In this document: one piece after another, positions 1 to 64,000 of the stretch
Layout of the letters: every line of letters starts with the position of its first letter
Position numbering within the stretch: the first letter of the stretch is position 1
Assembly (NCBI RefSeq): GCF_009882975.1
Contig: NZ_WTUX01000011.1
Span: 62,001-126,000 of the forward strand
From: Maritimibacter harenae
Lineage (GTDB): Bacteria > Pseudomonadota > Alphaproteobacteria > Rhodobacterales > Rhodobacteraceae
Direction: 5' to 3'
DNA: 64,000 nucleotides
Position numbers and translations under genes: made by a program
Notes under the pieces: model-generated
Told to the model about the DNA's origin: nothing
What the model saw: the letters and a program-made list of their open reading frames with translations, nothing else
Database searches by the model: none

Positions 1-2
1 TC

Positions 3-362
3 TGCGACGGGTCCGGCACGGTCACGCTGCGCAAGCCGCTCGAAGGTTTCCCGCTGCCGCGCTTCGGGGCCGCCTGTCCGCTCTGGCCGCTCTACCAGGC
101 ACTGGCGCGGCCCGGGCAGCCCATCGCGCAGGTGGTCGAGATGCCGGGGGCCGACCCCAAGCGGTTCCTGTGCCGCGCGGTGTCGATCCCGCGCCCCGCG
201 GCCTCGTTCGACGCGCCCCCGATCCACGAGGCGACGATGCTGATCGAGCCCGTCGAGGGGACCGACGGTGCCGCGCTGGGCGTCGGCGCCTCCTGTCGGA
301 TCTGCCCGCGCGACAGCTGTACGGCCCGCCGCGAGCCCTCCATCCTGGGTGGCCGGGTGTAA
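3..362 (+). CDS. C-terminal part of an ScfR-type short-chain fatty acyl transcriptional regulator (partial, 5' end outside window)
   Basis: The window opens inside this gene; frame 3 stays open for 119 residues to a TAA at 360. The tail carries the Cys-rich end SCRICPRDSC followed by ARR, which I recognise as the end of the ScfR / DUF2083 family. Those are XRE-type one-component regulators of acetate and propionate metabolism (RamB, PrpR and MccR relatives). The helix-turn-helix part would lie upstream, outside the window. The neighbouring symporter-kinase and response regulator fit a small-carboxylate sensing region. Family assignment rests on the C-terminal motif only. Confidence 0.6.
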   Translation, partial: CDGSGTVTLRKPLEGFPLPRFGAACPLWPLYQALARPGQPIAQVVEMPGADPKRFLCRAVSIPRPAASFDAPPIHEATMLIEPVEGTDGAALGVGASCRICPRDSCTARREPSILGGRV

Positions 363-380
363 GGGGAGGGCGCATGCGCT

Positions 381-409
381 TTGACTCTGAGCCCGGCCCC
401 GGTGATAAA
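381..409 (+). promoter_or_regulatory. Candidate sigma-70 promoter for the response regulator operon
   Basis: TTGACT at 381-386 and GATAAA at 404-409 are separated by exactly 17 bases. They lie 42 bases upstream of the response regulator start, and a GGGGAG Shine-Dalgarno-like stretch precedes the ATG at 451. This is a sequence match only; no transcription start is known. Confidence 0.5.
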
Positions 410-450
410 CATGGCACGGGGTCGGGAGGAGGCCCCATGCGGGGGAGCGT

Positions 451-819
451 ATGGCAAGACAGGTTCTGCTGATCGAGGACGAGCCGAACATCATCGAAGC
501 GATATCGTTCATCCTCAGCCGGGATGGCTGGTCGGTGGCGACGCATGCAAATGGGGAGACGGCGCTGGACGCGGTCGAGCGCCACGCGCCCGACGCGCTG
601 GTGCTCGACGTGATGCTGCCCGGGCGCTCGGGCTACGAGATTCTTCAGGACCTGCGCGCCAACCCGGACACCGCCGATCTGCCCGTCCTCATGCTGACCG
701 CGCGCGGCCAGAAGAAGGACCGCGAAACCGCCGACCGGCTGGGCGCCACGCGCTTCATGACCAAGCCCTTCTCGAACGCCGAGGTGCTGAGCGTCCTGCG
801 CGAGATCACGGACGACTGA
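451..819 (+). CDS. Single-domain response regulator (CheY-like receiver)
   Basis: The 122-residue protein is one complete receiver domain and nothing else. Acidic residues E9, D10 and E11 form the metal pocket, D53 in LVLDVMLPG is the phospho-acceptor, T83 is the conserved Thr/Ser and K105 in MTKPF is the switch lysine. There is no DNA-binding or enzymatic output domain, so it must act by protein contact or as a phosphate carrier. It is the first gene of a tight set with a small membrane protein and a symporter-histidine kinase fusion, the obvious phosphodonor. That pairing is inferred from adjacency. Confidence 0.9.
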   Translation: MARQVLLIEDEPNIIEAISFILSRDGWSVATHANGETALDAVERHAPDALVLDVMLPGRSGYEILQDLRANPDTADLPVLMLTARGQKKDRETADRLGATRFMTKPFSNAEVLSVLREITDD

Positions 820-829
820 CGGGGCGGCG

Positions 830-1111
830 ATGACACGGCGGCCCACCACCTTCCTTGCAAGAGACACCTACCGCCGCCGGCGCGTGATCGACGCGCTGCG
901 CGTGTTGCCGGCGCTGGGGGCGATCCTGTTTCTCGTCCCGCTCCTGGGCGCCGCGACGACGGCGCGCTCCACCGCTTATGCCGGCATGTATCTCTTCGCG
1001 GCCTGGCTGCTCCTGATCATCGGGGCGGCGGCGCTGGTGCGCTCGCTCGCCCGGGCGCCGGGGGGCGTGGCCACCGACCCGCTCGAGGTCGCCAGCGACG
1101 GCGAGGAGTAG
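830..1111 (+). CDS. Small two-helix membrane protein of unknown function
   Basis: This 93-residue protein has a basic N-terminal region rich in Arg, then two predicted membrane helices (about residues 26-43 and 51-70) and an acidic C-terminal tail ending in DGEE. It starts 10 bases after the response regulator and ends three bases before the GTG of the histidine kinase fusion, so all three are probably co-transcribed. I do not recognise the family. It is not the DUF4212 small subunit that accompanies some acetate symporters. A role as accessory to the membrane sensor is only a guess from position. Confidence 0.65.
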   Translation: MTRRPTTFLARDTYRRRRVIDALRVLPALGAILFLVPLLGAATTARSTAYAGMYLFAAWLLLIIGAAALVRSLARAPGGVATDPLEVASDGEE

Positions 1112-1114
1112 CGC

Positions 1115-3778
1115 GTGGTCGGGTTCAACCTGCTGATCGGCGTCAGCTTCGCCTACGTGGGGTTCCTGTTCCTCGTCGCCTTCTGGGGCGACCGGCAGGC
1201 GCGCACCGGGCGCGGTGCCTGGCTGCGCACGCCGATCATCTACACGCTCAGCCTGTCGATCTACTGCACGGCGTGGACCTTCTACGGCGCGGTGGGCTAC
1301 GCCGCGCGCTCGGGGCTGGAGTTCGTCACGATCTACCTCGGCCCCACGCTGGTCATGGTCGGCTGGTGGTGGGTCCTGCGCAAGCTGGTGCGCATCGGGC
1401 GCGCGCAGCGCATCACCTCGATCGCCGACCTGATTTCGTCGCGCTACGGCAAGTCGAACCTTCTGGGCGTGCTGGTCACGCTGCTCGCCGTCGTGGGCAC
1501 GACGCCCTACATCGCGCTGCAACTCCAGTCCGTGGTCCTGTCCTATTCCGTCTTCGCCGATGTCAGCGGCGATGCGCAGGCCGACCCCGAGGCGACGGCC
1601 TTCTGGGTCGCCGCCGGGCTTGCCGCCTTCACCGTGCTCTTCGGCACCCGCAACCTCGACGCCAACGAACGCCACCACGGCGTTGTCACCGCGATCGCGG
1701 TCGAGGCGGTGGTCAAGCTCGTGGCCCTCCTGGCGGTGGGCGTCTTCGTCGTCTGGGGCGTGAGCGGCGGTGCGGGCGACATCGCGGCCCGGATCGAAGC
1801 CTCGGCGATTTCCGACTGGGACATCGACGGGGCGCGCTGGGCGACGATGATCTTCCTGTCGGCGGCGGCCTTCCTCACCCTGCCGCGCATGTTCCAGGTG
1901 CTCGTGGTCGAGAACGTGGACGAGAAACAGCTCGCCACCGCCAGCTGGGCCTTCCCGCTCTACATGTTCCTGATGAGCCTTTTCGTCGTGCCCATCGCGG
2001 TCGTGGGGCTCCAGGTCCTGCCCACCGGGGCGAACCCGGACCTCTTCGTGCTGACCGTGCCGCTCCATTTCGACCAGGGCGGGCTGGCGATGCTGACCTT
2101 CCTGGGCGGGTTTTCCTCGGCCACGTCGATGGTCATCGTGGCGGCGATCGCGCTCTCGACCATGATGTCGAACCACATCGTGATGCCGATCTGGCTCTCG
2201 ACCCGCTCGGGCGGGGCGGCGATGTCGGGCGACGTGCGCCAGATCGTGCTGGTGGCGCGCCGCATCTCGATCGCCGCCGTGCTGGGGCTCGGCTGGCTCT
2301 ACTACCACTTCTCCGGCGGGGGCGCGGCGTTGGCTGCGATCGGCCTGATCTCATTCGCCGGCGTCGCGCAGGTGCTGCCCGCGATGATCGGCGGGCTCTT
2401 CTGGCGGGGCGCGACCCGGGTGGGCGCGGCGCTGGGCCTGACACTGGGGTTCCTCGTCTGGGCCTACGCGCTCTTCCTGCCGTCCTTCGGCGAGACCGGG
2501 ATCATGTCGGCCGCCGTGATGGCCGACGGCCCCTGGGGCATCGGGTGGCTGCGGCCGCAGGCCTTCTTCGGCGTCGAGGGCATGGACCCGGTGGTCCACG
2601 CGATCTTCTGGTCGATGATGTTCAACACCTCCGGGTTCATCCTGGGCTCGCTCCTGTCCTTTCCGCGTCCCATCGAGCGCCTCCAGGGCGCGCAGTTCGT
2701 CAACGTGTTCGAGCACAGCCGCACCGCCCAGGGCTGGACGCGTGGCAATGCCGAGAGCGAGGACCTGCTCGTCATGGCCCAGCGGATCATGGGCCCGTCC
2801 GAGGCGCAGGCGCTCTTCCAGGCCGAAAGCGCGCGGCAGGGCAAGGAAGGTTACCTGCCGGATACGACCCCGGACTTCCTGCGGCTGCTGGAGCGCGAGC
2901 TTTCGGGCTCCGTCGGCGCGGCCACGGCGCATGCGATGGTCGGGCAGATCGTCGGCGGGGCCTCGGTCTCGGTCGACGACCTGATGGCGGTGGCCGACGA
3001 GACGCAGCAGATCCTCGAGTATTCCTCGCAGCTCGAGGCGAAATCCGAGGAACTCGCGCGCACCGCCCGCCAGCTCCAGGAAGCCAACGAGAAGCTCACG
3101 GCGCTGTCGATCCAGAAGGATGCGTTCCTGAGCCAGATCAGCCACGAACTGCGCACGCCCATGACCTCGATCCGCGCGTTTTCCGAGATCCTGAAGGAAG
3201 GCGGGATGGAGGATGCCGACACCCGCAAGTATTCCTCGATCATCCAGGACGAGGCGATCCGTCTTACCCGGCTGCTCGACGACCTGCTCGACCTGTCGGT
3301 GCTGGAGGCGGGGCAGGTGACGCTCAACGTCCAGCCCGGCAACCTCCACGACGTCCTGGAGCGCGCCGTGTCGGCGGCGGCGAGCGGCCGGGATGGCCGG
3401 CACATCGACATCCGCCGCCAGCCGACGCAGGAGGATTTCGCGATCCGCACCGATCCCGACCGGCTGGCCCAGGTGTTCATCAACCTCATCGCCAATGCCC
3501 GCAAGTATTGCGACGCCGACACGCCCCGGCTCACCATTTCCGCCGCTGCCCACCGCGACCGCATCCACGTGGATTTCGTCGACAACGGCTCCGGCATCCC
3601 GGCCGACAGCCAGGGGATGATCTTCGAGAAGTTCTCGCGCCTGTCCGACCAGCAGCGCGCGGGCGGCGCCGGGCTCGGCCTCGCCATCTGCCGGGAGATC
3701 ATGTCGAAACTCGGCGGCGGCGTGACCTATCTGCCCGGGCAGGGCGGGGCGGCGTTCCGGGTCACGTTGCCGCGTTAA
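1115..3778 (+). CDS. Sodium:solute symporter / histidine kinase fusion sensor
   Basis: The 887-residue protein begins at a GTG three bases after the preceding stop. Residues about 1-540 are a polytopic SLC5/SSS symporter-like domain. A coiled-coil linker near 620-665 precedes the HisKA dimerisation domain with H677 in SHELRTPM. An ATPase domain follows with N-box VFINLIANARKY, G1 box DNGSGIP and G2 box GAGLGLAICREI. The architecture resembles CbrA, MxtR and CrbS, sensors that link uptake of small carboxylates or amino acids to gene control, but here there is no attached receiver or clear PAS domain. The likely partner is the single-domain receiver two genes upstream. Ligand unknown. Confidence 0.88.
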   Translation: MVGFNLLIGVSFAYVGFLFLVAFWGDRQARTGRGAWLRTPIIYTLSLSIYCTAWTFYGAVGYAARSGLEFVTIYLGPTLVMVGWWWVLRKLVRIGRAQRITSIADLISSRYGKSNLLGVLVTLLAVVGTTPYIALQLQSVVLSYSVFADVSGDAQADPEATAFWVAAGLAAFTVLFGTRNLDANERHHGVVTAIAVEAVVKLVALLAVGVFVVWGVSGGAGDIAARIEASAISDWDIDGARWATMIFLSAAAFLTLPRMFQVLVVENVDEKQLATASWAFPLYMFLMSLFVVPIAVVGLQVLPTGANPDLFVLTVPLHFDQGGLAMLTFLGGFSSATSMVIVAAIALSTMMSNHIVMPIWLSTRSGGAAMSGDVRQIVLVARRISIAAVLGLGWLYYHFSGGGAALAAIGLISFAGVAQVLPAMIGGLFWRGATRVGAALGLTLGFLVWAYALFLPSFGETGIMSAAVMADGPWGIGWLRPQAFFGVEGMDPVVHAIFWSMMFNTSGFILGSLLSFPRPIERLQGAQFVNVFEHSRTAQGWTRGNAESEDLLVMAQRIMGPSEAQALFQAESARQGKEGYLPDTTPDFLRLLERELSGSVGAATAHAMVGQIVGGASVSVDDLMAVADETQQILEYSSQLEAKSEELARTARQLQEANEKLTALSIQKDAFLSQISHELRTPMTSIRAFSEILKEGGMEDADTRKYSSIIQDEAIRLTRLLDDLLDLSVLEAGQVTLNVQPGNLHDVLERAVSAAASGRDGRHIDIRRQPTQEDFAIRTDPDRLAQVFINLIANARKYCDADTPRLTISAAAHRDRIHVDFVDNGSGIPADSQGMIFEKFSRLSDQQRAGGAGLGLAICREIMSKLGGGVTYLPGQGGAAFRVTLPR

Positions 3779-3841
3779 CCTTTACGCTATCTTAACACTG
3801 TCCTGCGAGGCTCGGCGCGACACCGGTTTCGTGGCACGGAC

Positions 3842-4918
3842 ATGAGCACAGAGACACGCCCCAGCGTTATCCGCCGCAAGGCGGGGGCCGGACGGCCGCC
3901 GCCCGAAATCGGTGCGCCCGACGCGGCCAAGATCCTGCGCACCGTCGTGATGCAGGCGGGGGAAGAGGTCGCGGGGCTCGCCATCGCGGCCGGCGCGCCG
4001 GAGGAAGACCGTGTCACGCTCGCTACCGTGACCGGGGAGATGGCGGAGCATGCGCTGATGGCGCTGACGGAAGGGCCCGGGGGGCGCTACGGGCTCGTGC
4101 TGCTGGACCGTGACGTGCTGGCCGCGCTGATCGAGGTGCAGACCACGGGCCGTGTCACCCCGCGCCCCGCCGACGCCCGCGCCCCCACGCGCACCGATGC
4201 GATCCTCTGCGCGGATTTCATCGACCGCGTATTGGAACTTCTCGAACAGCGCGCGGCGGAGGCGGCGCTGGAGCAGGCACCGGCGCTCAGCGGTTATCGC
4301 TACGCGCTCGCGCTGGCCGAGGCGCGGGCCATCCCGCTCACGCTCGAAGATGTTCCCTACCGCCGCTTTCGGATGTCGCTCGACATGGCGCGCGGCGCGA
4401 AGCAGGGGAGGCTCGACCTCATCCTGCCCTTTGACGCGGCGCCGACCGCGGGCGCCGGGGCGGGCCTGGCGGATGGCGCGGGCTTCACCCGTCGGCTGGG
4501 CGAGGTGGTCGCGGGCGCGCCGGTGCGCCTGCGGGCCATGCTGCACCGCGTCGAAATGCCGATCGCGCAGGTGACGGAGCTTCGCGCGGGCAGCATGATC
4601 CCGCTGCCGGCGGGCGCGCTCGACAACGTCACCGTGGCGGATCTCGACGGGCGGCCGGTGGCGCAGGGGCGCCTGGGCATGGCTGACGGCAACCGCGCGG
4701 TCCGGCTCGGGACGGCCGGCGAGTCGCGCGCGCTGCCCCGTGAAGCGCCCCCTACGCCTCCGCAGGGGCAGGGGGCGCAGGTGCCGGACTTGCCGGTGCA
4801 AGAGGGCGATTTGCCCGACCTCGATACGCTTCCGGACCTTGGCGACCTGCCCGGCGACTCGACGCCCATCGACCTCGATGCGCTGGGCGACCTCGGCGAT
4901 CTCGGGAACGATGGATGA
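3842..4918 (+). CDS. FliM/FliN-family SpoA-domain protein (flagellar motor switch-like)
   Basis: The 358-residue protein has a FliM-like middle region (about 40-215) and a C-terminal SpoA domain (about 230-285) with the pattern seen in FliM, FliN and YscQ proteins, followed by a Pro/acidic tail with repeated LPDL, LGDL and LDAL units. SpoA domains build the flagellar C-ring or type III secretion sorting platform. No other flagellar gene lies in the window, which is unusual for a switch protein; I read it as a rhodobacterial FliM-like protein encoded away from the main cluster. The long acidic tail is atypical and may bind a partner. Confidence 0.7.
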   Translation: MSTETRPSVIRRKAGAGRPPPEIGAPDAAKILRTVVMQAGEEVAGLAIAAGAPEEDRVTLATVTGEMAEHALMALTEGPGGRYGLVLLDRDVLAALIEVQTTGRVTPRPADARAPTRTDAILCADFIDRVLELLEQRAAEAALEQAPALSGYRYALALAEARAIPLTLEDVPYRRFRMSLDMARGAKQGRLDLILPFDAAPTAGAGAGLADGAGFTRRLGEVVAGAPVRLRAMLHRVEMPIAQVTELRAGSMIPLPAGALDNVTVADLDGRPVAQGRLGMADGNRAVRLGTAGESRALPREAPPTPPQGQGAQVPDLPVQEGDLPDLDTLPDLGDLPGDSTPIDLDALGDLGDLGNDG

Positions 4919-4994
4919 GCCGGCTCTATTGACCGAGATCAAGGCACAGCGCCAATATCACAGGCATTGAAGCGCCTGATGAACAGGAGACAAT

Positions 4995-5321
4995 ATGCCC
5001 GACGTCGCAAAATATCGCCAGATTCTCGAGGGTCGGCTCGCCGAACTCGACACGCGCCTCCACGAGATCGATGATGAACTCGACAGCCACCAGTCCAAGG
5101 ACTGGGAAGAACTGGCGACCGAGCGGGAGGAGGACGAAGTGCTTGAACAGATGGGCACCTCCGGCCAGGCCGAGATCGCGCAGATCAAGGCCGCACTCAC
5201 CCGCATGGACGAGGACGAGTATGGCTATTGCGTTCAATGCGGCACCGAGATCTCCGAGGAGCGGCTCGATCTCCTGCCGCAGACCCCATTTTGTGCGAGT
5301 TGTGCCTCGAAAAGAGGCTGA
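4995..5321 (+). CDS. DksA/TraR-family zinc-finger RNA polymerase-binding protein
   Basis: This 108-residue protein has an N-terminal coiled-coil region (about 5-72) with acidic residues and a C-terminal four-cysteine zinc finger: C79-C82 in YCVQCG and C100-C103 in FCASCA. DksA-type proteins enter the RNA polymerase secondary channel and, with ppGpp, tune initiation at rRNA and amino-acid promoters. It is shorter than enterobacterial DksA (about 151 residues), matching the short DksA-like proteins common in Rhodobacterales. An AGGAGA ribosome site sits before the ATG. It stands alone 76 bases after the SpoA gene. Confidence 0.88.
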   Translation: MPDVAKYRQILEGRLAELDTRLHEIDDELDSHQSKDWEELATEREEDEVLEQMGTSGQAEIAQIKAALTRMDEDEYGYCVQCGTEISEERLDLLPQTPFCASCASKRG

Positions 5322-5370
5322 TCCGAGTGTTTCTGCTGACCCGCTGCGAGGGAGACCCCGGGAGGATTAC

Positions 5371-5580
5371 ATGAAACAACCTATTGTTCAGACGGCCGAA
5401 GCCCTGATGGATGACATCGCGGCGGACCCGGTCAACTGGCGGATGTGGGAGGATCGCCTGCGCCAGGTGATCGCGGCCCACGCCGACAACAACCTTGCCT
5501 TGCCCGCCCAGCTTCGGGTCTATGCCCAGTGGCTGCGCCAGGACGACGAAGAGGACCAGTACGAGAACATGCCGGTCTGA
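5371..5580 (+). CDS. Small acidic hypothetical protein (69 aa)
   Basis: An ATG at 5371 with the ribosome site GGGAGGATT just upstream opens a 69-residue frame that begins MKQPIVQTAEALMDD and ends DDEEDQYENMPV. The same frame is open further upstream inside the dksA-like gene, but only this start has a ribosome site. The protein is rich in Asp, Glu and Trp, lacks membrane segments and looks like a single helical unit. It follows the DksA-like gene by 49 bases and may be co-transcribed. I do not recognise the family. Confidence 0.6.
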   Translation: MKQPIVQTAEALMDDIAADPVNWRMWEDRLRQVIAAHADNNLALPAQLRVYAQWLRQDDEEDQYENMPV

Positions 5581-5672
5581 TCCGGGCATCCGCCCGCAGG
5601 GAGGATTTGCAATACGCCGCCCCGCGGCCTATCGTTCCGTGAACATTCAATTATCTGGAGCGGTGTCGCCAC

Positions 5673-7763
5673 ATGGACGCGGGGCCGGAGGGGGCAGACA
5701 GGGTTCGTTACGAAGCGCGCGACGGCGTCGCGGTTCTGACCGTTGCGAGTCCCCCTGTGAACGCGCTGGTTCAGCCGGTGCGCGCCGCGCTCCTCGACGC
5801 CGTGACCCGCGCGCAGGACGATCCCGAAGCGCAGGCGATCCTGATCCGCGCCGACGGGCGCACCTTTCCCACGGGCGCGGACGTGCGCGAATTCTCCGCC
5901 ACCTTCGGCGCCCCCACGCTCGCCGATCTCTGCCTGCATATCGAAGCCTGCCCGAAACCGGTGATCGCCGCGATTCATGGCGCGGCCCTGGGCGGTGGGC
6001 TGGAGCTGGCGCTCGCCTGCCACTACCGCCTGGCGCACGAAGACGCGCGGCTGGGCTTTCCCGAGGTCACGTTGGGCGTCGTGCCCAACGCGGGCGGCAC
6101 CCAGCGGCTGCCCCGGCTGGTGGGGGCCAAGGTTGCGCTCGACATGCTGACCACCGGCAAGCCGCTCGACGCCGAGCGGGCCCATGCGGCGGGACTGATC
6201 GACAAGGTGGTAGAAAGGAACCTGGAGCGCGCGGGCTTCGGCACCGCGCGCAACTTCGGCCATGACGGCACCCCGCCGCGCCCGACCCGCGACGTGACCC
6301 GGGGCACGCGCGATGCGCGCGGATACCTCGAGGTGATCGCGGCCCGCCGGCGCCACGCCGACAAGCAGGGCGAAGCCGTCCCGCGCCTCGTCGATCTCGT
6401 CGAGGCCGCGCTGCTCGTGCCGTTCGAGACGGGGCTCGACATGGAGCACGCGGCCTACGAGGACCTCGTGAATTCCGACACCTCGCGCGGTCTGCGCCAT
6501 GCCTTCCTCGCCGAACGGCGGGCGGCCCGCGTCCCCGCGCTGGCGGGTGTGGACCCGCTTCCCGTCCATGCCGTGGGCGTGATCGGGGCCGGGCCGTTGG
6601 CCCGCGACGTGGCGATGGCGGCGCTCGCCTCGGGCGTGCCGGTGACCGTGGCGCTCGAGGACGATCCCGCGATCTCCCGCGTGCGCACCCGGATCGAGCG
6701 CAGCCTGGGCGCGGCGGTCGAGGCCGGGCGGCTGTCGGGCCGGGCCCGCGACACGCGGCTGTCACGCCTGAAAGTGTCGCAGGACCTGCGCGCGCTGGGC
6801 GATGCCGACGTGATCATCGACGCGCTGCCGGAGGATGCCGTGCGCAAGGCGCATGTCCTGCTCCAGGTCGGCGGGATCGCCAAGCCGGGCGCGGTCATCG
6901 CCAGTTCCACGGCCGATTGCGACCTCGAAACGCTGGTGCAGTCTGCCGCCCGGCGCGACCGGTTCGCGGCCATGCATTTCATCGCGCCGGCCGACCGCAA
7001 CCGCCTGGTCGAGATCGCGCCGGTGCGCGGCACGGCACCCGCGGCGACGGCCACGCTCATCCGGCTCGCCCGCGCGATGGGCAAGATGCCGATCGTGGCC
7101 GAACCGCGCGCGGGGCTCGTGTTCAACCGGCTGGTGACGGCCTACTACAGCGCCGCCGCCCTGACGCTGGAGCGCGGGGCCTCGCCGCAGGCGGTGGACC
7201 GGGCGATGCGCGACCTCGGCATGCCGTTGGGGCCGTTCGAAGCGCAGGACGTGGCCGGGCTCGACGCCGTCTGGGGTCTTCGGGCCGAGGAATGCCCGTC
7301 GGCGATCCCGGTGCGGATGCTCGAGAATGCGTGGTACGGGCGCCGCTCGGGGCAGGGGTTCTATGTCTACGAGGGCGAGGATCGCGTGGCCACCGGCGAG
7401 GTGTCGCGGGAGCTCGACCAGATGCTGCGCGGCCTGCGCGCCGAAGCGGGCGTGTCGGCGACCGGCATGAAGCCCGAGGAGATCCGCAAGCGCTGCCTCT
7501 TGGCCCTGGCGAACGAAGGTGCGAAGCTGGTCGAGGCCGGGGTGGTCGCGCGGCCCTCGGACGTGGACGTGGTGATGCTCCAGGGACTGGGTTTCCCGCG
7601 CGCCGCCGGCGGCCCGATGCGGCTTGCCGATCGCGAGGGGCCGTTGGCCGTGCGCGCAGCACTCCGCGCCTGGGCCGAGGAGAACGATTTCTGGACGCCC
7701 GCGCCCCTGTGGGACCGCCTGGTCAGCACCGGGCGCCGGTTCGAGGACATGAACCTGCGCTGA
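5673..7763 (+). CDS. Bifunctional enoyl-CoA hydratase / 3-hydroxyacyl-CoA dehydrogenase (FadB-like)
   Basis: The 696-residue protein joins an N-terminal crotonase domain (about 10-190) to an NAD-binding and C-terminal 3-hydroxyacyl-CoA dehydrogenase (about 295-690), the layout of FadB/FadJ and peroxisomal L-bifunctional enzyme. The hydratase half has FPTGADV for the oxyanion hole and both catalytic glutamates, in GGGLELALAC and GFPEVTLG. The dehydrogenase half has GVIGAGPLARDVA for NAD and the catalytic His and Glu in MHFIAPADRNRLVE. It carries out two consecutive steps of fatty-acid beta-oxidation in the cytoplasm. No thiolase partner is adjacent. It could also supply the hydratase/dehydrogenase steps missing from the paa cluster downstream, but nothing links them directly. 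Confidence 0.9.
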   Translation: MDAGPEGADRVRYEARDGVAVLTVASPPVNALVQPVRAALLDAVTRAQDDPEAQAILIRADGRTFPTGADVREFSATFGAPTLADLCLHIEACPKPVIAAIHGAALGGGLELALACHYRLAHEDARLGFPEVTLGVVPNAGGTQRLPRLVGAKVALDMLTTGKPLDAERAHAAGLIDKVVERNLERAGFGTARNFGHDGTPPRPTRDVTRGTRDARGYLEVIAARRRHADKQGEAVPRLVDLVEAALLVPFETGLDMEHAAYEDLVNSDTSRGLRHAFLAERRAARVPALAGVDPLPVHAVGVIGAGPLARDVAMAALASGVPVTVALEDDPAISRVRTRIERSLGAAVEAGRLSGRARDTRLSRLKVSQDLRALGDADVIIDALPEDAVRKAHVLLQVGGIAKPGAVIASSTADCDLETLVQSAARRDRFAAMHFIAPADRNRLVEIAPVRGTAPAATATLIRLARAMGKMPIVAEPRAGLVFNRLVTAYYSAAALTLERGASPQAVDRAMRDLGMPLGPFEAQDVAGLDAVWGLRAEECPSAIPVRMLENAWYGRRSGQGFYVYEGEDRVATGEVSRELDQMLRGLRAEAGVSATGMKPEEIRKRCLLALANEGAKLVEAGVVARPSDVDVVMLQGLGFPRAAGGPMRLADREGPLAVRAALRAWAEENDFWTPAPLWDRLVSTGRRFEDMNLR

Positions 7764-7771
7764 GCCCCGGC

Positions 7772-7987
7772 TCAGGCGAGGATCACGCCCACCACGACGA
7801 GGATCAGCCCGAAGGCCGACAGCATCAGCGCGCCGAAGTTCAGGATCATGGCACGGCGCACCGCCTCGCGCAGCCCGTCGTCGTCCAGCCCCGCCTTCTT
7901 CGCACGCATCACGCGCAGCGCGCTGAGGATCAGCCCGACGAGCCCGACAACCGAGATGGCCGCCCCGATGTAGATCATGATTTCCAT
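7772..7987 (-). CDS. Small two-helix membrane protein of unknown function
   Basis: I chose the ATG at 7987, giving 71 residues starting MEIMIYIGAAIS. The frame can be extended upstream, but the extension is basic and implausible as protein. Two hydrophobic helices (about 3-24 and 47-70) flank a charged loop with AKKAGLDDDGLREAVRRA. It converges on the FadB-like gene and is divergent from the gapR-like gene. This hairpin membrane protein type is common in roseobacters, but I know of no function. Confidence 0.6.
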   Translation of the reverse strand: MEIMIYIGAAISVVGLVGLILSALRVMRAKKAGLDDDGLREAVRRAMILNFGALMLSAFGLILVVVGVILA

Positions 7988-8093
7988 GCCGGGCGCATAG
8001 CCCGCCGGGACGTGGCAGGCAAGGGAGAATGACCCTTGATGGCGGCGTGCCGAGGGACTAGCAAGAAGCCTCATCCACACAGGCGAGGACGAG

Positions 8094-8366
8094 ATGAACG
8101 ACGTGATTGAAGACAACGAAGGCAGCCCGGGCAGCTACCGCGTGGCCGCGGACGAGCTGCGCCAGTTCGTGGAGCGCTTCGAGCGCCTGGAGATGGAAAA
8201 GAAGGACCTCGCCGATCAGCAGAAAGAGGTCATGGCCGAGGCCAAGGCGCGCGGATACGACACCAAGGTCATGCGCAAGGTGATCGCGCTGCGCAAGCGC
8301 GAGCCCGACGACATCGCCGAGGAAGAAGCGGTGCTCGACATGTACAAGCAGGCGCTCGGCATGTGA
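8094..8366 (+). CDS. gapR: GapR-like DUF2312 nucleoid-associated protein
   Basis: The 90-residue protein matches the DUF2312 family along its full length: helical, highly charged, with an ELRQFVERFERLEMEKKDL helix, then EVMAEAKARGYD and KVIALRKREPDD. GapR of Caulobacter is an essential alphaproteobacterial protein that clamps overtwisted DNA ahead of polymerases and stimulates gyrase and topoisomerase IV. Length and motifs agree with the family. The gene is monocistronic, between a divergent small membrane protein and a convergent conserved gene. Confidence 0.88.
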   Translation: MNDVIEDNEGSPGSYRVAADELRQFVERFERLEMEKKDLADQQKEVMAEAKARGYDTKVMRKVIALRKREPDDIAEEEAVLDMYKQALGM

Positions 8367-8379
8367 GCGCCCGGCGCGC

Positions 8380-9255
8380 TCAGGTGGTGACGAAACTCAC
8401 CCCCGGCAGGCGCGCCAGTTCGGCCATGTCGTCGTCGTAGGCGCGCGTGAGCTCATCGACGAGGTCCGCGGTCCAGCCGGGAAGGGTGATCTCTTCCTCG
8501 ACCGCGCCCTCGATCGCGTATTTGCCGAGAAAGGCCATCAGCACCCGGCGCCGCTGCGCCTCGGATTGCGGCTGGTGTTCGGCCATGTAGGCGCGCAGAC
8601 GCTTGACGCCCTCGCGCTGCATGATCTGCGCGATGATGTCGAGCCCGCCCTTGAACTGGAGGCTCATGTCGAGACCGGTGATCCGGTGCATGATTTCCGG
8701 CCACAGGAGCGGCGTATCCTCGTTGCACCAGACGGTGACGGGACAATCCGGGTTCTCCTCGCGGATGTCGCGCACCACGTCCGACCATATCATGCCGTTC
8801 GGGTTGAGCTGGCCCATCACCTGGGTCGCATCGAGTTCCGGGTGTTTCTTCACGAAGGCCGGCACGAAGGTGGCCGGGTCGCGCACGGCGAGGAAGAACT
8901 CGATCTCGTGGGCGGGGAAGAGATTTCGCAGGATGCGCGTCTTCTCGCCCGCGGCCGGGTAGAGCATCCCGCTCTCGAGCACCCGGCGCGGGCCGGACAT
9001 GTAATTCTCGAAGGAAAACACCACGCGCTGCGGGTCGGTCCCGTCGAGGATCTGCTCGAGCACCATGTCCTGCGTCTCGAGCGATGCGGGGCTGCCCGCG
9101 AGCTTGGCCGATACCTCGGTCAGAAGCTGGCGGTAGCGCGAGGGGCCGGGAACGGCGACGCCCTGTTCGGTGAAGATCTGCGTGTTCTTGACCAGCGATT
9201 TGACGAGTTGATCCTCGTCGGTGCAATGGGCGCCGATATGGAAGGCGATCTGCAT
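8380..9255 (-). CDS. Sulfotransferase-fold-like protein with degenerate PAPS loop
   Basis: The start was set at the ATG at 9255 (291 residues, MQIAFHIGAH). The first strand and loop resemble the opening of bacterial sulfotransferases (LHIG-x-KTGTT), and FFLAVRDPATFVPAFVKK resembles their 3'-phosphate-binding segment. The phosphosulfate loop lysine and following Gly-Thr are replaced by CTDEDQ, so PAPS binding is doubtful. Alphaproteobacteria carry many such proteins of unknown role. It is divergent from the iron-type permease and converges on gapR. The assignment rests on weak motif resemblance. Confidence 0.5.
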   Translation of the reverse strand: MQIAFHIGAHCTDEDQLVKSLVKNTQIFTEQGVAVPGPSRYRQLLTEVSAKLAGSPASLETQDMVLEQILDGTDPQRVVFSFENYMSGPRRVLESGMLYPAAGEKTRILRNLFPAHEIEFFLAVRDPATFVPAFVKKHPELDATQVMGQLNPNGMIWSDVVRDIREENPDCPVTVWCNEDTPLLWPEIMHRITGLDMSLQFKGGLDIIAQIMQREGVKRLRAYMAEHQPQSEAQRRRVLMAFLGKYAIEGAVEEEITLPGWTADLVDELTRAYDDDMAELARLPGVSFVTT

Positions 9256-9322
9256 GGGCGCTGGGCGGTCCTTTCGGGTTCGCGGCACCATATACCGGGA
9301 TTTCTGGACAGTGAAACCGGAA

Positions 9323-11008
9323 ATGGATAAGCCCGGTCCCGAGATGGTCGAGCAAAATGGTCAAGTTACAAGGCAAGTGCCGCGCCGCGCCTGGCGCTGG
9401 CCGGGGCCGTGGTCGGTTGGCGCGGTGGCGATCGGTCTGCTCGTCGTCGGGCCGATCCTCGCCGTCGTGTGGATGGCCTTCAACCCGGCCGAGAACGTCT
9501 GGCCGCACCTTATTTCCACAACGCTGCCCCGCTATTTCCGCAACACGGTGATCCTCGCGTTCGCCGTGGCGGGACTCGCGGCGGCCGTGGGGACGGGGGC
9601 GGCCTGGCTCGTGACGATGTACCGGTTCCCGGGGCGCCGCTGGCTCGAGTGGCTGCTGCTCTTCCCGTTGGCGATTCCCGCCTATGTCGGGGCCTACGCG
9701 CTGGTCGATTTCTTGGAGTACTCCGGCCCGGTCCAGACCGGGCTGCGCCAGCTCTTCGGTTGGGAGAGCGCGCGCGACTACTGGTTTCCCGAGATCCGCT
9801 CGCTCTGGGCCGCCATCGTCGTGCTGACGGCCGCGCTCGCGCCCTATGTCTACCTGCTCGTGCGTGCAGGTCTGCGCGAACAGTCCGGCGGGGTCTACGA
9901 GGTGGCGCGTGCGCTGGGAGCCGGGCCGATGGGCCGGTTCTGGCGCGTGGGCCTGCCGCTGGTGCGCCCGGCCATCGCCGCGGGATCGGCCATCGTGATG
10001 ATGGAGACGGTGTCGGACTTCGGCACGGTCGATTTCTTCGCGGTCCAGACGCTCACCACGGGCATCTTCACCACCTGGCTCGAGATGGGCAACGCGGGCG
10101 GCGCGGCCCAGATCGCGATGGTGATCCTCGGGCTCGTGCTGGTGCTGGTGGCCATCGAGAAGGTCAGCCGCTCGAAGAGCCGCTTCTACCGGCTGGAGCG
10201 CCAGCAGCGCCCGGTCGAGCCGGTGCGCCTCACCGGCTGGCAGGGCTGGCTCGCCACCACGCTGTGCACGGTGCCCTTCGCCATCGGCTTCGTCCTGCCG
10301 GTGAGCGTCCTGATGTGGCACGCGGTGAAGAATGCGGACGGCTGGCTCGCCCCCGGGCTTCTGCGGGCGCTGGGCCATACCGTGGCGGTGGGCAGCAGCG
10401 CGGCGGTGCTGACCGTGACCTTCGCGCTCTTCCTGGTCTACGGCGTGCGCCTGACCGGGGCGCGGCTGCCGCGCCTCGTCCTGCCGGTATCGACCATCGG
10501 TTACGCGGCCCCCGGCGCGGTGCTGGCGGTGGGCATCCTGATCCCGCTCGCAGCTCTCGACAACGCCGTGGCCGACGGGATGCTGGCGCTCACGGGGTTC
10601 GATCCCGGGCTTCTGCTGACCGGCACGGCGGTCGCCATCGTCTATGCCTACGGCGTGCGCTTCTTCGCCATCGCCCAGAACGCGGCGGATGCAGCGATGG
10701 GGCGGGTGTCGCCGTCGCTCCCGATGGCCGCGCGGTCGCTGGGGCGCACGGCGGGCGGCGCGCTGCGCGAGGTCTACGTGCCCCTCATCCGCGGCTCGGT
10801 GGGCACCGCGCTTCTGCTGGTCTTCGTCGATTGCGTGAAGGAACTGCCGGCCACGCTGCTCCTGCGCCCGTTCAACTACAACACGCTCTCGACGCGGGTG
10901 TACGAGAAGGCCTCGCTCGAACAGATCGGCGAGGCCGCGCCGGCCGCCATCCTCGTCATCCTGGTGGGCCTCGTGGCCGTGGGCTTCATGGCCCGCGCCA
11001 ACCGCTGA
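9323..11008 (+). CDS. Iron(III)-type ABC transporter permease (FbpB family, fused double permease)
   Basis: The protein (561 residues from the ATG at 9323; an ATG at 9344 is also possible) has about twelve membrane helices arranged as two permease halves. Each half carries an EAA-like loop contacting the ATPase: EVARALGAGPMGRFWRVGLP in the first and MAARSLGRTAGGALREVYVP in the second. Fused double permeases of this kind serve ferric iron importers of the Fbp/Sfu/Hit family. The binding protein and ATPase are not adjacent, so they must be encoded elsewhere. Iron as substrate is inferred from the family. Confidence 0.85.
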   Translation: MDKPGPEMVEQNGQVTRQVPRRAWRWPGPWSVGAVAIGLLVVGPILAVVWMAFNPAENVWPHLISTTLPRYFRNTVILAFAVAGLAAAVGTGAAWLVTMYRFPGRRWLEWLLLFPLAIPAYVGAYALVDFLEYSGPVQTGLRQLFGWESARDYWFPEIRSLWAAIVVLTAALAPYVYLLVRAGLREQSGGVYEVARALGAGPMGRFWRVGLPLVRPAIAAGSAIVMMETVSDFGTVDFFAVQTLTTGIFTTWLEMGNAGGAAQIAMVILGLVLVLVAIEKVSRSKSRFYRLERQQRPVEPVRLTGWQGWLATTLCTVPFAIGFVLPVSVLMWHAVKNADGWLAPGLLRALGHTVAVGSSAAVLTVTFALFLVYGVRLTGARLPRLVLPVSTIGYAAPGAVLAVGILIPLAALDNAVADGMLALTGFDPGLLLTGTAVAIVYAYGVRFFAIAQNAADAAMGRVSPSLPMAARSLGRTAGGALREVYVPLIRGSVGTALLLVFVDCVKELPATLLLRPFNYNTLSTRVYEKASLEQIGEAAPAAILVILVGLVAVGFMARANR

Positions 11009-11057
11009 CCCATCCCCTCTTGATCCGATCGCCCCGCCGGTCTAAGTCGCGGGGCGT

Positions 11058-11133
11058 GCCCCTATAGCTCAGCTGGTAGAGCAACTGATTTGTAATCAGT
11101 GGGTCGGGAGTTCGAGTCTCTCTGGGGGCACCA
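11058..11133 (+). tRNA. tRNA-Thr (anticodon UGU)
   Basis: The 76-base sequence folds into a full cloverleaf. The acceptor stem pairs GCCCCTA with TGGGGGC. The D-loop contains AGCTCAGCTGGTAGAGC. The anticodon stem ACTGA/TCAGT encloses loop TTTGTAA with anticodon TGT, and the T-arm has GTTCGAGTC. The terminal CCA is encoded. It reads ACA (and by wobble other ACN) threonine codons. Confidence 0.97.
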
Positions 11134-11157
11134 CGGCACCATCCTCACCGCACGCGA

Positions 11158-11190
11158 AAAAGCCCGGGCGCGAAGACCCGGGCTTTGTTT
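11158..11190. terminator. Rho-independent terminator, probably bidirectional
   Basis: A perfect 10-base stem AAAGCCCGGG / CCCGGGCTTT (11159-11168 with 11177-11186) encloses an 8-base loop. On the plus strand it is followed by GTTTGTGT; on the minus strand the A-run gives a T-run. It sits between the tRNA gene and the 3' end of the leftward E2 gene, so it can stop transcripts from both sides. Confidence 0.85.
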
Positions 11191-11231
11191 GTGTACGGCT
11201 TCTGCCGCTCCCGCAGGCGCGGCGGGCACGT

Positions 11232-12113
11232 TCAGATCATCAGGTTGCGCGGGTCGGCGATGAGGTCCGCGTAGTGCGACAGGAAGCGCGCGGCGTCGGC
11301 GCCGTTGATGACGCGGTGGTCGTAGGAAAGATCGAGCGGCACCATCGGCACGGGGCGCGGGGTGTCGCCGTCCCAGACCGTCACCGTCTCGGTCCGCGTG
11401 ATGCCGAGGATCGCCACCTCCGGCGGGTTCACGATCGGCGAGAAGGCCGAGCCGCCGATACCGCCCAGGTTGGTGATCGACATGGAGGCGCCGCCCATCT
11501 CGTCCGGGCCGATCTTGCGGGCCTGCGCGCGGGCGGCGAGGTCGGCGATCTCGGCCGCGATCTGCCACAGGCCCTTCCGGTCGGCATCGCGGATCACGGG
11601 AACCATGAGCCCGTGGGGCGTGTCCACCGCGATCCCGATGTGCACGAAATCCTTCAGGATCAGCGTGTCGCCCTCGGGCGTGAGCGAGGCGTTGAAGCGG
11701 GGAAAGGCGCGCAGGGTGCGGGCCAGGGCGCAGACGTGGAAGGCGAGCGCGGTGAACTTCACGCCGCGCGATTGCGCCTCGGGTTTCCAGGCCTTGCGCA
11801 GGGCCTCGATCGCCGTCACGTCGGCGCGGTCGTGATGGGTCACGGCCGGGATGAGCGCCTGCGCGGCGGCGAGGTTCTTCGAGGCCACCTGAGCGAAGCG
11901 GCTCATCGGTTCCTCGGTGACCGGGCCGTACTGGCTGTGGTCCACATCCCAGTAGGACGTGTCCGCACCGCCGCCCGCCGGGGCGGAGGCGGTGCCCGTG
12001 ATGTCCTCGGCCCCGATCGTTTCGCGCCCCAGCTTGCGGGCGAGGCTTTCGATGTCCACGCCCTTTTCGAGCGCGAGGCGCCGGGTCGAGGGGCTGGCTT
12101 TGATGTCCGACAT
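11232..12113 (-). CDS. 2-oxoacid/acetoin dehydrogenase complex E2: catalytic acyltransferase without lipoyl domain
   Basis: The 293-residue protein begins with a peripheral subunit-binding domain (about 7-40, SPSTRRLALEKGVDIESLA) and continues directly into the CoA acyltransferase domain. The active-site motif SYDHRVINGADAARF is intact with H266. Usual E2 chains of about 400-450 residues carry one or more lipoyl domains at the N-terminus; this one has none. The lipoyl domains are supplied by the separate protein encoded two genes upstream. It is the last gene of a leftward operon with E1 alpha, E1 beta and aldehyde dehydrogenase, and ends just before the bidirectional terminator. Confidence 0.87.
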   Translation of the reverse strand: MSDIKASPSTRRLALEKGVDIESLARKLGRETIGAEDITGTASAPAGGGADTSYWDVDHSQYGPVTEEPMSRFAQVASKNLAAAQALIPAVTHHDRADVTAIEALRKAWKPEAQSRGVKFTALAFHVCALARTLRAFPRFNASLTPEGDTLILKDFVHIGIAVDTPHGLMVPVIRDADRKGLWQIAAEIADLAARAQARKIGPDEMGGASMSITNLGGIGGSAFSPIVNPPEVAILGITRTETVTVWDGDTPRPVPMVPLDLSYDHRVINGADAARFLSHYADLIADPRNLMI

Positions 12114-12122
12114 GACGCCCCC

Positions 12123-13547
12123 TTACCAGCTGGCCGAGATGTATTGGGTTTCCATGAACTCCAGCATCCCCTCGTGGCCACCCTCGCGGCCGAGGCCGGA
12201 TTGCTTGGTGCCGCCGAAGGGGGCCGCCGGGTCGCTCACGAGCCCGCGGTTCAGCCCCACCATGCCGTAGTCGAGCCGTTCGCAGACCTGCATGGCGCGC
12301 TTGAAGTCCTCCGAGAAGACGTAGGCCACGAGCCCGTACTCGGTGTCGTTGGCACGCTTGATGGCGTCCTCCTGGTCGGAGAACGTCTGGATCGCGGCCA
12401 CGGGGCCGAAGATCTCGTCATGGACGCAGGCCGCGTCCTGGCTCACGTTCGAGAGCACCGTGGGCGGGTAGAAGAACCCCTTGCCGTTGGGCGTGGTTCC
12501 GCCGCATTCGACCTTGGCGCCCTTGGCCACGGCGTCCGAGACGAACTCGGCCACCTTGTCGCGGGTCGACGCGTTCACGAGCGGGCCGACGTCGACACTG
12601 GGATCGGTGCCGTCGCCGACCTTGAGCGCCGACATGCGCTCGGTCAGGCGGCGGGTGAATTCCTCGGCGATGTCCTCGTGGACGTAGATGCGGTTGGCGG
12701 CCGTGCAGGCCTCGCCCAGGTTGCGCATCTTGGCGAGCATGGTGCCCTCGATGGCGGTGTCCAGGTCGGCGTCCTCGAACACGAGGAGGGGGGCGTTGCC
12801 GCCCAGCTCCATCGCCGGCTTGAGGATCTGGTCGGCCGCGCTTTTGAGTAGCGTGCGGCCGACGCCGGTGGACCCCGTGAAGCTCACCACCCGCACGCGC
12901 GGGTCGTGCATGATGTGATCGACCAGCGCGCCGGTGCGCCGCGACGGGAGCACGTTCACCAGCCCCTTGGGGACGCCCGCCTCTTCCAGCAGCGGCATGA
13001 GCGCCAGCATGGTCAGCGGGGTCTCGGAGGCGGGCTTGATGATCACGCCGCAGCCCGCGGCCAGCGCCGGGGCGATCTTGCGGGTGCCCATCGCGGCCGG
13101 GTAGTTCCACGGCGTGACCAGCACGGCGAGACCCGCGGGCTTGTGCTGCACCACGATCCGCGCGCCCGAGGCGGGGGCGTGGGTGATCAGACCGTCGGCG
13201 CGCACCGCCTCCTCGGCGAACCAGCGGAAGAACTCGGCCGCGTAGGTGGCTTCGCCCTTGGCGTCGACGCCCGCCTTGCCGTTCTCCAGCGTGATGAGGT
13301 TGGCGAAATGGTCGAGCCGCGCGGTCATGAGTTCCCATGCCTTGCGCAGCACTTCGGACCGTTCGCGCGGCGTGCGGGCGGCCCAGTCGGCCATCGCGGC
13401 CTCGGCCGCGTCGAGCGCCGCGTCGGCATCGGGAATGTCGGCAGAGGCGACGGAGGCGAGCACCTCTTCCGTGGCCGGGTTGATCACGTCGAACCGGTCC
13501 TCGGTCTTGCGCCATTCGCCGTTGATGTAGAGATCGGTGTAGTCCAT
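12123..13547 (-). CDS. NAD(P)-dependent aldehyde dehydrogenase, succinate-semialdehyde type
   Basis: The 474-residue enzyme has all aldehyde dehydrogenase landmarks: N148 in VTPWNYP, cofactor motif FTGSTGVG, general base E247 in ELGGN and nucleophile C281 in GEACTAANR. Overall it resembles GabD-type succinate-semialdehyde dehydrogenases. It is embedded between the lipoyl protein and the catalytic E2 of the same complex, 9 bases from the next gene. In acetoin-type cleavage one product is an aldehyde, so the context suggests that this enzyme oxidises it; the true substrate need not be succinate semialdehyde. Confidence 0.85.
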   Translation of the reverse strand: MDYTDLYINGEWRKTEDRFDVINPATEEVLASVASADIPDADAALDAAEAAMADWAARTPRERSEVLRKAWELMTARLDHFANLITLENGKAGVDAKGEATYAAEFFRWFAEEAVRADGLITHAPASGARIVVQHKPAGLAVLVTPWNYPAAMGTRKIAPALAAGCGVIIKPASETPLTMLALMPLLEEAGVPKGLVNVLPSRRTGALVDHIMHDPRVRVVSFTGSTGVGRTLLKSAADQILKPAMELGGNAPLLVFEDADLDTAIEGTMLAKMRNLGEACTAANRIYVHEDIAEEFTRRLTERMSALKVGDGTDPSVDVGPLVNASTRDKVAEFVSDAVAKGAKVECGGTTPNGKGFFYPPTVLSNVSQDAACVHDEIFGPVAAIQTFSDQEDAIKRANDTEYGLVAYVFSEDFKRAMQVCERLDYGMVGLNRGLVSDPAAPFGGTKQSGLGREGGHEGMLEFMETQYISASW

Positions 13548-13562
13548 GTGGCCTCCGAAGGG

Positions 13563-14885
13563 TCAGAGCAGGTGGCGGAGTGGTTGTTCCACCCGGCCCG
13601 CGAAGTCTGTGATGAACTGGATCGCCGCCTGCGCGTCCATCTGGGACGGGCTGCATTCCAGCGTGATGGTCAGGCCTGCGCCGTTCGTGGTGAGGGTCAC
13701 CACCGGCGTCGCCTCGCCGCCCATGTCGACGCTGCGCAGCGGCGAGCCACGCAGATCGCGCAGGGTGAGCGCCGGGGCGTCCTCGGTCTCTTCGACCTGC
13801 GACAGGGCGCGGCCGGCGGGCAGGGCGAACGTCCGCGACTGCCCGTGACGTTCCACTGCGACCGGCCCGGCCTCGGGGAGCGAGGCGGCGGCGAGCCCGG
13901 CGAGGATCGCGTCGGCGTCCTTCATCCCGTGCACCTCGGCCGCCCAGGCGGTGAAGTCCGGCAGCCCGTCCTGGGCCGCCTCGGCGACAAGCCTGCGGCT
14001 GGCTGCCACGCCTTCGCCGGCCGGTGCGGCCTCGGGCAGGGCGCGCAGCGTGTCGAGGTCGGCGACGTGATAGGGCTGCGGGTAGCCTGCATCGGCCAGT
14101 CGCGACAGGTCGAGCCCCTGCTCGAGCGCGAGACGGCGCGCCTTGGGCGACGCCAGGACGCGCTCGCCGCTGCCGCGCGCCGGCGCCGCGGCGGGCGCCT
14201 TGGCGGCCGGTTTGGCCGGGGCCTTCGCCTCGGCCTTCGGCGCGTCGTCCTTGGCCGACGGCTCGGCCGGGGCCGGTGCGGGGGCGGCGGACGCGGGAGC
14301 CTCGGCGCGCGCGCGGGTGACGGGCGCGGCCGGGGCCCCGGCGCTGATGATCGCCACGGCTTCACCGACCGGCACCTCTTCACCGGCCTCGGCCAGCGTC
14401 GCGGCGAGGAAGCCGTCGCGCCCCGCCTCGACCTCCATCGTGCTCTTGTCGGTCTCCACCTCGAAGAGCACGTCATCGGCGGCCACGGCATCGCCGGGCG
14501 ATTTCTGCCAGCTCACGAGAAGGCCCGAATCCTGCGCCATGCCGAGCTGCGGCATGGTCACGGAATGGCCCTCCGGCAGGTCGTCGGCGGGCGCATCTCC
14601 GGCCGGTTCGGCGGCGGCCGGCGCGGGGGCGGGGCCCTCGTCGTCGGCGCTGTCCGAGATGCGGGCGATCACCGCGCCCACCGGCACGTCTTCGCCTTCC
14701 TGGGCCGCGACGCCGGTGAGGAAGCCGTCGGCCTGCGCCTCGACCTCCATCGTGGCCTTGTCGGTCTCGACCTCGAACAGGGCATCGCCCTTGGCGACCG
14801 CGTCGCCCGGGCTTTTCAGCCAGGACACGATCTTGCCCGCGTCCTGTGCCATGCCGAGTTGGGGCATCGTCACGTCATGCGGCAT
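13563..14885 (-). CDS. Two-lipoyl-domain protein with subunit-binding domain and degenerate E2 domain (E3BP-like)
   Basis: The start is the ATG at 14885, giving 440 residues and an 11-base overlap with E1 beta. Two lipoyl domains carry lysines K43 (ETDKATMEVEA) and K147 (ETDKSTMEVEA). An Ala/Pro/Lys-rich linker follows, then a peripheral subunit-binding domain (about 244-280). Residues about 282-440 align with an acyltransferase domain, but where catalytic E2 has DHRxxDG this protein has SPSQMDA (412-418), so the catalytic His is missing. It therefore looks like a swinging-arm and E3-binding scaffold, analogous to eukaryotic protein X. Catalysis would fall to the separate E2 two genes downstream. 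Confidence 0.85.
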   Translation of the reverse strand: MPHDVTMPQLGMAQDAGKIVSWLKSPGDAVAKGDALFEVETDKATMEVEAQADGFLTGVAAQEGEDVPVGAVIARISDSADDEGPAPAPAAAEPAGDAPADDLPEGHSVTMPQLGMAQDSGLLVSWQKSPGDAVAADDVLFEVETDKSTMEVEAGRDGFLAATLAEAGEEVPVGEAVAIISAGAPAAPVTRARAEAPASAAPAPAPAEPSAKDDAPKAEAKAPAKPAAKAPAAAPARGSGERVLASPKARRLALEQGLDLSRLADAGYPQPYHVADLDTLRALPEAAPAGEGVAASRRLVAEAAQDGLPDFTAWAAEVHGMKDADAILAGLAAASLPEAGPVAVERHGQSRTFALPAGRALSQVEETEDAPALTLRDLRGSPLRSVDMGGEATPVVTLTTNGAGLTITLECSPSQMDAQAAIQFITDFAGRVEQPLRHLL

Positions 14886-15870
14886 GAATGAGCTCCCCGG
14901 CGCAGAGCTTGCGGGCGTTGTCGGCCACGCCCTCGGGGGTGGGCACCGTGATGTCCTCGAGCGCGGGGCTGAAGGGCACCGGCACGTCCATCGCGCCCAT
15001 GCGCAGCACCGGCGCGTCAAGGTGGTAGAAGGCCTTCTCGTTCAGGCGAGAGGCGATTTCGGCCGTCACCCCGTAGCTCTGGTGGCCCTCGTCGATCACG
15101 ATCGCCCGGCTGGTCTTCTTCACGCTGTCGAGCAGCGTCTTCTCGTCCAGCGGCACGATGGTGCGCGGGTCGATCACCTCGGCGCTGATGCCTTCGCCCG
15201 CGAGCATCTCGGCGGCCTTCTCGGCGACCTGCACCATCGAGGAGGTGGCGATCAGCGTGATGTCGGAGCCCTCGCGCTTCACGTTCGCCTCGCCGAAGGG
15301 GATCAGGTATTCCTCTTCCGGCACCGGCGCCTTGTCCTGGTACATCAGCTTGTCTTCGAAGATGACGACCGGGTTGTTGTCGCGGATCGCCGTCTTCATC
15401 AGCCCCTTCGCCTCGTAGGCCGAAGAAGGCATCGCCACCTTCAGCCCCGGAATGTGGGCCACCAGCGCCTGGAGCGACTGGGAGTGCTGCGCGGCCGAGC
15501 GGCGCGTCGCGCCCAGGTTCGTGCGCAGCACCAGCGGCACGTTGAGCTTGCCGCCGGACATGTAGTGGATCTTGGCCGCCTGGTTGCACAGCTGGTCCAT
15601 GATCAGGAAGATGAAGTCGCCGAACATCAGGTCGACGATCGGGCGCGATCCGGTCATCGCCGCGCCCACGGCCATGCCCATGAAGCCCGGCTCGGAGATC
15701 GGCGTGTCGATCACGCGCTCGGTTCCGAATTCCTCCACGAGGCCCGACAGCACCTTGAAGGGCGTACCGGCCTCGGCCACGTCCTCGCCGATGATGAAGG
15801 TGGTGGGATCGCGGCGCATTTCCTCGGCCAGTGCTTCGTTCACGGCCTGGGACAGGGTAATCTCTCGCAT
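14875..15870 (-). CDS. Acetoin/2-oxoacid dehydrogenase E1 component, beta subunit
   Basis: The 331-residue protein matches the transketolase-like beta chain of heterotetrameric E1 enzymes: IIGEDVAEAGTPFKV near the N-terminus, DTPISEPGFMGMAVGAAM, the central FGDFIFLIMDQL segment and ATRRSAAQHSQSLQ. With the alpha subunit it forms the thiamine-diphosphate site that cleaves the substrate and acylates the lipoyl arm. It is translationally close to E1 alpha (11 bases) and overlaps the lipoyl gene. The start at 15870 follows GAGGAGACACG. Confidence 0.9.
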   Translation of the reverse strand: MREITLSQAVNEALAEEMRRDPTTFIIGEDVAEAGTPFKVLSGLVEEFGTERVIDTPISEPGFMGMAVGAAMTGSRPIVDLMFGDFIFLIMDQLCNQAAKIHYMSGGKLNVPLVLRTNLGATRRSAAQHSQSLQALVAHIPGLKVAMPSSAYEAKGLMKTAIRDNNPVVIFEDKLMYQDKAPVPEEEYLIPFGEANVKREGSDITLIATSSMVQVAEKAAEMLAGEGISAEVIDPRTIVPLDEKTLLDSVKKTSRAIVIDEGHQSYGVTAEIASRLNEKAFYHLDAPVLRMGAMDVPVPFSPALEDITVPTPEGVADNARKLCAGELIHAA

Positions 15871-15881
15871 CTCGTGTCTCC

Positions 15882-16871
15882 TCAGTCCGCGTAGACGTGC
15901 ATGTCGACCTCGGACGCGTCCGGGTAGGGCGCGGCCTCGGCATAGGCGACGGCATCGGTCGCATCCTTCTCGATCTCGGCGTTCATCGCCTCGATCTCCT
16001 CCTCGGTGGCGATGCCCTGCTCGACCAGGTAGCCGCGGAAGCGCACGATCGGGTCGCGGTTCTGCTTCCAGTCCTTCTCTTCGTCCTTCGAGCGGTAGTA
16101 TTCGCGGTTGATGTCGCCCACGTGGTGGCCGTGGTAGCGGTAGGTCTCGAGTTCCAGGAAGAACGGACCCTCGCCCTTGCGGCAGCGCGCGACCAGCTTC
16201 TGGGTCAGGTCGTTGACGGCGAGCACGTCCTGCCCGTCGACCTTGAACGCCTCGATCCCGAATGCCTCGGCGCGCGCGGTGAGCGATCCCGCCGCGATCT
16301 CCTCGGTCTTGGTGTATTCCGAGTAGCCGTTGTTCTCGCAGGCGTAGATCACCGGCAGGTTCCAAAGCGCGGCCATGTTCATGACCTCGTAGAGCAGGCC
16401 CTGCGCGGTGGCGCCGTCGCCGAAGAAGCACACGGTCACGTCGTCGTCGCCGTTGAGCTTGGCGCGCAGGGCCGAGCCGGTGGCGATCCCCATCGACCCG
16501 CCGACGATGGCGTTGGCGCCGAGGTTGCCGTGGCTCTGGTCGGCGATGTGCATCGAGCCGCCCTTGCCCCGGCAATAGCCCTCTTCCTTGCCCAGAAGCT
16601 CGCAGAACATCTCCTTGAACTCAGCGCCCTTGGCCACGCAATGGCCGTGGCCGCGGTGGGTCGAGGTGATGCGGTCGTCGTCCGTGAGCGCCTCGCAGAT
16701 GCCCACGGCGACGGCTTCCTCGCCGGAATACATGTGCGTCAGCCCCGGCATCTTGGCCGAGAGGTAAAGCTGGTTCGCGTTGTCCTCGAAGGTCCGGATG
16801 CGCACCATCTGGCGGTACATGCGCAGGTAGTCTTCGGTGTTGGTTTTCGTCTTGGCTTTGGCCTTGGCCAT
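15882..16871 (-). CDS. Acetoin dehydrogenase-type E1 component, alpha subunit
   Basis: The 329-residue protein starts at the ATG at 16871 behind a GGAGG site and has a short Lys/Thr-rich N-terminus. The thiamine-diphosphate motif is present as GDGATAQG through to ENNGYSE. The stretch STHRGHGHCVAKG is the form I associate with acetoin dehydrogenase AcoA; alphaproteobacterial pyruvate dehydrogenase has RDHGH-type residues there. This supports cleavage of an acyloin rather than pyruvate, although 2-oxoacid activity cannot be excluded. It leads the E1-lipoyl-ALDH-E2 part of the operon. Confidence 0.87.
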   Translation of the reverse strand: MAKAKAKTKTNTEDYLRMYRQMVRIRTFEDNANQLYLSAKMPGLTHMYSGEEAVAVGICEALTDDDRITSTHRGHGHCVAKGAEFKEMFCELLGKEEGYCRGKGGSMHIADQSHGNLGANAIVGGSMGIATGSALRAKLNGDDDVTVCFFGDGATAQGLLYEVMNMAALWNLPVIYACENNGYSEYTKTEEIAAGSLTARAEAFGIEAFKVDGQDVLAVNDLTQKLVARCRKGEGPFFLELETYRYHGHHVGDINREYYRSKDEEKDWKQNRDPIVRFRGYLVEQGIATEEEIEAMNAEIEKDATDAVAYAEAAPYPDASEVDMHVYAD

Positions 16872-16895
16872 TGTGTCCTCCCGGAGGCGGGGTGG

Positions 16896-16923
16896 CACCC
16901 GCCCTGCGCCGGCAGGGCGGGTG
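16896..16923 (-). other. Very stable intergenic mRNA hairpin
   Basis: ACCCGCCCTGC (16897-16907) pairs perfectly with GCAGGGCGGGT (16912-16922) around a 4-base loop, with one further closing pair. It lies between the stop of the M24 gene and the E1 alpha start on the minus strand. No T-run follows, so it is not a classic terminator; it may set mRNA stability or the ratio between the two halves of the operon. Confidence 0.6.
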
Positions 16924-16934
16924 ATACGCAACGA

Positions 16935-18233
16935 TCAGTAACGGTTCGCGATGGGCAGTTCTTCGGCCGGGAAGAGGCTGATCACCTCGACGCCGGTCTC
17001 GGTCACCACGACCTCCTCCTCGATCCGCGCGGCGGAGTAACCGTCGGCGGCCGGGCAGTAGGTCTCGAGCGCGAAGACCATGCCGGTCTGGATCTCCATC
17101 GGGTGATCGAGCGACACGGCGCGGCTGATGATCGGGCGCTCGTGAAGCGCGAGGCCCAGGCCGTGACCGAACTGCAGGCCGAAGGCTGCGTCTTCGTTGG
17201 GGAAACCGAACTCCTCGGCCTTGGGCCAGAGCTTGGCCACCTGGTCGGTGGTGACGCCCGGCTTGATCGCCTCGATCGAGGCGTCGATCCATTCGCGCGC
17301 CTTCACGTAGGCGTCCACCTGCGCGGGTGTCGAGCGTCCGATGTTGAACGTCCGGTAGTAACAGGTGCGGTAGCCCTGGTAGCTTTGCAGGATGTCGAAG
17401 AACGCCTGGTCGCCGGGGCGGAAGTAACGGTCGGTGAAGTTGTGCGGGTGCGGGTTGCACCGTTCGCCGGAGATCGCGTTGATCGCCTCGACGTCGTCCG
17501 AGCCCATCTCGTAGAGCATCTTGTTGGACAGCGCGACGATGTCGTTCTCGCGCACGCCCGGCTTCAGCTCTTCGTAGATCATGTGGTAGACGCCATCGAC
17601 CATGCTCGCGGCCTGCGTGAGCAGCTGGATCTCGTCCCAGTTCTTGATCTCGCGCGCCGCCAGCATGATCTGCTGGCCGTCGACGATGTTGAGGCCCTCT
17701 TCCTTGAGCGCGTGGAACATCGCGGTTTCGGCATAGTCCACGCCCACCGGCATGTCGGCCATGCCCGCTTCCTTGATCAGGCGGGCGATCTCCTTGGCGT
17801 ACTTCTGCATCAGCCCGAACTCGGGCGGGATGGTGCCGCGCATGCCGACGACGCCGGCCAGGCAGTGGTCGGGCTCCAGCCAGTCGGAGTAGCGCTTGTG
17901 GTGCATCGCGGCGGAGCCGAAGTCCCACACGTAGGGGCTGTCGTCGCCGGTGAGCAGGCAGAACCGGCACATCTTGTCGCGCTCCCACTCGCCGATCTTG
18001 GTGGCCGAGACGTAGCGGATGTTGTTCACGTCGAAGAGCAGCAGCGTGCCCGCGTTCGACGCCTGCAGCGCCTGGCGCGTCCGGGCGAGCCGGTAGCGGC
18101 GCAGGCGGTCGTGGTCGATCCGGCGTTCGAAATCGACCGACATGTGGCCGGACGCGGGCAGGCGTTCACGCCATTCCCAGTTCGGTTCAAGATCCTGAGG
18201 GGTCAGGAGGTTCGGCAGCAGGGCGCGTGACAT
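16935..18233 (-). CDS. M24-fold (creatinase / Xaa-Pro peptidase family) enzyme with altered metal site
   Basis: The 432-residue protein has the two-domain layout of the M24 family: an N-terminal creatinase-like domain (about 40-175) and a pita-bread C-terminal domain. Of the five usual metal ligands I see Asp in AFFDIL, His in FGHGLGL, and two Glu in FALETYC and ARIEEEV. The second Asp (GDxTRTF in aminopeptidase P) is replaced, the segment reading TCYYRTF. A non-peptidase or metal-independent activity like creatinase is therefore possible. DMSP lyase DddP belongs to this fold but has different site residues. It is encoded between an SDR and E1 alpha, so it probably acts on the same catabolic substrate. 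Confidence 0.72.
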   Translation of the reverse strand: MSRALLPNLLTPQDLEPNWEWRERLPASGHMSVDFERRIDHDRLRRYRLARTRQALQASNAGTLLLFDVNNIRYVSATKIGEWERDKMCRFCLLTGDDSPYVWDFGSAAMHHKRYSDWLEPDHCLAGVVGMRGTIPPEFGLMQKYAKEIARLIKEAGMADMPVGVDYAETAMFHALKEEGLNIVDGQQIMLAAREIKNWDEIQLLTQAASMVDGVYHMIYEELKPGVRENDIVALSNKMLYEMGSDDVEAINAISGERCNPHPHNFTDRYFRPGDQAFFDILQSYQGYRTCYYRTFNIGRSTPAQVDAYVKAREWIDASIEAIKPGVTTDQVAKLWPKAEEFGFPNEDAAFGLQFGHGLGLALHERPIISRAVSLDHPMEIQTGMVFALETYCPAADGYSAARIEEEVVVTETGVEVISLFPAEELPIANRY

Positions 18234-18296
18234 TTGGGTCTCCTCCGGGCCGGTCTGTCGGCCCTCGTTGTTGGGTTGTTTCCGGAAATCGGTCGG

Positions 18297-19106
18297 TTAC
18301 TGGATGCACCAGCCGCCATCGATGTGGATCATCTGGCCGGTCATGTAGTCGCTGTCGTCGCTCGCCAGGAAAGACGCCGTGCCGGTGATGTCGTCGGGGT
18401 AGGACACGCGCTTGATCTGCAGCGCGTCGCGCACGATGTCGTCGTAGGCCTGGCCTTCACGCTCCTTGAAGCCGATGTCGACGAGGTCCTTGTCGAGCTG
18501 CTCCCAGAGCGGGGTGACGACGACGCCCGGCGCGTAGCCGTTGACGGTGATGTTGTGCTCGGACAGCCCGATGGCGCCGCAATGGGTGAGCGCGAGGCAG
18601 CCGTATTTCGAGGTGCAGTAGACGGTCACGTCGACCAGCGGCTTGCGGCTCGCGATCGAGCCGACGTTGATGATCTTGTAGGGGTGATCCTCCATCGGAC
18701 CCTGCTTGATCATCTGGCGGGCGGTCTCCTGCATGCCCAGCCACATCGCCTTGGTGTTGACGTTCATGATCATGTCCCAGTTGTCCTCATCGATATCCAT
18801 GAAGAACCGGGGCTTGTTCATGCCGGCGTTGAAGAGGCCCACGTTGATCGAGCCGAATTCGTCCACCACCGCGGCCACGGCGGCGGCGTTGTCCTCCCGC
18901 TTGGTCACGTCCATCTTGACCGCGATCGCCTTGCCGTTTCCCGCGTCGTTGATGCGCTTGGCGACGGACTGGGCTTCGTCCAGATCGAGATCGCCGATGC
19001 AGACGTTGGCGCCCTGCGCGGCGAAGGCTTCGGCGTTGGCCGCGCCCATGCCGCGGGCCGCGCCGGTGATCAGGATGTTTTTGCCCTTGAGGCGATTGGG
19101 GTCCAT
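18297..19106 (-). CDS. SDR-family oxidoreductase, 2,3-butanediol dehydrogenase/acetoin reductase-like
   Basis: The 269-residue protein starts at the ATG at 19106 behind GGGAGGAAACC. It shows the classical SDR cofactor motif TGAARGMG, the NAG motif (FNAGMN) and catalytic Ser (VGSIAS), Tyr and Lys (YCTSK). Its C-terminal region, with TPLWEQLDKDLVDIG and DYMTGQMIHIDGG, follows the pattern of meso-2,3-butanediol dehydrogenase BudC. It probably oxidises a secondary alcohol of a diol or polyol with NAD. A related SDR is encoded in the divergent arm at 22222. It is the second gene after the regulator, 14 bases downstream. Confidence 0.85.
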   Translation of the reverse strand: MDPNRLKGKNILITGAARGMGAANAEAFAAQGANVCIGDLDLDEAQSVAKRINDAGNGKAIAVKMDVTKREDNAAAVAAVVDEFGSINVGLFNAGMNKPRFFMDIDEDNWDMIMNVNTKAMWLGMQETARQMIKQGPMEDHPYKIINVGSIASRKPLVDVTVYCTSKYGCLALTHCGAIGLSEHNITVNGYAPGVVVTPLWEQLDKDLVDIGFKEREGQAYDDIVRDALQIKRVSYPDDITGTASFLASDDSDYMTGQMIHIDGGWCIQ

Positions 19107-19120
19107 GGTTTCCTCCCTAA

Positions 19121-20947
19121 CTAGGTGACCGGTGTTCTCATTATCTGTTCGGCCTGCGCCTGAACCCGGGCCAAGGCTTCGGCCGGGCTGACGAGACCGC
19201 GCAGCATGTCGTGCAATTCGTGGCCGCAGACGGTGATGATGTCCGAGATCTGCGGCACCGGCGGGCGCGGCCAGAATTGCAGCTCGTCGCGCCAGGACAT
19301 CTGGTCGACGAGCTCGAAGATCGGCGACAGGCGGCGGACTTCCGGATCGGCCCCGACCGAGTAGCGCGGGGCCGTGCGGCTGCCTTCCTGGGCATAGAGC
19401 TTCTGGGCGGCGGGCGAGGTGAAGGCGATCAACGCCTCGACCGCGTCCGGAATCCGCTCTTCGGCAAGGTTCGCCGGCACGCAGAGCGCGTAGCCCCCGA
19501 CCGGCGCGATCGGCATGCCGCCGGGACCGTGCGGGTGGGGCAGGTAGCCCGCGTTGCCATGCGCCGCGCAGGTTTCGTCGCGCTCGAAATACGGGGCCAG
19601 CAGCGTGTAGCCATAGGCCATCGCGACGCTGCCGTTGGCGAAGGGGCGCACACGTTCGTACCAGGACATCGACAGGATGTCGGGCGGCGAATACTCCATC
19701 AGCTGCATGAGGTACTCGGCCGCGGCCTGGGCGCGTTCGCTGTCCAGCATGGGCCGGAAATCGTCGCGCTCGAGATGGTCGGCGTCGAAGCCTCCGGCGA
19801 TCTCGGGCAGGTCGATGATCGGCTGGCCGAAATCGGCGCAGGTCATCATGAAGGTGTGTCCCAGCGCGGTCCCGCGCGCGGCGTTCCATGCGACCCCGTA
19901 GCGTCCGCGGCGCGGGTCGTGGAACTGTCGGGCGGCCTCGATCACCGCGTCGGTGGTCTGCGGCGGCTCGAGCCCGGCTTCGGCGAACCAGTCCTTGCGG
20001 TAGAACATGAGCTCAGGCGTCGTCTGGCTGGGCACGCCGTAGGGCACGCCGTTCCAATGCGTCGCGCGCCAGCCCGCGGTGTGGAAGTCGCTGGGCTCCA
20101 GCCGGTCCACGTCCATCACGTCAGGCAGCGGGCGGATCACGCCCTTCTTCACGAACTCGCCGAGCCAGGGCAGGTCGACCGCGATCAGGTCGTAGCGGCT
20201 GTTGGCGCGGGTGGCGTTGCGCAGCGCCTCTTCACGCAGCCGGTCGATCGAGAAGGCGCGCTGGTTGATGTCGGTGCCGACGATCTGTTCGAACTGGCGC
20301 TTGAGGTTCTCCATGACCATGAAGGTCGGATCGCCGTGCACCAGGATGCGCAGGCCACCGGCCAGCTTGAGCGACTGGGGCAGGGCGCGCGGCGGCGGGA
20401 TCATGCTTTGCCCGGACTGGTAGGACCCGCCGAAGTAGTAGTCGCGCGCTTCCGGCGTGGGTCGTTCGCCGCCGTAGGCCGCCATCGCGATCCGGTCGAT
20501 CCGGTCGGCCACCCGGTGGAACACCTGGAGCAGGTTTTCCGAGGGGTGGAGCGAGACGCTCTTGCCCGACTTGGTGCGCGGCCGCTGCTCGATGAAGCCC
20601 GCGTCCACGATGTCGGCCAGCTTGCGGGTGCCCGTGGCGTAGGGCACGCCGGAGGCCGCCACGATGGCCGAGGGCGACACCACGCGGCCCTCGAAATGGC
20701 AGTGCAGCAGGTGCAGCAGCATGTTGAGGTGCGGGTTCGTCGTGCTGGGTTCGATCCCGTTTTCGACCTCCGAAAAGATTTCCTGCAGGAAATGAACCAC
20801 GCGCTGCACTTCCGGCCCGCTGGGCGCGGAGGCGCCGGACGCCGGAAGGGCGCCTCCGGATTGTCCGGAACGGATATTTTTCGCGGATTGCAGGTTCATG
20901 CGGTCGGCAGCTCGTGTTGTTCGGGGTGTGCGTGGCGAGTCGGTCAT
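19121..20947 (-). CDS. Winged-helix transcriptional regulator fused to a family 1 solute-binding domain
   Basis: I placed the start at the ATG at 20947 (608 residues), preceded by CAGGA; a TTG at 20962 would add five residues. Residues about 70-140 form a MarR/IclR-like winged helix with a recognition helix near YATGTRKLADIVDAG. From about residue 199 the chain is a family 1 (maltose/sn-glycerol-phosphate type) extracellular solute-binding fold, recognisable in GVPYGVPSQTTPELMFYRKDWF and GSVAMAYGYTL. There is no signal peptide or membrane helix, so the binding domain must act in the cytoplasm as the effector sensor. It heads the leftward operon and faces the ABC importer, making it the likely regulator of both arms. 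Confidence 0.82.
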   Translation of the reverse strand: MTDSPRTPRTTRAADRMNLQSAKNIRSGQSGGALPASGASAPSGPEVQRVVHFLQEIFSEVENGIEPSTTNPHLNMLLHLLHCHFEGRVVSPSAIVAASGVPYATGTRKLADIVDAGFIEQRPRTKSGKSVSLHPSENLLQVFHRVADRIDRIAMAAYGGERPTPEARDYYFGGSYQSGQSMIPPPRALPQSLKLAGGLRILVHGDPTFMVMENLKRQFEQIVGTDINQRAFSIDRLREEALRNATRANSRYDLIAVDLPWLGEFVKKGVIRPLPDVMDVDRLEPSDFHTAGWRATHWNGVPYGVPSQTTPELMFYRKDWFAEAGLEPPQTTDAVIEAARQFHDPRRGRYGVAWNAARGTALGHTFMMTCADFGQPIIDLPEIAGGFDADHLERDDFRPMLDSERAQAAAEYLMQLMEYSPPDILSMSWYERVRPFANGSVAMAYGYTLLAPYFERDETCAAHGNAGYLPHPHGPGGMPIAPVGGYALCVPANLAEERIPDAVEALIAFTSPAAQKLYAQEGSRTAPRYSVGADPEVRRLSPIFELVDQMSWRDELQFWPRPPVPQISDIITVCGHELHDMLRGLVSPAEALARVQAQAEQIMRTPVT

Positions 20948-21160
20948 CACGGTCCTGTTCAAAATGTTCAGTTTGAGAGGCGTCCGGAATCGTCATGATG
21001 TCCAGATTGGATGTCAGATTATTCAAAATGGATAAAAAGGGGAGGTCTAAGTTAGCGAAAAATGACGCTGGATGGTCCGCAGATTGCACCGGGGCGTATG
21101 CGCTCCGGACTGGAGAGGACAGTCGCAATCATGAAACATGAAACCGGGAGGACCCATTAC
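20948..21160. promoter_or_regulatory. Divergent control region with two sets of direct repeats
   Basis: This 213-base AT-richer region separates the regulator operon from the importer operon. TTCAAAATG occurs twice in the same orientation (20958-20966 and 21022-21030, 64 bases apart). Between them lie two tandem near-repeats, GATGTCCAGATT (20997-21008) and GATGTCAGATT (21010-21020). These are candidate operators for the adjacent winged-helix regulator. The rightward gene has a clear GGGAGGA ribosome site at 21146-21152. Confidence 0.5.
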
Positions 21161-22126
21161 ATGAAGATTTCGACCAAGTTTGCGCTCGTCTGCTCGACCG
21201 CGATGATCGGCACCGCCGCATTCGGCGAAGCGCACATGGACACCTACACGATCGGCATCACGCAGAACAACGTGGGCGTCGACAGCTACCAGACCACCTA
21301 CGAGCAGGCCTTCATCGCGGCCGCCGAGGCGAACGACAACGTGGAAGTCGTCGTCCTGGACGCCGGCGGCGACGTCGCCCGCCAGATCGCGCAGATGGAA
21401 GACCTGATCCAGCAGGAAGTCGACGCGATCATCATCTGGCCGACCAACGGCGAAGCGGTGATCCCGGCCGTGCGCAAGGCATCGCAGGCCGACATCCCGG
21501 TGATCGTCACCAACTCCAACATCGCCGAGCAGGGCTTCGACTTCGTCGCCTCCTTCTCCGGCCCGGACAACATCACGCAGGGCTCCCGGTCCGCCGAGAT
21601 CATGTGCGACCGTTTCAAGGAGCTGGGCATCGAGGATGAAGCCCAGATCGTCCAGATCTCGGGTCAGCCGGGCTACACCACCGCCATCGAGCGCGCCAAG
21701 GGCTTCGAGGACCGCCTGCCGGAAGTCTGCCCGAACGTCACGCTGATGGAGACCCAGCCGGGCGACTGGAACCGCGAGAAGTCGCAGCAGGTCATGGAAG
21801 CCTTCCTCGTCAAGTATGACGACATCGACGGCGTCTATGCCGGTGACGACAACATGGGCGTGGGCGCGCTGAACGCCGCCAAGGCCGCCGACCGTGCCGA
21901 AGGAATCACCTTCGTGGGCGCCACCAACTTCGCGGTGGGCTACGAGGCGATGGCCGCCGGTGAATACTGGGGTTCGATCTACCAGTCGCCGGTCGACGAT
22001 GCCGAAGCCGCGCTTCAGACCGCGATCGACATCCTCAACGGCGAGGACGTTCCGTTCCTGAACTACTTCGACACGCCGAAGATCACCCAGGACAACATGG
22101 ACGAGTTCGAGAAGCCCGTCTTCTGA
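21161..22126 (+). CDS. Sugar-type ABC transporter substrate-binding protein (RbsB-like)
   Basis: The start is the ATG at 21161 behind GGGAGGA; the open frame extends upstream without a ribosome site. The 321-residue product has a signal peptide (MKISTKFALVCSTAMIGTAAFG, cleavage near residue 22-23) and a periplasmic binding protein type 1 fold of the Peripla_BP_4 kind. Landmarks are TIGITQNN, ARQIAQMEDLIQQEVDAI, RAKGFED and the hinge segment DGVYAGDDNMGVGAL. Such proteins bind pentoses, hexoses, polyols or autoinducer-2. It is the first gene of the importer operon and is followed by an attenuator-like hairpin. Confidence 0.9.
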   Translation: MKISTKFALVCSTAMIGTAAFGEAHMDTYTIGITQNNVGVDSYQTTYEQAFIAAAEANDNVEVVVLDAGGDVARQIAQMEDLIQQEVDAIIIWPTNGEAVIPAVRKASQADIPVIVTNSNIAEQGFDFVASFSGPDNITQGSRSAEIMCDRFKELGIEDEAQIVQISGQPGYTTAIERAKGFEDRLPEVCPNVTLMETQPGDWNREKSQQVMEAFLVKYDDIDGVYAGDDNMGVGALNAAKAADRAEGITFVGATNFAVGYEAMAAGEYWGSIYQSPVDDAEAALQTAIDILNGEDVPFLNYFDTPKITQDNMDEFEKPVF

Positions 22127-22137
22127 TCTTCCTCCCT

Positions 22138-22198
22138 GAATGCGCGGGGCGAACGCCACGTTGGCCCGTCTCGCGCATTCCCTTTCTTTTTTTTCGAT
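22138..22198 (+). terminator. Attenuator-type intrinsic terminator after the binding-protein gene
   Basis: A perfect 9-base stem GAATGCGCG / CGCGCATTC (22138-22146 with 22172-22180), with a further inner GGGC/GCCC pairing, is followed by CCTTTC and a run of eight T. It lies inside the operon, 11 bases after the binding-protein stop. Partial termination here would give more binding protein than membrane components, a common arrangement in ABC importers. Confidence 0.8.
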
Positions 22199-22221
22199 TT
22201 CTCTCACGAAAGGGGCGGGAC

Positions 22222-23034
22222 ATGGCTCGTGTTTCGGGACGATCCTGCATCGTGACCGGTGCCGCGCAAGGCATCGGTCGTGCCATCGGCGAAGCGCTGC
22301 TGGACGAAGGTGCCAACGTCTGCTTCGCGGACATCAACGCGGAGAAGGTGGCCCAGGTGGCCGAGGCCAATGCCGAGCGCGCCGCGCGTGCCGGGGGCCA
22401 GGTGACCCACGCCGCGGTCAACGTGACCGACCGCGAAGAGGTCCGCGCCATGATCGCCCACGTGGTGGAGCGGTTCGGGCGCCTTGACGTGAAATTCAAC
22501 AACGCCGGGGTGAACCGGCCCATGAATTTCCTCGACGTGACCGAGGACAACTGGAATTTCATCATGGGGATCAACGGGCTGGGCTGCCTCATCGGCATGC
22601 AGGAAGCCGCCCGGCAGATGATCGCCCAGGGGGTCGATGCGGACGGTGTGGCCGGCAAGATCGTGAACACCGCCTCGATCGCCAGCCGCCAGGGCTTCGA
22701 CAACGTCGCGCCCTACTGCGCGAGCAAATCGGCGGTCGTGTCGCTCACCCAGTCGGGCGCGCGCGACCTGGCCAAGCACGCGATCACCGTCACGGGCTTC
22801 GCGCCCGGCGTGGTCGCGACCGAAATGTGGGAACAGGTCGACCGCGACCTGATGGAAATCGGCGCCGCCGAGCGGCCCGGGCAGGCGATGGCCGAATTCT
22901 CGTCCGAGATCCTGAAGGGCCGCGTGGCGACGCCGGAGGATATCACGGGCACGACATCGTTCCTCGCGGGACGCGAAAGTGACTACATGACGGGACAGAT
23001 CGTTATGATCGATGGAGGCATGACGCTCGTCTGA
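22222..23034 (+). CDS. SDR-family oxidoreductase, acetoin reductase/butanediol dehydrogenase-like
   Basis: The 270-residue protein has TGAAQGIGRAIG for NAD(P), FNNAGVNRP, catalytic Ser in ASIAS and the Tyr-Lys pair in YCASK. Its C-terminal portion, TEMWEQVDRDLMEIG and YMTGQIVMIDGG, closely follows the BudC/acetoin reductase pattern and is clearly related to the SDR at 18297. It sits between the binding protein and the two permeases, which ties its substrate to the imported compound. The two SDRs may act on different hydroxyl groups or enantiomers. The ATG follows AAGGGGCGGGAC. Confidence 0.86.
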   Translation: MARVSGRSCIVTGAAQGIGRAIGEALLDEGANVCFADINAEKVAQVAEANAERAARAGGQVTHAAVNVTDREEVRAMIAHVVERFGRLDVKFNNAGVNRPMNFLDVTEDNWNFIMGINGLGCLIGMQEAARQMIAQGVDADGVAGKIVNTASIASRQGFDNVAPYCASKSAVVSLTQSGARDLAKHAITVTGFAPGVVATEMWEQVDRDLMEIGAAERPGQAMAEFSSEILKGRVATPEDITGTTSFLAGRESDYMTGQIVMIDGGMTLV

Positions 23035-23066
23035 CACCGGCTCATGCCAGCCATAGGGAGGAGAAC

Positions 23067-24041
23067 ATGGCGGAATTGACGAAGAAGGGAGTCGCGGGCT
23101 TCCTTGCGCGACAGGGTATCCTCGTCGCCTTTGTGGTCTTCATGATCGTGTTCGCGATCGCGAACCCGAGATTCATCGACATCGACAACATCTTCGGGGT
23201 GATCCGGTCCTCCGCGATCCTGGGCGTGATGGCCCTGGGGGTCACCTTCGTGGTGATCGGGGGCAATCTCGACCTGTCGGTCGGGTCGATGATGTCCTTC
23301 TCGACCATCGTGGTGCTCGACCTGCATGACAAGATCGGGCCGACGCTGGGCATTCCCGTCATGTTCGCCATGACCATGGCGCTCGGGGCCTTCATCGGCT
23401 TCCTCGTGGGCTATCTCAAGCTCAACTCCCTGATCGTCACGCTGGGCATGCTGTCGGCCATCCACGGCCTGACGCTGACCTATTCGGGCGGCAAGAACAT
23501 GGACATCGCGGACAAGGAAGGCACCTGGTTCGGCATCTTCGGGCAGGGTTCGATCGCCGGGGTGCCGGTGCCGATCATCATGTTCGCATTGCTGGCCATC
23601 GTGCTCAGCATCATCCTGTCGCGCACCCCGTTCGGACGAAAGGTCTACGCGGTGGGCGGCAACGGGATCGCCGCGACCTTCTCGGGCATTCCGCGCGCGC
23701 GCATCGTCTTCATGACCTACCTCATGTCGTCCTTCTGCGTGGCGACCGCGGGCCTGATCCAGGCCAGCCGGAGCCTGGGCAGCCAGAACACCGTGGGACA
23801 GGGCATGGAGCTCGAGGTGCTGGCCGCGGTCATCCTCGGCGGCGCCTCGCTCCTGGGCGGTGCCGGCACGATCTTCAAGACCGTGATCGGCGTGCTCATC
23901 CTTGGCTTCATCCAGAACGGCCTCCTGCTCATGGGGCTCGCGTTCTACGCGCAATACGTCGTGACCTGGATCATCATCATCCTCGCCGTCTGGCTGGACA
24001 TCGCTGCGAAGCGTGGCCGCCTCTGGTCGCCGATCGCCTGA
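23067..24041 (+). CDS. Sugar-type ABC transporter permease (RbsC family), first of two
   Basis: This 324-residue integral membrane protein has about 8-10 hydrophobic helices and the RbsC/BPD_transp_2 hallmarks: GVTFVVIGGNLDLSVGS in the first half, and AVILGGASLLGGAGT plus the NGLLLMG region near the end. It begins with an AGGGAGGAGAAC ribosome site and is followed after 11 bases by a second, different permease, so the channel is probably a heterodimer. It transports across the inner membrane with the ATPase encoded two genes later. Confidence 0.9.
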   Translation: MAELTKKGVAGFLARQGILVAFVVFMIVFAIANPRFIDIDNIFGVIRSSAILGVMALGVTFVVIGGNLDLSVGSMMSFSTIVVLDLHDKIGPTLGIPVMFAMTMALGAFIGFLVGYLKLNSLIVTLGMLSAIHGLTLTYSGGKNMDIADKEGTWFGIFGQGSIAGVPVPIIMFALLAIVLSIILSRTPFGRKVYAVGGNGIAATFSGIPRARIVFMTYLMSSFCVATAGLIQASRSLGSQNTVGQGMELEVLAAVILGGASLLGGAGTIFKTVIGVLILGFIQNGLLLMGLAFYAQYVVTWIIIILAVWLDIAAKRGRLWSPIA

Positions 24042-24052
24042 GGAGAGAGACC

Positions 24053-25054
24053 ATGAAAAAAGAAACACGGGCAAATCTCATCAAGCAGGGCGCGATCTGG
24101 GCCTTCATCGTGGTGGAGCTTGCGTTCTTCTCCATCGCCGGCGAGTTCCTGTCGGTCACCGAAACGGCCTTCATGGACTTCGACAACATGCTTCTTCTCC
24201 TGAAGCAGTCGGCGCCCATCGGCATCATCGCGCTCGGCATGACGATCATCATGATCAACGGCAACATCGACCTGTCGGTGGGGGCGACCTTCGCGCTGGC
24301 CGCGATCGTACTGCTCGACAGCATGACCTGGCCCTTCATGGCGGCGATCGGCGACTGGGCGATCCCGCTGGCCTGGGGCTTCGCGCTCCTGACGGGTGTC
24401 GTGCTTGGCGCGATCAACGGGCTCATCGTGTGGAAGACCGGCGTCGACGCCTTCATCGTGACGCTGGGCTCGATGCTGGGCTACCGGGGGCTGGTGTTCA
24501 TGTACAATGGCGAGCAGCCCACCAGCCACCTCAACTGGACGCTGGTGGACTTCGCCGAGGCGCAGTTCCTGGGCCTGCACACCGCCACCTGGTTCCTCCT
24601 GGGCGCGGCGCTTCTGCTGTGGCTCCTGATGACCAAGACCGTGCACGGCCGCAACGCCTATGCCATCGGCAACAACCGGGAAGCGGCGGTGAACGCCGGT
24701 ATCCGCGTGGGGCCGCACTTTCTGTGGAACTTCATGCTGATCGGCTTCCTCGCGGCGCTGTCGGCGGTGGTGTTCTACTCGGAATCGGGTTCGGTGAACC
24801 CCAATGACGGCATGCTCTACGAGCTCTGGGCGATCACCGCGGTGGTCCTGGGCGGCACCAAGCTGTCGGGCGGCTACGGGTCGATCATCTCGACGCTCGG
24901 CGGCGTGATCGCCATCCAGCTTCTGCGCAAGGGGCTGGGCCATATCGGGGCCGACACCGAAACCGTGAACCTCGTCATCGGGCTGATCCTGATCGCGGTG
25001 CTGTTCCTCGACCGGCAGCTGAACCGCAAGGGCAGAGAGGAGTTGAAGACATGA
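24053..25054 (+). CDS. Sugar-type ABC transporter permease (RbsC family), second of two
   Basis: The 333-residue membrane protein shares the RbsC pattern with the preceding gene: GMTIIMINGNIDLSVGATFAL, AINGLIVWKTGVDAFIVTLG and AVVLGGTKLSGGYGS. Many RbsC-type importers use one homodimeric permease; here two distinct genes stand in tandem. The stop overlaps the ATPase start by four bases (ATGA), indicating translational coupling. Confidence 0.9.
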   Translation: MKKETRANLIKQGAIWAFIVVELAFFSIAGEFLSVTETAFMDFDNMLLLLKQSAPIGIIALGMTIIMINGNIDLSVGATFALAAIVLLDSMTWPFMAAIGDWAIPLAWGFALLTGVVLGAINGLIVWKTGVDAFIVTLGSMLGYRGLVFMYNGEQPTSHLNWTLVDFAEAQFLGLHTATWFLLGAALLLWLLMTKTVHGRNAYAIGNNREAAVNAGIRVGPHFLWNFMLIGFLAALSAVVFYSESGSVNPNDGMLYELWAITAVVLGGTKLSGGYGSIISTLGGVIAIQLLRKGLGHIGADTETVNLVIGLILIAVLFLDRQLNRKGREELKT

Positions 25055-26562
25055 CCGACCAAACCCCCGCACTGCGGCTCGAGGGGATCGTCAAGACCTT
25101 CCCCGGCGTGCGTGCCCTCGATGGCGTGTCCTTCGCGGTCATGCCGGGCGAAGTCCACGCCCTGATGGGCGAGAACGGCGCCGGGAAGTCCACTCTGATG
25201 AAGGTGTTGGGTGGCATCCACCAGCCGAACGAAGGCCAGATCTTCATCGCCGAGGAGCCCACCGTCATGACCTCGCCGATCGAGGCGAAGTCCAAGGGCG
25301 TGGTGTTCATCCACCAGGAGCTGAGCCTGGCCGACGAGCTGACCGTGGCCGAGAACATCTTCCTGGGCGAACTGCCCAGGAAGAGCTTCGGCCGGGTCGA
25401 CTGGAAGACCCTCTACGACCAGACCAACGCGATCCTGAAGACGCTCAATGTGGGCTTCGACGCGCGCACCCGGGTAGGCGACCTGTCGATCGCCAACCAG
25501 CAGATGGTCGAGATCGCCCGCGCGCTCACCGTCGACCCGCGCGCGGTTATCTTCGACGAGCCGACCGCCTCGCTCACCGATGCGGAGAAGGTGGTGCTGT
25601 TCGAGGTGATCGCCGACCTCCAGTCGCGCGGCGTGGGCGTGATCTACATCTCCCACCGCATGGAGGAGATCTTCAAGATCACCGACCGGATCAGCGTCCT
25701 GCGCGACGGGCAGTATCGCGGCACGCTCAACACGGCCGAAACGAACGAGGAAGAGGTCACCCAGCTGATGATCGGGCGCACGCTCGACCTCAGCCGGAGC
25801 GAGAGCACCCACCAGATGGGCGACGTCGCCCTCGAGGTGCGCAACCTCAGCTGCGGCGACCTGTTCGAGGACGTGAGTTTCACCGTGCGCAAGGGCGAGG
25901 TCGTGGGCTTCTACGGGCTCGTGGGCGCCGGGCGCACCGAGATCGCCGAGACGCTCTTCGGCCTGCGCGACCCGTCGTCGGGGACGATCATGCTCGACGG
26001 GGAAGAGGTGCGCATCAATTCGCCCGCCGACGCGATCAAGCGGGGCATCTCGCTCGTCCCCGAGGACCGCAAGGCGCAGGGGCTCATCCTGGGCATGAAC
26101 TGCCGGGACAACATGACGTTGCCGCAGGTCGACGACATGACCGCCGGCCCCTTCGTCAGCGACGGGGCCGAGGTTGCGATCTTCGACCAGTACCGCGACA
26201 AGCTCGACATCCGCACCCCGGGCTGGCGGCAGCTGGTGGGCAACCTGTCGGGCGGCAACCAGCAGAAGATCGTGATCGGCAAGTGGCTCTCGATGCACCC
26301 CGAAGTGCTGATCGTGGACGAACCCACCCGCGGCATCGACGTGGGTTCGAAATCCGAGATCCACAACCTGATCCGTGAACTGGCCGCGCAGGGCTACGCG
26401 GTGATCGTCATCAGCTCGGAAATGCCCGAGGTGCTGCACGTCTCCGACCGGATCGTGGCGATGTTCAACGGCCGAGTGATGCGCGAATTCACCGCGGAGG
26501 AGGTGACGGAGGACAGCCTGATCCAGGCGATCTCCGGGCTCGAGACCGACAAGGTCGCATAG
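25051..26562 (+). CDS. Sugar-type ABC transporter ATP-binding protein (RbsA/MglA family)
   Basis: The 503-residue protein contains two fused ABC ATPase domains as in RbsA, MglA and XylG. The first has Walker A GENGAGKST (about 40-48) and Walker B AVIFDEPTAS. The second has the family-typical modified Walker A GLVGAGRTE, signature LSGGNQQK and Walker B LIVDEPTRGID. It powers uptake through the two upstream permeases. It overlaps the second permease by four bases and is followed one base later by the dehydrogenase gene. Confidence 0.93.
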   Translation: MTDQTPALRLEGIVKTFPGVRALDGVSFAVMPGEVHALMGENGAGKSTLMKVLGGIHQPNEGQIFIAEEPTVMTSPIEAKSKGVVFIHQELSLADELTVAENIFLGELPRKSFGRVDWKTLYDQTNAILKTLNVGFDARTRVGDLSIANQQMVEIARALTVDPRAVIFDEPTASLTDAEKVVLFEVIADLQSRGVGVIYISHRMEEIFKITDRISVLRDGQYRGTLNTAETNEEEVTQLMIGRTLDLSRSESTHQMGDVALEVRNLSCGDLFEDVSFTVRKGEVVGFYGLVGAGRTEIAETLFGLRDPSSGTIMLDGEEVRINSPADAIKRGISLVPEDRKAQGLILGMNCRDNMTLPQVDDMTAGPFVSDGAEVAIFDQYRDKLDIRTPGWRQLVGNLSGGNQQKIVIGKWLSMHPEVLIVDEPTRGIDVGSKSEIHNLIRELAAQGYAVIVISSEMPEVLHVSDRIVAMFNGRVMREFTAEEVTEDSLIQAISGLETDKVA

Positions 26563-26563
26563 C

Positions 26564-27433
26564 ATGCGCGTGGGGTTCGCCGGACTTGGCCGCATGGGCG
26601 CCCATATGGCCGGCAACCTCGTGGCGGCAGGGCATGACGTCACGGTGTGGAACCGCTCGCCCGACAAGGCGGCGGACCTCGCCGGGCGCACCGGCTGCGC
26701 GGTCGTGGCGACACCGCTGGAGCTTGCCGAGGCTTGCGAAGTCGTGGTCACGATGTTGGCCGACGACCCGTCCTCGGAGATCGTGCATTTCGACCCCGAC
26801 GGGCTTTTCGCGGGGCGGGGCGCGCAGACCTTCGTGGAGATGGGCACGATGTCGCCCGACCACATCGCCGCGCTCGCCCGCCGCGCGCCGACGGGGTGCA
26901 CGGTGATCGACGCCCCGGTCTCCGGGGCCACGCAGGCCGCAGCCGACGCGCAGCTTCTGATCATGGCCGGTTGCACCGAAGAGGCGCTCGCGCCCATCCG
27001 GCCGGTTCTGGACGCGATGGGGCGTGCCACGATCTGCCTTGGCACCACCGGGGCGGGGGCGGTGATGAAGCTTGCCGTGAATTCGCTCATCCACGGGCTG
27101 AACCAGACGCTCGCCGAGGCGATGACGCTGGCCGAGGCCGCCGGGATCGCCCCCGAGGCCGCCTTCGACGTGATCGAGAACAGCGCGGCTGCCGCCCCGA
27201 TGCTGAAATACCGCCGCCCGCTCTACCTCGACGAGGATGCGCATGACGTGACCTTCACGGTCTCGCTCGCGCGCAAGGACATGGCGGTGACCGCCGAGCT
27301 GGCCCGGTCGCTGGGCACCCTCATGCCGCAGGGGCAGGTGACGCTCGACACCCTGATCGACGCCGAGGCACGCGGCTACGGCGCGCGCGACATGGCCTCG
27401 ATCCTGAATTACATGCGAAAGGAACGCCCATGA
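26564..27433 (+). CDS. Beta-hydroxyacid dehydrogenase (3-hydroxyisobutyrate / tartronate semialdehyde reductase family)
   Basis: The 289-residue enzyme has the Rossmann motif GFAGLGRMGAHMAGNL, the substrate motif DAPVSGATQAA, the catalytic lysine in GAGAVMKLAVN and a C-terminal all-helical domain with ARKDM. The family reduces or oxidises beta-hydroxyacids and tartronate semialdehyde with NAD(P). It is in the importer operon, overlapping the ThuA-like gene by four bases. It probably handles a carboxylated intermediate of the same pathway; the exact substrate is not visible. Confidence 0.85.
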   Translation: MRVGFAGLGRMGAHMAGNLVAAGHDVTVWNRSPDKAADLAGRTGCAVVATPLELAEACEVVVTMLADDPSSEIVHFDPDGLFAGRGAQTFVEMGTMSPDHIAALARRAPTGCTVIDAPVSGATQAAADAQLLIMAGCTEEALAPIRPVLDAMGRATICLGTTGAGAVMKLAVNSLIHGLNQTLAEAMTLAEAAGIAPEAAFDVIENSAAAAPMLKYRRPLYLDEDAHDVTFTVSLARKDMAVTAELARSLGTLMPQGQVTLDTLIDAEARGYGARDMASILNYMRKERP

Positions 27434-28137
27434 AGGCCGCGCTCTTCGTCGGAGGCTGGGAAGGCCACACGCCCACGCATTTCTCGGACTGGTACGAGGC
27501 GCTCCTGCGCGACAACGGGTTCGAGGTCGACGTCTACGACACGCTGGCCCCGCTCGAGGATCCCGCGTCACTGGCCGATCTCGACCTGATCACGCCGATC
27601 TGGTCCTCGGCCCGCTCGGGCCACCAGGAAGAATTCGGCAACATGACCAAGCCGCAGGAAGACGGGCTTCTCAAGCTGATCGGGGACGGCTGCGGGATCG
27701 CGGGCTGGCACGGTCACATGGGGGACGCCTTCCGCGACCGCCCGACCTATCACTTCCTCATCGGCGGGCAGTTCGTGGCCCACCCCCCGGGCTGGCCTGA
27801 CAACCTCCAGCCGCGGGAGGACTACATCGATTACGACGTGACCATCTCCCAGCCGGACCACCCGCTGGTCGAAGGCATCCGCAGCTTCCGCATCCGCTCC
27901 GAGCAGTATTACATGCTCACCGATCCGTCGAACAACGTGCTGGCCACGACGACCTTCTCGGGCGACCACCTGTGGTGGATCGAGGGCACGGTGATCCCGG
28001 TCACGTGGACGCGCCGCTGGGACAAGGGCCGCGTGTTCTATTGCTCCATCGGGCACGAGCTGGACGACCTGAAGGTCCCGCAGGTGACCGAGATGATCCG
28101 GCGCGGCGCGATCTGGGCGGCACGCGGCGCGCTCTGA
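27430..28137 (+). CDS. ThuA-like domain protein
   Basis: The 235-residue protein belongs to the ThuA-like, class I glutamine amidotransferase-like fold (trehalose utilisation protein family). Recognisable segments are ALFVGGWEGHTP at the start, GIAGWHGHMGDAFRD, HPLVEGIRSF, SEQYYMLTDPS and the C-terminal GRVFYCSIGHELDD. ThuA-type proteins accompany sugar and polyol catabolic operons in rhizobia and roseobacters, often with oxidoreductases, but their reaction is poorly defined. As the last gene of the rightward arm it probably serves the same substrate. Its stop is eight bases from the convergent GH43 gene. Confidence 0.82.
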   Translation: MKAALFVGGWEGHTPTHFSDWYEALLRDNGFEVDVYDTLAPLEDPASLADLDLITPIWSSARSGHQEEFGNMTKPQEDGLLKLIGDGCGIAGWHGHMGDAFRDRPTYHFLIGGQFVAHPPGWPDNLQPREDYIDYDVTISQPDHPLVEGIRSFRIRSEQYYMLTDPSNNVLATTTFSGDHLWWIEGTVIPVTWTRRWDKGRVFYCSIGHELDDLKVPQVTEMIRRGAIWAARGAL

Positions 28138-28145
28138 CCGGGCGC

Positions 28146-29903
28146 TCAGCCGCCCCCCATGTCGATATGCACGCGGTCGGCCCCCGGCGGGCGGGCCCGC
28201 GTTTCACACAGTGCGCGGCTCCAGTCCTTGAAGGCCCGCCCCGTGGCCGAGCAGACCCTGAACGCGGCCACCCGGTCGGGCGTCACGCCGGCCCCCGGCG
28301 CCGCGGGGCAGGTTCCGTCGAAAGCGTGGGCGTGGCGCCTGTCCAACAGCCCGGCATCCACGCAGGGCCCGATCACGCGCCCGTCCTTCAGCACCACGTC
28401 GAGCGAGAACGCTTCGCCCCGCCGCCCGGTGCCGGTCCAGGTGACGGCCAAGGCCGGTGGCCGGCCGGGTGGATCCAGGCGCAGCACCTCGCCGCCGTCG
28501 TAGGCGACCGTTTGCTGGCGTTCCCCGGCACCATCCCCCCATGTCCCGTCGCGCGACTGAACAAGCCGCACTTGCGCGATCTCGGACTTGTGGACGGCGC
28601 GCGGGGCGGGGGCCGAGGGGCAGACACCGGTGAAACGGTAGGAGGGTGTGCGCCCGAGGATGTCCGCCCCCACGCAGGGCGCGATCCACGTGCCGTCCCC
28701 GAGCTGTACATCGAGCGCGTAGCTCCGCCCCGGCGCGCGTGACCAGACGAGGTAGAGATCGGTCAGGCTCTCGATCGTGCCATCGTCGCGGAAGCGCAGC
28801 GCCTGCCGGTAGACCTTGCGCCGGTAGCCGTCGCAGCCCGCCCCGCGCCATTGCCCGACATGGTAGAAGATGTAGTGGCGGCCCCGGTGCTCGATCACCG
28901 ACCCGTGGCCCATGTTCTCGACCAGCGGGAGGTTGCGGTAATTGCGGCCAAGACCGCTGCCCACGCAGCCGGGCCCCGTTTCGGTGAAGGCCGGGGTCGA
29001 CAGGCTGTGCGCCCCGCGCGCCTTGTCGAACCGCGCGGCGCTGTCGGCCATCAGGTAACTCAGGCCATAGGAGCGATGCACGTGCCCCCGGCTGTAGACG
29101 AGGTAGTGGATGCCGTTCCGCGTGAAATGGTCGGGCGCTTCGGTGATGCGCTCCTCGTAGGCGACATCGCGGCGCGGGTTGGCGTAGTTGGGGTAGGGCC
29201 GCAGGATGTCGCGCACCCGGTCCGGTGCGTCGAGGCGGAAGGCGCTGACGTTGTTGCCGCGGTCGAACCAGGTGTAGAAGAACCACCCGGGATCGGTCGC
29301 GCGCGACAGGTCCGCGTCGATGCGGATCGCGTGGTTGCATCCCTCGGCCGGGCAGCCGCGCGTCACGTCGCTGCGCGGCAGGCCGGTGCCGGGATTGATC
29401 GGGACGGGCGGGCCGAAGGCGATCTCGCCCACCGGCGATGTCGCGATGAAGGTCGTGACCTGCGCGGTGGCGAAGAGGCCGCCGAGCTTGGGGCAATCGG
29501 TGCCGGGCGCGTGGCGTAGGGCCGAGAAGGCCAGCACGTAACGCCCGCCGTCCAGCGACAGGTCCGGCGCCCAGATCCGGCAGTAATCATGCCGCGGGTC
29601 GACGGCGGACGGGTCATAGATGCCGGCCGGCGTGAACTGAGTGAGGTCGCGGCTTTCCCAGAACTTCAGCCGCCGCGCCCCGGCACGGTCGAGCGTGCCG
29701 GTCAGAAGCACCCGCGACCCGTCCGACAGCACGTCCGGGTCGCCGAGCCCGGGCATGATGAGCGTGCGGCCCGGATCCGGCTCCGCCCGCACGCCTCCCG
29801 GCATTGCGAGCGCCAGGCAAAGGGTCATGCCAAGCCTAGCCGCCGCGCGGCGGGCCCGACTGCCGATGGATGCAGAACCTGCACCGCGGGCCTGACCGAT
29901 CAT
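28146..29903 (-). CDS. Secreted glycoside hydrolase family 43-like protein with duplicated C-terminal module
   Basis: The start at 29903 follows an AGGAGAGG site and gives 585 residues with a signal peptide ending near A40 (ALAMPGGVRA). The five-bladed propeller of GH43 follows: GLGDPDVL supplies the catalytic Asp (D55), and the segment TEAPDHFTRNGIHYLVYS supplies the conserved Glu acid with its usual context. GH43 enzymes cleave arabinan, xylan and related glycans outside the cytoplasm. After about residue 390 come two copies of a Cys-containing module (about 392-452 and 497-556), each with LDV-x-L-x-DG, PCV and CP-x-AP, that I do not recognise. The gene is divergent from the biosynthetic cassette. 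Confidence 0.75.
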   Translation of the reverse strand: MIGQARGAGSASIGSRARRAAARLGMTLCLALAMPGGVRAEPDPGRTLIMPGLGDPDVLSDGSRVLLTGTLDRAGARRLKFWESRDLTQFTPAGIYDPSAVDPRHDYCRIWAPDLSLDGGRYVLAFSALRHAPGTDCPKLGGLFATAQVTTFIATSPVGEIAFGPPVPINPGTGLPRSDVTRGCPAEGCNHAIRIDADLSRATDPGWFFYTWFDRGNNVSAFRLDAPDRVRDILRPYPNYANPRRDVAYEERITEAPDHFTRNGIHYLVYSRGHVHRSYGLSYLMADSAARFDKARGAHSLSTPAFTETGPGCVGSGLGRNYRNLPLVENMGHGSVIEHRGRHYIFYHVGQWRGAGCDGYRRKVYRQALRFRDDGTIESLTDLYLVWSRAPGRSYALDVQLGDGTWIAPCVGADILGRTPSYRFTGVCPSAPAPRAVHKSEIAQVRLVQSRDGTWGDGAGERQQTVAYDGGEVLRLDPPGRPPALAVTWTGTGRRGEAFSLDVVLKDGRVIGPCVDAGLLDRRHAHAFDGTCPAAPGAGVTPDRVAAFRVCSATGRAFKDWSRALCETRARPPGADRVHIDMGGG

Positions 29904-30066
29904 TTCGGGCCTCTCCTCTTGCCTGCATCTCCTCACCTCCATCTTTAGGACCCGGACAGGCCCCGCGACCAGCCTGTTGAGTGCCCAAGGCGCTTGACTT
30001 TCGCGTGACCGCCTTCAACCGTTGCTGTCGCAACAGATCCGATGCCGAAAGAAAGACCGCCCGCCC

Positions 30067-31068
30067 ATGAACGCCCCGCAGCCCGTCGTCGACCTCTCGG
30101 CCAACCTCGCCCGCGTCGGGCGTCTCACGCGCCGGTGGTCCGGGGAGGCACTCGATCCCGAGGGCTGCCTGCGCTTCGTGAAAGGCGACCCGGAGGCGCT
30201 GCCGATCTATTTCTGTTCGGTCGGAGAGCCGATCTTCAACGGGCTGATCGAGGCGCTGGGCGGGCGCTGCGACCTTGTCGGCATGCGGTCGCTGCGGTGG
30301 ATTCTGCCCGACTCCGAGATCAACGGCCCCGTGGCGGAATTCATGGCCGACCACTACGCGCGTCACCTCCATCGGGCCTTCGGCGATCGCCCCTGCATCG
30401 TCGGCGGCAATTGCGCGGCGAGCGGGCTTGCCTACCGGGTGGCGGCGAAACTGGTGGAGCTGGGCGTCCCGGTCGAACGGCTCGTGGCGTTGGAGGCGGA
30501 ATACAGGTTTCCGTTTCCCGGCCACGTGCGCCACATCTACGGAATCGGGGGCGAGAACTACAATCCGTTCGAATGGGCGGACGGGGGCGCGCTCGAAAAT
30601 ATCCTCGCCCGCTGGTCCCATGCCTACGGCAGCGTCGACTGGATCGAGATCGAGGGCGAGCACGGCGAATTCAGCAGGCCGGAGAATGCCCCCGCGCTGG
30701 CCGAAGCGATCCTGCGCCCGGTCGAACCGGGGTCAGCGGCGCTCTCCACGCCGAAGCCGTCGGCGCCCCTCGACCTGCGCTGGAGCATGACCGTCATCCG
30801 GCCCGATCACGTCATCCTTGATGCCTATGGCCCCGCCGACCGGACGGGGCTGGCCATGTTGCCGGTCTGGCGCACCTCCGACGGCCGCCTTGCGCGTGTG
30901 AACGATGACGGCTGGCTTCGCATCGCGCCCCAGACCGGCGCCTGGACCTGCCGTGTCACACGGCCGGACAGGCCCGGGCCGTGGACATTGCACCCGGTCC
31001 TGTGCCGCGCGGGAGAGGGCCCGGTCCAGTGGCCGGTGGCCGAGATACCGGGGTTCGAAGTCGATTGA
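30067..31068 (+). CDS. Thioesterase-like alpha/beta hydrolase with Cys at the nucleophile position
   Basis: The start is the ATG at 30067 (333 residues). Residues about 45-210 resemble the thioesterase domain of peptide and polyketide synthetases: IYFCSVGE at the first strand, then the nucleophile elbow IVGGNCAASG, where C116 replaces the usual Ser, and a C-terminal His in EGEHGEF (H199). Residues about 235-333 form an extra beta-rich domain that I do not recognise. Release of a product from the carrier protein encoded at 33946 is the likely role. It opens the cassette of two peptide genes, HExxH enzyme, adenylation enzyme and carrier protein. Membership of one operon is inferred from orientation and spacing (77 bases to the first peptide gene). 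Confidence 0.7.
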   Translation: MNAPQPVVDLSANLARVGRLTRRWSGEALDPEGCLRFVKGDPEALPIYFCSVGEPIFNGLIEALGGRCDLVGMRSLRWILPDSEINGPVAEFMADHYARHLHRAFGDRPCIVGGNCAASGLAYRVAAKLVELGVPVERLVALEAEYRFPFPGHVRHIYGIGGENYNPFEWADGGALENILARWSHAYGSVDWIEIEGEHGEFSRPENAPALAEAILRPVEPGSAALSTPKPSAPLDLRWSMTVIRPDHVILDAYGPADRTGLAMLPVWRTSDGRLARVNDDGWLRIAPQTGAWTCRVTRPDRPGPWTLHPVLCRAGEGPVQWPVAEIPGFEVD

Positions 31069-31104
31069 CCGAAGTGGTTAATCGCTGCTAGCGTCCTGTT
31101 CATA

Positions 31105-31122
31105 GGTATGTTTTTCCATACC
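31105..31122. promoter_or_regulatory. Inverted repeat in the leader of the first peptide gene
   Basis: GGTATG and CATACC form a perfect 6-base inverted repeat around TTTTTC, 23 bases upstream of the peptide start codon. It lies in the only AT-rich stretch between the hydrolase and the peptide gene. It may be an operator or a short mRNA hairpin; no known binding motif was recognised. Confidence 0.4.
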
Positions 31123-31145
31123 GAAACCAATGAGGGAAAATTTTC

Positions 31146-31304
31146 ATGAAGATCGATACGACCAAGCTTCTGGCTCTGAAAGTCGCCAGCGCGGGTGCCC
31201 CGAAAGTCGGCAATGAACCACCGACCATCAACGGTGAGCCGACCAACATCAACGGCGAGCCTGTCGGCATGCCCAAGGTCGGAGAGCCGGCCGACGGCAA
31301 GTAA
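31146..31304 (+). CDS. Putative RiPP precursor peptide 1 (52 aa) with EP repeats
   Basis: An ATG at 31146, nine bases after GAGGG, opens a 52-residue frame ending in TAA. Residues 1-25 align without gaps to the 28-residue peptide encoded at 31468: both share M1, I3, D4, L8, L9, L11, K12, G17, A18, K20, V21, E24 and P25. Residues 22-52 are repetitive: Glu-Pro occurs at 24-25, 31-32, 38-39 and 47-48, INGEP twice in a heptad register, and PKVG twice (19-22 and 43-46). It has no signal peptide or membrane segment. A conserved leader plus variable repetitive tail beside an HExxH peptide hydroxylase suggests a ribosomal precursor. Inferred, not proven. Confidence 0.72.
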   Translation: MKIDTTKLLALKVASAGAPKVGNEPPTINGEPTNINGEPVGMPKVGEPADGK

Positions 31305-31399
31305 CCGACTGACGAGCTGGGGGGCTTCGGTGTCGGATTGCGTGGCGGTATTCATTCGCGACACCCGCGCCAATCATTTCCCGGATCGACAACAAGACG

Positions 31400-31422
31400 C
31401 CCGGGCCCGCGTTTGGCCCGGG
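31400..31422 (+). other. Perfect GC hairpin between the two peptide genes
   Basis: CCCGGGCC (31400-31407) pairs with GGCCCGGG (31415-31422) around loop CGCGTTT. It lies 95 bases after the stop of peptide 1 and 45 bases before the start of peptide 2. No T-run follows, so it may slow or partly stop polymerase, or protect the 3' end of the first peptide message, giving excess precursor over enzymes. Confidence 0.55.
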
Positions 31423-31467
31423 TGGACCGTCTGAACAAGAATACAAAACACTGAACGGGACAAACGA

Positions 31468-31554
31468 ATGCAGATCGATCTTTCCAGGCTTCTGAGCCTC
31501 AAGACACCGGCATCCGGGGCCGCCAAGGTCAGCGTCGAACCGATCGGCGCTTAA
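31468..31554 (+). CDS. Putative RiPP precursor peptide 2 (28 aa)
   Basis: An ATG at 31468, preceded by ACGGGA, opens a 28-residue frame beginning MQIDLSRLLSLK and ending KVSVEPIGA. Thirteen of its 28 positions are identical to the 52-residue peptide upstream, with no gaps, including the K20-V21 and E24-P25 pairs. The tail after the shared part is only three residues. It ends 21 bases before the HExxH protein gene. Such a short gene would be dismissed alone; the paralogy with its neighbour and the location make it credible. It could be a second precursor with a minimal core or a remnant of duplication. Confidence 0.66.
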   Translation: MQIDLSRLLSLKTPASGAAKVSVEPIGA

Positions 31555-31575
31555 ACGAGAATTCGGAATTAAGAC

Positions 31576-32553
31576 ATGTTGATGCCCGATCCGCGGCAAG
31601 CGGCATCGATGGTCGATGACGTCGATGCCAGGCTTGTGGCCGCGCTCTCCTATCTCGTGTCCGACGTGCTCGGACACCCCGAGGAAACCCGCACCCTGTC
31701 GACCGCGCCCGCGGCCCATGCGCTACAGGCGCTTATGCGCGAGGCGGCGGTCGAAAACGACATCGACGCGATCCGCGCGCTTCATGCCGAACATGGCCGG
31801 GTGCTTGCCCGTCCGGCGCCGTCCGAACGTTGCGCGCTCGTCACCTGGGGCGACGGCACCTTCGACGCCTCCGAGGCGTACCTGCTGCAATCGGCCTTCC
31901 GGGACGACATCGGCCTGACCGGGGCGCTGGCCGCGCCGGACCCCGACACGCAAGCCCGCCTGCGCGCCGCCTTCGGCCGGATCCGTCCCGCGCTCGCCAC
32001 CCAACTGCCGGCGTGGTGGGGAGAGATCGAGGCGCTCGTGTCCACCATCATCCTCGCCAGTTCGGGGACCGACTCCGCCCGGTTCGGGGGCGCGACCGCC
32101 TTCGCTGCCTGGGGCGCCGTGTTGATCAATCCCGAGGGGCAGGCCGAGCCGCTGCCCCTGGCGCTCGCGCTCGTGCATGAATGTTCGCACCAGAAGCTGT
32201 TCTATGCGCATCTCGACGACGAGGTCGTCCTGAACGACCCCGAGGAGCGTTTCTCGAGCCCGCTTCGGCGCGATGCCCGCCCGATGGACGGGATCTACCA
32301 CGCGACCTTCGTGCTCGCCCGGATGGTGCAGTTCCTGCACGACCTGTCCCGGTCGCCCGATGCGCACGCCGCTTTCGGTCCCGGGGTCGAGGACGAGATC
32401 GACCGACACCTTCGCAGTTCGATCGCCGCCTTCGAAGGCGGGCAGGGTGAAATCGCCGCACATGCCCGGCTCACCCCGAAAGGGCAGGAGATCATCGACG
32501 AGGCCGCCGCGGCCGTCGCCGCCTGCAAGGCCGGCTTGGAGCAACAGGCATGA
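31576..32553 (+). CDS. HExxH-motif protein, putative peptide beta-hydroxylase of the alpha-ketoglutarate HExxH type
   Basis: The 325-residue protein has the motif H201-E202-C-S-H205 within ALALVHECSHQKLFYAH, followed by a conserved-looking DDE and by SSPLRRDARPMDGIYHATFVLARM. This layout matches the HEXXH motif domain family found beside RiPP precursors, members of which are described as non-heme iron, alpha-ketoglutarate-dependent peptide beta-hydroxylases rather than proteases. There is no signal peptide. It follows the two peptide genes and overlaps the adenylation gene by four bases, so modification of those peptides is the natural inference. A metalloprotease role cannot be excluded from sequence alone. 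Confidence 0.75.
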   Translation: MLMPDPRQAASMVDDVDARLVAALSYLVSDVLGHPEETRTLSTAPAAHALQALMREAAVENDIDAIRALHAEHGRVLARPAPSERCALVTWGDGTFDASEAYLLQSAFRDDIGLTGALAAPDPDTQARLRAAFGRIRPALATQLPAWWGEIEALVSTIILASSGTDSARFGGATAFAAWGAVLINPEGQAEPLPLALALVHECSHQKLFYAHLDDEVVLNDPEERFSSPLRRDARPMDGIYHATFVLARMVQFLHDLSRSPDAHAAFGPGVEDEIDRHLRSSIAAFEGGQGEIAAHARLTPKGQEIIDEAAAAVAACKAGLEQQA

Positions 32554-33953
32554 CCGAAACAGCCGCTTCGCGGATCTTCCGCAACCTCCGGGACAACCGC
32601 GACACCGTGGTAGAGTACCGGGGCCACGGTTATTCCGGGCCCGAGCTCCTGGGGCGGATCAAGGCGCGGGCACGCGTTCTGGCCGAGACCGGGGTGGGAC
32701 CGGGCGACACGATCATCATCATCGCCTCCGAGAACCTCACGGCGTTCGAAATCCTCCTTGCGGCATGGACGCACGGGGCCTCGGGGTTCTTCGTCGATTT
32801 CCGCACGCCCGCCGCGCGGGTGAACGAATGGGCCACGCGGCTTTCCGCCCGCGCCATCGTCGGGACGCGGGCGCTGGCGGGTGTGGAGATGCGGGTCCAG
32901 CCGATGCACCCGGTCCCGGAACCCGGCCCGGTGCCGTGCGATCCGGACCCGATGCACAACGCCGTCTGGTTCTCGACCTCCGGCACCACGGGCCTTCCGA
33001 AAATCGCCCCGCGCACGCAGGTGCGGCTTCATGAAATCATCGAGGCCATGGAAGAGAAGTACAATATTCCCGCCGGGCGCGCCGTGCTCAGCCCGACCTC
33101 GGTCGGGTATTCGGCCAGTGGGTTCATGTGGCTTCGCTTCCTCGCGATGGGGCGCAAGATCATCGCGCTCGACATCGTCCACCGGCTCGACGAACTCGAC
33201 GCGGCGTTGAAGCGCCCGGAAGTGGCCGAGTGCAGCCTGCCGCCCTCGACCATCCGCCGCCTGGCCGCGCTGCCCGGGCCGACGCCGCGCTACCCGGAAC
33301 TCGAACGCCTGGGCGCCGTGGGCGGTCCCGCGCTTGCCGAGGACAAGGTCGCAGCGGTCCGGCGGCTGACCATGAACTACAGGATGGTCTACAGCGCGGC
33401 GGGCCTTGGCACGATCAGCATGATCACGGGCCCCGAGATCCTGGAGCGCCCGGAAAGCTGCGGGAAACCGGAAGAAGGCGTGCAGGTCACCATTCGTGAC
33501 AACGGCCGTGAAGTCGGGCCGGGCGAGATCGGCGAAATCTGCGTGACCCTCCCGGAGCGGGAGGAGGCGCCCACGGGCGATGTCGGCTATCTCGCGCCGG
33601 ACGGCTACCTCTACATCGTCGGCCGGGTCCAGGGCTTCCTGACGCGCAATGGCGTGAACTTCGCCGCCCAGCGGGTGTCCGACGCCGCACTGCGCCTGCC
33701 GGAGGTCGAGGAAGCGGCGGTCGTCGCTGTGCCGGGCCAGGATGCGGGGGACGAGGTCCACCTCTTCGTGCAGGCGCGCGGGCTGGAGCGGGATGCTCTG
33801 CTGCGCCATCTGCGCACGGCCTTGCCCGCCGCCGAGCAACCCGACCACGTCCACCTGCGCCCCGCGCTGCCCTGCAACGTGTCCGGGAAAGTGGACCTGG
33901 GCGCATTGCTGGCCGAACTGACGGAACCGGAAAAAGAGGTCGCACGTGCCTGA
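32550..33953 (+). CDS. Stand-alone adenylation enzyme (ANL superfamily)
   Basis: The 467-residue protein has the main ANL motifs: FSTSGTTGLPK (141-151) for the phosphate loop, VYSAAGLGT, the ribose-binding Asp in TGDVGYL, the hinge GRVQGFLTRNG and the catalytic lysine K447 in CNVSGKVDLG. It should activate a carboxylic or amino acid with ATP and load it on the carrier protein encoded directly downstream (8-base overlap). The substrate pocket does not let me name the acid. At 467 residues it is shorter than most adenylation domains but has both N- and C-terminal subdomains. It overlaps the HExxH gene by four bases. Confidence 0.82.
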   Translation: MTETAASRIFRNLRDNRDTVVEYRGHGYSGPELLGRIKARARVLAETGVGPGDTIIIIASENLTAFEILLAAWTHGASGFFVDFRTPAARVNEWATRLSARAIVGTRALAGVEMRVQPMHPVPEPGPVPCDPDPMHNAVWFSTSGTTGLPKIAPRTQVRLHEIIEAMEEKYNIPAGRAVLSPTSVGYSASGFMWLRFLAMGRKIIALDIVHRLDELDAALKRPEVAECSLPPSTIRRLAALPGPTPRYPELERLGAVGGPALAEDKVAAVRRLTMNYRMVYSAAGLGTISMITGPEILERPESCGKPEEGVQVTIRDNGREVGPGEIGEICVTLPEREEAPTGDVGYLAPDGYLYIVGRVQGFLTRNGVNFAAQRVSDAALRLPEVEEAAVVAVPGQDAGDEVHLFVQARGLERDALLRHLRTALPAAEQPDHVHLRPALPCNVSGKVDLGALLAELTEPEKEVARA

Positions 33954-34182
33954 TCCCACCTTCGAAGAGCGCGTGCGCGCGGCCTTTGCCGAGGCGCTGG
34001 GCACCGTCCCCGGCGATGACGAGGATTTCTTCGACGCAGGCGGTGACTCGCTGGCAGCCGAAAACGTGCTCCTGACGCTTTCGGCGCAGCTGTCGACGGA
34101 GCTTCCCGGCTGGGTGCTGCTGGACCATCCGACGGTGCGCGGGCTTGCCGCCGCGCTTCGGAGCGGTGAGGCGCGGATCTGA
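33946..34182 (+). CDS. Acyl/peptidyl carrier protein
   Basis: The 78-residue protein starts at a GTG behind AGAGG and is a four-helix carrier protein. S35 in AGGDSLAAE is the phosphopantetheine attachment site, and DHPTVRGLAAAL forms the last helix, a pattern typical of peptidyl carrier domains. It overlaps the adenylation gene by eight bases and is the last gene of the cassette. It would hold the activated acid as a thioester for transfer to a peptide or release by the thioesterase-like protein. No phosphopantetheinyl transferase or condensation domain is encoded nearby. Confidence 0.86.
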   Translation: MPDPTFEERVRAAFAEALGTVPGDDEDFFDAGGDSLAAENVLLTLSAQLSTELPGWVLLDHPTVRGLAAALRSGEARI

Positions 34183-34203
34183 ACTTTCTGCGCGAAATTC
34201 CTG

Positions 34204-34243
34204 CTCCCGGGGAAAGCAAAAATTGATTTTCTCCGGGGGTTTG
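34204..34243 (+). terminator. Candidate intrinsic terminator at the end of the peptide cassette
   Basis: CTCCCGGGGAAA (34204-34215) can pair along 12 positions (two G-T) with TTTCTCCGGGGG (34228-34239) around a 12-base A/T-rich loop; three T follow. It starts 22 bases after the carrier protein stop and precedes the TRAP binding-protein gene. The T-run is short, so efficiency is uncertain. Confidence 0.55.
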
Positions 34244-34295
34244 ATACCGATTGGTACAGAGACCCGGACGTGACCGGGCTCCTAGGGAGGAAAAT

Positions 34296-35315
34296 ATGAA
34301 GAAGACACATGTTGCGCTTGGCGCATTGCTTGCAGCTCTCGCCCCCGCGGCCCTGACCGCGCAGGAGGTGACGCTCCGCCTGTCGCACTGGGTGCCGCCC
34401 ACCATCTCGCCGGCCACCAAGGGCATCCAGCCCTGGGCGGAATCGGTGATGGAGGCGTCCGACGGCCGGATCCAGATCGATATCTACCCGGCCCAGCAGC
34501 TTGGCCGCGCGCCGGACCACTACGACATGGCCCGCGACGGGATCGTCGACCTGTCCTACGTGAACCCGGGCTACACCGCCGGCCGGTTCCCGATCTACGC
34601 GCTGACCGAAGTGCCGTTCATGGCCGACGACAGCGTGGGCGGCGCGCAGGCGATCCACGAGTGGTACGCGGAATACGGCGCCGAGCAGGAAATGGGCGAC
34701 GTGAAGGTGTGCTTCGTTCACCCGCACGCGCCGGGTGCGTTCCACAGCCAGGTCGACGTGACGAGCCCCGATGACGTGAAGGGCATGAACGTGCGCCCGG
34801 CGCACGCCACGATGGCCCGCTTCGTGTCGCTTCTCGGCGGCGGCCCCGTCCAGGTGCCCGCGCCGGAAGTGCGTGAAGCGCTCTCGAAGGGCACCGCCGA
34901 AGCCGTGACCTTCCCGTGGGGGTCGATGTACGACTTCAACCTGACCGATGAAGTGCCGGTCCACCTCGACATGCCGTTCTACCTTTCGGCACAGGTGCTC
35001 GTGATGAACGAGTCGAGCTACGAGAGCCTTTCGGACGAGAACAAGGCCGTGATCGACGATCACTGCACGCCCGAATGGTCCGGCCGCGTGGCACAGGGCT
35101 GGTACGACGACGACATGGCGGCGAAAGAGAAGCTGATGGCGGACGACAGCCAGACCTTCAACACGCCGACCGAGGAAGAGGTCCAGGCCTGGATCGACGC
35201 CGCCGCGCCTCTGACCGAGGAGTGGAAGGAAGCCGTGTCGGCCAAGGGCCACGACGCGGACGCGATCCTCGCGGCCTACAAGGAAGCGCTCGCGAAGTAC
35301 GACGCCGACTACTGA
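34296..35315 (+). CDS. TRAP transporter substrate-binding protein (DctP family), without membrane subunits
   Basis: The start at 34296 follows GGGAGG and gives 339 residues with a signal peptide (MKKTHVALGALLAALAPAAL, cleavage near TAQ). The mature protein has the DctP fold with LSHWVPP at the first strand, the conserved Arg region in KGMNVRPAH and EALSKGTAEAVTFPW. TRAP binding proteins deliver organic acids to DctQ/DctM permeases in the inner membrane. No dctQ or dctM gene is nearby, so it must use a distant permease or act as a sensor-type binder. It follows the peptide cassette but is separated by a terminator-like hairpin. Confidence 0.88.
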   Translation: MKKTHVALGALLAALAPAALTAQEVTLRLSHWVPPTISPATKGIQPWAESVMEASDGRIQIDIYPAQQLGRAPDHYDMARDGIVDLSYVNPGYTAGRFPIYALTEVPFMADDSVGGAQAIHEWYAEYGAEQEMGDVKVCFVHPHAPGAFHSQVDVTSPDDVKGMNVRPAHATMARFVSLLGGGPVQVPAPEVREALSKGTAEAVTFPWGSMYDFNLTDEVPVHLDMPFYLSAQVLVMNESSYESLSDENKAVIDDHCTPEWSGRVAQGWYDDDMAAKEKLMADDSQTFNTPTEEEVQAWIDAAAPLTEEWKEAVSAKGHDADAILAAYKEALAKYDADY

Positions 35316-35323
35316 GGCAACGT

Positions 35324-35346
35324 GGCAGGGCGCGCGGCGCCCTGCC
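35324..35346 (+). terminator. Strong hairpin after the TRAP binding-protein gene
   Basis: GGCAGGGCGC (35324-35333) and GCGCCCTGCC (35337-35346) pair perfectly around a 3-base loop, beginning eight bases after the stop codon. No T-run follows, so this is a probable transcript end or stabiliser rather than a textbook terminator. Confidence 0.5.
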
Positions 35347-35448
35347 CATTCCGCTGCCGGGCGGCCCCCGGCCAAAGCCCCGGGTGTATTCGCCGCGCGG
35401 CTGCGCTATGACCGCCCTGCACGTGAAAACAACGAGGGAGCGGCACAG

Positions 35449-36063
35449 GTGAAACTCTACGATTACTGGCGATCCTCGGCGAGCTACCGGCTGCGCATCG
35501 CGCTCGGGCTGGCCGAACTGGAATGGGAGTCGGTGCTGGTGGACCTGACCACCGGGGCACAGACCACGCCGGAGCACCTGGCGGTCAATCCGCAGGGCCT
35601 GGTCCCGGCGCTGGAGATCGACGGGCAGATGCTGACCCAGTCGCTCGCCATCCTCGAATACCTCGACGAGACGCGCGAACTGGGCTTCCTGCCCAAGGAC
35701 GCGCTGGGACGCCACCGGGTGCGGGCGTTGTCCTACGCCGTGGCGATGGAGATTCACCCGGTGTGCAACCTGCGCGTCGCCCGCCACGCCGTCCAGGCCT
35801 CGGACGGGGCGATCACCATGCAGGGCTGGATGCAGCACTTCATCGCGCCGGGGCTCGCGGCGGTCGAAGAGATGCTGGACGGCGGTGATTTCTGTTACGG
35901 CGACGTGGTGACGATGGCCGACATCTGCCTGATGCCGCAGATCTACAACGCCGACCGCTGGGAGGTCGACCTGACCCCCATGCCGAAGATCCGCCGGATC
36001 GCGGAGAACCTGTCCGAAATCCCCGCCTTCGCGGCGGCCCATCCGGACCGCAGCCCGCGCTGA
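35449..36063 (+). CDS. Maleylacetoacetate isomerase-like glutathione S-transferase (zeta class)
   Basis: The 204-residue protein starts at a GTG with GAGGGAG upstream. It carries the zeta-class signature YWRSSASYRLRIAL, the glutathione-binding QSLAILEYLDE and a C-terminal helical domain with the family DICLMPQIYNA segment. The enzyme isomerises maleylacetoacetate to fumarylacetoacetate in tyrosine and homogentisate breakdown. The usual partner fumarylacetoacetase is not adjacent. Its position beside the phenylacetate cluster is suggestive of aromatic catabolism, but it may simply be a stand-alone GST. Its stop is six bases from the convergent regulator. Confidence 0.82.
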   Translation: MKLYDYWRSSASYRLRIALGLAELEWESVLVDLTTGAQTTPEHLAVNPQGLVPALEIDGQMLTQSLAILEYLDETRELGFLPKDALGRHRVRALSYAVAMEIHPVCNLRVARHAVQASDGAITMQGWMQHFIAPGLAAVEEMLDGGDFCYGDVVTMADICLMPQIYNADRWEVDLTPMPKIRRIAENLSEIPAFAAAHPDRSPR

Positions 36064-36069
36064 TCTGGC

Positions 36070-36858
36070 TCAGGACGTCGCCTGCGCCTCGATCGCGGCC
36101 ATGAGGTCGTCGATGGAAGGGCGCGGGTGACGCTCGAGGAATGCCGTGGTCGCGGCGCGGGCGCGCGCGCCGGGCCAGTCGGGGCCCAGGAGCCGGTCGG
36201 GCAGCACCCCGTGGCGCAGCCTGAGCCGGCGCCAGTGGTGGAAGGCCAGGAGCCGGCGCACGGTGGCCTCGAGCAGGTCGTCGGGCGGGGTGCCCAGCGT
36301 CTCCACCGTTTCGGCCAAAGCCGTGTAATCGGCCAGCGCCTCGGGCGCGACGATCACGTCGCAGATCCAGTCCGGGACGCGGTCACGGTCGACCTCGGCC
36401 ACCAGAAGCTCGCGGGAAAGCTCTTCGAGCGGCCCCGCCACGATGGCGGCGCGGGTGTGGGCGAAGGCGGCCTCTTCGGGCAGCATGTCGCCGAAATCCT
36501 GTGTCGAGAGACCCGGGGCGGGCAGGGCGACGTAGACCGGGCCCGGCTCCGGCGGCATCGAGGGGTAGACGACCGGGCGCACGGCTTCGGTCCTCAGCCG
36601 CCCCTCCGGGGTCAGCGCGTAGGACGACACGCGCCCGTCGCGCTCCGCCTCGATCCAGCCGTCGCGCTTGAGCCGGTGCAGCGCCACGCGCAACGCCTGG
36701 TTCGTGATCCCCATCGGCGCGACGAGGCGCGTGAGCAGCGGCCCCCCGATCCGGTCGCCGGGGCTGCGGCACAGGTCACCCATGATCGTGACCACGATGG
36801 ACCACACCTTGAGCGGTCCGAGCGCGATCAGGCGGTCGATGGGGGCGTTGGCGGACAT
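36070..36858 (-). CDS. paaX: PaaX-like transcriptional regulator
   Basis: The 262-residue protein shows the PaaX family pattern: an N-terminal winged helix (about 12-85) with GITNQALRVALHRLKRDGWIEAERDGRVSSYALT, then the PaaX C-terminal domain ending in HHWRRLRLRHGVLPDRLLGPDWPG. PaaX represses phenylacetate genes and is released by phenylacetyl-CoA. It is encoded 31 bases downstream of paaZ on the same strand. The cluster also contains a TetR-type regulator, so two regulators serve one pathway here. Confidence 0.85.
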   Translation of the reverse strand: MSANAPIDRLIALGPLKVWSIVVTIMGDLCRSPGDRIGGPLLTRLVAPMGITNQALRVALHRLKRDGWIEAERDGRVSSYALTPEGRLRTEAVRPVVYPSMPPEPGPVYVALPAPGLSTQDFGDMLPEEAAFAHTRAAIVAGPLEELSRELLVAEVDRDRVPDWICDVIVAPEALADYTALAETVETLGTPPDDLLEATVRRLLAFHHWRRLRLRHGVLPDRLLGPDWPGARARAATTAFLERHPRPSIDDLMAAIEAQATS

Positions 36859-36889
36859 GGGGCGAGGGTAGCCCCGCCCCGTCCGGTGC

Positions 36890-38920
36890 TCAATAGGCGT
36901 TCATCGTCAGAAGTTCGTATTCCGCCACAAGCGCGTCGTCCTGGTTCAGGATCGTCACGTGCCAGCGCACCTCGCCATACTCGTCGGTGCGGCGGGTCTT
37001 CTTCTTCACGGTGAGCTTGACGTGAATGCTGTCGCCTGCCGGAACCGGCTGCATGAAGCGCAGGTTGTCGAGCCCGGTGTTGGCCAGAACCGGCCCCTCG
37101 TTCGGCTCCACGAAGAGCCCCGCGGCGAAGCTCAGAAGCAGGTAGCCGTGAGCCACGCGGCCCGGGAAGAACGGGTTCCGCTTGGCGGCTTCGTCGTCCA
37201 TGTGGGCATAGAACGTGTCGCCGGTGAACTCGGCGAAGTGCTCGATGTCGTCGAGGGTCACTTCGCGCGGGTCGGTGACGATCGTCTCGCCGATCTGGAG
37301 CTCGGTGAAGGTGCGGGTGAAGGGATGCGCGGGCGCGGGCTTCTCCTCGGCCCCCGGCACGAACTGCTGGCCGATGGCCTGCAGCATGTCGGGCGAGCCC
37401 TGGACGGCGGTGCGCTGCATGAAGTGCATGACGCCCCGGATGCCGCCCATCTCTTCGCCGCCGCCGGCGCGGCCGGGGCCGCCGTGGACCATGTGGGGCA
37501 GGGGCGCGCCGTGGCCCGTGCTTTCCTTCATCGAGGTGCGGTTGTTGATGTAGATACGACCATGATAGGCGCCCACGCCCATCGCCACGTCGCGCGCCAC
37601 TTCACCGTCATTGGTGATGAGCGACACGACGAGCGAGCCCTGGCCGCGATTGGCCAGTTCGACGGCGTGGTCGAGGTCACGGTAGCCCATGATGGTCGAG
37701 ACCGGGCCGAAGGCTTCTGTCTCGTGGACCTTGGTGGCCTTGTCCGGGTCGGCGCAACGGAAGAGCATCGGCGGCAGGAAAGCGCCTTTCTCGCGGTCGG
37801 CGCCCACCACCTCGAAATTGTCGGGGTCGCCGATGACGCGCTCGGCCTCGGTCTCGAGGATCGCGATCTTCTCGAGCACGTCGGCCCGCTGGCCGGTGGA
37901 GACGAGCGCGCCCATGCGCGTGCCCTCGGCCGCCGGATCACCGATCACGTTCTTCGCGAGCCGTTCGCGCAGGGCGTCGATCACGGCCTCGACCTGGGCT
38001 TCGGGGGCGATGATGCGGCGGATCGCGGTGCATTTCTGCCCCGCCTTCACCGTCATCTCGCGCTGCACTTCCTTCACGAAGAGGTCGAATTCCGGCGTGC
38101 CGGGTTCGGCATCGGGCCCCAGGATCGAGCTGTTGAGGCTGTCGGCCTCCGCCGTGAAGCGCACGGCGTTCTCGAGGATGGCGGGGGTCGAGCGCAGCTT
38201 GAGCGCGGTGTCGGCCGAGCCCGTGAAGCTCACCACGTCCTGGCAGGTCAGCCGGTCGAGCATGTCGCCGGTGCCGCCCGCCACGAATTGCAGCGCGCCC
38301 TCGGGCAGAAGCCCGCTTTCCAGCATCAGGCGCACGCAGAGCTCGGTGACATAGGACGTGGCGGTCGCCGGTTTCACGATCGCGGGCATGCCGGCCAGCA
38401 GGGTGGGCGCGAGCTTTTCGAGCATCCCCCAGACCGGGAAGTTGTAGGCGTTGATGTGGAGCGCGACGCCCTGCATCGGCGTGCAGATGTGCTGCCCCTT
38501 GAAGGTGCCGTGGCGCGAGAACTGCTCCACGTCGCCGTCGAGGTAGACATGCCCGTCCGGCATCTCGCGCCGCCCCTTGGAGGCGAAGACGAAGAGCGTG
38601 CCGATGCCGCCGTCGATGTCGAACCCGTGGTCGCCCTGCGTGGCGCCGGTCGAGAAGGAGATGTCGTAGAGCTTCTGCTTGTGCTCGGTCAGGTACTGTC
38701 CGAGCGCCTTGAGCATCTTGGCGCGTTCGTGGAAGGTCATCTTGCGCAGGGCGGGGCCGCCGATGTTGCGCGCGTGGTCGAGCATCGCCTGCACGTCGAG
38801 CGCGTCGTTGCCCGCGCTGGCGATCACTTCGCCGGTCACGGCGCTCGCGATGTTGCGCGCACCTGCGCCCGGCTTCACCCATTCGCCAGCGGCATAGCTG
38901 GACACGTCCATGAGGCTCAT
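36890..38920 (-). CDS. paaZ: Bifunctional oxepin-CoA hydrolase / 3-oxo-5,6-dehydrosuberyl-CoA semialdehyde dehydrogenase
   Basis: The ATG at 38920 was chosen because GGGAGG lies six bases before it; the ATG at 38926 abuts the same site. The 676-residue enzyme has an N-terminal aldehyde dehydrogenase (about 1-520) with the catalytic Cys in GQKCTAIRR and cofactor segment VVSFTGSADTAL. The C-terminal MaoC-like hydratase (about 545-676) has FAEFTGDTFYAHMD and PFFPGRVAHGYLL. PaaZ opens the seven-membered oxepin ring and oxidises the resulting aldehyde. It is divergent from paaG across a TetR-type palindrome. Confidence 0.95.
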   Translation of the reverse strand: MSLMDVSSYAAGEWVKPGAGARNIASAVTGEVIASAGNDALDVQAMLDHARNIGGPALRKMTFHERAKMLKALGQYLTEHKQKLYDISFSTGATQGDHGFDIDGGIGTLFVFASKGRREMPDGHVYLDGDVEQFSRHGTFKGQHICTPMQGVALHINAYNFPVWGMLEKLAPTLLAGMPAIVKPATATSYVTELCVRLMLESGLLPEGALQFVAGGTGDMLDRLTCQDVVSFTGSADTALKLRSTPAILENAVRFTAEADSLNSSILGPDAEPGTPEFDLFVKEVQREMTVKAGQKCTAIRRIIAPEAQVEAVIDALRERLAKNVIGDPAAEGTRMGALVSTGQRADVLEKIAILETEAERVIGDPDNFEVVGADREKGAFLPPMLFRCADPDKATKVHETEAFGPVSTIMGYRDLDHAVELANRGQGSLVVSLITNDGEVARDVAMGVGAYHGRIYINNRTSMKESTGHGAPLPHMVHGGPGRAGGGEEMGGIRGVMHFMQRTAVQGSPDMLQAIGQQFVPGAEEKPAPAHPFTRTFTELQIGETIVTDPREVTLDDIEHFAEFTGDTFYAHMDDEAAKRNPFFPGRVAHGYLLLSFAAGLFVEPNEGPVLANTGLDNLRFMQPVPAGDSIHVKLTVKKKTRRTDEYGEVRWHVTILNQDDALVAEYELLTMNAY

Positions 38921-38974
38921 GGTCATCCTCCCTTTTTCGCGTTTCCGCACGAGTCGCGGTCAAGAACATTATTG

Positions 38975-38988
38975 ACCGACCAGTCGGT
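38975..38988. promoter_or_regulatory. TetR-type palindromic operator between paaZ and paaG
   Basis: ACCGAC-CA-GTCGGT is a perfect 6-base inverted repeat with a 2-base centre, flanked by TTG and TTAA. It lies 36 bases upstream of the paaG start, and a TTGACC -35-like element (38972-38977) overlaps it. It is the form expected for a TetR/PaaR-like repressor, the gene for which is in the rightward operon. Confidence 0.6.
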
Positions 38989-39024
38989 TTAAGCAAGTAT
39001 TGCGCAACACCAAGGGAGGAGTCG

Positions 39025-39813
39025 ATGAGCGATACCGTGCTCGTGGACCGGCAGGACGGCTGGGTGGAAATCACCCTCAATCGTCCCGACCGGCTCAACA
39101 GCTTCAACGAAGAAATGCACATGGCCCTGCGCGAAGCGCTCGACGGGGCCGCCAATGATGCCCGCGCGGTTCTTCTGACCGGGGCGGGCAAGGGCTTCTG
39201 CGCCGGGCAGGACCTGGGCGACCGCGATCCGCGCAAGACCGACAAGATCGACCTCGGCTATACCGTGCGCACCTTCTGGGCGCCGCTGGTGCGCCAGATC
39301 CGCGCGCTCGAGATGCCGGTGGTCTGCGCCGTGAACGGCGTGGCGGCCGGGGCGGGGTCCTCGTTGTCGCTCGCCTGCGACATGGTCATCGCCTCCGAGA
39401 AGGCAAAGTTCATCCAGAGCTTCGCCAACGTGGGCCTGATCCCGGACACCGGCGGCTCGTTCTCGCTCACCAACCTGGTGGGGCCGGCCCGCGCCCGTGG
39501 CCTCGCGCTCACCGCCGAGCCACTGCCGGCAGCCAGGGCCGAAGAGTGGGGCATGATCTGGAAGTGTCTGCCCGAGGACGATTTCCTCGCCGCCGCGCGC
39601 GAGCAGGTGGCGAAATTCGCCAAGGGGCCGACGTTCGGCTACGCCCAGACCAAGAAGGCGATCCAGGCGGCCGAGACGAACACGATGGACGCCCAGCTCG
39701 ACCTCGAAGCGGAGCTCATGTTCCAGTGCGGCCTGTCGCCCGACTACGCCGAGGGCGTGGGCGCCTTCCTCGACAAGCGCAAGCCGGCCTTCACCGGGGA
39801 GAAGCCGCAATGA
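39025..39813 (+). CDS. paaG: 2-(1,2-epoxy-1,2-dihydrophenyl)acetyl-CoA isomerase
   Basis: The 262-residue crotonase-fold protein has GKGFCAGQDL and NGVAAGAGSSLSLACDMV for the oxyanion hole. It has Asp in LIPDTGGS instead of the second catalytic Glu of hydratases, which is characteristic of PaaG isomerases. It converts ring-1,2-epoxyphenylacetyl-CoA to oxepin-CoA. An AAGGGAGGAG site precedes the ATG. It is the first gene of a tightly overlapping set paaG-paaI-paaK-tetR. Confidence 0.92.
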   Translation: MSDTVLVDRQDGWVEITLNRPDRLNSFNEEMHMALREALDGAANDARAVLLTGAGKGFCAGQDLGDRDPRKTDKIDLGYTVRTFWAPLVRQIRALEMPVVCAVNGVAAGAGSSLSLACDMVIASEKAKFIQSFANVGLIPDTGGSFSLTNLVGPARARGLALTAEPLPAARAEEWGMIWKCLPEDDFLAAAREQVAKFAKGPTFGYAQTKKAIQAAETNTMDAQLDLEAELMFQCGLSPDYAEGVGAFLDKRKPAFTGEKPQ

Positions 39814-40247
39814 CGCCGCGCGAGCGCGCCCAACGGTCCTGCCAGGCGATGTGGGGCAACGACCAGTCGTCGAAGTGGTTCGGCATGGAGCTGGGCGAGG
39901 TCGACGAGGGCAAGGCGACCATGACGCTCCAGGTCATGCCGCATCACTGCAATGGCCACGCGATCTGCCACGGCGGCGTGATCTTCGCGCTGGCCGACAG
40001 CGCCTTCGCCTTCGCCTGCAACAGCCGCAACCAGAACACCGTGGCCCAGCACAACATGATCTCGTTCCTGGCGCCGGGCAAGGAAGGCGACCTTCTGACC
40101 GCCGTGGCCGAAGAGACCTACATCAAGGGCCGCTCCGGCATCTACGACATTCACGTCACCAACCAGGACGGAACCCGTATCGCCGAGATGCGCGGCATGT
40201 CGCGCGCCATCCCCGGCACCCTTTTCGAGGAGGAGGAAAAACAATGA
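39810..40247 (+). CDS. paaI: Phenylacetyl-CoA pathway thioesterase
   Basis: The start at 39810 overlaps the paaG stop by four bases (ATGA). The 145-residue product is a hot-dog thioesterase with the PaaI pattern GHAICHGGVIFALADSAFAFACN, followed by FLAPGKEGDLLTAVAEE. PaaI hydrolyses aberrant ring-hydroxylated phenylacetyl-CoA to rescue CoA. The gene overlaps paaK by four bases as well. Confidence 0.92.
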   Translation: MTPRERAQRSCQAMWGNDQSSKWFGMELGEVDEGKATMTLQVMPHHCNGHAICHGGVIFALADSAFAFACNSRNQNTVAQHNMISFLAPGKEGDLLTAVAEETYIKGRSGIYDIHVTNQDGTRIAEMRGMSRAIPGTLFEEEEKQ

Positions 40248-41554
40248 AGGACCTGACCCCCGACCGCGCCACGCTCGACCCGATCGAGATCGCCTCGATC
40301 GACGAAATCCGCGCACTCCAGCTCGAGCGCCTTAAGTGGTCCGTGCGCCACGCCTACGACAACGTGCCGATGTACAAGGAACGGTTCGAGGCGGCCGGCG
40401 TGCACCCGGACGACCTGCAGCAACTCTCGGACCTCGCCAAGTTTCCGTTCACCTACAAGAACGACCTGCGCGACAACTACCCCTTCGGCCTCTTCGCCGT
40501 GCCGCGCGACCAGATCCGCCGCGTGCACGCCTCCTCGGGCACGACCGGCAAGCCGACCGTGGTGGGCTACACCGAAACCGACCTGTCCAACTGGGCCGAC
40601 CTCGTCGCGCGCAGCCTGCGCGCCTCGGGCGTGCGCCCGGGTGACATCGTGCACAACGCCTATGGCTACGGTCTCTTCACCGGCGGTCTCGGCGCGCATT
40701 ACGGGATCGAACGCCTCGGCGCGACCGTGGTGCCGGTGTCGGGCGGCATGACAGAGCGGCAGGTGACGCTGATCCAGGACTTCGAGCCGAAGGCGATCAT
40801 GGTCACCCCCTCCTACATGCTCAACATCCTCGAGCAGTTCCACAAGCAGGGGCTCGACCCGCGCGAAAGCTCGCTCCAGGTCGGCGTCTTCGGGGCCGAG
40901 CCGTGGACGGACTCCATGCGCAAGGAGGTCGAGGACGCCTTCGATATGCACGCCGTCGATATCTACGGCCTGTCCGAGATCATGGGACCGGGCGTGGCGA
41001 ACGAATGCGTCGAGACGAAGGACGGCCCGGTCATCTGGGAGGACCACTTCCTGCCCGAGATCATCGACCCGGAATCGGGCGAAGTGCTGCCGGACGGCGA
41101 GCTGGGCGAACTGGTCTTCACCACGCTCACCAAGGAAGGCCTGCCGATGATCCGCTACCGCACCCGCGACCTGACCCGGCTTCTGCCCGGCACGGCGCGC
41201 ACCATGCGGCGGATGGAGAAGATCACCGGGCGCTCGGACGACATGATCATCCTGCGCGGCGTGAACGTCTTCCCGACCCAGATCGAGGAACAGGTGCTGG
41301 CCACCGGCGGCATCACCGCGCATTTCCAGATCGAGCTCTACAAGTCGGGCCGCATGGACGGGATGCGCGTCTACGTCGAGGCGGCCGAGGATTCCACCGA
41401 CGAAGCCTCGAAGACCGCCGCCGCACGCATGCTCACCAAGCGGATCAAGGATGTCGTGGGCGTCTCGACCGAGATCATCGTCGGCGACCCCGGCGCCGTG
41501 GCGCGCAGCCAGGGCAAGGCGCAGCGCGTCGTCGACAACCGGGGGAAGGGCTGA
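40244..41554 (+). CDS. paaK: Phenylacetate-CoA ligase
   Basis: The 436-residue protein matches PaaK closely: PMYKERFEAAG, the phosphate loop HASSGTTGKPT, AYGYGLFTGGLGAHYG, YGLSEIMGPGVANEC, and the C-terminal RSDDMIILRGVNVFPTQIEE plus GKAQRV. It activates phenylacetate to phenylacetyl-CoA with ATP, the entry step of the pathway. The start follows AGGAGGAAAAACA and overlaps paaI by four bases. Confidence 0.96.
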   Translation: MKDLTPDRATLDPIEIASIDEIRALQLERLKWSVRHAYDNVPMYKERFEAAGVHPDDLQQLSDLAKFPFTYKNDLRDNYPFGLFAVPRDQIRRVHASSGTTGKPTVVGYTETDLSNWADLVARSLRASGVRPGDIVHNAYGYGLFTGGLGAHYGIERLGATVVPVSGGMTERQVTLIQDFEPKAIMVTPSYMLNILEQFHKQGLDPRESSLQVGVFGAEPWTDSMRKEVEDAFDMHAVDIYGLSEIMGPGVANECVETKDGPVIWEDHFLPEIIDPESGEVLPDGELGELVFTTLTKEGLPMIRYRTRDLTRLLPGTARTMRRMEKITGRSDDMIILRGVNVFPTQIEEQVLATGGITAHFQIELYKSGRMDGMRVYVEAAEDSTDEASKTAAARMLTKRIKDVVGVSTEIIVGDPGAVARSQGKAQRVVDNRGKG

Positions 41555-42153
41555 TGGCAGCCCGCTCCATCGCCCGCGATCACGACGAGAAACGCAGCCA
41601 GATCCTTCTGGCTGCGGCCAAGGTCTTCGCGACCGAGGGCTACGACCGGTCCTCTATGACCCGGCTGGCCGAGGAATGCGGGATCTCGAAGGCGAACATC
41701 TACCACTACTACCCGTCCAAGGAGACGCTGCTTTTCGACATCCTCGACAGCCACCTGCGCGCCCTGCGCGACCGGGTCGTCGAGCTGGACCTCAAGGGCC
41801 TGATGCCGGATCAGCAACTGCGGGCGGTGGTGCGGGAAATCATGCTCGCCTACGAGGGCTACGACTACAAGCACCGCATCCAGATGAACGAGATGGCGCT
41901 TCTGCCCGAGGAGCAGCAGAAGGAGCTGCGCGACCTGCAGCGGGACCTCGTGCGCTTCGTCTCCGACATCGTCGCGCATGTCGCCCCGGAGCGCTTCGAG
42001 GGCGACGCGCCCAAGCTGCGCGCGGCGACGATGGCGCTCTTCGGCATGCTGAACTGGTATTTCACCTGGTCGGGCAAGGCCGGGCCCGCAGAGCGGGAAG
42101 CCTATGCCACGCTGGTGTGCGACATGACGCTTGGGGGGCTGCACGCGGTGTGA
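41554..42153 (+). CDS. TetR-family transcriptional regulator of the paa genes
   Basis: The 199-residue protein starts within the paaK stop (TGATG). Its N-terminal helix-turn-helix region, AAAKVFATEGYDRSSMTRLA and GISKANIYHYYPSKETLLF, is typical TetR; the C-terminal ligand domain is helical. It fits PaaR-type repressors that respond to phenylacetyl-CoA. The palindromes at 38975 and 47785 are its likely targets. It coexists with a PaaX-like gene in the same cluster. Its stop lies 16 bases from the convergent operon end. Confidence 0.85.
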   Translation: MAARSIARDHDEKRSQILLAAAKVFATEGYDRSSMTRLAEECGISKANIYHYYPSKETLLFDILDSHLRALRDRVVELDLKGLMPDQQLRAVVREIMLAYEGYDYKHRIQMNEMALLPEEQQKELRDLQRDLVRFVSDIVAHVAPERFEGDAPKLRAATMALFGMLNWYFTWSGKAGPAEREAYATLVCDMTLGGLHAV

Positions 42154-42169
42154 CCACCGCGTGCCGCGC

Positions 42170-42931
42170 TCAGGCCGGTTTCAGCCCGAAATTCTTCAGG
42201 ATCGGCGCGACGCGCGCCTCCCATTCCGCTTTCAGGGCGGCGTTGTCGGTGCGGCGCAGGCCCATCGACTTAAGCTGTTCCAGCCGTCCGGCATCGCCGA
42301 TCCCGAAGCTCACCGCGACGCGGGGCATCCAGTAGTCGACGCTGGCCTGCAGGTCGGCCCCTTCGTCGGCCAGCACGGCCACGCCTTCCTCGGCCAGTTG
42401 CGCGTGGTGACGCTCGGTGGCGAGGATGTCGCGGAAGGCTTCCGACAGCGGCTGGTAGCTTACGTCCTTGAGCTCTTCGAGCTGGACGCAGACCGCGTTG
42501 CCCATGAGCAGGTTCATCACGACCGAGTCCGCCCAGCCGGTGAACGGGTAGTTGAACACGGCGAGCCGCATGTCCTGCTCGATCCGGGTGGCCCCGATGT
42601 CGGCGTTGCGGTCGAGCCGGGTGTCCCACGGGTGCTGGCGCACGTAGCGGTCCGTGTCGGCGCCGAATTCACCCATGAGCGTGAGAACGCGGTCGGCGTT
42701 GTCCAGCTTCTCGGCCACGATCCGGGCGGCCGCGCCGCGCGCCTTGATGCCCGGGGCCAGGTTGATCGCGTCGGCGAAGCCTGCCGCACCGGCGAGGTTC
42801 GAGTCCACGAAGGTGGCCATCAGCTTGAGCAGCTCCGCGCGGTAGCGCGGGGGCACGTTGGCGGGGGAGGTGAGGCGGCCACCTTGCTCAAGGTAGTCGC
42901 TCAGCGTCATTTCCGCGAAATCACTGGTCAT
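42170..42931 (-). CDS. Additional PaaA/PaaC-family protein in the paa operon
   Basis: The 253-residue helical protein resembles the phenylacetate catabolic protein (PF05138) family of diiron-type helical bundles. It is distinct from both PaaA and PaaC encoded upstream. One ExxH-type element is visible in ATERHHAQLAEEG; a complete second ligand set was not obvious. It is the last gene of the leftward operon and overlaps paaE by 11 bases, so it is surely co-expressed with the monooxygenase. Its role (assembly, regulation or an alternative subunit) is unknown. Confidence 0.7.
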   Translation of the reverse strand: MTSDFAEMTLSDYLEQGGRLTSPANVPPRYRAELLKLMATFVDSNLAGAAGFADAINLAPGIKARGAAARIVAEKLDNADRVLTLMGEFGADTDRYVRQHPWDTRLDRNADIGATRIEQDMRLAVFNYPFTGWADSVVMNLLMGNAVCVQLEELKDVSYQPLSEAFRDILATERHHAQLAEEGVAVLADEGADLQASVDYWMPRVAVSFGIGDAGRLEQLKSMGLRRTDNAALKAEWEARVAPILKNFGLKPA

Positions 42932-43994
42932 AATCCACCACCACCTTGTCGGTCACCGGGAAGGATTGGCAGGAAAGGACATAGCCCTTCTCCACCTCGT
43001 AATCTTCGAGCGCGTGGTTCGTCACCATTTCGACTTCGCCCTCGAGCACGCGGCAGCGGCAGGTCGAGCAGACCCCCGCCTTGCAGGCATAGGGCGCGTC
43101 GAGATTCTCGGCCCGCGCGGCATCCAGCACGGAGAGCTGCTTCGAGGCGTCGACCGTTCGCGTGGCGCCGTCGAGCGTGACGACGATCTGCGCCTCGTTC
43201 GCGGTCTTGCCCGCTTCCTTGGAAATCACCCGCTTGGCGAGCCGCCCGGGCTGCGCGGAGGCGAAAAGCTCGAACTTGATCTGGTCCTCGGCAAGCCCCT
43301 GCGCCTTCAGCCCCGCGGCGATGCCCAGCATCATGGGCTCGGGCCCGCAGATGAAGGCGGTGTCGGTCGCCTCGGCGTCGAGGAAGCCCGCGCGGAAGAG
43401 CTGGCCCACTTTCTCCTCGGTGACGAGCCCGGTGAAGAGGTCGATCTCCTGCGCGTCCGTCTCGAGCACGTGGATCACCGACAGGCGGCCCATGTAGGTG
43501 TTCTTGAGGTCTTCCAGCTCCTCGCGGAACATGATGCTCGCCACGCCCTTGTTGGCGTAGACCAGCGTGAAGGTCGAGCGCGGCTCGCGTGCCAGCGTGG
43601 TGCGCAGGATGGACAGGACCGGCGTGATGCCCGAGCCGCCTGCGAAGCCGATGTAGTTCTTGCCGGCCGACGGGTCGAGCTCGGTGTGGAACCGGCCCAT
43701 CGGGGGCATCGCCTCGAGCACGTCGCCGACCTTCAGGTCCTCGTTGGCGAAGGTCGAGAACGCCCCGCCGTCGACGCGCTTGATCCCGACCTGGAGCACG
43801 CCGTCGTCCTTGCCCGCGCAGATCGAGTAGGAGCGGCGAAGCTCCTCGCCGTCGAAGTCGCGCCGGAAGGTCAGGTACTGGCCCTGGATGAAGTCGAACG
43901 CCTCGGGGTCGTCCTTGGGTTTAAGCGTCACCACCACCGCGTCGCGGATGGTTTTCTGTATGTCGGTGACTTCGAGTTCGTGGAAGCGTGCCAT
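42921..43994 (-). CDS. paaE: Phenylacetyl-CoA epoxidase reductase subunit
   Basis: The ATG at 43994 follows GGAGG with five bases spacing; the upstream GTG at 44000 is less likely. The 357-residue protein has an FAD domain with the RRSYSIC motif, an NAD(P) domain with GGSGITPVLSIL and CGPEPMM, and a plant-type [2Fe-2S] domain with CKAGVCSTCRCRV and a final Cys in LSCQS. It passes electrons from NADPH to the diiron oxygenase PaaA. Confidence 0.95.
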   Translation of the reverse strand: MARFHELEVTDIQKTIRDAVVVTLKPKDDPEAFDFIQGQYLTFRRDFDGEELRRSYSICAGKDDGVLQVGIKRVDGGAFSTFANEDLKVGDVLEAMPPMGRFHTELDPSAGKNYIGFAGGSGITPVLSILRTTLAREPRSTFTLVYANKGVASIMFREELEDLKNTYMGRLSVIHVLETDAQEIDLFTGLVTEEKVGQLFRAGFLDAEATDTAFICGPEPMMLGIAAGLKAQGLAEDQIKFELFASAQPGRLAKRVISKEAGKTANEAQIVVTLDGATRTVDASKQLSVLDAARAENLDAPYACKAGVCSTCRCRVLEGEVEMVTNHALEDYEVEKGYVLSCQSFPVTDKVVVDYDQ

Positions 43995-44004
43995 CCGCAC
44001 CTCC

Positions 44005-44466
44005 TCAGATGCACTTGAAATAATCGAAGGGCTCGAGGCAGTCCTTGCACCGCCATTGCGCCTTGCAGGGGGTCGAGCCGAACTGGCTCAGTTTCTCGAC
44101 GTTGGTCGACCCGCAGTGCGGGCATTTGTCCGGTCCGCCCGCCGGTTGCGGCGGGGCGATCCCGTATTCCTCGAGCTTGCGCCGGCCCCGTTCGCTCATC
44201 CAGTCCGTGGTCCAGGCGGGCGAAAGCTGGCGCTTGAGCTCGATCTTCTCCAGCCCGTGTTCGCGCAGCGCGGTCTCGATCTCCATGTTGATGAGCGAGG
44301 TCGCGGGGCAGCCGGAATAGGTGGGCGTGACGGTGACGACGCAGGTGTCGCCGTCCCAACCCACGTTCCGGATGATCCCGAGATCAGTCAGCGTGATCGC
44401 CGGGATTTCCGGGTCGGGAATGGTGTCGAGCCAGTCCCACACCTGTTCTGTCGACGGGTGGGCCAT
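44005..44466 (-). CDS. paaD: Phenylacetyl-CoA epoxidase maturation factor PaaD
   Basis: The 153-residue protein combines an N-terminal MIP18/DUF59 domain (about 3-100) with DPEIPAITLTDLGII and TYSGCPAT, and a C-terminal Cys-rich segment with CPHCGS, CKAQWRCKDC and a last Cys next to the end. PaaD is needed for metal or cluster insertion in the monooxygenase. Spacing to paaC is four bases, consistent with one operon. Confidence 0.93.
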   Translation of the reverse strand: MAHPSTEQVWDWLDTIPDPEIPAITLTDLGIIRNVGWDGDTCVVTVTPTYSGCPATSLINMEIETALREHGLEKIELKRQLSPAWTTDWMSERGRRKLEEYGIAPPQPAGGPDKCPHCGSTNVEKLSQFGSTPCKAQWRCKDCLEPFDYFKCI

Positions 44467-44470
44467 CGGC

Positions 44471-45238
44471 TCACCACTCCTGCCCCGGATAGGCGCGCTG
44501 AAGCCACTGCATCTGGGTCAGGATGTGCCCCAGGTGCTCGGTGTGCATCCGCCCGTCCTTGCCGGAGCCGCGGTGGCCGAAATGCGCCTCGGGCACTTCG
44601 AGCGTGGCCTCGGCCAACGCGCCACGGACCTCGGCGTTCCAGGCGTCCTGGAGCGACTTGGGGTCCGGGATCACGCCCGCCTTCGCCATCTCCTCGTCGA
44701 CCTCGTCGGTGATGAAGAGCTCCTGGGCGTAGGGCCACAGGATGTTCAGCGCGTCCTGAATCCGGCGATGGCTTTCCTCGGTGCCGTCGCCAAGCCCGAT
44801 CACCGTGCCTTCCGAACGTTCGACGTGGTAGGCGGCTTCCTTCGCGGCCTTCTCGGCGATCTCGGCGATGCGCGTGTCGGTGGACGTCTTCATCGCTTCG
44901 AGGTTGAGGCGGTTGAACACGTCGAACAGGTATTGCCGCATGATCGTCTGGCCGAAATCGCCGTTGGGCAGCTCGACCAGGAGCACGTTGCGGAAGTCCC
45001 AGGCGTCGCGCAGGAAGGCGATGTCATCGGCCGAGCGGCCCTTGCCCTCGACCTCGCCCGCGTATTCCAGCCAGAGCGACGTCTGCCCCAGCAGGTCCAG
45101 CGCCGTGTTGGCCAGCGCGATGTCCTCTTCGAGCACCGGGGCGTGGCCGCACCACTCGCTCACGCGGTGTCCGAGGATGAGCGCATTGTCTCCGAGCCGC
45201 AGGAGCGCCTCGAACTTCGGGTCCGATTTTTGGGTCAT
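44471..45238 (-). CDS. paaC: Phenylacetyl-CoA epoxidase structural subunit PaaC
   Basis: The 255-residue helical protein aligns in length and pattern with PaaC: LGDNALILGHRVSEWCGHAPVLEEDIALANTALDLLGQ near the start, FRNVLLVELPNGDFGQTIMRQYLFD in the middle and EWNAEV-type residues later. PaaC lacks catalytic iron and holds PaaA. Its ATG overlaps the paaB stop by one base (TAATG). Confidence 0.94.
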   Translation of the reverse strand: MTQKSDPKFEALLRLGDNALILGHRVSEWCGHAPVLEEDIALANTALDLLGQTSLWLEYAGEVEGKGRSADDIAFLRDAWDFRNVLLVELPNGDFGQTIMRQYLFDVFNRLNLEAMKTSTDTRIAEIAEKAAKEAAYHVERSEGTVIGLGDGTEESHRRIQDALNILWPYAQELFITDEVDEEMAKAGVIPDPKSLQDAWNAEVRGALAEATLEVPEAHFGHRGSGKDGRMHTEHLGHILTQMQWLQRAYPGQEW

Positions 45239-45522
45239 TACATGTGCCCCACTTCGTCCGGAATGTCGTAGAAGGTCGGGTGGCGGTAGATCTTGGACTC
45301 GGAGGGCTCGAAGATCGGCCCCTTGTCGCCCGGCGCGGTGGCCGTGATGTGGGCGGCTTCCACCACCCAGATCGACACGCCTTCGTTGCGCCGCGTGTAG
45401 ACGTCGCGCGCGTTCTTGATCGCGGTTTCCGCGTCAGGGGCGTGCAGGCTGCCCACGTGACGGTGGCTCAGGCCGTGCTGACCGCGAATGAAGATTTCCC
45501 AGAGGGGCCATTCCTTGCTCAT
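45238..45522 (-). CDS. paaB: Phenylacetyl-CoA epoxidase subunit PaaB
   Basis: The 94-residue protein starts MSKEWPLWEIFIRGQHGLSHRHVGSLHA and continues with DAETAIKNARDVYTRRNEGVSIWVVEA, the standard PaaB sequence. PaaB bridges PaaAC heterodimers in the multicomponent monooxygenase. It is 11 bases downstream of paaA. Confidence 0.95.
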   Translation of the reverse strand: MSKEWPLWEIFIRGQHGLSHRHVGSLHAPDAETAIKNARDVYTRRNEGVSIWVVEAAHITATAPGDKGPIFEPSESKIYRHPTFYDIPDEVGHM

Positions 45523-45533
45523 GTCCGTCGTCC

Positions 45534-46526
45534 TTACTCTGCGGCCACTTTGCTGGCGCGTTTCTTCTCGGCGTGGGCCAGCAGGCCTTCACGCACCCAG
45601 GCGCCGTCGTCCCACGCCTTGCGGCGTGCTTCGAGGCGGTCGTTGTTCACCGGGCCCGCGCCCTTGAGCACGTCGAAGAACTCGTCCCAGTCCGGTTCGG
45701 CGAAGTCGTAGCCACCCTTTTCCTCGTTCCATTTCAGCGTCTCGTCCGGAATGGTGAGGCCCAGGTACTCGGCCTGCGGCACGGTCTGGTCGACGAATTT
45801 CTGGCGCAGCTCGTCGTTGGTGTTGATCTTGATCTTCCAGGCCATCGACTGCTCGGAGTGGACCGAGTTGGCGTCGGAGGGCCCGAACATCATCAGCGAG
45901 GGATACCAGAAGCGGTTCAGCGCATCCTGCGCCATGCGCTTCTGCGCCTCGGAGCCTTTCGCCATCTTCATCATGATGTCGTAGCCCTGGCGCTGGTGGA
46001 ACGACTCCTCCTTGCAGATGCGGATCATCGCACGCGAGTAGGGGCCGTAGGAGGTGCGCTGAAGCGGCACCTGGTTCATGATCGCCGCGCCGTCCACGAG
46101 CCAGCCGACCGCGCCGATGTCGGCCCAGGTCAGGGTGGGGTAGTTGAAGATCGACGAGTACTTCATCTTGCCCGACAGAAGCATTTCGGTCATCTCGTCG
46201 CGCGAGATGCCCAGCGTCTCGGCCGCGCAGTAGAGGTAGAGGCCGTGGCCCGCCTCGTCCTGCACCTTGGCGAGCAGGATCATCTTGCGCTCCAGCGTCG
46301 GCGCACGGGTGATCCAGTTGCCCTCCGGCAGCTGGCCCACGATTTCCGAGTGCGCGTGCTGTCCGATCTGGCGGATCAGCGTCTTCTTGTAGCCCTCCGG
46401 CATCCAGTCGCGCGGTTCGATGCGGATGTCGGCATCGACCTTCTCCTGGAAATGGCGCTCTTCCGGCTCCATTTCCTCGAGCGACTTCACGCCCTTGCCG
46501 GTGGATTTGACCATTTGTGCATACAT
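45534..46526 (-). CDS. paaA: Phenylacetyl-CoA 1,2-epoxidase catalytic subunit
   Basis: The 330-residue diiron protein carries two ExxH motifs, EAGH in [12 protein letters not shown] and ESFH in [12 protein letters not shown], and the PaaA-specific [12 protein letters not shown] segment. It epoxidises the aromatic ring of phenylacetyl-CoA using O2. It begins behind AGGAGGACC, 22 bases after the thiolase stop, and is followed by paaBCDE. Confidence 0.96.
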
Positions 46527-46548
46527 GTCTTGGTCCTCCTCTGCGCGC

Positions 46549-47754
46549 CTAGGCGCGTTCGATGATCATCGCGGTGCCCTGGCCCACGCCCACGCACATC
46601 GTGCACAGAGCGTAACGCCCACCGCGGCGTTTGAGTTCGTAGGCCGCCGTCAGCACCAGCCGCGCGCCGGACATGCCGAGCGGGTGGCCGATGGCGATGG
46701 CGCCGCCGTTGGGGTTCACCCGGTCGTCGTCGTCCGCCACGCCCAGTTCCCGCAGGGTGGCAAGGCCCTGGGACGCGAAGGCTTCGTTCAATTCTATCAC
46801 ATCCATGTCGTCGATGGTGAGCCCGGTCTTGGCCAGCACCTTGCGCGTGGCGGGAACCGGCCCGATGCCCATGACGCGGGGTTCGACGCCGGCGGCCTGC
46901 ATCGCGACGACGCGGGCGATCGGGGTCAGCCCGTGGGCCTTCACCCCGGCCTCCGAGGCCATCAGGATCGCCGCGGCCCCGTCGTTCACGCCCGAGGCGT
47001 TGCCGGCGGTGACGGTCAGGTCGGGGCCGTTCACGCCCTTGAGGCCCGCGAGCTTCTCGGCCGAGGTGCCCGGGCGGGGGTGTTCGTCGGTGTCGACGAT
47101 CACCGGGTCGCCCTTGCGCTGCGGCACGCTGACGGGAACGATCTCGTCGGCGAAGCGCCCGGCTTCCTGCGCCGCGGCCCATCGGGCCTGCGAGCGGGCG
47201 GCGAAAGCGTCCTGATCTTCGCGGCTTACGGCGTAATCTTCAGCCACGTTGTCGGCGGTTTCCGGCATCGAGTGCGTGCCGTACTGGTCCGCCATCTTCT
47301 TGTTCACGAAACGCCAGCCGATCGTGGTGTCGTAGACCGCGTTGGACCGCGAAAAGGCGCTCGTGGCCTTGGGCATCACGAAAGGCGCGCGGCTCATGCT
47401 CTCGACGCCGCCCGCGATGGCGAGGTCGTAGTCGCCGGCCTTCAGGCCCCGCGACGCCATGCCGACCGCGTCCATGCCGGAGGCGCAGAGCCGGTTCACG
47501 GTGGTGCCGGGCACCTCGGTGGGCAGACCTGCGAGCAGCGACGCCATGCGCGCCACGTTGCGGTTGTCCTCGCCCGCCTGGTTCGCGTCGCCGAAGATCA
47601 CGTCATCGACCTTGGTCCAGTCCACGCCGGCGTTGCGCGCCATCAGCGCAGCAATCGGGATCGCGGCCAGGTCGTCGGTGCGAACCGACGAAAGCGCGCC
47701 GCCGTAGCGGCCGATCGGCGTGCGCTGCGCGTCACAGATAAAGGCGTCGGACAT
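46549..47754 (-). CDS. paaJ: 3-oxoadipyl-CoA / 3-oxo-5,6-dehydrosuberyl-CoA thiolase
   Basis: The start at 47754 follows GGGAGGTACC; upstream in-frame codons lack a site. The 401-residue enzyme is a degradative thiolase with nucleophile Cys in [11 protein letters not shown], His in [19 protein letters not shown] and second Cys in [11 protein letters not shown]. It is closest in style to PcaF/PaaJ, which cleaves the last two beta-oxo intermediates to acetyl-CoA and succinyl-CoA. It heads the leftward operon paaJ-A-B-C-D-E. A beta-ketoadipate (PcaF) role is an alternative but less likely here. Confidence 0.9.
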
Positions 47755-47784
47755 GGTACCTCCCGTTTCGTCACGGTCTATTCC

Positions 47785-47798
47785 CGACCGCATGGTCG
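47785..47798. promoter_or_regulatory. Palindrome upstream of paaJ
   Basis: CGACC-GCAT-GGTCG is a perfect 5-base inverted repeat 31 bases upstream of the paaJ start. It resembles, but is not identical to, the ACCGAC-CA-GTCGGT palindrome between paaZ and paaG. It may be a second site for the TetR-type regulator. Further upstream (47820-47875) imperfect repeats with GTTAC and GTAAC occur whose role is unclear. Confidence 0.45.
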
Positions 47799-47889
47799 AG
47801 ATAAGCCCTGCCGTGATTCGACGCAAGGGAAATGTTACGCACGGATGCGTGTTTCCGAAATCCTGTAACGTTTGGTGGCCGGCGCGGGG

Positions 47890-49110
47890 TCAGCGGCCGG
47901 GCAGGGCGGCGAGGAACCGGGCCATCGCGTCGACCGCGCGACCCATGTCCGCCGCGCTCGCATGTTCCTCCGGCACATGGCTCACCCCGCCGTCGCAGCG
48001 CAGGAAAAGCATCGCGATGGGGCAGAGGTCCGCCATCGCCGAGGCGTCGTGCGTGGCGCCCGAGGCAAGTTCGACGCCCGCCTCTCCGGTCCCTGTCGCC
48101 GCCTCCACGAGCGCGGCACGCAGGCCCGCGTCGCAGGGCTGGGCGGGCTGGTGATAGGTGCGCGTCATCTCGAGCGACAAGCCCCAACGGTCCGCGATCC
48201 GCTTCGCCTTGTTGGCCAGCATCGAGCCCGCCGCTTCGCGTTGGCGGTCGTCGGGAGACCGGATCTCGAGCGTGAGGCGCGCCTCGCGCGGGACGGCGTT
48301 GACGACGTTGGGCGAAATGTCGAGCTGTCCCACGGTGACGCGCAGTTCGCCTTCTTCGCGCCCGGTGTGATGGGCGAGGGTCACGAGCTCGCTCGCCCCC
48401 ACCAGCGCATCCGCACGCGCCCGCATCGGAAGGGTGCCGGCATGGCCGGTCTCGCCGGTGAAGGTGACCGAATGACGCTCGATCCCGCAGATCGCCGTCA
48501 CGACGCCAAGCGCCTGCTCGCACTGTTCCAGGACGGGGCCCTGTTCGATATGCGCCTCGAGGTAACCGATCGCCTCGGACGGGTCGCGTGCGAGGGCTGG
48601 GATGTCGTCCGGGGTCAGACCGAAGCCGGTCATGGCCTCGCGCAGCGTGGTGCCGTCGCGGTCGGCCAGCTCCAGCACGGCCGGATCGAACGTGCCTGCC
48701 AGCGCCCGCGGCCCCATGAGCGCCGTCGGAAAGCGCACGCCTTCCTCGTCGGCGAAGGCCAGAACCTCGACCGCGAAGGGCAGGGTGACGCCGTCCTGTG
48801 ACAGCTTCTCGACCGCGAGACAGGCCAGCACGACGCCCATGATCCCGTCGAACCCGCCGCCTTCGCGCACGCTGTCCTGGTGCGAGCCAAGGTAGAACGT
48901 GCCGGGCCCGGTGCCCTCCTTGCGCCCGACGAGCGTGCCTGCGGCGTCGAGGGTGGGGGACAGCCCGGCGGCCTCCATCCAGCCCCTGATCTCGGCAAGG
49001 GCCGCGCGGTGTTCGTCGGTGAAGGGCAGGCGGGTCACGCCCGGTCCCGGCTCGGAACAGGCGGCGATCCGGGTCAGTCGGTCGGCGGCGCGCGTTCCCC
49101 AGTCAGTCAA
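47890..49110 (-). CDS. M20-family amidohydrolase (allantoate amidohydrolase / N-carbamoyl-amino acid hydrolase / ureidopropionase type)
   Basis: I assign the start to the TTG at 49110, which overlaps the end of the DUF1028 gene and keeps the family N-terminus (RLTRIAACSE, then GVTRLPFTDEHRAAL); 406 residues. Metal-site motifs are clear: GSHQDSVREGGGFDG, ADEEGVRF, EAHIEQGPVLE, SGATHDASAM and GVSHVPEEH. This family splits N-carbamoyl groups or allantoate-like ureides. Coupling with DUF1028 and the divergent peptide-type importer suggests breakdown of an imported amide or ureide. The exact substrate is not deducible. Confidence 0.83.
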   Translation of the reverse strand: MTDWGTRAADRLTRIAACSEPGPGVTRLPFTDEHRAALAEIRGWMEAAGLSPTLDAAGTLVGRKEGTGPGTFYLGSHQDSVREGGGFDGIMGVVLACLAVEKLSQDGVTLPFAVEVLAFADEEGVRFPTALMGPRALAGTFDPAVLELADRDGTTLREAMTGFGLTPDDIPALARDPSEAIGYLEAHIEQGPVLEQCEQALGVVTAICGIERHSVTFTGETGHAGTLPMRARADALVGASELVTLAHHTGREEGELRVTVGQLDISPNVVNAVPREARLTLEIRSPDDRQREAAGSMLANKAKRIADRWGLSLEMTRTYHQPAQPCDAGLRAALVEAATGTGEAGVELASGATHDASAMADLCPIAMLFLRCDGGVSHVPEEHASAADMGRAVDAMARFLAALPGR

Positions 49111-49765
49111 GGGTGCGCTCCGGGTTGTCCAGTGTCGGCACCTGGTGCGCCCAGAACTGGTATTCGCCCGAGGTGGCGCGCTCCAGCAGGTCGGCAAGGT
49201 CGGTGAGCGGGTCTTCGGAATAATCGATCCGCAAGGTCAGCGGCGCGCGGTCGCGCCCGACGACCAGGAGCGCGGCCGAGAAGAGCCCCCGGGAATCGCT
49301 GCCCGCCGCCTGCGCGGCGATCAACCCTTCGAGCAGGCGGTGGGGCAGGTCGCCCGAGGCGCCGAGGAAACCGTCGACGAGCGCGGGGATTACGTCGACG
49401 GACGAGAGCAGGTTGCCCGCCGCCACGCCGCCGTCGAAGAGCATGTCCGCGATCTCGGGTCCGTTGGCGGAGCCCGAAAAGGCCGCGCCCGGCCCGGAGA
49501 GTCCGAGCGCCGAGAGCTGGCGCGCGTCGCGCCCGCGATCGGCCCCCGTGATCCGGGTCACGGCATCCGTCGCGCTTTCGCCCTCCGCCAGTGCGGTGAT
49601 CGCGGCCTCGCCCCAAAGGGTCGAGGGCGAAGCGCCCTGGCTGGCCGAAAGCCCCGCGTCAGCGCGTCCGCGCAGCACCCAGCCGCCGACGCAGAGCGAC
49701 CCCGTGGCCGCCGCGCCGCCCATGAGCCCCGTTGCGGGATCGCGTGCGAGTATGGAAAAGGTCAT
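49103..49765 (-). CDS. DUF1028 family protein (Ntn-hydrolase-like)
   Basis: The ATG at 49765 gives 220 residues starting MTFSILARDPATGLMGGAAATGS, the typical DUF1028 opening; Thr2 is the position expected for an N-terminal nucleophile. The body contains DARQLSALGLSG and GNLLSSVDVIPALVDGFL. DUF1028 proteins are often encoded with peptide-type ABC importers and amidohydrolases and are presumed amide hydrolases. The gene overlaps the amidohydrolase by eight bases and faces the importer across a region with a 10-base inverted repeat. Confidence 0.85.
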   Translation of the reverse strand: MTFSILARDPATGLMGGAAATGSLCVGGWVLRGRADAGLSASQGASPSTLWGEAAITALAEGESATDAVTRITGADRGRDARQLSALGLSGPGAAFSGSANGPEIADMLFDGGVAAGNLLSSVDVIPALVDGFLGASGDLPHRLLEGLIAAQAAGSDSRGLFSAALLVVGRDRAPLTLRIDYSEDPLTDLADLLERATSGEYQFWAHQVPTLDNPERTLD

Positions 49766-49787
49766 GAAGTCTCCAGCATGACCCGAC

Positions 49788-49830
49788 AATTATCATGAAA
49801 AATTGACCGGTGCAATTAATCATGATAATT
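49788..49830. promoter_or_regulatory. Long inverted repeat in the divergent control region of the importer
   Basis: AATTATCATG (49788-49797) and CATGATAATT (49821-49830) form a perfect 10-base inverted repeat with a 23-base spacer, centres about 33 bases apart. The region is strongly AT-rich against a GC-rich background. It lies between the DUF1028 operon and the importer operon and is the best candidate site for the GntR regulator at 55303. Confidence 0.55.
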
Positions 49831-49884
49831 TGAGTCGCAATAACGAACGAAAATTCTCGACAGATCCAACAAGGGAGCCATCCA

Positions 49885-51471
49885 ATGAACGTACTTTCAT
49901 GGACACGCCGCGGGCTGTTCGCGGCTGCCGCGGGCGCGGCGCTGGCCACGGGGCTTGCGCTGACACCGGGCACCGCTTTGGCCCAGACGCCGCCGGGCGT
50001 GCTCATCGTCGGCCAGATCGCCGAGCCCAAGTCGCTCGACCCGGCCGCCGTCACCGCGCAGAACGATTTCCGGATCGTTGTGAACATGTACGAAGGGCTC
50101 GTGCAGTACAAATCCGGCACGCTCGAGGTCGAGCCCTCGCTGGCCGAAAGCTGGGACGTGTCCGAGGACGGCACCGAGTACACCTTCAAGCTGCGCGAAG
50201 GCGTGACCTTCCATGACGGCACGCCCTTCAACGCGGAAGCCGTGAAATTCAACTTCGACCGGATGCTCGACGAAGAGCACCCGTATCACAACACCGGCCC
50301 GTTCCCGCTGGCCTTCTTCTTCTCGGCCATCACCGAGACGCAGGTGGTCGACGAGTACACCGTGAAGCTCGTCCTGAACGAGCCCTACGCGCCGCTCCTG
50401 TCCAACCTGGCCTATCCCACGGGTCTTCTCGTGTCGCCGACGGCCGTGGCCGAATACGGCGAGGATTACGGGCGCAACCCGGTCGGCACAGGCCCGTTCC
50501 AGTTCGCCGAATGGCGTTCGAACGAGCGTGTGGTGGTGGAGCGCTACGCCGACTATTGGGGTGAGCCGGCCGAGGCCGAGGCGGTCGTCTTCCGCCCGAT
50601 CACGGATGCCAACACCCGCGTGGCCGAGATGCTGTCGGGGGGCATCGACGTGATGGTCGAAGTGCCGCCCACCGCGCTGTCGGAATTCCAGGGCGAAGAC
50701 TACAACATCGTCGAGCAGGCAGGCCCGCACGTCTGGTTCCTGATCCTGAACGCCAAGGAAGGCCCCTTCGCAGACAAGCGCGTGCGCCAGGCGGCGAACT
50801 ACGCGATCAACAAGGAAGCGCTGGTCAACGACGTGCTCGAGGGCACCGCCGAAGTCGCCGCGGGCCCGATCCCGCCCGCCTTCGCCTGGGCCTACAACGA
50901 AGAGCTCGATCCCTATCCCTACGACCCGGAGAAGGCCCGCGAGCTGATCGAGGAAGCCGGCGCCGAGGGCGCGGAGCTGACCTTCTACGTGACCGAGGGC
51001 GGTTCCGGCATGCTCGACCCGATCCCGATGGGCACGGCGATCCAGGCGGACCTGAACGCCGTCGGGCTCGACGTGAAGATCGAGACCTACGAGTGGAACA
51101 CGTTCCTGGGTGAAGTGAACCCGGGGCTCGAGGGCAAGGCCGACATGGCCGAGATGGCCTGGATGACCAACGATCCGGACACGCTGCCCTTCCTCGCGCT
51201 GCGCACGGCGGCCTTCCCCTCGGAGGGCGGCTTCAACTCCGGCTACTACTCCAACCCGGAGGTGGACGCGCTGCTCGACAAGGCCCGCGTGGAAACCGAC
51301 CAGGAAGAGCGTGCGAAGCTCTACAAGGAAATGCAGGAGATCGTGCAGGAAGATGCACCCTGGGTCTTCGTCGCGAACTGGAAGCAGAACGCGGTGACCT
51401 CGGACCGGGTCGAGAACCTGGTGCTCGAGCCCTCCTTCCTGCTGCAGCTCGAAGACGTGGTGAAGAACTGA
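49885..51471 (+). CDS. Peptide-type ABC transporter substrate-binding protein (family 5)
   Basis: The 528-residue protein has a Tat-like or Sec signal peptide (MNVLSWTRRGLFAAAAGAAL, cleavage near ALAQ) and the family 5 binding-protein fold: LAESWDVSEDGTEYTFKLREGVTFHDGTPF is the standard signature region, and GRNPVGTGPF follows. Family 5 proteins bind di- and oligopeptides, nickel, opines or other amides. It begins the importer operon; the divergent amidohydrolase and DUF1028 genes point to an amide ligand. The paired Arg in the signal (TRRGLF) is compatible with Tat export. Confidence 0.9.
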   Translation: MNVLSWTRRGLFAAAAGAALATGLALTPGTALAQTPPGVLIVGQIAEPKSLDPAAVTAQNDFRIVVNMYEGLVQYKSGTLEVEPSLAESWDVSEDGTEYTFKLREGVTFHDGTPFNAEAVKFNFDRMLDEEHPYHNTGPFPLAFFFSAITETQVVDEYTVKLVLNEPYAPLLSNLAYPTGLLVSPTAVAEYGEDYGRNPVGTGPFQFAEWRSNERVVVERYADYWGEPAEAEAVVFRPITDANTRVAEMLSGGIDVMVEVPPTALSEFQGEDYNIVEQAGPHVWFLILNAKEGPFADKRVRQAANYAINKEALVNDVLEGTAEVAAGPIPPAFAWAYNEELDPYPYDPEKARELIEEAGAEGAELTFYVTEGGSGMLDPIPMGTAIQADLNAVGLDVKIETYEWNTFLGEVNPGLEGKADMAEMAWMTNDPDTLPFLALRTAAFPSEGGFNSGYYSNPEVDALLDKARVETDQEERAKLYKEMQEIVQEDAPWVFVANWKQNAVTSDRVENLVLEPSFLLQLEDVVKN

Positions 51472-51568
51472 TCTTCACCCGATCCCGGGCGGGTCGTGCT
51501 CCTCTCGCGCGCCCCGCCCGGCCCATTCCTCACACTCACCCCCGCGCCGGGGCCGTCCGGAGGCCGCA

Positions 51569-52512
<944 letters not shown>

Positions 52513-52516
<4 letters not shown>

Positions 52517-54378
52517 AGTTTCTAAAACTCCTGTTCCGCAACCGGCTGGCCGCGCTGGGCGCGGTGGTGCTGGGCCTGATCCTGCTCATCGTGCTGATCA
52601 CGCCGCTCCTGCCGCTGCAGGACCCGGACGTGACGAACACGTCGAACCGCTTCCTCACCCCGTTCTCCGAGGGCCACCTGCTGGGCACCGATCACCTGGG
52701 TCGCGATCTGCTCTCGCGGCTGCTCTACGGCACGCGGGTGTCGCTCGCCGTGGGCATCTTCGCCGCGCTGATCGCGGGCACCATCGGGTCCGCGATCGGG
52801 ATCGTGGCGGGCTATTTCGGCGGGCGCACCGACAACGTCATCATGCGCGGCGTCGACATGCTGATGGCCTTTCCCTACATCCTGCTGGCGCTGGCCATCG
52901 TGGCGGCCCTCGGTCCCGGGCTCTTCAACGCGCTGATCGCGGTCGCGGCCGTCAACATCCCGTTCTTCGCGCGCAACATCCGGGGCGTGACCGTGAGCCT
53001 CGCGGGCCGCGAGTTCATCGACGCCGCACGCCTGTCAGGGATGGGACATACCCGGATCATCCTGACCGAGCTTCTGCCCAACGTGCTCTCGACCATCGTC
53101 ATCGCCATGTCCACGACCGTGGGCTGGATGATCCTCGAGACCGCGGGGCTGTCCTTCCTCGGCCTCGGCAGCCAGCCGCCGCAGGCCGACCTCGGCTCCA
53201 TGCTGGGCGAGGCGCGCGCGCAACTGATCACCGATCCGCACACCTCGATCATACCGGGCATCATGATCTTCCTCATCGTCATGTCGATCAACCTGCTGGG
53301 CGACGGGGTGCGCGACGCGCTCGACCCGCGCCTGCGCTCCGGCGCGCTCACCCGGCCGCGCGCCCAGACGATGGTGGAGCGCGAGGGCCCGGTCCCGGCC
53401 GACGACGGCAAGGGGCTCTTGAACCTGCAGGCGCTGTCGACGCAGTTCCACGTGGGCGGGCGCGTCTACAAGGCGGTCAACGACGTGTCGCTCCACGTGA
53501 AGCCCGGCGAATGCCTGGGCGTGATCGGGGAATCCGGGTCGGGCAAATCCGTCACCGCGCTCTCCGTCATGGGGTTGGTGCCTTCTCCGCCGGGCGTGGT
53601 GACGAGCGGGGCGGTGCGCTACGAGGGCGACGACCTGCTCGACATGCCGTTCGAGAAGCTGCGCCAGCGCCGAGGCGACAAGGTGGCCTACATCTTCCAG
53701 GACCCGCTTTCGACGCTGCACCCGCTCTACCGCGTGGGCGACCAGCTGAAGGAGGCGATCAGCGTCCACCACAAGGTGCCGGACAAGGAGCTGGAGCAAC
53801 GGGCGATCGATCTGCTCAGGTCCGTGCGCATTCCCAACGCCGCCGACCGGATCCGCAACTACCCGCACGAGATGTCGGGCGGCATGCGTCAGCGCGTGGG
53901 CATCGCGATGGCGCTGGCCAACGACCCCGACGTGATCATCGCGGACGAACCCACCACGGCGCTCGACGTGACCGTCCAGGCGCAGATCCTGTCTCTGCTC
54001 GACGACCTGCGGCGCGAACACGGGCTCGCGATCATCTTCATCACCCACGACTTCGGCGTCGTGGCGCAGCTGTGCGACCGCGTGGCGGTGATGTACGGCG
54101 GCAAGATCGTGGAGGAGGGGACCACCACCGACATCCTCGACCACCCCGCCCATCCCTACACCAAGCGGCTCATGGCCTGCGTGCCGGAGCTGGGCGCGGG
54201 CAAGCGCGAACTGGCCGCGATCCCCGGCCTGCCGCCCATCGTGTCCGACCTGCCGCCCGGCTGCGCCTTCGCGCCACGCTGCGACAAGGCCACCGAAGCC
54301 TGCCGGCAAGGCGAGATCGCGCTCGAGGGCGGGCGCCACGCCGTGCGCTGCATTCATCCCGAGGAGGAGGTCGCATGA
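52513..54378 (+). CDS. Fused permease-ATPase subunit of a peptide-type ABC transporter (DppC-DppD fusion)
   Basis: The 621-residue chain begins with a complete DppC-like permease (about 1-275: LGTDHLGRDLLSRLLYGTR, EAA loop FIDAARLSGMGHTRIILTELLPN). After a linker it continues into a DppD-like ATPase (about 295-621: Walker A GESGSGKS near 340, signature MSGGMRQRV, Walker B IADEPTTALDV, C-terminal Cys-rich PPGCAFAPRC). The two are separate genes in standard systems. The frame is continuous, with no frameshift sign. It overlaps the neighbouring genes by four bases on both sides. Confidence 0.9.
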
Positions 54379-55334
54379 GCGTCGCACTCAAGGTCGAAAA
54401 CCTCGCCAAGACCTTCGCCATCTCCGGCGGCCTGTTTCGCGGCCAGAAGGCGGGCGTACGCGCGGTCCGCCCGATGTCCTTCGGGGTCGAGACCGGCGAA
54501 ACGCTGGGCATCGTCGGGGAGTCGGGCTGCGGCAAGTCCACGCTGGCGCGCATGCTGGTGGGGCTTCTCGAACCCACCGAGGGCACGATCGAGATCGAGG
54601 GCAAGGCGCTCGACAACGCCGACCCCAAGGCCTTCGGCCGGCTGATCCAGTACATGTTCCAGGACCCGGTGTCCTCGCTCAACCCGCGCAAGACGATCAA
54701 ACAGATCATGGAAGCGCCGCTCAAGCGCCTCCACGGCATGAACCGGGCCGAGCGCGACAAGCGGATCGCCGAGATCTTCGACAGCGTGAACCTGCGCTCC
54801 GAGTTCCTCGAGCGCTACCCGCACGAGTTCTCCGGCGGTCAGGCGCAGCGCATCGGCGTGGCCCGCGCACTGGCCGCCGCGCCGCGCATCATCATCCTCG
54901 ACGAACCCGTCTCCGCGCTCGACGTGTCGGTGCAGGCGCAGGTGTTGAACCTGCTCCGGCGTCTCAAGGACGAGTTCAACCTCACCTACCTTTTCATTTC
55001 CCACGACCTGGCGGTGGTCGAGGCGGTGTCGGACCGGATCGTGGTGCTCTATTTCGGGGCGGTGGTCGAGATCGGGAAGGCCGAGGAGGTTTTCTCGAAC
55101 CCGAAACACCCGTATACCAAGCTCCTCGCGGACTCGGCCCCCGTTGTCGGGCGCCCCCTGAAGGCGCCCGAACAGAAGGACAGCGAGTTGCCGGACCCGC
55201 TCAACCCGCCGCCGGGCTGCGCTTTCGCGACGCGCTGCCCGCGCGCCACCGACATCTGCCGCGAGAGCGACCCGGCGCTCGAACGTGTAGGAGGAGATCA
55301 GTTTGCCGCGTGTTTCCACCCGCTTGAAGACTGA
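54375..55334 (+). CDS. Peptide-type ABC transporter ATP-binding protein (DppF-like)
   Basis: The start at 54375 overlaps the fusion gene (ATGA) and follows GAGGAGG. The 319-residue ATPase has Walker A GESGCGKST, Q-loop FQDPVSSLNPR, signature FSGGQAQRIGVARAL, Walker B IILDEPVSALDV and the C-terminal PPGCAFATRCPRA that marks oligopeptide-type ATPases. It pairs with the ATPase half of the fusion protein. Its 3' end overlaps the GntR gene by 32 bases. Confidence 0.92.
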   Translation: MSVALKVENLAKTFAISGGLFRGQKAGVRAVRPMSFGVETGETLGIVGESGCGKSTLARMLVGLLEPTEGTIEIEGKALDNADPKAFGRLIQYMFQDPVSSLNPRKTIKQIMEAPLKRLHGMNRAERDKRIAEIFDSVNLRSEFLERYPHEFSGGQAQRIGVARALAAAPRIIILDEPVSALDVSVQAQVLNLLRRLKDEFNLTYLFISHDLAVVEAVSDRIVVLYFGAVVEIGKAEEVFSNPKHPYTKLLADSAPVVGRPLKAPEQKDSELPDPLNPPPGCAFATRCPRATDICRESDPALERVGGDQFAACFHPLED

Positions 55335-56070
55335 CGCGCCGAAACTCAGCCGTCCCGCGCAGGTCGCCGAGGCGATCAAGGATTTCATCGTGCGCGAGGG
55401 CCTGCAGCCGGGCGACCGGCTTCCGTCCGAACCCGAGCTGATCGAACGCTTCGCGATGGCCAAGGGCACGATCCGCGAGGCGCTTCGTCTTCTGGACGCG
55501 CAAGGGCTGGTGAAGTCGCGCACGGGGCCGGGCGGGGGCACCTTCGTCCACGAGGTGAGCCAGGAACGTGCCGAGGCGCTGCTGGCCAACTACTTCTACT
55601 TCAAGGATCTGACGATCTCGGACATCTACCAGATCCGCCGCGTGCTCGAACCCGAGCTGGTGGCCGATCTCGCGGGCTCCCTGTCGCCGCGCGTGCTGAC
55701 CGAGCTGCGCGAGATCCTGGCGCTCTACGAAGAGCCCGCCCAGACCGACGAGGAAGAGCGCGACCAACACGTGGCGACCTTGCGATTCCACAAGCGGCTC
55801 GCCGACCAGAGCGCCAACCCGCTCCTGTCCTTCCTGATCGGCTTCATGCTGACGATCCTGACCGACATCACCGTCTACCGGGAGCTCTACACACCCATCA
55901 ACCACGACCTCTGGGCCAAGGGGCGCGACTACCAGCGACGCCTGCTCGACGCGCTGGAGGCCGGCGACAGCGGCGCGGCGCGCGCGATCATGACCGCGCA
56001 CATGCAGACCGCAGGCCCGATGATGGAGGGCCAGGAGGCGTTCTCGCTCAAGCGTTTCATCACGGACTGA
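55303..56070 (+). CDS. GntR/FadR-family transcriptional regulator
   Basis: I accept the TTG at 55303 because a strong GGAGGAG site lies just upstream, although the start is inside the preceding gene. The 255-residue protein has a GntR winged helix (about 15-85: LQPGDRLPSEPELIERFAMAKGTIREALRLLDAQGLV) and an FCD ligand domain with FHKRLADQSANPLL. FCD regulators respond to carboxylates and amino-acid derivatives. Its location at the end of the importer operon suggests that it controls that operon and the divergent amidohydrolase genes. Confidence 0.87.
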   Translation: MPRVSTRLKTDAPKLSRPAQVAEAIKDFIVREGLQPGDRLPSEPELIERFAMAKGTIREALRLLDAQGLVKSRTGPGGGTFVHEVSQERAEALLANYFYFKDLTISDIYQIRRVLEPELVADLAGSLSPRVLTELREILALYEEPAQTDEEERDQHVATLRFHKRLADQSANPLLSFLIGFMLTILTDITVYRELYTPINHDLWAKGRDYQRRLLDALEAGDSGAARAIMTAHMQTAGPMMEGQEAFSLKRFITD

Positions 56071-56128
56071 GCGCGTGGGCGGGGTCGGCCCACGTTGCGC
56101 TCGCCGACCGATGGCCTATACCGGCGGG

Positions 56129-57190
56129 ATGAAGTTCCCACCGCTCCGCTTCAACCTGTTCACGCTCTTGCTGCTCGCGCTCGGCGCAGGCGCGGGGTTC
56201 CTCTTCAGCTGGATCGGCACGCCGCTGCCCTTCATGCTGGGCGCACTCGCCGTCTCCGCTGTCGCGGCGATGGGGTTTTCGCGGCACTTCCCGGCGGGCT
56301 ACACCTATCCGCTCCCGTTCCGGCAGCTTTTCGTGGGCGTGATCGGCGTGATGATCGGCGCGCAGGTGTCGCCGGAGCTTCTGTCGCTGATCCCGACGCT
56401 CTGGATCAGCATCCCGGCGGTGCTTCTCTTCGTCGTGCTGGCCCACGGGCTGAATTTCCTGCTGTTTCGCCGCCTCGGCCGCTTCGACCGGGCCACGGCG
56501 TTCTACGCCGGCTCCCCGGGTGGGCTGCTCGAGGCGATCGCCTTCGGGGAAGAGGCGGGAGCCGACATCCGGCTTCTGACCATCATGCAGTTCCTGCGCA
56601 TCATCGTGGTCGTGGCGATCCTTCCCTTCGCGATTTCAATCTACGAAGGTACGCCGGTCGGCTCGGCCGCCGGGCTCGCTGTCGTGGGGGGGAGCGCCGG
56701 GATACTCGACGTGGGGCTCGTCCTGCTCTTTTCCGTGGTCGGCGTCCGGCTCGGTACGCTGGCCCGCGTGCCCGCGGCGCAGCTCGTCGGGCCGCTCTTC
56801 GTCGTGGGGCTGGGCAGCGCCTTCGGCCTGATCGACCTGGCGATTCCGCCCTGGCTCATTGGCCTGGCGCAGATCGTGGTGGGCATCAGCCTCGGTTTGC
56901 GCTTTTCCGGCATCACCCGGCGCATGCTGATGTCGGGCCTGGGGCTCGCCGTCCTGTCCGGCGCGATGATGCTGGGCCTCGGGGCCGCGTTGTCGGTGGG
57001 CGTGGCGCGCCTGACCGGCTTCGACATCGAGACGCTCATCATCTGCTTCGCCCCCGGCGGCGTGACCGAGATGAGCCTTGTGGCGCTCTCGCTCGCCATC
57101 AGCCCCACATTCGTGACGCTGCATCACCTGGTGCGCATCCTCGCCACCGTGTTCGAACTGGGGATCGTTCGCCGCCTGGGCTGGATCTGA
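56129..57190 (+). CDS. AbrB-family (PF05145) membrane protein
   Basis: The 353-residue protein from the ATG at 56129 (an ATG at 56111 is possible) has about ten hydrophobic helices in two repeated halves. Each half has a Pro-Gly or Gly-rich loop: FYAGSPGGLLEAIAFGEEAGAD in the first and ICFAPGGVTEMSLVALSL in the second, the mark of the AbrB/ammonia monooxygenase-like family. Members are predicted transporters or regulators of unknown substrate; one is linked to AidB-like metabolism, but the family is not an ammonia monooxygenase. It follows the GntR gene by 58 bases. Confidence 0.82.
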   Translation: MKFPPLRFNLFTLLLLALGAGAGFLFSWIGTPLPFMLGALAVSAVAAMGFSRHFPAGYTYPLPFRQLFVGVIGVMIGAQVSPELLSLIPTLWISIPAVLLFVVLAHGLNFLLFRRLGRFDRATAFYAGSPGGLLEAIAFGEEAGADIRLLTIMQFLRIIVVVAILPFAISIYEGTPVGSAAGLAVVGGSAGILDVGLVLLFSVVGVRLGTLARVPAAQLVGPLFVVGLGSAFGLIDLAIPPWLIGLAQIVVGISLGLRFSGITRRMLMSGLGLAVLSGAMMLGLGAALSVGVARLTGFDIETLIICFAPGGVTEMSLVALSLAISPTFVTLHHLVRILATVFELGIVRRLGWI

Positions 57191-57196
57191 TCCCGC

Positions 57197-57481
57197 TCAC
57201 TTGTTCGCGTCGATCCAGCGGCTCATCAGGCCTGCATCCCGGAAACATTCGTCGGGGATCGCCCGGCGTTTGATGCGCGCGATCTTCTCGGCGAAGGCGA
57301 CCTGTCGCGAGGTGGCGACCCCGTGCGTCGCATGCCGCGGCTTGTGCCGGTCGATCCAGCTCGACAGCGCCTGCCGGCTCTCCAAACTCGTGCGCGGGAT
57401 CGCGGTATCCAGCTTGCGCGCGATCACCCGGGCATAGTTCAACTGCTTGTCGGTGGGGGGTAGGGGATTGGTCTCATACAT
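57197..57481 (-). CDS. Small internally duplicated protein with an SOS box
   Basis: The start at 57481 follows GGGAGAACGAACC, giving 94 residues. Two copies of a roughly 40-residue unit follow each other. The first has TDKQLNYARVIARKLDTAIP and ends SSWIDRHK; the second has TSRQVAFAEKIARIKRRAIP and ends SRWIDANK. Similar units occur as small helical domains attached to DNA-processing proteins such as topoisomerases, but I cannot name a function. A perfect alphaproteobacterial LexA box lies 21 bases upstream, so the gene is probably DNA-damage inducible. Confidence 0.72.
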   Translation of the reverse strand: MYETNPLPPTDKQLNYARVIARKLDTAIPRTSLESRQALSSWIDRHKPRHATHGVATSRQVAFAEKIARIKRRAIPDECFRDAGLMSRWIDANK

Positions 57482-57501
57482 GGTTCGTTCTCCCAAGCAT
57501 G

Positions 57502-57516
57502 GAACAAACATAGAAC
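57502..57516 (-). promoter_or_regulatory. LexA (SOS) box
   Basis: On the minus strand the sequence reads GTTC-TATGTTT-GTTC, exactly the GTTC-N7-GTTC direct repeat bound by LexA in Rhodobacter and other alphaproteobacteria. It lies 21 bases upstream of the ATG at 57481, a suitable place to block a promoter. Confidence 0.78.
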
Positions 57517-57630
57517 ATGTTTGCGCGTCTGCATAGAGGGAACGCGTCACGACGCGGTGAGGTTGCACACCATGTGGTGTTTTTGGGTTTCAGAGGCACA
57601 AGATCGGCAGATCCGGGGCGCCCCGGTCGC

Positions 57631-58791
57631 TCATCCGTCCAGGCGCAGGAGGTCGTGGCCGATGGGGGCGGTGATCCAGTCGGCGCCGTCCGGGGTGATG
57701 ACGATCATCTCCTCGTGGACCATGATCCGGCCCGGGACCGTCTCGATCACGGGTTCCAGCGAAAGGACCATGCCGGGCACCAGCGGCGTGTGATCCGCGG
57801 GCAGGATCGAGGGCGGCTCGGTCAGGCTCAGCCCGACGCCGTGGCCCAGCCGCCCGGCGCCCGTGCCGTGCCCGCCGGTCAGCACGAAATCCATCGCGGC
57901 GAAGAGCTCGGCCGGCGTCGCGCCGGGGCGGGCGGCGTCGAACCCGGCCTGGGTAGCGTCGATCAGGCGCCGGTGCGCGTCCGCCACGCGGCGTGACGGC
58001 GTGCCCAGCACGTAGTTGCGGTCGTAGTCGCAGAAATACCCGTCCCAGACCGCGCCGGTGTCGAGCATCAGCACGTCGCCCGCCGCCAAAGCCGCGTCGG
58101 TGGCTGGCGAGATCACGTCCTCGTAGCCGTCCGGCCCCGCGCCGCCCGCGAGGTAGGGCACACGGTCAGCACCATCGCGCAGGCAGGCGATCTCGAAGGA
58201 ACGGAACACCTCGGACAGCGCCACGCCGGGCGCGGCGATCTCGTCCATCCGGTCGAAGGTCCCGGCGGGCAGGCCTGCGGCCCAGCGGATCTTGTCGATC
58301 TCGGCGTCCGACTTCACCATCCGGAGCGCGCGCAGGATGCCCGCGTCGTCCGAGAACACGCGGTCCGAGAGCCGGTCGCGCAGCATCCGCCAGTCGGCCA
58401 GCGGCATGCGCAGATGCGTCTCGTGCCCAGATGGCACACCGATCGTGCCGCCCGCGCGCACGACCTCGGCCAGCGTCCCGGCCAGGCGCGTGACCCCGTC
58501 GTCGGTGTAGTCGGGGGAGGGCCAGCTGCGGATATCCTCGATCCAGGTGCGGGCCATGAGCGGCACGCCGATCTCCGGGATGACGGCGATGGGCGCGCCG
58601 GTCGCGGGGACGACCACGTACCAGGGCCGCGTCGGGCTTTCCCAGAACCGCGTGAGGAAGCCGGTGACATAGGCGACGTCGGCCGGAGTCGTGAGAAGCA
58701 GGGCTTCGATCCCGGCGGTCTCCATCCGCTCCTGTGCAAGCGCGACACGCGTGGCGAAGGTGCTGTCGGGGAAACCGCGCGCGGGCTTCAT
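57631..58791 (-). CDS. M24-family metallohydrolase (Xaa-Pro peptidase-like)
   Basis: The 386-residue protein has the creatinase N-terminal domain and the M24 catalytic domain with all five usual ligands visible: Asp in LMLDTGAVWDG, Asp in FCDYDRNY, His in RLGHGVGLSL, Glu in LSLEPVIE and Glu in MVHEEMIVIT. Unlike the M24-fold protein at 16935, its metal site is intact. It overlaps the PLP-lyase gene by four bases in an operon with an aminotransferase, so it probably hydrolyses a C-N bond in a small amino compound. Ectoine hydrolase also belongs to this family, but its partners are absent. Confidence 0.8.
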   Translation of the reverse strand: MKPARGFPDSTFATRVALAQERMETAGIEALLLTTPADVAYVTGFLTRFWESPTRPWYVVVPATGAPIAVIPEIGVPLMARTWIEDIRSWPSPDYTDDGVTRLAGTLAEVVRAGGTIGVPSGHETHLRMPLADWRMLRDRLSDRVFSDDAGILRALRMVKSDAEIDKIRWAAGLPAGTFDRMDEIAAPGVALSEVFRSFEIACLRDGADRVPYLAGGAGPDGYEDVISPATDAALAAGDVLMLDTGAVWDGYFCDYDRNYVLGTPSRRVADAHRRLIDATQAGFDAARPGATPAELFAAMDFVLTGGHGTGAGRLGHGVGLSLTEPPSILPADHTPLVPGMVLSLEPVIETVPGRIMVHEEMIVITPDGADWITAPIGHDLLRLDG

Positions 58792-59822
58792 GACGCTTCC
58801 GTGAGGAAGGTAAGCACGCGGGCATCGGCTCCGGCGCCGATGGCGTCCGGTAATCCGGCGAGGAGCGCGGCGATGCCGGCCCCGCCCGAGGGCGTGGTCT
58901 CCAGGTCGACGCCGGTGGCGAAATCCGTGCCGGCGCGCGCCTCGTCCTCCGTGATCGTCACGAACCAGTCGGCGTCGCGCGCAAGGCCCTTGAGCGCGAT
59001 GAGAGAGGGCATCTTGCAGTCGAGCCGCCCCATCGCCGAAACCGGACCCGCGCTTTCCGCCGGCGCGCCCGCGGCGATCGAACCCGCAAGCGCCGGGGCC
59101 GCGTCCGGTTCGACCACGATGATCTCGGGGTCGTCGCCCCAGGTGGCGCGCGCGTAGGCCGCGACGGCACCCGCGAGCCCGCCGACACCCGCCTGCACGA
59201 CGATGTGGGTGGGCGGGGCCTCCATCTGTTCGGCGATCTCCTCCATCAGGATGAGGTAGCCCTCCATCAGGACGTGCGGGATCGTGGCGTAGCCGGGCCA
59301 GGAGGAATCCGACAGGAGCGTCAGCCCTTCGGCCTCCGCGTCCGCCTCGGCGGCGGCCATGCTCTCTTCGTAGGTCGCGCCGGCGCGCCGCACGTCGGCC
59401 CCTTCGGCCTGCAGGCGCTCCGCGAAACTCTCGGGCACGGTGTCGGCAAGGTAGATGCGCGCCGTGGCGCCGAAGGCGGCCGCGCCCGCGGCGACGGAAA
59501 GCCCGTGGTTGCCCGCGCTCGCCGCCACGTAGGTGCGCCCTTTCGCGCGGCCCTCCGCGGCATCGACCGCGATGACATGGGCCGCCCCGAGCGCCTTGAA
59601 ACTGCCCAGGCCCATCCGTTCCCGCTCGTCCTTGACGAAGACGCCCCCGACCCCCGCCGCGTCGGCCAGGTCGGGGGCCGTCAGAAGCGGTGTCACATGA
59701 TGGCGCGGGCAGTGGATGACGCGGGCCACGGCGGCCTGCGCGTCATGCGCGGGGTAGGGCATCGCGGCGAGGTCCGGGTGATCCAGCCCCCGGCCGCGAT
59801 GCGGATTGCGCGCCGCCTCCAC
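58788..59822 (-). CDS. PLP-dependent lyase, diaminopropionate ammonia-lyase-like
   Basis: The 344-residue protein begins at a GTG directly after the aminotransferase stop codon. It is a fold type II PLP enzyme: catalytic Lys in LGSFKALGA, ASAGNHGLSVA for the carboxylate, QAGVGGLAGAVAAY for the phosphate. The stretch DSSWPGYATIPHVLMEGYLILMEE is characteristic of diaminopropionate ammonia-lyases rather than threonine dehydratases. It would eliminate ammonia from an amino acid to give a 2-oxo acid. The substrate is uncertain. Confidence 0.8.
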   Translation of the reverse strand: MEAARNPHRGRGLDHPDLAAMPYPAHDAQAAVARVIHCPRHHVTPLLTAPDLADAAGVGGVFVKDERERMGLGSFKALGAAHVIAVDAAEGRAKGRTYVAASAGNHGLSVAAGAAAFGATARIYLADTVPESFAERLQAEGADVRRAGATYEESMAAAEADAEAEGLTLLSDSSWPGYATIPHVLMEGYLILMEEIAEQMEAPPTHIVVQAGVGGLAGAVAAYARATWGDDPEIIVVEPDAAPALAGSIAAGAPAESAGPVSAMGRLDCKMPSLIALKGLARDADWFVTITEDEARAGTDFATGVDLETTPSGGAGIAALLAGLPDAIGAGADARVLTFLTEAS

Positions 59823-61205
59823 CTAGCCGAACACGGCGCCGAGCGCCCCGTCGACCGCATCGGTGATCGCGTCGATGTCGGCCTCGGTCGCGATCAGGGC
59901 GGGCGAGAAGCACAGCACGTTGTTGAGCCCCGGCACGGAGCGGTTCGACGCCCCGATGATGACGCCGCGCTCGGCGCAGCCCGCGACGACCGCGGCGATG
60001 TCGCTCTCGGCCACCGGCTCCTTTGTGGCGCGGTCCTTCACCAGCTCCAGCCCCTGGAACAGGCCGAGCCCGCGCACGTCCCCGATCACCTCGTGCTTCT
60101 CTTCCAGTGCCTCGAGGTTGGCCATCAGCCGTTCGCCCATCTTCGCGGCGTTCTCGACCAGCCCCTCGTCCTCGATGATGCGCATGTTCTCGAGCGCGGC
60201 GGCGGGGCCGGCTGTGCAGCCCCCGAAGGTCGAGATGTCGCGGAAATGGTCGAGCGGATCGCCCGGGTCGGACTTGAACAGCTCGAACACCTTCTCGGTC
60301 GTCACGCAGCAGGCGATCGCGGCATAACCCGAGGCCACGCCCTTGGCGAGCGTGACGAAATCCGGCTCGATCCCGTAATGCTGGTAGCCGAACCACTTGC
60401 CGGTGCGGCCCATGCCGCAGACCACCTCGTCGATGTGGAGCAGAATGTCGTACTTGCGGCAGATCTCCTGCACACGCTCCCAGTAGCCGGGCGGGGGCGT
60501 GATGACGCCGCCGCCGGCGGTGATGGGTTCGAGGCAGAGCGCGCCCACCGTTTCGGGCCCTTCGGCGAGGATCACCTCCTCGATCGCGTCGGCGGCCTTG
60601 CGTCCGTATTCCGCGCCGGACGCATCCCACTGGGCGCGGTATTCCATGCAATGGGGCACGCGCACGAAATCCGGGGCGAGTGGGCCGTACTGCATGACGC
60701 GTTCATCCTGCCCGCCCGCGCTCATCGTGCCGATGGTGCCACCGTGGTAGTCGCGGTCGCGGTAGAGGATCTTGGTCTTCTTGCCGCCGTAGCGCTTGTG
60801 CGCGATCTGGCGCACCATCTTGAAGGCCTTCTCGTTCGCCTCGGACCCCGAATTGCAATAGTACACCCGGCTCATCCCCGGCATCTTCTCGATCAGCTTC
60901 TCGGCGAAGACTGCGCCGGGGATCGTGCCCGCTGCACCGGCGAAGTAGTTCATCTTCACGAGCTGCTCACGCACCGCGTCCGCGATGCTTTCGCGCCCGT
61001 AGCCCACGTTCACGGTCCAGACCGCGCCCGAGACCGCGTCGATGAACTCGCGCCCGTTCTGGTCCCATACGCGCATGCCCTTGCCCTCGACGATGATGCG
61101 GGGCTCGCCGGTCTCGAAAGGTTTGTGCTGGACGAGATGGTGCCAGACATGGGCCTTGTCCGCCTCGACCACGTGCGAGATATCGTTGTCGGTATAGCCG
61201 TCCAC
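59823..61205 (-). CDS. Class III aminotransferase, taurine-pyruvate aminotransferase-like
   Basis: I set the start to the GTG at 61205, five bases after a perfect AGGAGG (460 residues). The enzyme has the omega-aminotransferase features: YYCNSGSEANEKAFKMVRQIAHKRYGG, the Asp in LLHIDEVVCGMGRTG and the PLP lysine in DFVTLAKGVASGYA. The N-terminal region HVWHHLVQHKPF resembles roseobacter taurine-pyruvate aminotransferases, which yield sulfoacetaldehyde. No sulfoacetaldehyde acetyltransferase or taurine transporter is next to it, so the substrate stays open. It leads the operon with the PLP lyase and M24 hydrolase. Confidence 0.78.
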   Translation of the reverse strand: MDGYTDNDISHVVEADKAHVWHHLVQHKPFETGEPRIIVEGKGMRVWDQNGREFIDAVSGAVWTVNVGYGRESIADAVREQLVKMNYFAGAAGTIPGAVFAEKLIEKMPGMSRVYYCNSGSEANEKAFKMVRQIAHKRYGGKKTKILYRDRDYHGGTIGTMSAGGQDERVMQYGPLAPDFVRVPHCMEYRAQWDASGAEYGRKAADAIEEVILAEGPETVGALCLEPITAGGGVITPPPGYWERVQEICRKYDILLHIDEVVCGMGRTGKWFGYQHYGIEPDFVTLAKGVASGYAAIACCVTTEKVFELFKSDPGDPLDHFRDISTFGGCTAGPAAALENMRIIEDEGLVENAAKMGERLMANLEALEEKHEVIGDVRGLGLFQGLELVKDRATKEPVAESDIAAVVAGCAERGVIIGASNRSVPGLNNVLCFSPALIATEADIDAITDAVDGALGAVFG

Positions 61206-61228
61206 GCAAACCTCCTGGACTTTGTCTA

Positions 61229-61238
61229 TTTGATCAAA
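61229..61238. promoter_or_regulatory. TTTGATCAAA palindrome upstream of the aminotransferase operon
   Basis: A perfect 10-base palindrome lies 24 bases upstream of the GTG start, followed by an A-run. It could overlap the promoter of the leftward operon or of the divergent thioesterase. I do not link it to a known regulator. Confidence 0.35.
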
Positions 61239-61330
61239 AAAACGATAGGGGTGGGGCAGGGGGTTGTAAATGGACGACTTGCCGCGCGGGCAGGGCTCGC
61301 TAGGCTGGACCTGCAAGGAAGGAGACGCCG

Positions 61331-61714
61331 ATGACCGAAACCATGCCCGAGGGCCACGCGGTCCTGCGCACCGTCGCGATGCCGGCGGACGTGAACAGCG
61401 CGGGCGACATCTTCGGCGGCTGGGTCCTGAGCCAGATGGACATCGCCGGCGGCATCGTCGCGGCCGAGCGCGCGCAGAGCCGCGTCGCCACGGTGGCCGT
61501 GGAGGCGATGAAATTCATCCGGCCCGTGAAGGTCGGCGACATCCTGTGCATCTACGGCACGGTGGAGCGCGTCGGCACGACCTCGGTCGCGGTGCGGCTC
61601 GATGCCTGGGCGCTGCGGGGCCTGCAAGCGCGAAGCGAGAAGGTGACCGAAGGCGTCTTCACCTTCGTGGCGCTCGATTTCGAGGGCAACAAGCGGCCAA
61701 TCGACAACACCTGA
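61331..61714 (+). CDS. Acyl-CoA thioesterase (YciA-like hot-dog fold)
   Basis: The 127-residue protein starts after AAGGAGACGCCG. It shows the YciA pattern: MPADVNSAGDIFGGWVLSQMD with the catalytic Asp, VATVAVEAMKFIRPVKVGDI and VTEGVFTFVALD. YciA-type thioesterases hydrolyse a broad range of short and medium acyl-CoAs and help balance CoA pools. It is divergent from the aminotransferase operon and stands alone. Confidence 0.9.
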   Translation: MTETMPEGHAVLRTVAMPADVNSAGDIFGGWVLSQMDIAGGIVAAERAQSRVATVAVEAMKFIRPVKVGDILCIYGTVERVGTTSVAVRLDAWALRGLQARSEKVTEGVFTFVALDFEGNKRPIDNT

Positions 61715-61792
61715 GCGCGCAATTTATCGCGCTGATTGCAATGCCGCCCGGATTCGACAGTTTGGGGTTGTCGGACACAATCGGGGACAAAC

Positions 61793-62839
61793 ATGTCGGG
61801 TATCGTTGCGCGTTTTTCCGGGATCTGCCTGCCGAAGGCGCTTTTTTTCGTGGCCGTCGTGGTCCTCTGGGCCGCCCAGCCGGTCCGCGCGCAATCCACG
61901 CCGATGTTCAGCTTCGGCGATTCCGTGCCCAGCTTCAGCGGCGGCAGCTACCTTAAGGGCGTGCCGACCTCGGCCTTCATCGACACCGGAGAGAACCGGT
62001 TCGAAAAGGCGGGGCGCGTCTTCGGCGAAACCATCGGCGGCGTGCGCGGGATCGCGGACGACTTCTTCGACATCGCGGCCTTCCCGGCGCGCGAGCCGAT
62101 CCTCTTCGGCGTCGCCGTGGCCGGGATCGGCGCGCTGGTGGCGACGGACTACCAAGTCACGGCGTTCTACCAGGACAAGATCGAAAGCGCCTTCGACGGG
62201 TTTTCGCTGCCGTCCTTCGTGCCGTCGAACCTGAAGCGAAACACGGTCCTGCGCTATATCTCCCGCGAGGACGAATACCTCCTCGCCGGGATCGGCCTGA
62301 CCTATGCCTACGGCTTCGCGGCGAATGACGAGCGCGCGCAGGCGACCGCGATCCTCGCCTCGAAGGCGGTGGCCTATTCCTACGTGATCTCGCACGTGCT
62401 GTTGAAGCCGGTGTTCGGCCGGCTGCGCCCCGCGAACGACCTGTCGTCCTACGGCGGGCCGGTCGACACGGTGGACGCCCAGGGTTTCACGCCGAACCCT
62501 TACAAATTCGGGAATTTCCCAGGGATCAACCTGCGCCCGACCGCCTACGGCACCGCGATGCCGAGCTTCCACTACACGCTCTATTTCTCCGTCGCGCGGG
62601 TCTATTCGGGCATGTACGACAACGCGATCCTGCCCTACGTCGCGGCCGGGCTCCTCTCCGTGTCCAACATCCGCGGCCACAACCACTGGGTCTCCGACAT
62701 GGTGGCGGGCGCGGTGATCGGGACGGTGATCGGCCAGTCGATCCTGGACAACTACACCGAGCGCAAGGGGCTCGACATGAGCTTCACGCCGGTGGTGTCG
62801 TCGCGCGGGGTCGGCGCGCAGTTCTCGATGCGCTTCTGA
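61793..62839 (+). CDS. Exported PAP2-family phosphatase
   Basis: The ATG at 61793 gives 348 residues with an N-terminal signal or anchor helix (about 11-29, ending VRAQ). The PAP2 motifs are KPVFGRLRP (first), PSFHYT (second, Phe in place of the usual Gly) and SNIRGHNHWVSD (third, with the catalytic His and Asp). Such proteins dephosphorylate lipid phosphates or related substrates at the periplasmic face. The C-terminal part ends in a Phe (SMRF), and alternating residues there suggest outer-membrane-associated or periplasmic placement, though this is weak. Confidence 0.8.
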   Translation: MSGIVARFSGICLPKALFFVAVVVLWAAQPVRAQSTPMFSFGDSVPSFSGGSYLKGVPTSAFIDTGENRFEKAGRVFGETIGGVRGIADDFFDIAAFPAREPILFGVAVAGIGALVATDYQVTAFYQDKIESAFDGFSLPSFVPSNLKRNTVLRYISREDEYLLAGIGLTYAYGFAANDERAQATAILASKAVAYSYVISHVLLKPVFGRLRPANDLSSYGGPVDTVDAQGFTPNPYKFGNFPGINLRPTAYGTAMPSFHYTLYFSVARVYSGMYDNAILPYVAAGLLSVSNIRGHNHWVSDMVAGAVIGTVIGQSILDNYTERKGLDMSFTPVVSSRGVGAQFSMRF

Positions 62840-62907
62840 GCGCGCGCGGGCACGGAACAGAACCCGAACACCTTTTCCTCGCAGTCGCTGGCGTGTAGGC
62901 TCGCGCC

Positions 62908-64000
62908 ATGAGCAGTTTCGACGACTCCCCCATGTCCGCCGACACCCGCCCGAGCCTGAGCCAGATGGCGATGGCGGCCCGGCCCGCGCCGTATCTGGAC
63001 GATCTGAACCCCGCGCAGCGCGCGGCGGTCGAGGCGCTGGACGGTCCCGTCCTGATGCTCGCCGGGGCGGGCACCGGCAAGACCAAGGCGCTGACCGCGC
63101 GTATCGCCCACCTCTTGAACACCGGCCGGGCGCGCCCGAACGAGATCCTGTCGGTCACCTTCACCAACAAGGCCGCGCGGGAGATGAAGAACCGCGTGGG
63201 CCAGCTTCTGGGCCAGCCCGCTGAAGGGATGCCGTGGCTGGGCACCTTCCACGCGATCTGCGTCAAGCTCCTGCGCCGCCATGCGGAGCTTGCCGGGCTC
63301 AAGTCGAATTTCACCATCCTTGACACCGACGACCAGATCCGGCTGATGAAGCAGCTCATCGTGGCCGAGAACATCGACGAGAAGCGCTGGCCCGCGCGCC
63401 AGCTTGCCGGGATCATCGACGGCTGGAAGAACCGCGCCTGGACGCCCGAGAAAGTGCCGGCGGCTGAGGCGGCGGCATTCAATAACCGCGGGACCGAACT
63501 CTACGCGGCCTACCAGGAGCGGCTGAAGACGCTGAACGCGGTGGATTTCGGCGACCTGCTTTTGCACATGGTCACGATCTTCCGCGAGCACGAGGACGTG
63601 CTGGCGCAGTACCAGCGATGGTTCCGGTATATCCTCGTGGACGAGTACCAGGACACCAACGTCGCGCAGTACCTGTGGCTGCGGCTTCTTGCGGGGGCGC
63701 ACAAGAACATCTGCTGCGTGGGCGACGATGACCAGTCGATCTATGGCTGGCGCGGGGCCGAGGTGGGCAACATCCTGCGCTTCGAGAAGGATTTCCCGGG
63801 CGCCAAGGTGGTGCGGCTTGAGCAGAACTATCGCTCGACGCCCCATATCCTCGCCGCGGCCGGCGGGGTGATCCGCGGGAACGAAGACCGGCTGGGCAAG
63901 GAGCTCTGGACCGAGGCCGAAGAAGGCGAGCGGGTCCGCCTCATCGGCCACTGGGACGGCGAGGAAGAAGCGCGCTGGATCGGGGACGAGATCGAGGCGA
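62908..64000 (+). CDS. UvrD/PcrA/Rep-type DNA helicase (partial, 3' end outside window)
   Basis: The gene starts at the ATG at 62908 and runs off the window after 364 codons. The visible N-terminal part has the superfamily 1 motifs: Q-motif LNPAQRAAVE, Walker A AGAGTGKTKAL, motif Ia SVTFTNKAAREMKNRV, Walker B VDEYQDTN, motif III GDDDQSIYGWRGA and motif IV LEQNYRST. UvrD and PcrA unwind DNA during nucleotide excision and mismatch repair. No LexA box was seen upstream. The remainder, about half of the protein, lies beyond the window. Confidence 0.93.
   Translation, partial: MSSFDDSPMSADTRPSLSQMAMAARPAPYLDDLNPAQRAAVEALDGPVLMLAGAGTGKTKALTARIAHLLNTGRARPNEILSVTFTNKAAREMKNRVGQLLGQPAEGMPWLGTFHAICVKLLRRHAELAGLKSNFTILDTDDQIRLMKQLIVAENIDEKRWPARQLAGIIDGWKNRAWTPEKVPAAEAAAFNNRGTELYAAYQERLKTLNAVDFGDLLLHMVTIFREHEDVLAQYQRWFRYILVDEYQDTNVAQYLWLRLLAGAHKNICCVGDDDQSIYGWRGAEVGNILRFEKDFPGAKVVRLEQNYRSTPHILAAAGGVIRGNEDRLGKELWTEAEEGERVRLIGHWDGEEEARWIGDEIEA

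Follow-up and report, generated by a model that had tools for sequence, protein, structure and literature searches.

A six-gene cassette joining candidate ribosomal precursor peptides and an HExxH enzyme to an adenylation enzyme, a carrier protein and a thioesterase-like protein

Introduction

Peptide β-hydroxylases of the aKG-HExxH kind, such as ChlH, BpmH and PflC/PosC, are found in RiPP clusters and have an HExxH motif and a P-x-R...RP block in common. Two of them, PflC and PosC, perform both hydroxylation and oxidative cleavage (PMC12636437, sections consulted). The enzymes described so far are accompanied by partners of the radical SAM or MNIO type, and their precursors differ from the ones reported here (PMC12636437; for BpmH, PMC12257519). 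Neither an ATP-grasp or A-PCP-TE partner nor a precursor with KLLGF/K-x-G is mentioned in the sections of these two papers that we consulted.

Activation of a carboxylate in the company of an oxygenase is known from corallotide, which has repeated Lys isopeptide bonds and hydroxylation; in the consulted sections its oxygenase is described as 2OG-associated, whereas the one studied here is an HExxH protein (PMC13097080). The graspetides and other ATP-grasp RiPPs resemble the sister HExxH loci treated below in carrying ATP-grasp ligases, but the scans with Pfam and NCBIfam showed no ATP-grasp protein among the six genes of our cassette, which is thus not a graspetide locus.

In lipolanthines and goadvionin a carrier-bound acyl group is joined to a ribosomal peptide, and these pathways rely on polyketide synthases together with a transferase of the GNAT type; our set differs in consisting of an ANL enzyme, a PCP and a Cys-type TE fold. 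Pearlin-type pathways use the peptide as a carrier for the assembly of a small molecule. SyrC and CmaE, which transfer acyl groups from carrier to carrier in NRPS pathways, are stand-alone proteins of the TE fold that use a Cys nucleophile. Together with LgnA, whose nucleophile is a Ser, they resemble our TE-like protein in standing beside an A and a PCP protein and in being possible movers of acyl groups (PMC8748450, sections consulted). The acceptor in our case would be a ribosomal peptide and not another carrier protein.

The initial annotation of the cassette knew of no described pathway with this set of parts, and in the open-access literature we likewise found none that has an HExxH enzyme, a RiPP peptide, an adenylation enzyme, a carrier protein and a thioesterase. 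Searches there for HExxH together with ATP-grasp, or for an LLGFK, LLGFR or KLLGF leader, gave only papers that were judged unrelated by their title and the start of the abstract.

Results

Gene content

The window, that is the whole stretch of DNA that was analysed, comprises 64,000 nucleotides of Maritimibacter harenae. The initial annotation had described six same-strand genes with 4- and 8-base overlaps, encoding a thioesterase-like hydrolase with a Cys nucleophile, two paralogous short peptides, an HExxH protein, a free-standing ANL enzyme and a GGDSL-bearing carrier protein. All six open reading frames were confirmed in 30067-34182 (Table 1), the overlaps are exact (HExxH/ANL 4 bases, ANL/PCP 8 bases), and the description of each product agrees with the searches reported below. 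An alternative upstream start, TTG at 30022, is possible for the TE-like gene.

Table 1. The six genes of the cassette, with positions in the window.
Feature	Position	Strand	Remarks
TE-like alpha/beta hydrolase	30067..31068	+	333 aa; Cys nucleophile; below Pfam cut-off, predicted structure TE-like
Precursor peptide 1	31146..31304	+	52 aa; leader profile 73.7 bits (profile seed)
Precursor peptide 2	31468..31554	+	28 aa; leader profile 61.6 bits (profile seed)
aKG-HExxH-type peptide β-hydroxylase	31576..32553	+	325 aa; TIGR04267
Stand-alone ANL adenylating enzyme	32550..33953	+	467 aa; PF00501, PF13193
Carrier protein (PCP)	33946..34182	+	78 aa, GTG start; PF00550

The HExxH protein scores 89.9 bits against a curated cut-off of 40 for its family, and its profile matches the structures 22nu and ChlH (8s5f), which places it in the same family as ChlH, BpmH and PflC/PosC. 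The catalytic motif is H201 E202 H205, and both the motif and a downstream PLRxxxRPxxGxxHA block are kept, as in ChlH, in 83/83 sequences (the window, L022, L023 and 80 further loci). We infer that the protein acts as an Fe/aKG-dependent oxidase of the peptide.

The ANL enzyme is well above the cut-offs for both of its domains (PF00501 93.0 against 29.9, PF13193 37.1 against 24.5), as is the PCP (PF00550 50.3 against 20.8), which has its phosphopantetheine site in FFDAGGDSL. At the A4 position the ANL enzyme has a Ser in place of the Asp usual for alpha-amino acids, A5 is Gly where other ANL enzymes have Glu (6/6 aligned), and the A10 Lys447 is retained. The Gly at A5 may mean that activity is changed or absent. 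The substrate is probably an external carboxylic acid without an alpha-amino group, which may be aryl, hydroxy, keto or fatty. Activation of 2-oxoglutarate in the manner of the 2-oxoglutaryl-ACP ligase AmcH (NF058661) was rejected, with a score of 88.4 bits against the curated cut-off of 370. One gene of the PPTase family lies elsewhere in the genome. The family scan found an A-type protein and a PCP among the six genes but no condensation domain, and the cassette is thus not an NRPS proper.

The TE-like protein scores 19.7 bits against PF00975, under the Pfam cut-off of 26.4. Its AlphaFold2 model (mean pLDDT 83.9) matches thioesterase domains of NRPS and PKS origin, with Pks13 TE, AB3403 and NocB among the Foldseek matches and TM-scores of about 0.4-0.5 for single-domain matches. 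Cys116, in GGNC, and His199 are invariant in 14/14 aligned proteins. A beta-rich C-terminal extension, from about residue 238, is present in the near relatives and in L050 and L051, and was not seen in the remaining aligned cassettes. With a TE fold, a Cys nucleophile and adjoining A and PCP genes the protein is like CmaE and SyrC, a likeness drawn from their description and not from sequence. We propose that it is an acyl transferase or release enzyme; it may also be merely hydrolytic.

Peptide 1 has the leader MKIDTTKLLALK, the K-V-G motif twice and a repeated GEP, and peptide 2 has the leader MQIDLSRLLSLK and the tail AAKVSVEPIGA. They are identical at 13 of the first 26 residues, and a single profile retrieves both, the two being among its six seeds. 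The cassette peptides are very short. They share the leader, and in the alignment their first two thirds are conserved; their C-terminal ends differ in both length and sequence. The Lys in [APS]K[VIA][GS] is invariant (22/22) and on this ground may be the acceptor residue; Ser stands in for the Gly of K-x-G in three peptides, namely window peptide 2, one from L041 and the one from L025. Judged by conservation, in the alignment and the leader profile, the peptides have a constant leader-like part and a distinct core, as expected of RiPP precursors. For the two window peptides, Pfam and NCBIfam gave no match with E ≤ 1, and of seven sister peptides two had weak FliH matches in NCBIfam (best E 0.0039, far under cut-off).

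Recurrence of the cassette

The HExxH, ANL, PCP and TE genes are held together in 18 cassettes, those of the window and 17 others, and since the four recur in this way the grouping is not due to chance. A peptide was found next to these enzymes in 17 of the 18; the last cassette runs off its contig. The genes flanking the cassettes include none that is consistently shared, and there is no protease, exporter or PPTase among the shared genes. An ORF cluster that resembled a shared neighbour was dropped, as it is most likely an out-of-frame reading. The sequence distances of HExxH, ANL, TE and PCP correlate with r 0.85-0.94 (0.94 for HExxH and ANL) against a permutation maximum of 0.38, a correlation to which common descent contributes.

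Among 394 genomes of the family the peptide profile matches exactly six, and the same six carry the cassette ANL and the six best HExxH matches, two of them (G065 and G249) only narrowly ahead with 130 and 126 bits against 111 in other HExxH genomes. The ANL family proper, with at least 654 bits (next 246), is limited to these six. The single-system view of the initial annotation withstood both of the refuting conditions set there: HExxH does occur with peptides of the leader type (17/18 cassettes, 63/80 HExxH loci), and unrelated pathways are not the only setting of the A-PCP pair, the ANL family proper occurring, within the 394 genomes, only in the six with the peptide and the best HExxH matches. 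By their recurrence, the six genes are one system.

Ligase exchange at sister loci

Most of the 80 HExxH loci come from Pseudomonadota; cyanobacteria and Verrucomicrobiota contribute two each and an acidobacterium one. Exactly one carboxylate-activating ligase system adjoins the enzyme at 74 of them: ATP-grasp type 1 (n=40), ATP-grasp type 2 (n=13), separate ANL+PCP+TE (n=15) or a fused A-PCP-TE (n=6). The class thresholds were of our own choice, E < 1e-5 within 3.5 kb for ATP-grasp, and E < 1e-3 for ANL, PCP and TE in the interval from 3.5 kb upstream to 4.5 kb downstream. ATP-grasp matches lay within 3.5 kb of the HExxH gene in 60 cases and outside in one; neither type was found within this distance at any of the 15 separate-set loci, nor a PCP match at E < 1e-3 at any of the 53 ATP-grasp loci. 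Single sequences of ATP-grasp type 1 were missed by Pfam (best E 0.032, 5/13 members), and for this reason the structure was predicted; it matches RimK/LysX/ArgX/Ddl. Two classifications have a second candidate nearby: L082, in ATP-grasp type 2, has a lone ANL gene 1.6 kb off on the other strand, and L072, in type 1, has a weak TE match.

At 63 of the 80 loci there is a peptide whose leader is related, and it usually bears K-x-G repeats. The leader profile found none at 6/40 type 1, 4/13 type 2 and 4/6 fused loci; leader-type peptides were thus present at 43/53 ATP-grasp loci. For the separate set it found a peptide at 10/15, which becomes 14/15 with L052, L043, L046 and L047, recovered by other searches; the profile's own match at L052, a 20-aa ORF, is false. 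Profile matches inside and outside HExxH neighbourhoods numbered 72 and 1, a comparison that is partly circular because the seeds lay near HExxH genes. A location-blind leader regex is fairer: it gave 64 matches in 18,205 short ORFs, as compared to 12 in one shuffle, and 60 of the 64 lay within 4 kb of an HExxH gene. Some of the regex matches (e.g. L078, L095 and L107, on the opposite strand) look like chance.

The motif K-x-G is present in 68/71 cores, and the 43 cores of ATP-grasp type 1 contain it 138 times, as compared to a shuffled mean of 37.4 and maximum of 53. From the first K-x-G on, Asp and Glu are fewer than Lys in 49/52 peptides of the ATP-grasp loci, so that an external acid fits better than the internal ring of graspetides.

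The loci with separate ANL, PCP and TE genes group as a single clade of the HExxH tree (18/18, support 100/100), and the four kinds of ligase require 6 changes, the minimum being 3, when the six rows without a ligase are left out. The HExxH enzyme, and mostly the peptide, stays constant while the ligase changes, and this peptide is therefore probably the substrate of the ligase as well.

Discussion

Since 74/80 HExxH loci carry one ligase system beside the enzyme, the ANL+PCP+TE set most plausibly takes the place of the ATP-grasp ligase of the sister pathways. We give somewhat better than even chances to a RiPP route in which the HExxH enzyme oxidises the peptide and the set joins an external acid to the conserved Lys or close to it. 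The sequences directly show which genes are present, what is conserved, what occurs together and that the ligase is exchanged; from these we infer all of the chemical steps, their order and the Lys as the site. The N-terminal [IL]Dxx[KR]LLxLK would be the recognition leader, and the rest, with the invariant Lys of [AP]K[VI][GS] at its centre, would be the core. This leader would be bound by the HExxH enzyme, which would oxidise the core, probably by β-hydroxylation near K-V-G. The ANL enzyme would adenylate the acid and load it onto the PCP, from which the Cys-type TE-like protein would take the acyl group and hand it to the peptide, the acceptor being the Lys epsilon-amine, the new hydroxyl or an end. 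Leader removal and export would be left to enzymes encoded elsewhere in the genome. The order of events proposed in the initial annotation, hydroxylation of a peptide followed by its joining to an acid, is strengthened by the ATP-grasp ligases that other HExxH-peptide loci have in the same place.

It is conceivable, and to us evenly balanced, that these loci belong to one RiPP family, of which our literature searches found no description. Its LDxxKLLGFK-type leader would guide the HExxH enzyme and a carboxylate ligase to K-x-G, the ligase being an ATP-grasp of two kinds or, on two separate branches of the HExxH tree, a peptide-acylating NRPS-type A/PCP/TE. If true, this would unite a broad set of HExxH loci, 80 of them examined here, as a single peptide family that can be known by its leader, and carrier-protein and ATP-grasp chemistry could replace each other on the same type of ribosomal substrate. 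Six genes would join ribosomal and non-ribosomal logic, with a stand-alone A-PCP-TE trio as peptide ligase, and this would be a simple route for decorating ribosomal peptides with carrier-selected acids. The ligase exchange makes the order of the steps and the acceptor directly testable.

The very short peptides with their conserved first two thirds, and the shared genes without protease or exporter, would also fit a peptide that serves as a scaffold, to the end of which the acid is attached, oxidised and released, the TE-like protein cutting or transferring. We regard this as unlikely. The sister cores are long multi-unit K-x-G repeats, fitting many decorated sites on the peptide, and the C-terminus, varying in length and sequence, is an improbable fixed point of attachment.

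Other hydroxylases are known to act on carrier-bound substrates, and the 4-base overlap and correlated distances (r = 0.94) of HExxH and ANL are consistent with oxidation of an acyl group held by the PCP, the peptides only regulating or stabilising the enzymes. That the HExxH enzyme is paired with ATP-grasp and no PCP match at 53/80 loci, 43 of them with a leader peptide, makes this quite improbable; the peptide is its more constant partner.

We put an equally low value on oxidative cleavage of the backbone as by PflC and PosC, leaving an amide end at K-x-G and a fragment capped by the ANL set. These two enzymes of the same family both hydroxylate and cleave (PMC12636437, sections consulted) and K-x-G is nearly constant in the cores, but an ARMD-type motif is absent, the Gly is replaced by Ser in the three peptides named above, and cuts at each repeat would give very short pieces.

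Two independent neighbours, an HExxH RiPP and an A-PCP-TE small-molecule pathway, are very hard to credit: related TE domains do occur in larger open frames of genomes without an HExxH match, but the 18 separate-set loci are one HExxH clade, all with ANL, PCP and TE, the ANL family proper occurs nowhere else in the 394 genomes examined, and ATP-grasp takes the same place elsewhere.

Two minor observations can be added. The HExxH protein has three weak matches on plasmids, two in Xenorhabdus and one in Pantoea, and the annotated genes in two of their neighbourhoods, H1 and H3, include an MFS transporter and no ligase. The spacers after four peptide genes have ordinary folding stability (z -0.51, -1.16, -0.65 and +1.61), and we therefore claim no special RNA element there; the centroid fold has a G+C-rich hairpin 3' of window peptide 1.

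A conserved cassette

The cassette in the window (Table) is real and conserved, and a single system, as the initial annotation had proposed. Its four enzyme genes, encoding an HExxH protein, a stand-alone adenylating enzyme (ANL), a carrier protein (PCP) and a thioesterase-like protein (TE), stand together in 18 distinct cassettes, and the pairwise distances of the four proteins correlate with r 0.85-0.94, as compared to a permutation maximum of 0.38. Shared descent is part of this correlation. The 18 cassettes are the window, loci L022 and L023, and the 15 loci with separate ANL, PCP and TE genes in a set of 80 HExxH loci, the best 80 of 102 relatives from a contig scan; L040, L046 and L052 of that set are the genomes of L024, L025 and L026, respectively.

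Table. Features of the window and of related loci
Place	Coordinates	Strand	Feature
Window	30067-34182	+	Six-gene cassette: TE-like, peptide (52 aa), peptide (28 aa), HExxH, ANL, carrier protein
Window	30067-31068	+	TE-like protein; residues ~238-333 a predicted beta-rich C-terminal domain (AlphaFold2)
Window neighbours			Pfam matches: 3-hydroxyisobutyrate dehydrogenase-like, ThuA, GH43, TRAP solute-binding, GST, PaaX-like, aldehyde dehydrogenase/MaoC fusion
L044	9337-9549		Peptide with leader-plus-core unit twice
L110	8305-9539		Six tandem precursor-like ORFs with differing cores, at a single HExxH gene
L041	13979-14635		2OG-Fe(II) oxygenase (PF13640)
L044	9620-10315		2OG-Fe(II) oxygenase (sequence clustering)
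L045	4026-4706		2OG-Fe(II) oxygenase (sequence clustering)
L048	13592-14416		2OG-Fe(II) oxygenase (sequence clustering)

In the window HExxH and ANL overlap by 4 bases, and ANL and PCP by 8. The order TE, peptide(s), HExxH, ANL, PCP recurs in three other genera (L022, L023, L024) and is that of five of the 18 cassettes (window, L022, L023, L039, L040). In 11 further cassettes HExxH, ANL and PCP are followed by an opposite-strand TE, with the peptide, where found, past it, and in L050 and L051 the PCP as well as the TE is on the opposite strand. Beyond the cassette, no window gene between 20 and 46 kb was common to all 18 related loci compared; the matches were scattered, mainly to sugar-transport genes, and neither protease nor exporter was among the genes common to the cassettes. 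Judged from their Pfam matches, the surrounding genes look unrelated to it.

The window HExxH protein scores 89.9 against TIGR04267, the aKG-HExxH-type peptide beta-hydroxylase family (cut-off 40), and ANL and PCP both exceed their Pfam cut-offs. The TE-like protein falls under the Pfam thioesterase cut-off (19.7 vs 26.4). Its AlphaFold2 model (mean pLDDT 83.9) matched NRPS/PKS thioesterase domains in Foldseek, best the Pks13 TE (E 4e-7; TM-score 0.41 by query, 0.49 by target), and all 14 aligned proteins keep both Cys116 (of GGNC) and His199. Its C-terminal domain aligns in near relatives and L050/L051, and is absent from the other aligned cassettes.

Among 394 genomes of the family, 19 have HExxH matches and six match the peptide profile at E ≤0.01. 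Five of these had contributed rows to the profile; the sixth, G065, had not, yet was recovered. For ANL these six genomes score 654-746 bits and the runner-up 246, and for the TE-like protein 282-524 bits and the runner-up 163. They also take the first six places for HExxH, with a wide lead in four (276-707 bits) and a narrow one in G065 and G249 (130 and 126 bits, vs 111 for the next). G229, a congener of the window organism, had no match to HExxH, peptide or TE-like protein, and a weak ANL match of 144.5 bits. Open frames of ~820-1330 aa with a TE-like domain of the window kind were seen at L119, L120, L121, L123 and L124 (G113, G046, G133, G364, G152), in genomes without an HExxH match; from these frames, the TE family would also have other uses.

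Putative precursor peptides

A peptide is present in 17/18 cassettes, 16 by profile or regex and that of L046 (the L025 genome) through the search of the genomes, with its frame then read; the exception is L049, whose contig stops inside the TE gene. All 22 peptides, 21 from the alignment and that of L025, carry [APS]K[VIA][GS], in 18 followed a few residues downstream by EP. The window, L023, L041 and L050 have two peptides each, and L039 three. The doubling of the leader-plus-core unit in the L044 peptide (KLLKLQGSASARAPKVG ... KLLSLKGSAQASTAKVG) suggests that the enzymes recognise this unit as a whole.

A related leader, LDxxKLLGFK, marks short ORFs at the 80 loci, most of them immediately upstream of HExxH. 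A location-blind leader regex gave 64 matches among 18,205 short ORFs from 82 loci, as compared to 12 in one shuffle, and 60 of the 64 were <4 kb from HExxH, spread over 45 of the loci. The leader profile found peptides at 10/15 separate-set loci (leaving out one false match, in L052), 2/6 fused, 4/6 unclassed, 34/40 ATP-grasp type 1 and 9/13 type 2 loci, and none at 4/6 fused and 10/53 ATP-grasp loci. Adding L043, L046, L047 and L052 from other searches brings the count to 14/15 for the separate set and 63/80 overall. In many cores K-x-G is repeated every four residues: 43 ATP-grasp type 1 cores hold 138 K-x-G, vs 37.4 expected from shuffles (maximum 53), and Lys recurs at +4 in 50%. Three of the HExxH loci (L046, L074, L110) belong to Histidinibacterium lentulum.

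Exchange of the ligase

At 74/80 loci one carboxylate-activating class stood beside HExxH, within 3.5 kb or, for A-PCP-TE parts, 4.5 kb downstream: ATP-grasp type 1 at 40, type 2 at 13, ANL+PCP+TE at 15 and fused A-PCP-TE at six. Two classes never occurred together at the 80 loci; L082, of ATP-grasp type 2, additionally holds a lone ANL gene. Six loci had no class inside these limits, among them L061, where ATP-grasp type 1 lies 6.5 kb away, and L054, with an ANL+TE protein at 8 kb. ATP-grasp matches numbered 60 within 3.5 kb of HExxH vs one farther away.

ATP-grasp type 1 is missed by Pfam search with single sequences; its profile matches D-Ala-D-Ala ligase (E 4.7e-4), and its model (pLDDT 87.8) has a fold like ArgX, RimK, LysX and Ddl (Foldseek E 2.4e-10, TM-scores ~0.5). 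Type 2 (L063) resembles cyanophycin synthetase, though far under the cut-off of that model. Five of the six fused proteins were scanned: all have AMP-binding and PP-binding, and four Pfam Thioesterase, three of these above cut-off; custom profiles served to assign all of L064 and, in L103, the TE part.

In the tree of HExxH proteins the separate-set members form a single clade (18/18, support 100/100). The fused set needs two changes, as L090, an unclassed locus whose contig is short, falls among its loci, and ATP-grasp types 1 and 2 need eight and five. Omitting unclassed rows gives six changes for the four kinds, the minimum possible being three. The ligase was therefore exchanged more than once while the HExxH protein, and usually also the peptide, was retained, and this is the main argument for ANL, PCP and TE acting on the peptide.

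Proposed chemistry

In A domains for amino acids, an Asp at the A4 position holds the alpha-amino group of the substrate. Six aligned ANL proteins have Ser (five) or Gly (one) there and never Asp, and the acid is thus probably one without an alpha-amino group. In place of the A5 Glu all six have Gly, which lowers confidence in ANL activity; the A5-like YGxTE is kept in 5/6 fused proteins (by regex), and the window ANL differs. In 49/52 ATP-grasp-class peptides Asp/Glu are fewer than Lys from the first K-x-G onward (over the full length in cores without K-x-G), and in 18/52 they are absent, a composition better suited to an external acid than to an internal ring.

Passages of PMC12636437 describe side-chain oxidation of peptides, or backbone cleavage, by HExxH family members, and parts of PMC8748450 describe a TE-fold protein transferring acyl groups in NRPS systems, LgnA, and CmaE as an acyl-transferase-like domain. 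The HExxH family activity, the A4 residue, the few core Asp/Glu and TE-fold acyl transfer together suggest that the peptide would be hydroxylated, and acylated at or near the conserved Lys. The proposal made initially, a ribosomal peptide hydroxylated and then joined to or capped with an acid activated by the A-PCP pair, is plausible and is strengthened by this sequence comparison. Counting against it are the fused (4/6) and ATP-grasp (10/53) loci where the leader profile gave no peptide, the TE-like proteins of genomes lacking an HExxH match, and the lack of a protease or exporter in the common gene set.

A wider family

The cassette is a RiPP system with an HExxH oxygenase, a kind already known, and a variant within a wider HExxH-peptide family; we found no description of the wider HExxH-peptide-ligase family in the open-access papers searched. 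The 80 loci were selected by likeness to the window HExxH and represent that part of TIGR04267; other members have other partners, according to passages of PMC12636437. On Xenorhabdus and Pantoea plasmids (L126, L127) the HExxH genes adjoin MFS transporters, in Xenorhabdus also a carboxymuconolactone-decarboxylase family gene, a context that differs from the window cassette.

HExxH + ATP-grasp loci are widespread (53/80, e.g. L066, L075, L080, L083, L091, L097, L112) and apparently a RiPP family of their own. The leader profile finds a peptide at 43 of the 53, including cyanobacterial L063 and L077 and Verrucomicrobiota L080 and L097, and none at acidobacterial L073, where the ATP-grasp ligase is present.

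At L026 (G249:C6) and L052 the cassette adjoins putative sugar-nucleotide and glycosyltransferase-like genes, named from the starts of their translations. A second oxygenase lies near the cassette at four loci (Table), and others were seen at L078 and L087 (sequence clustering); Pro-rich tails may be its target.
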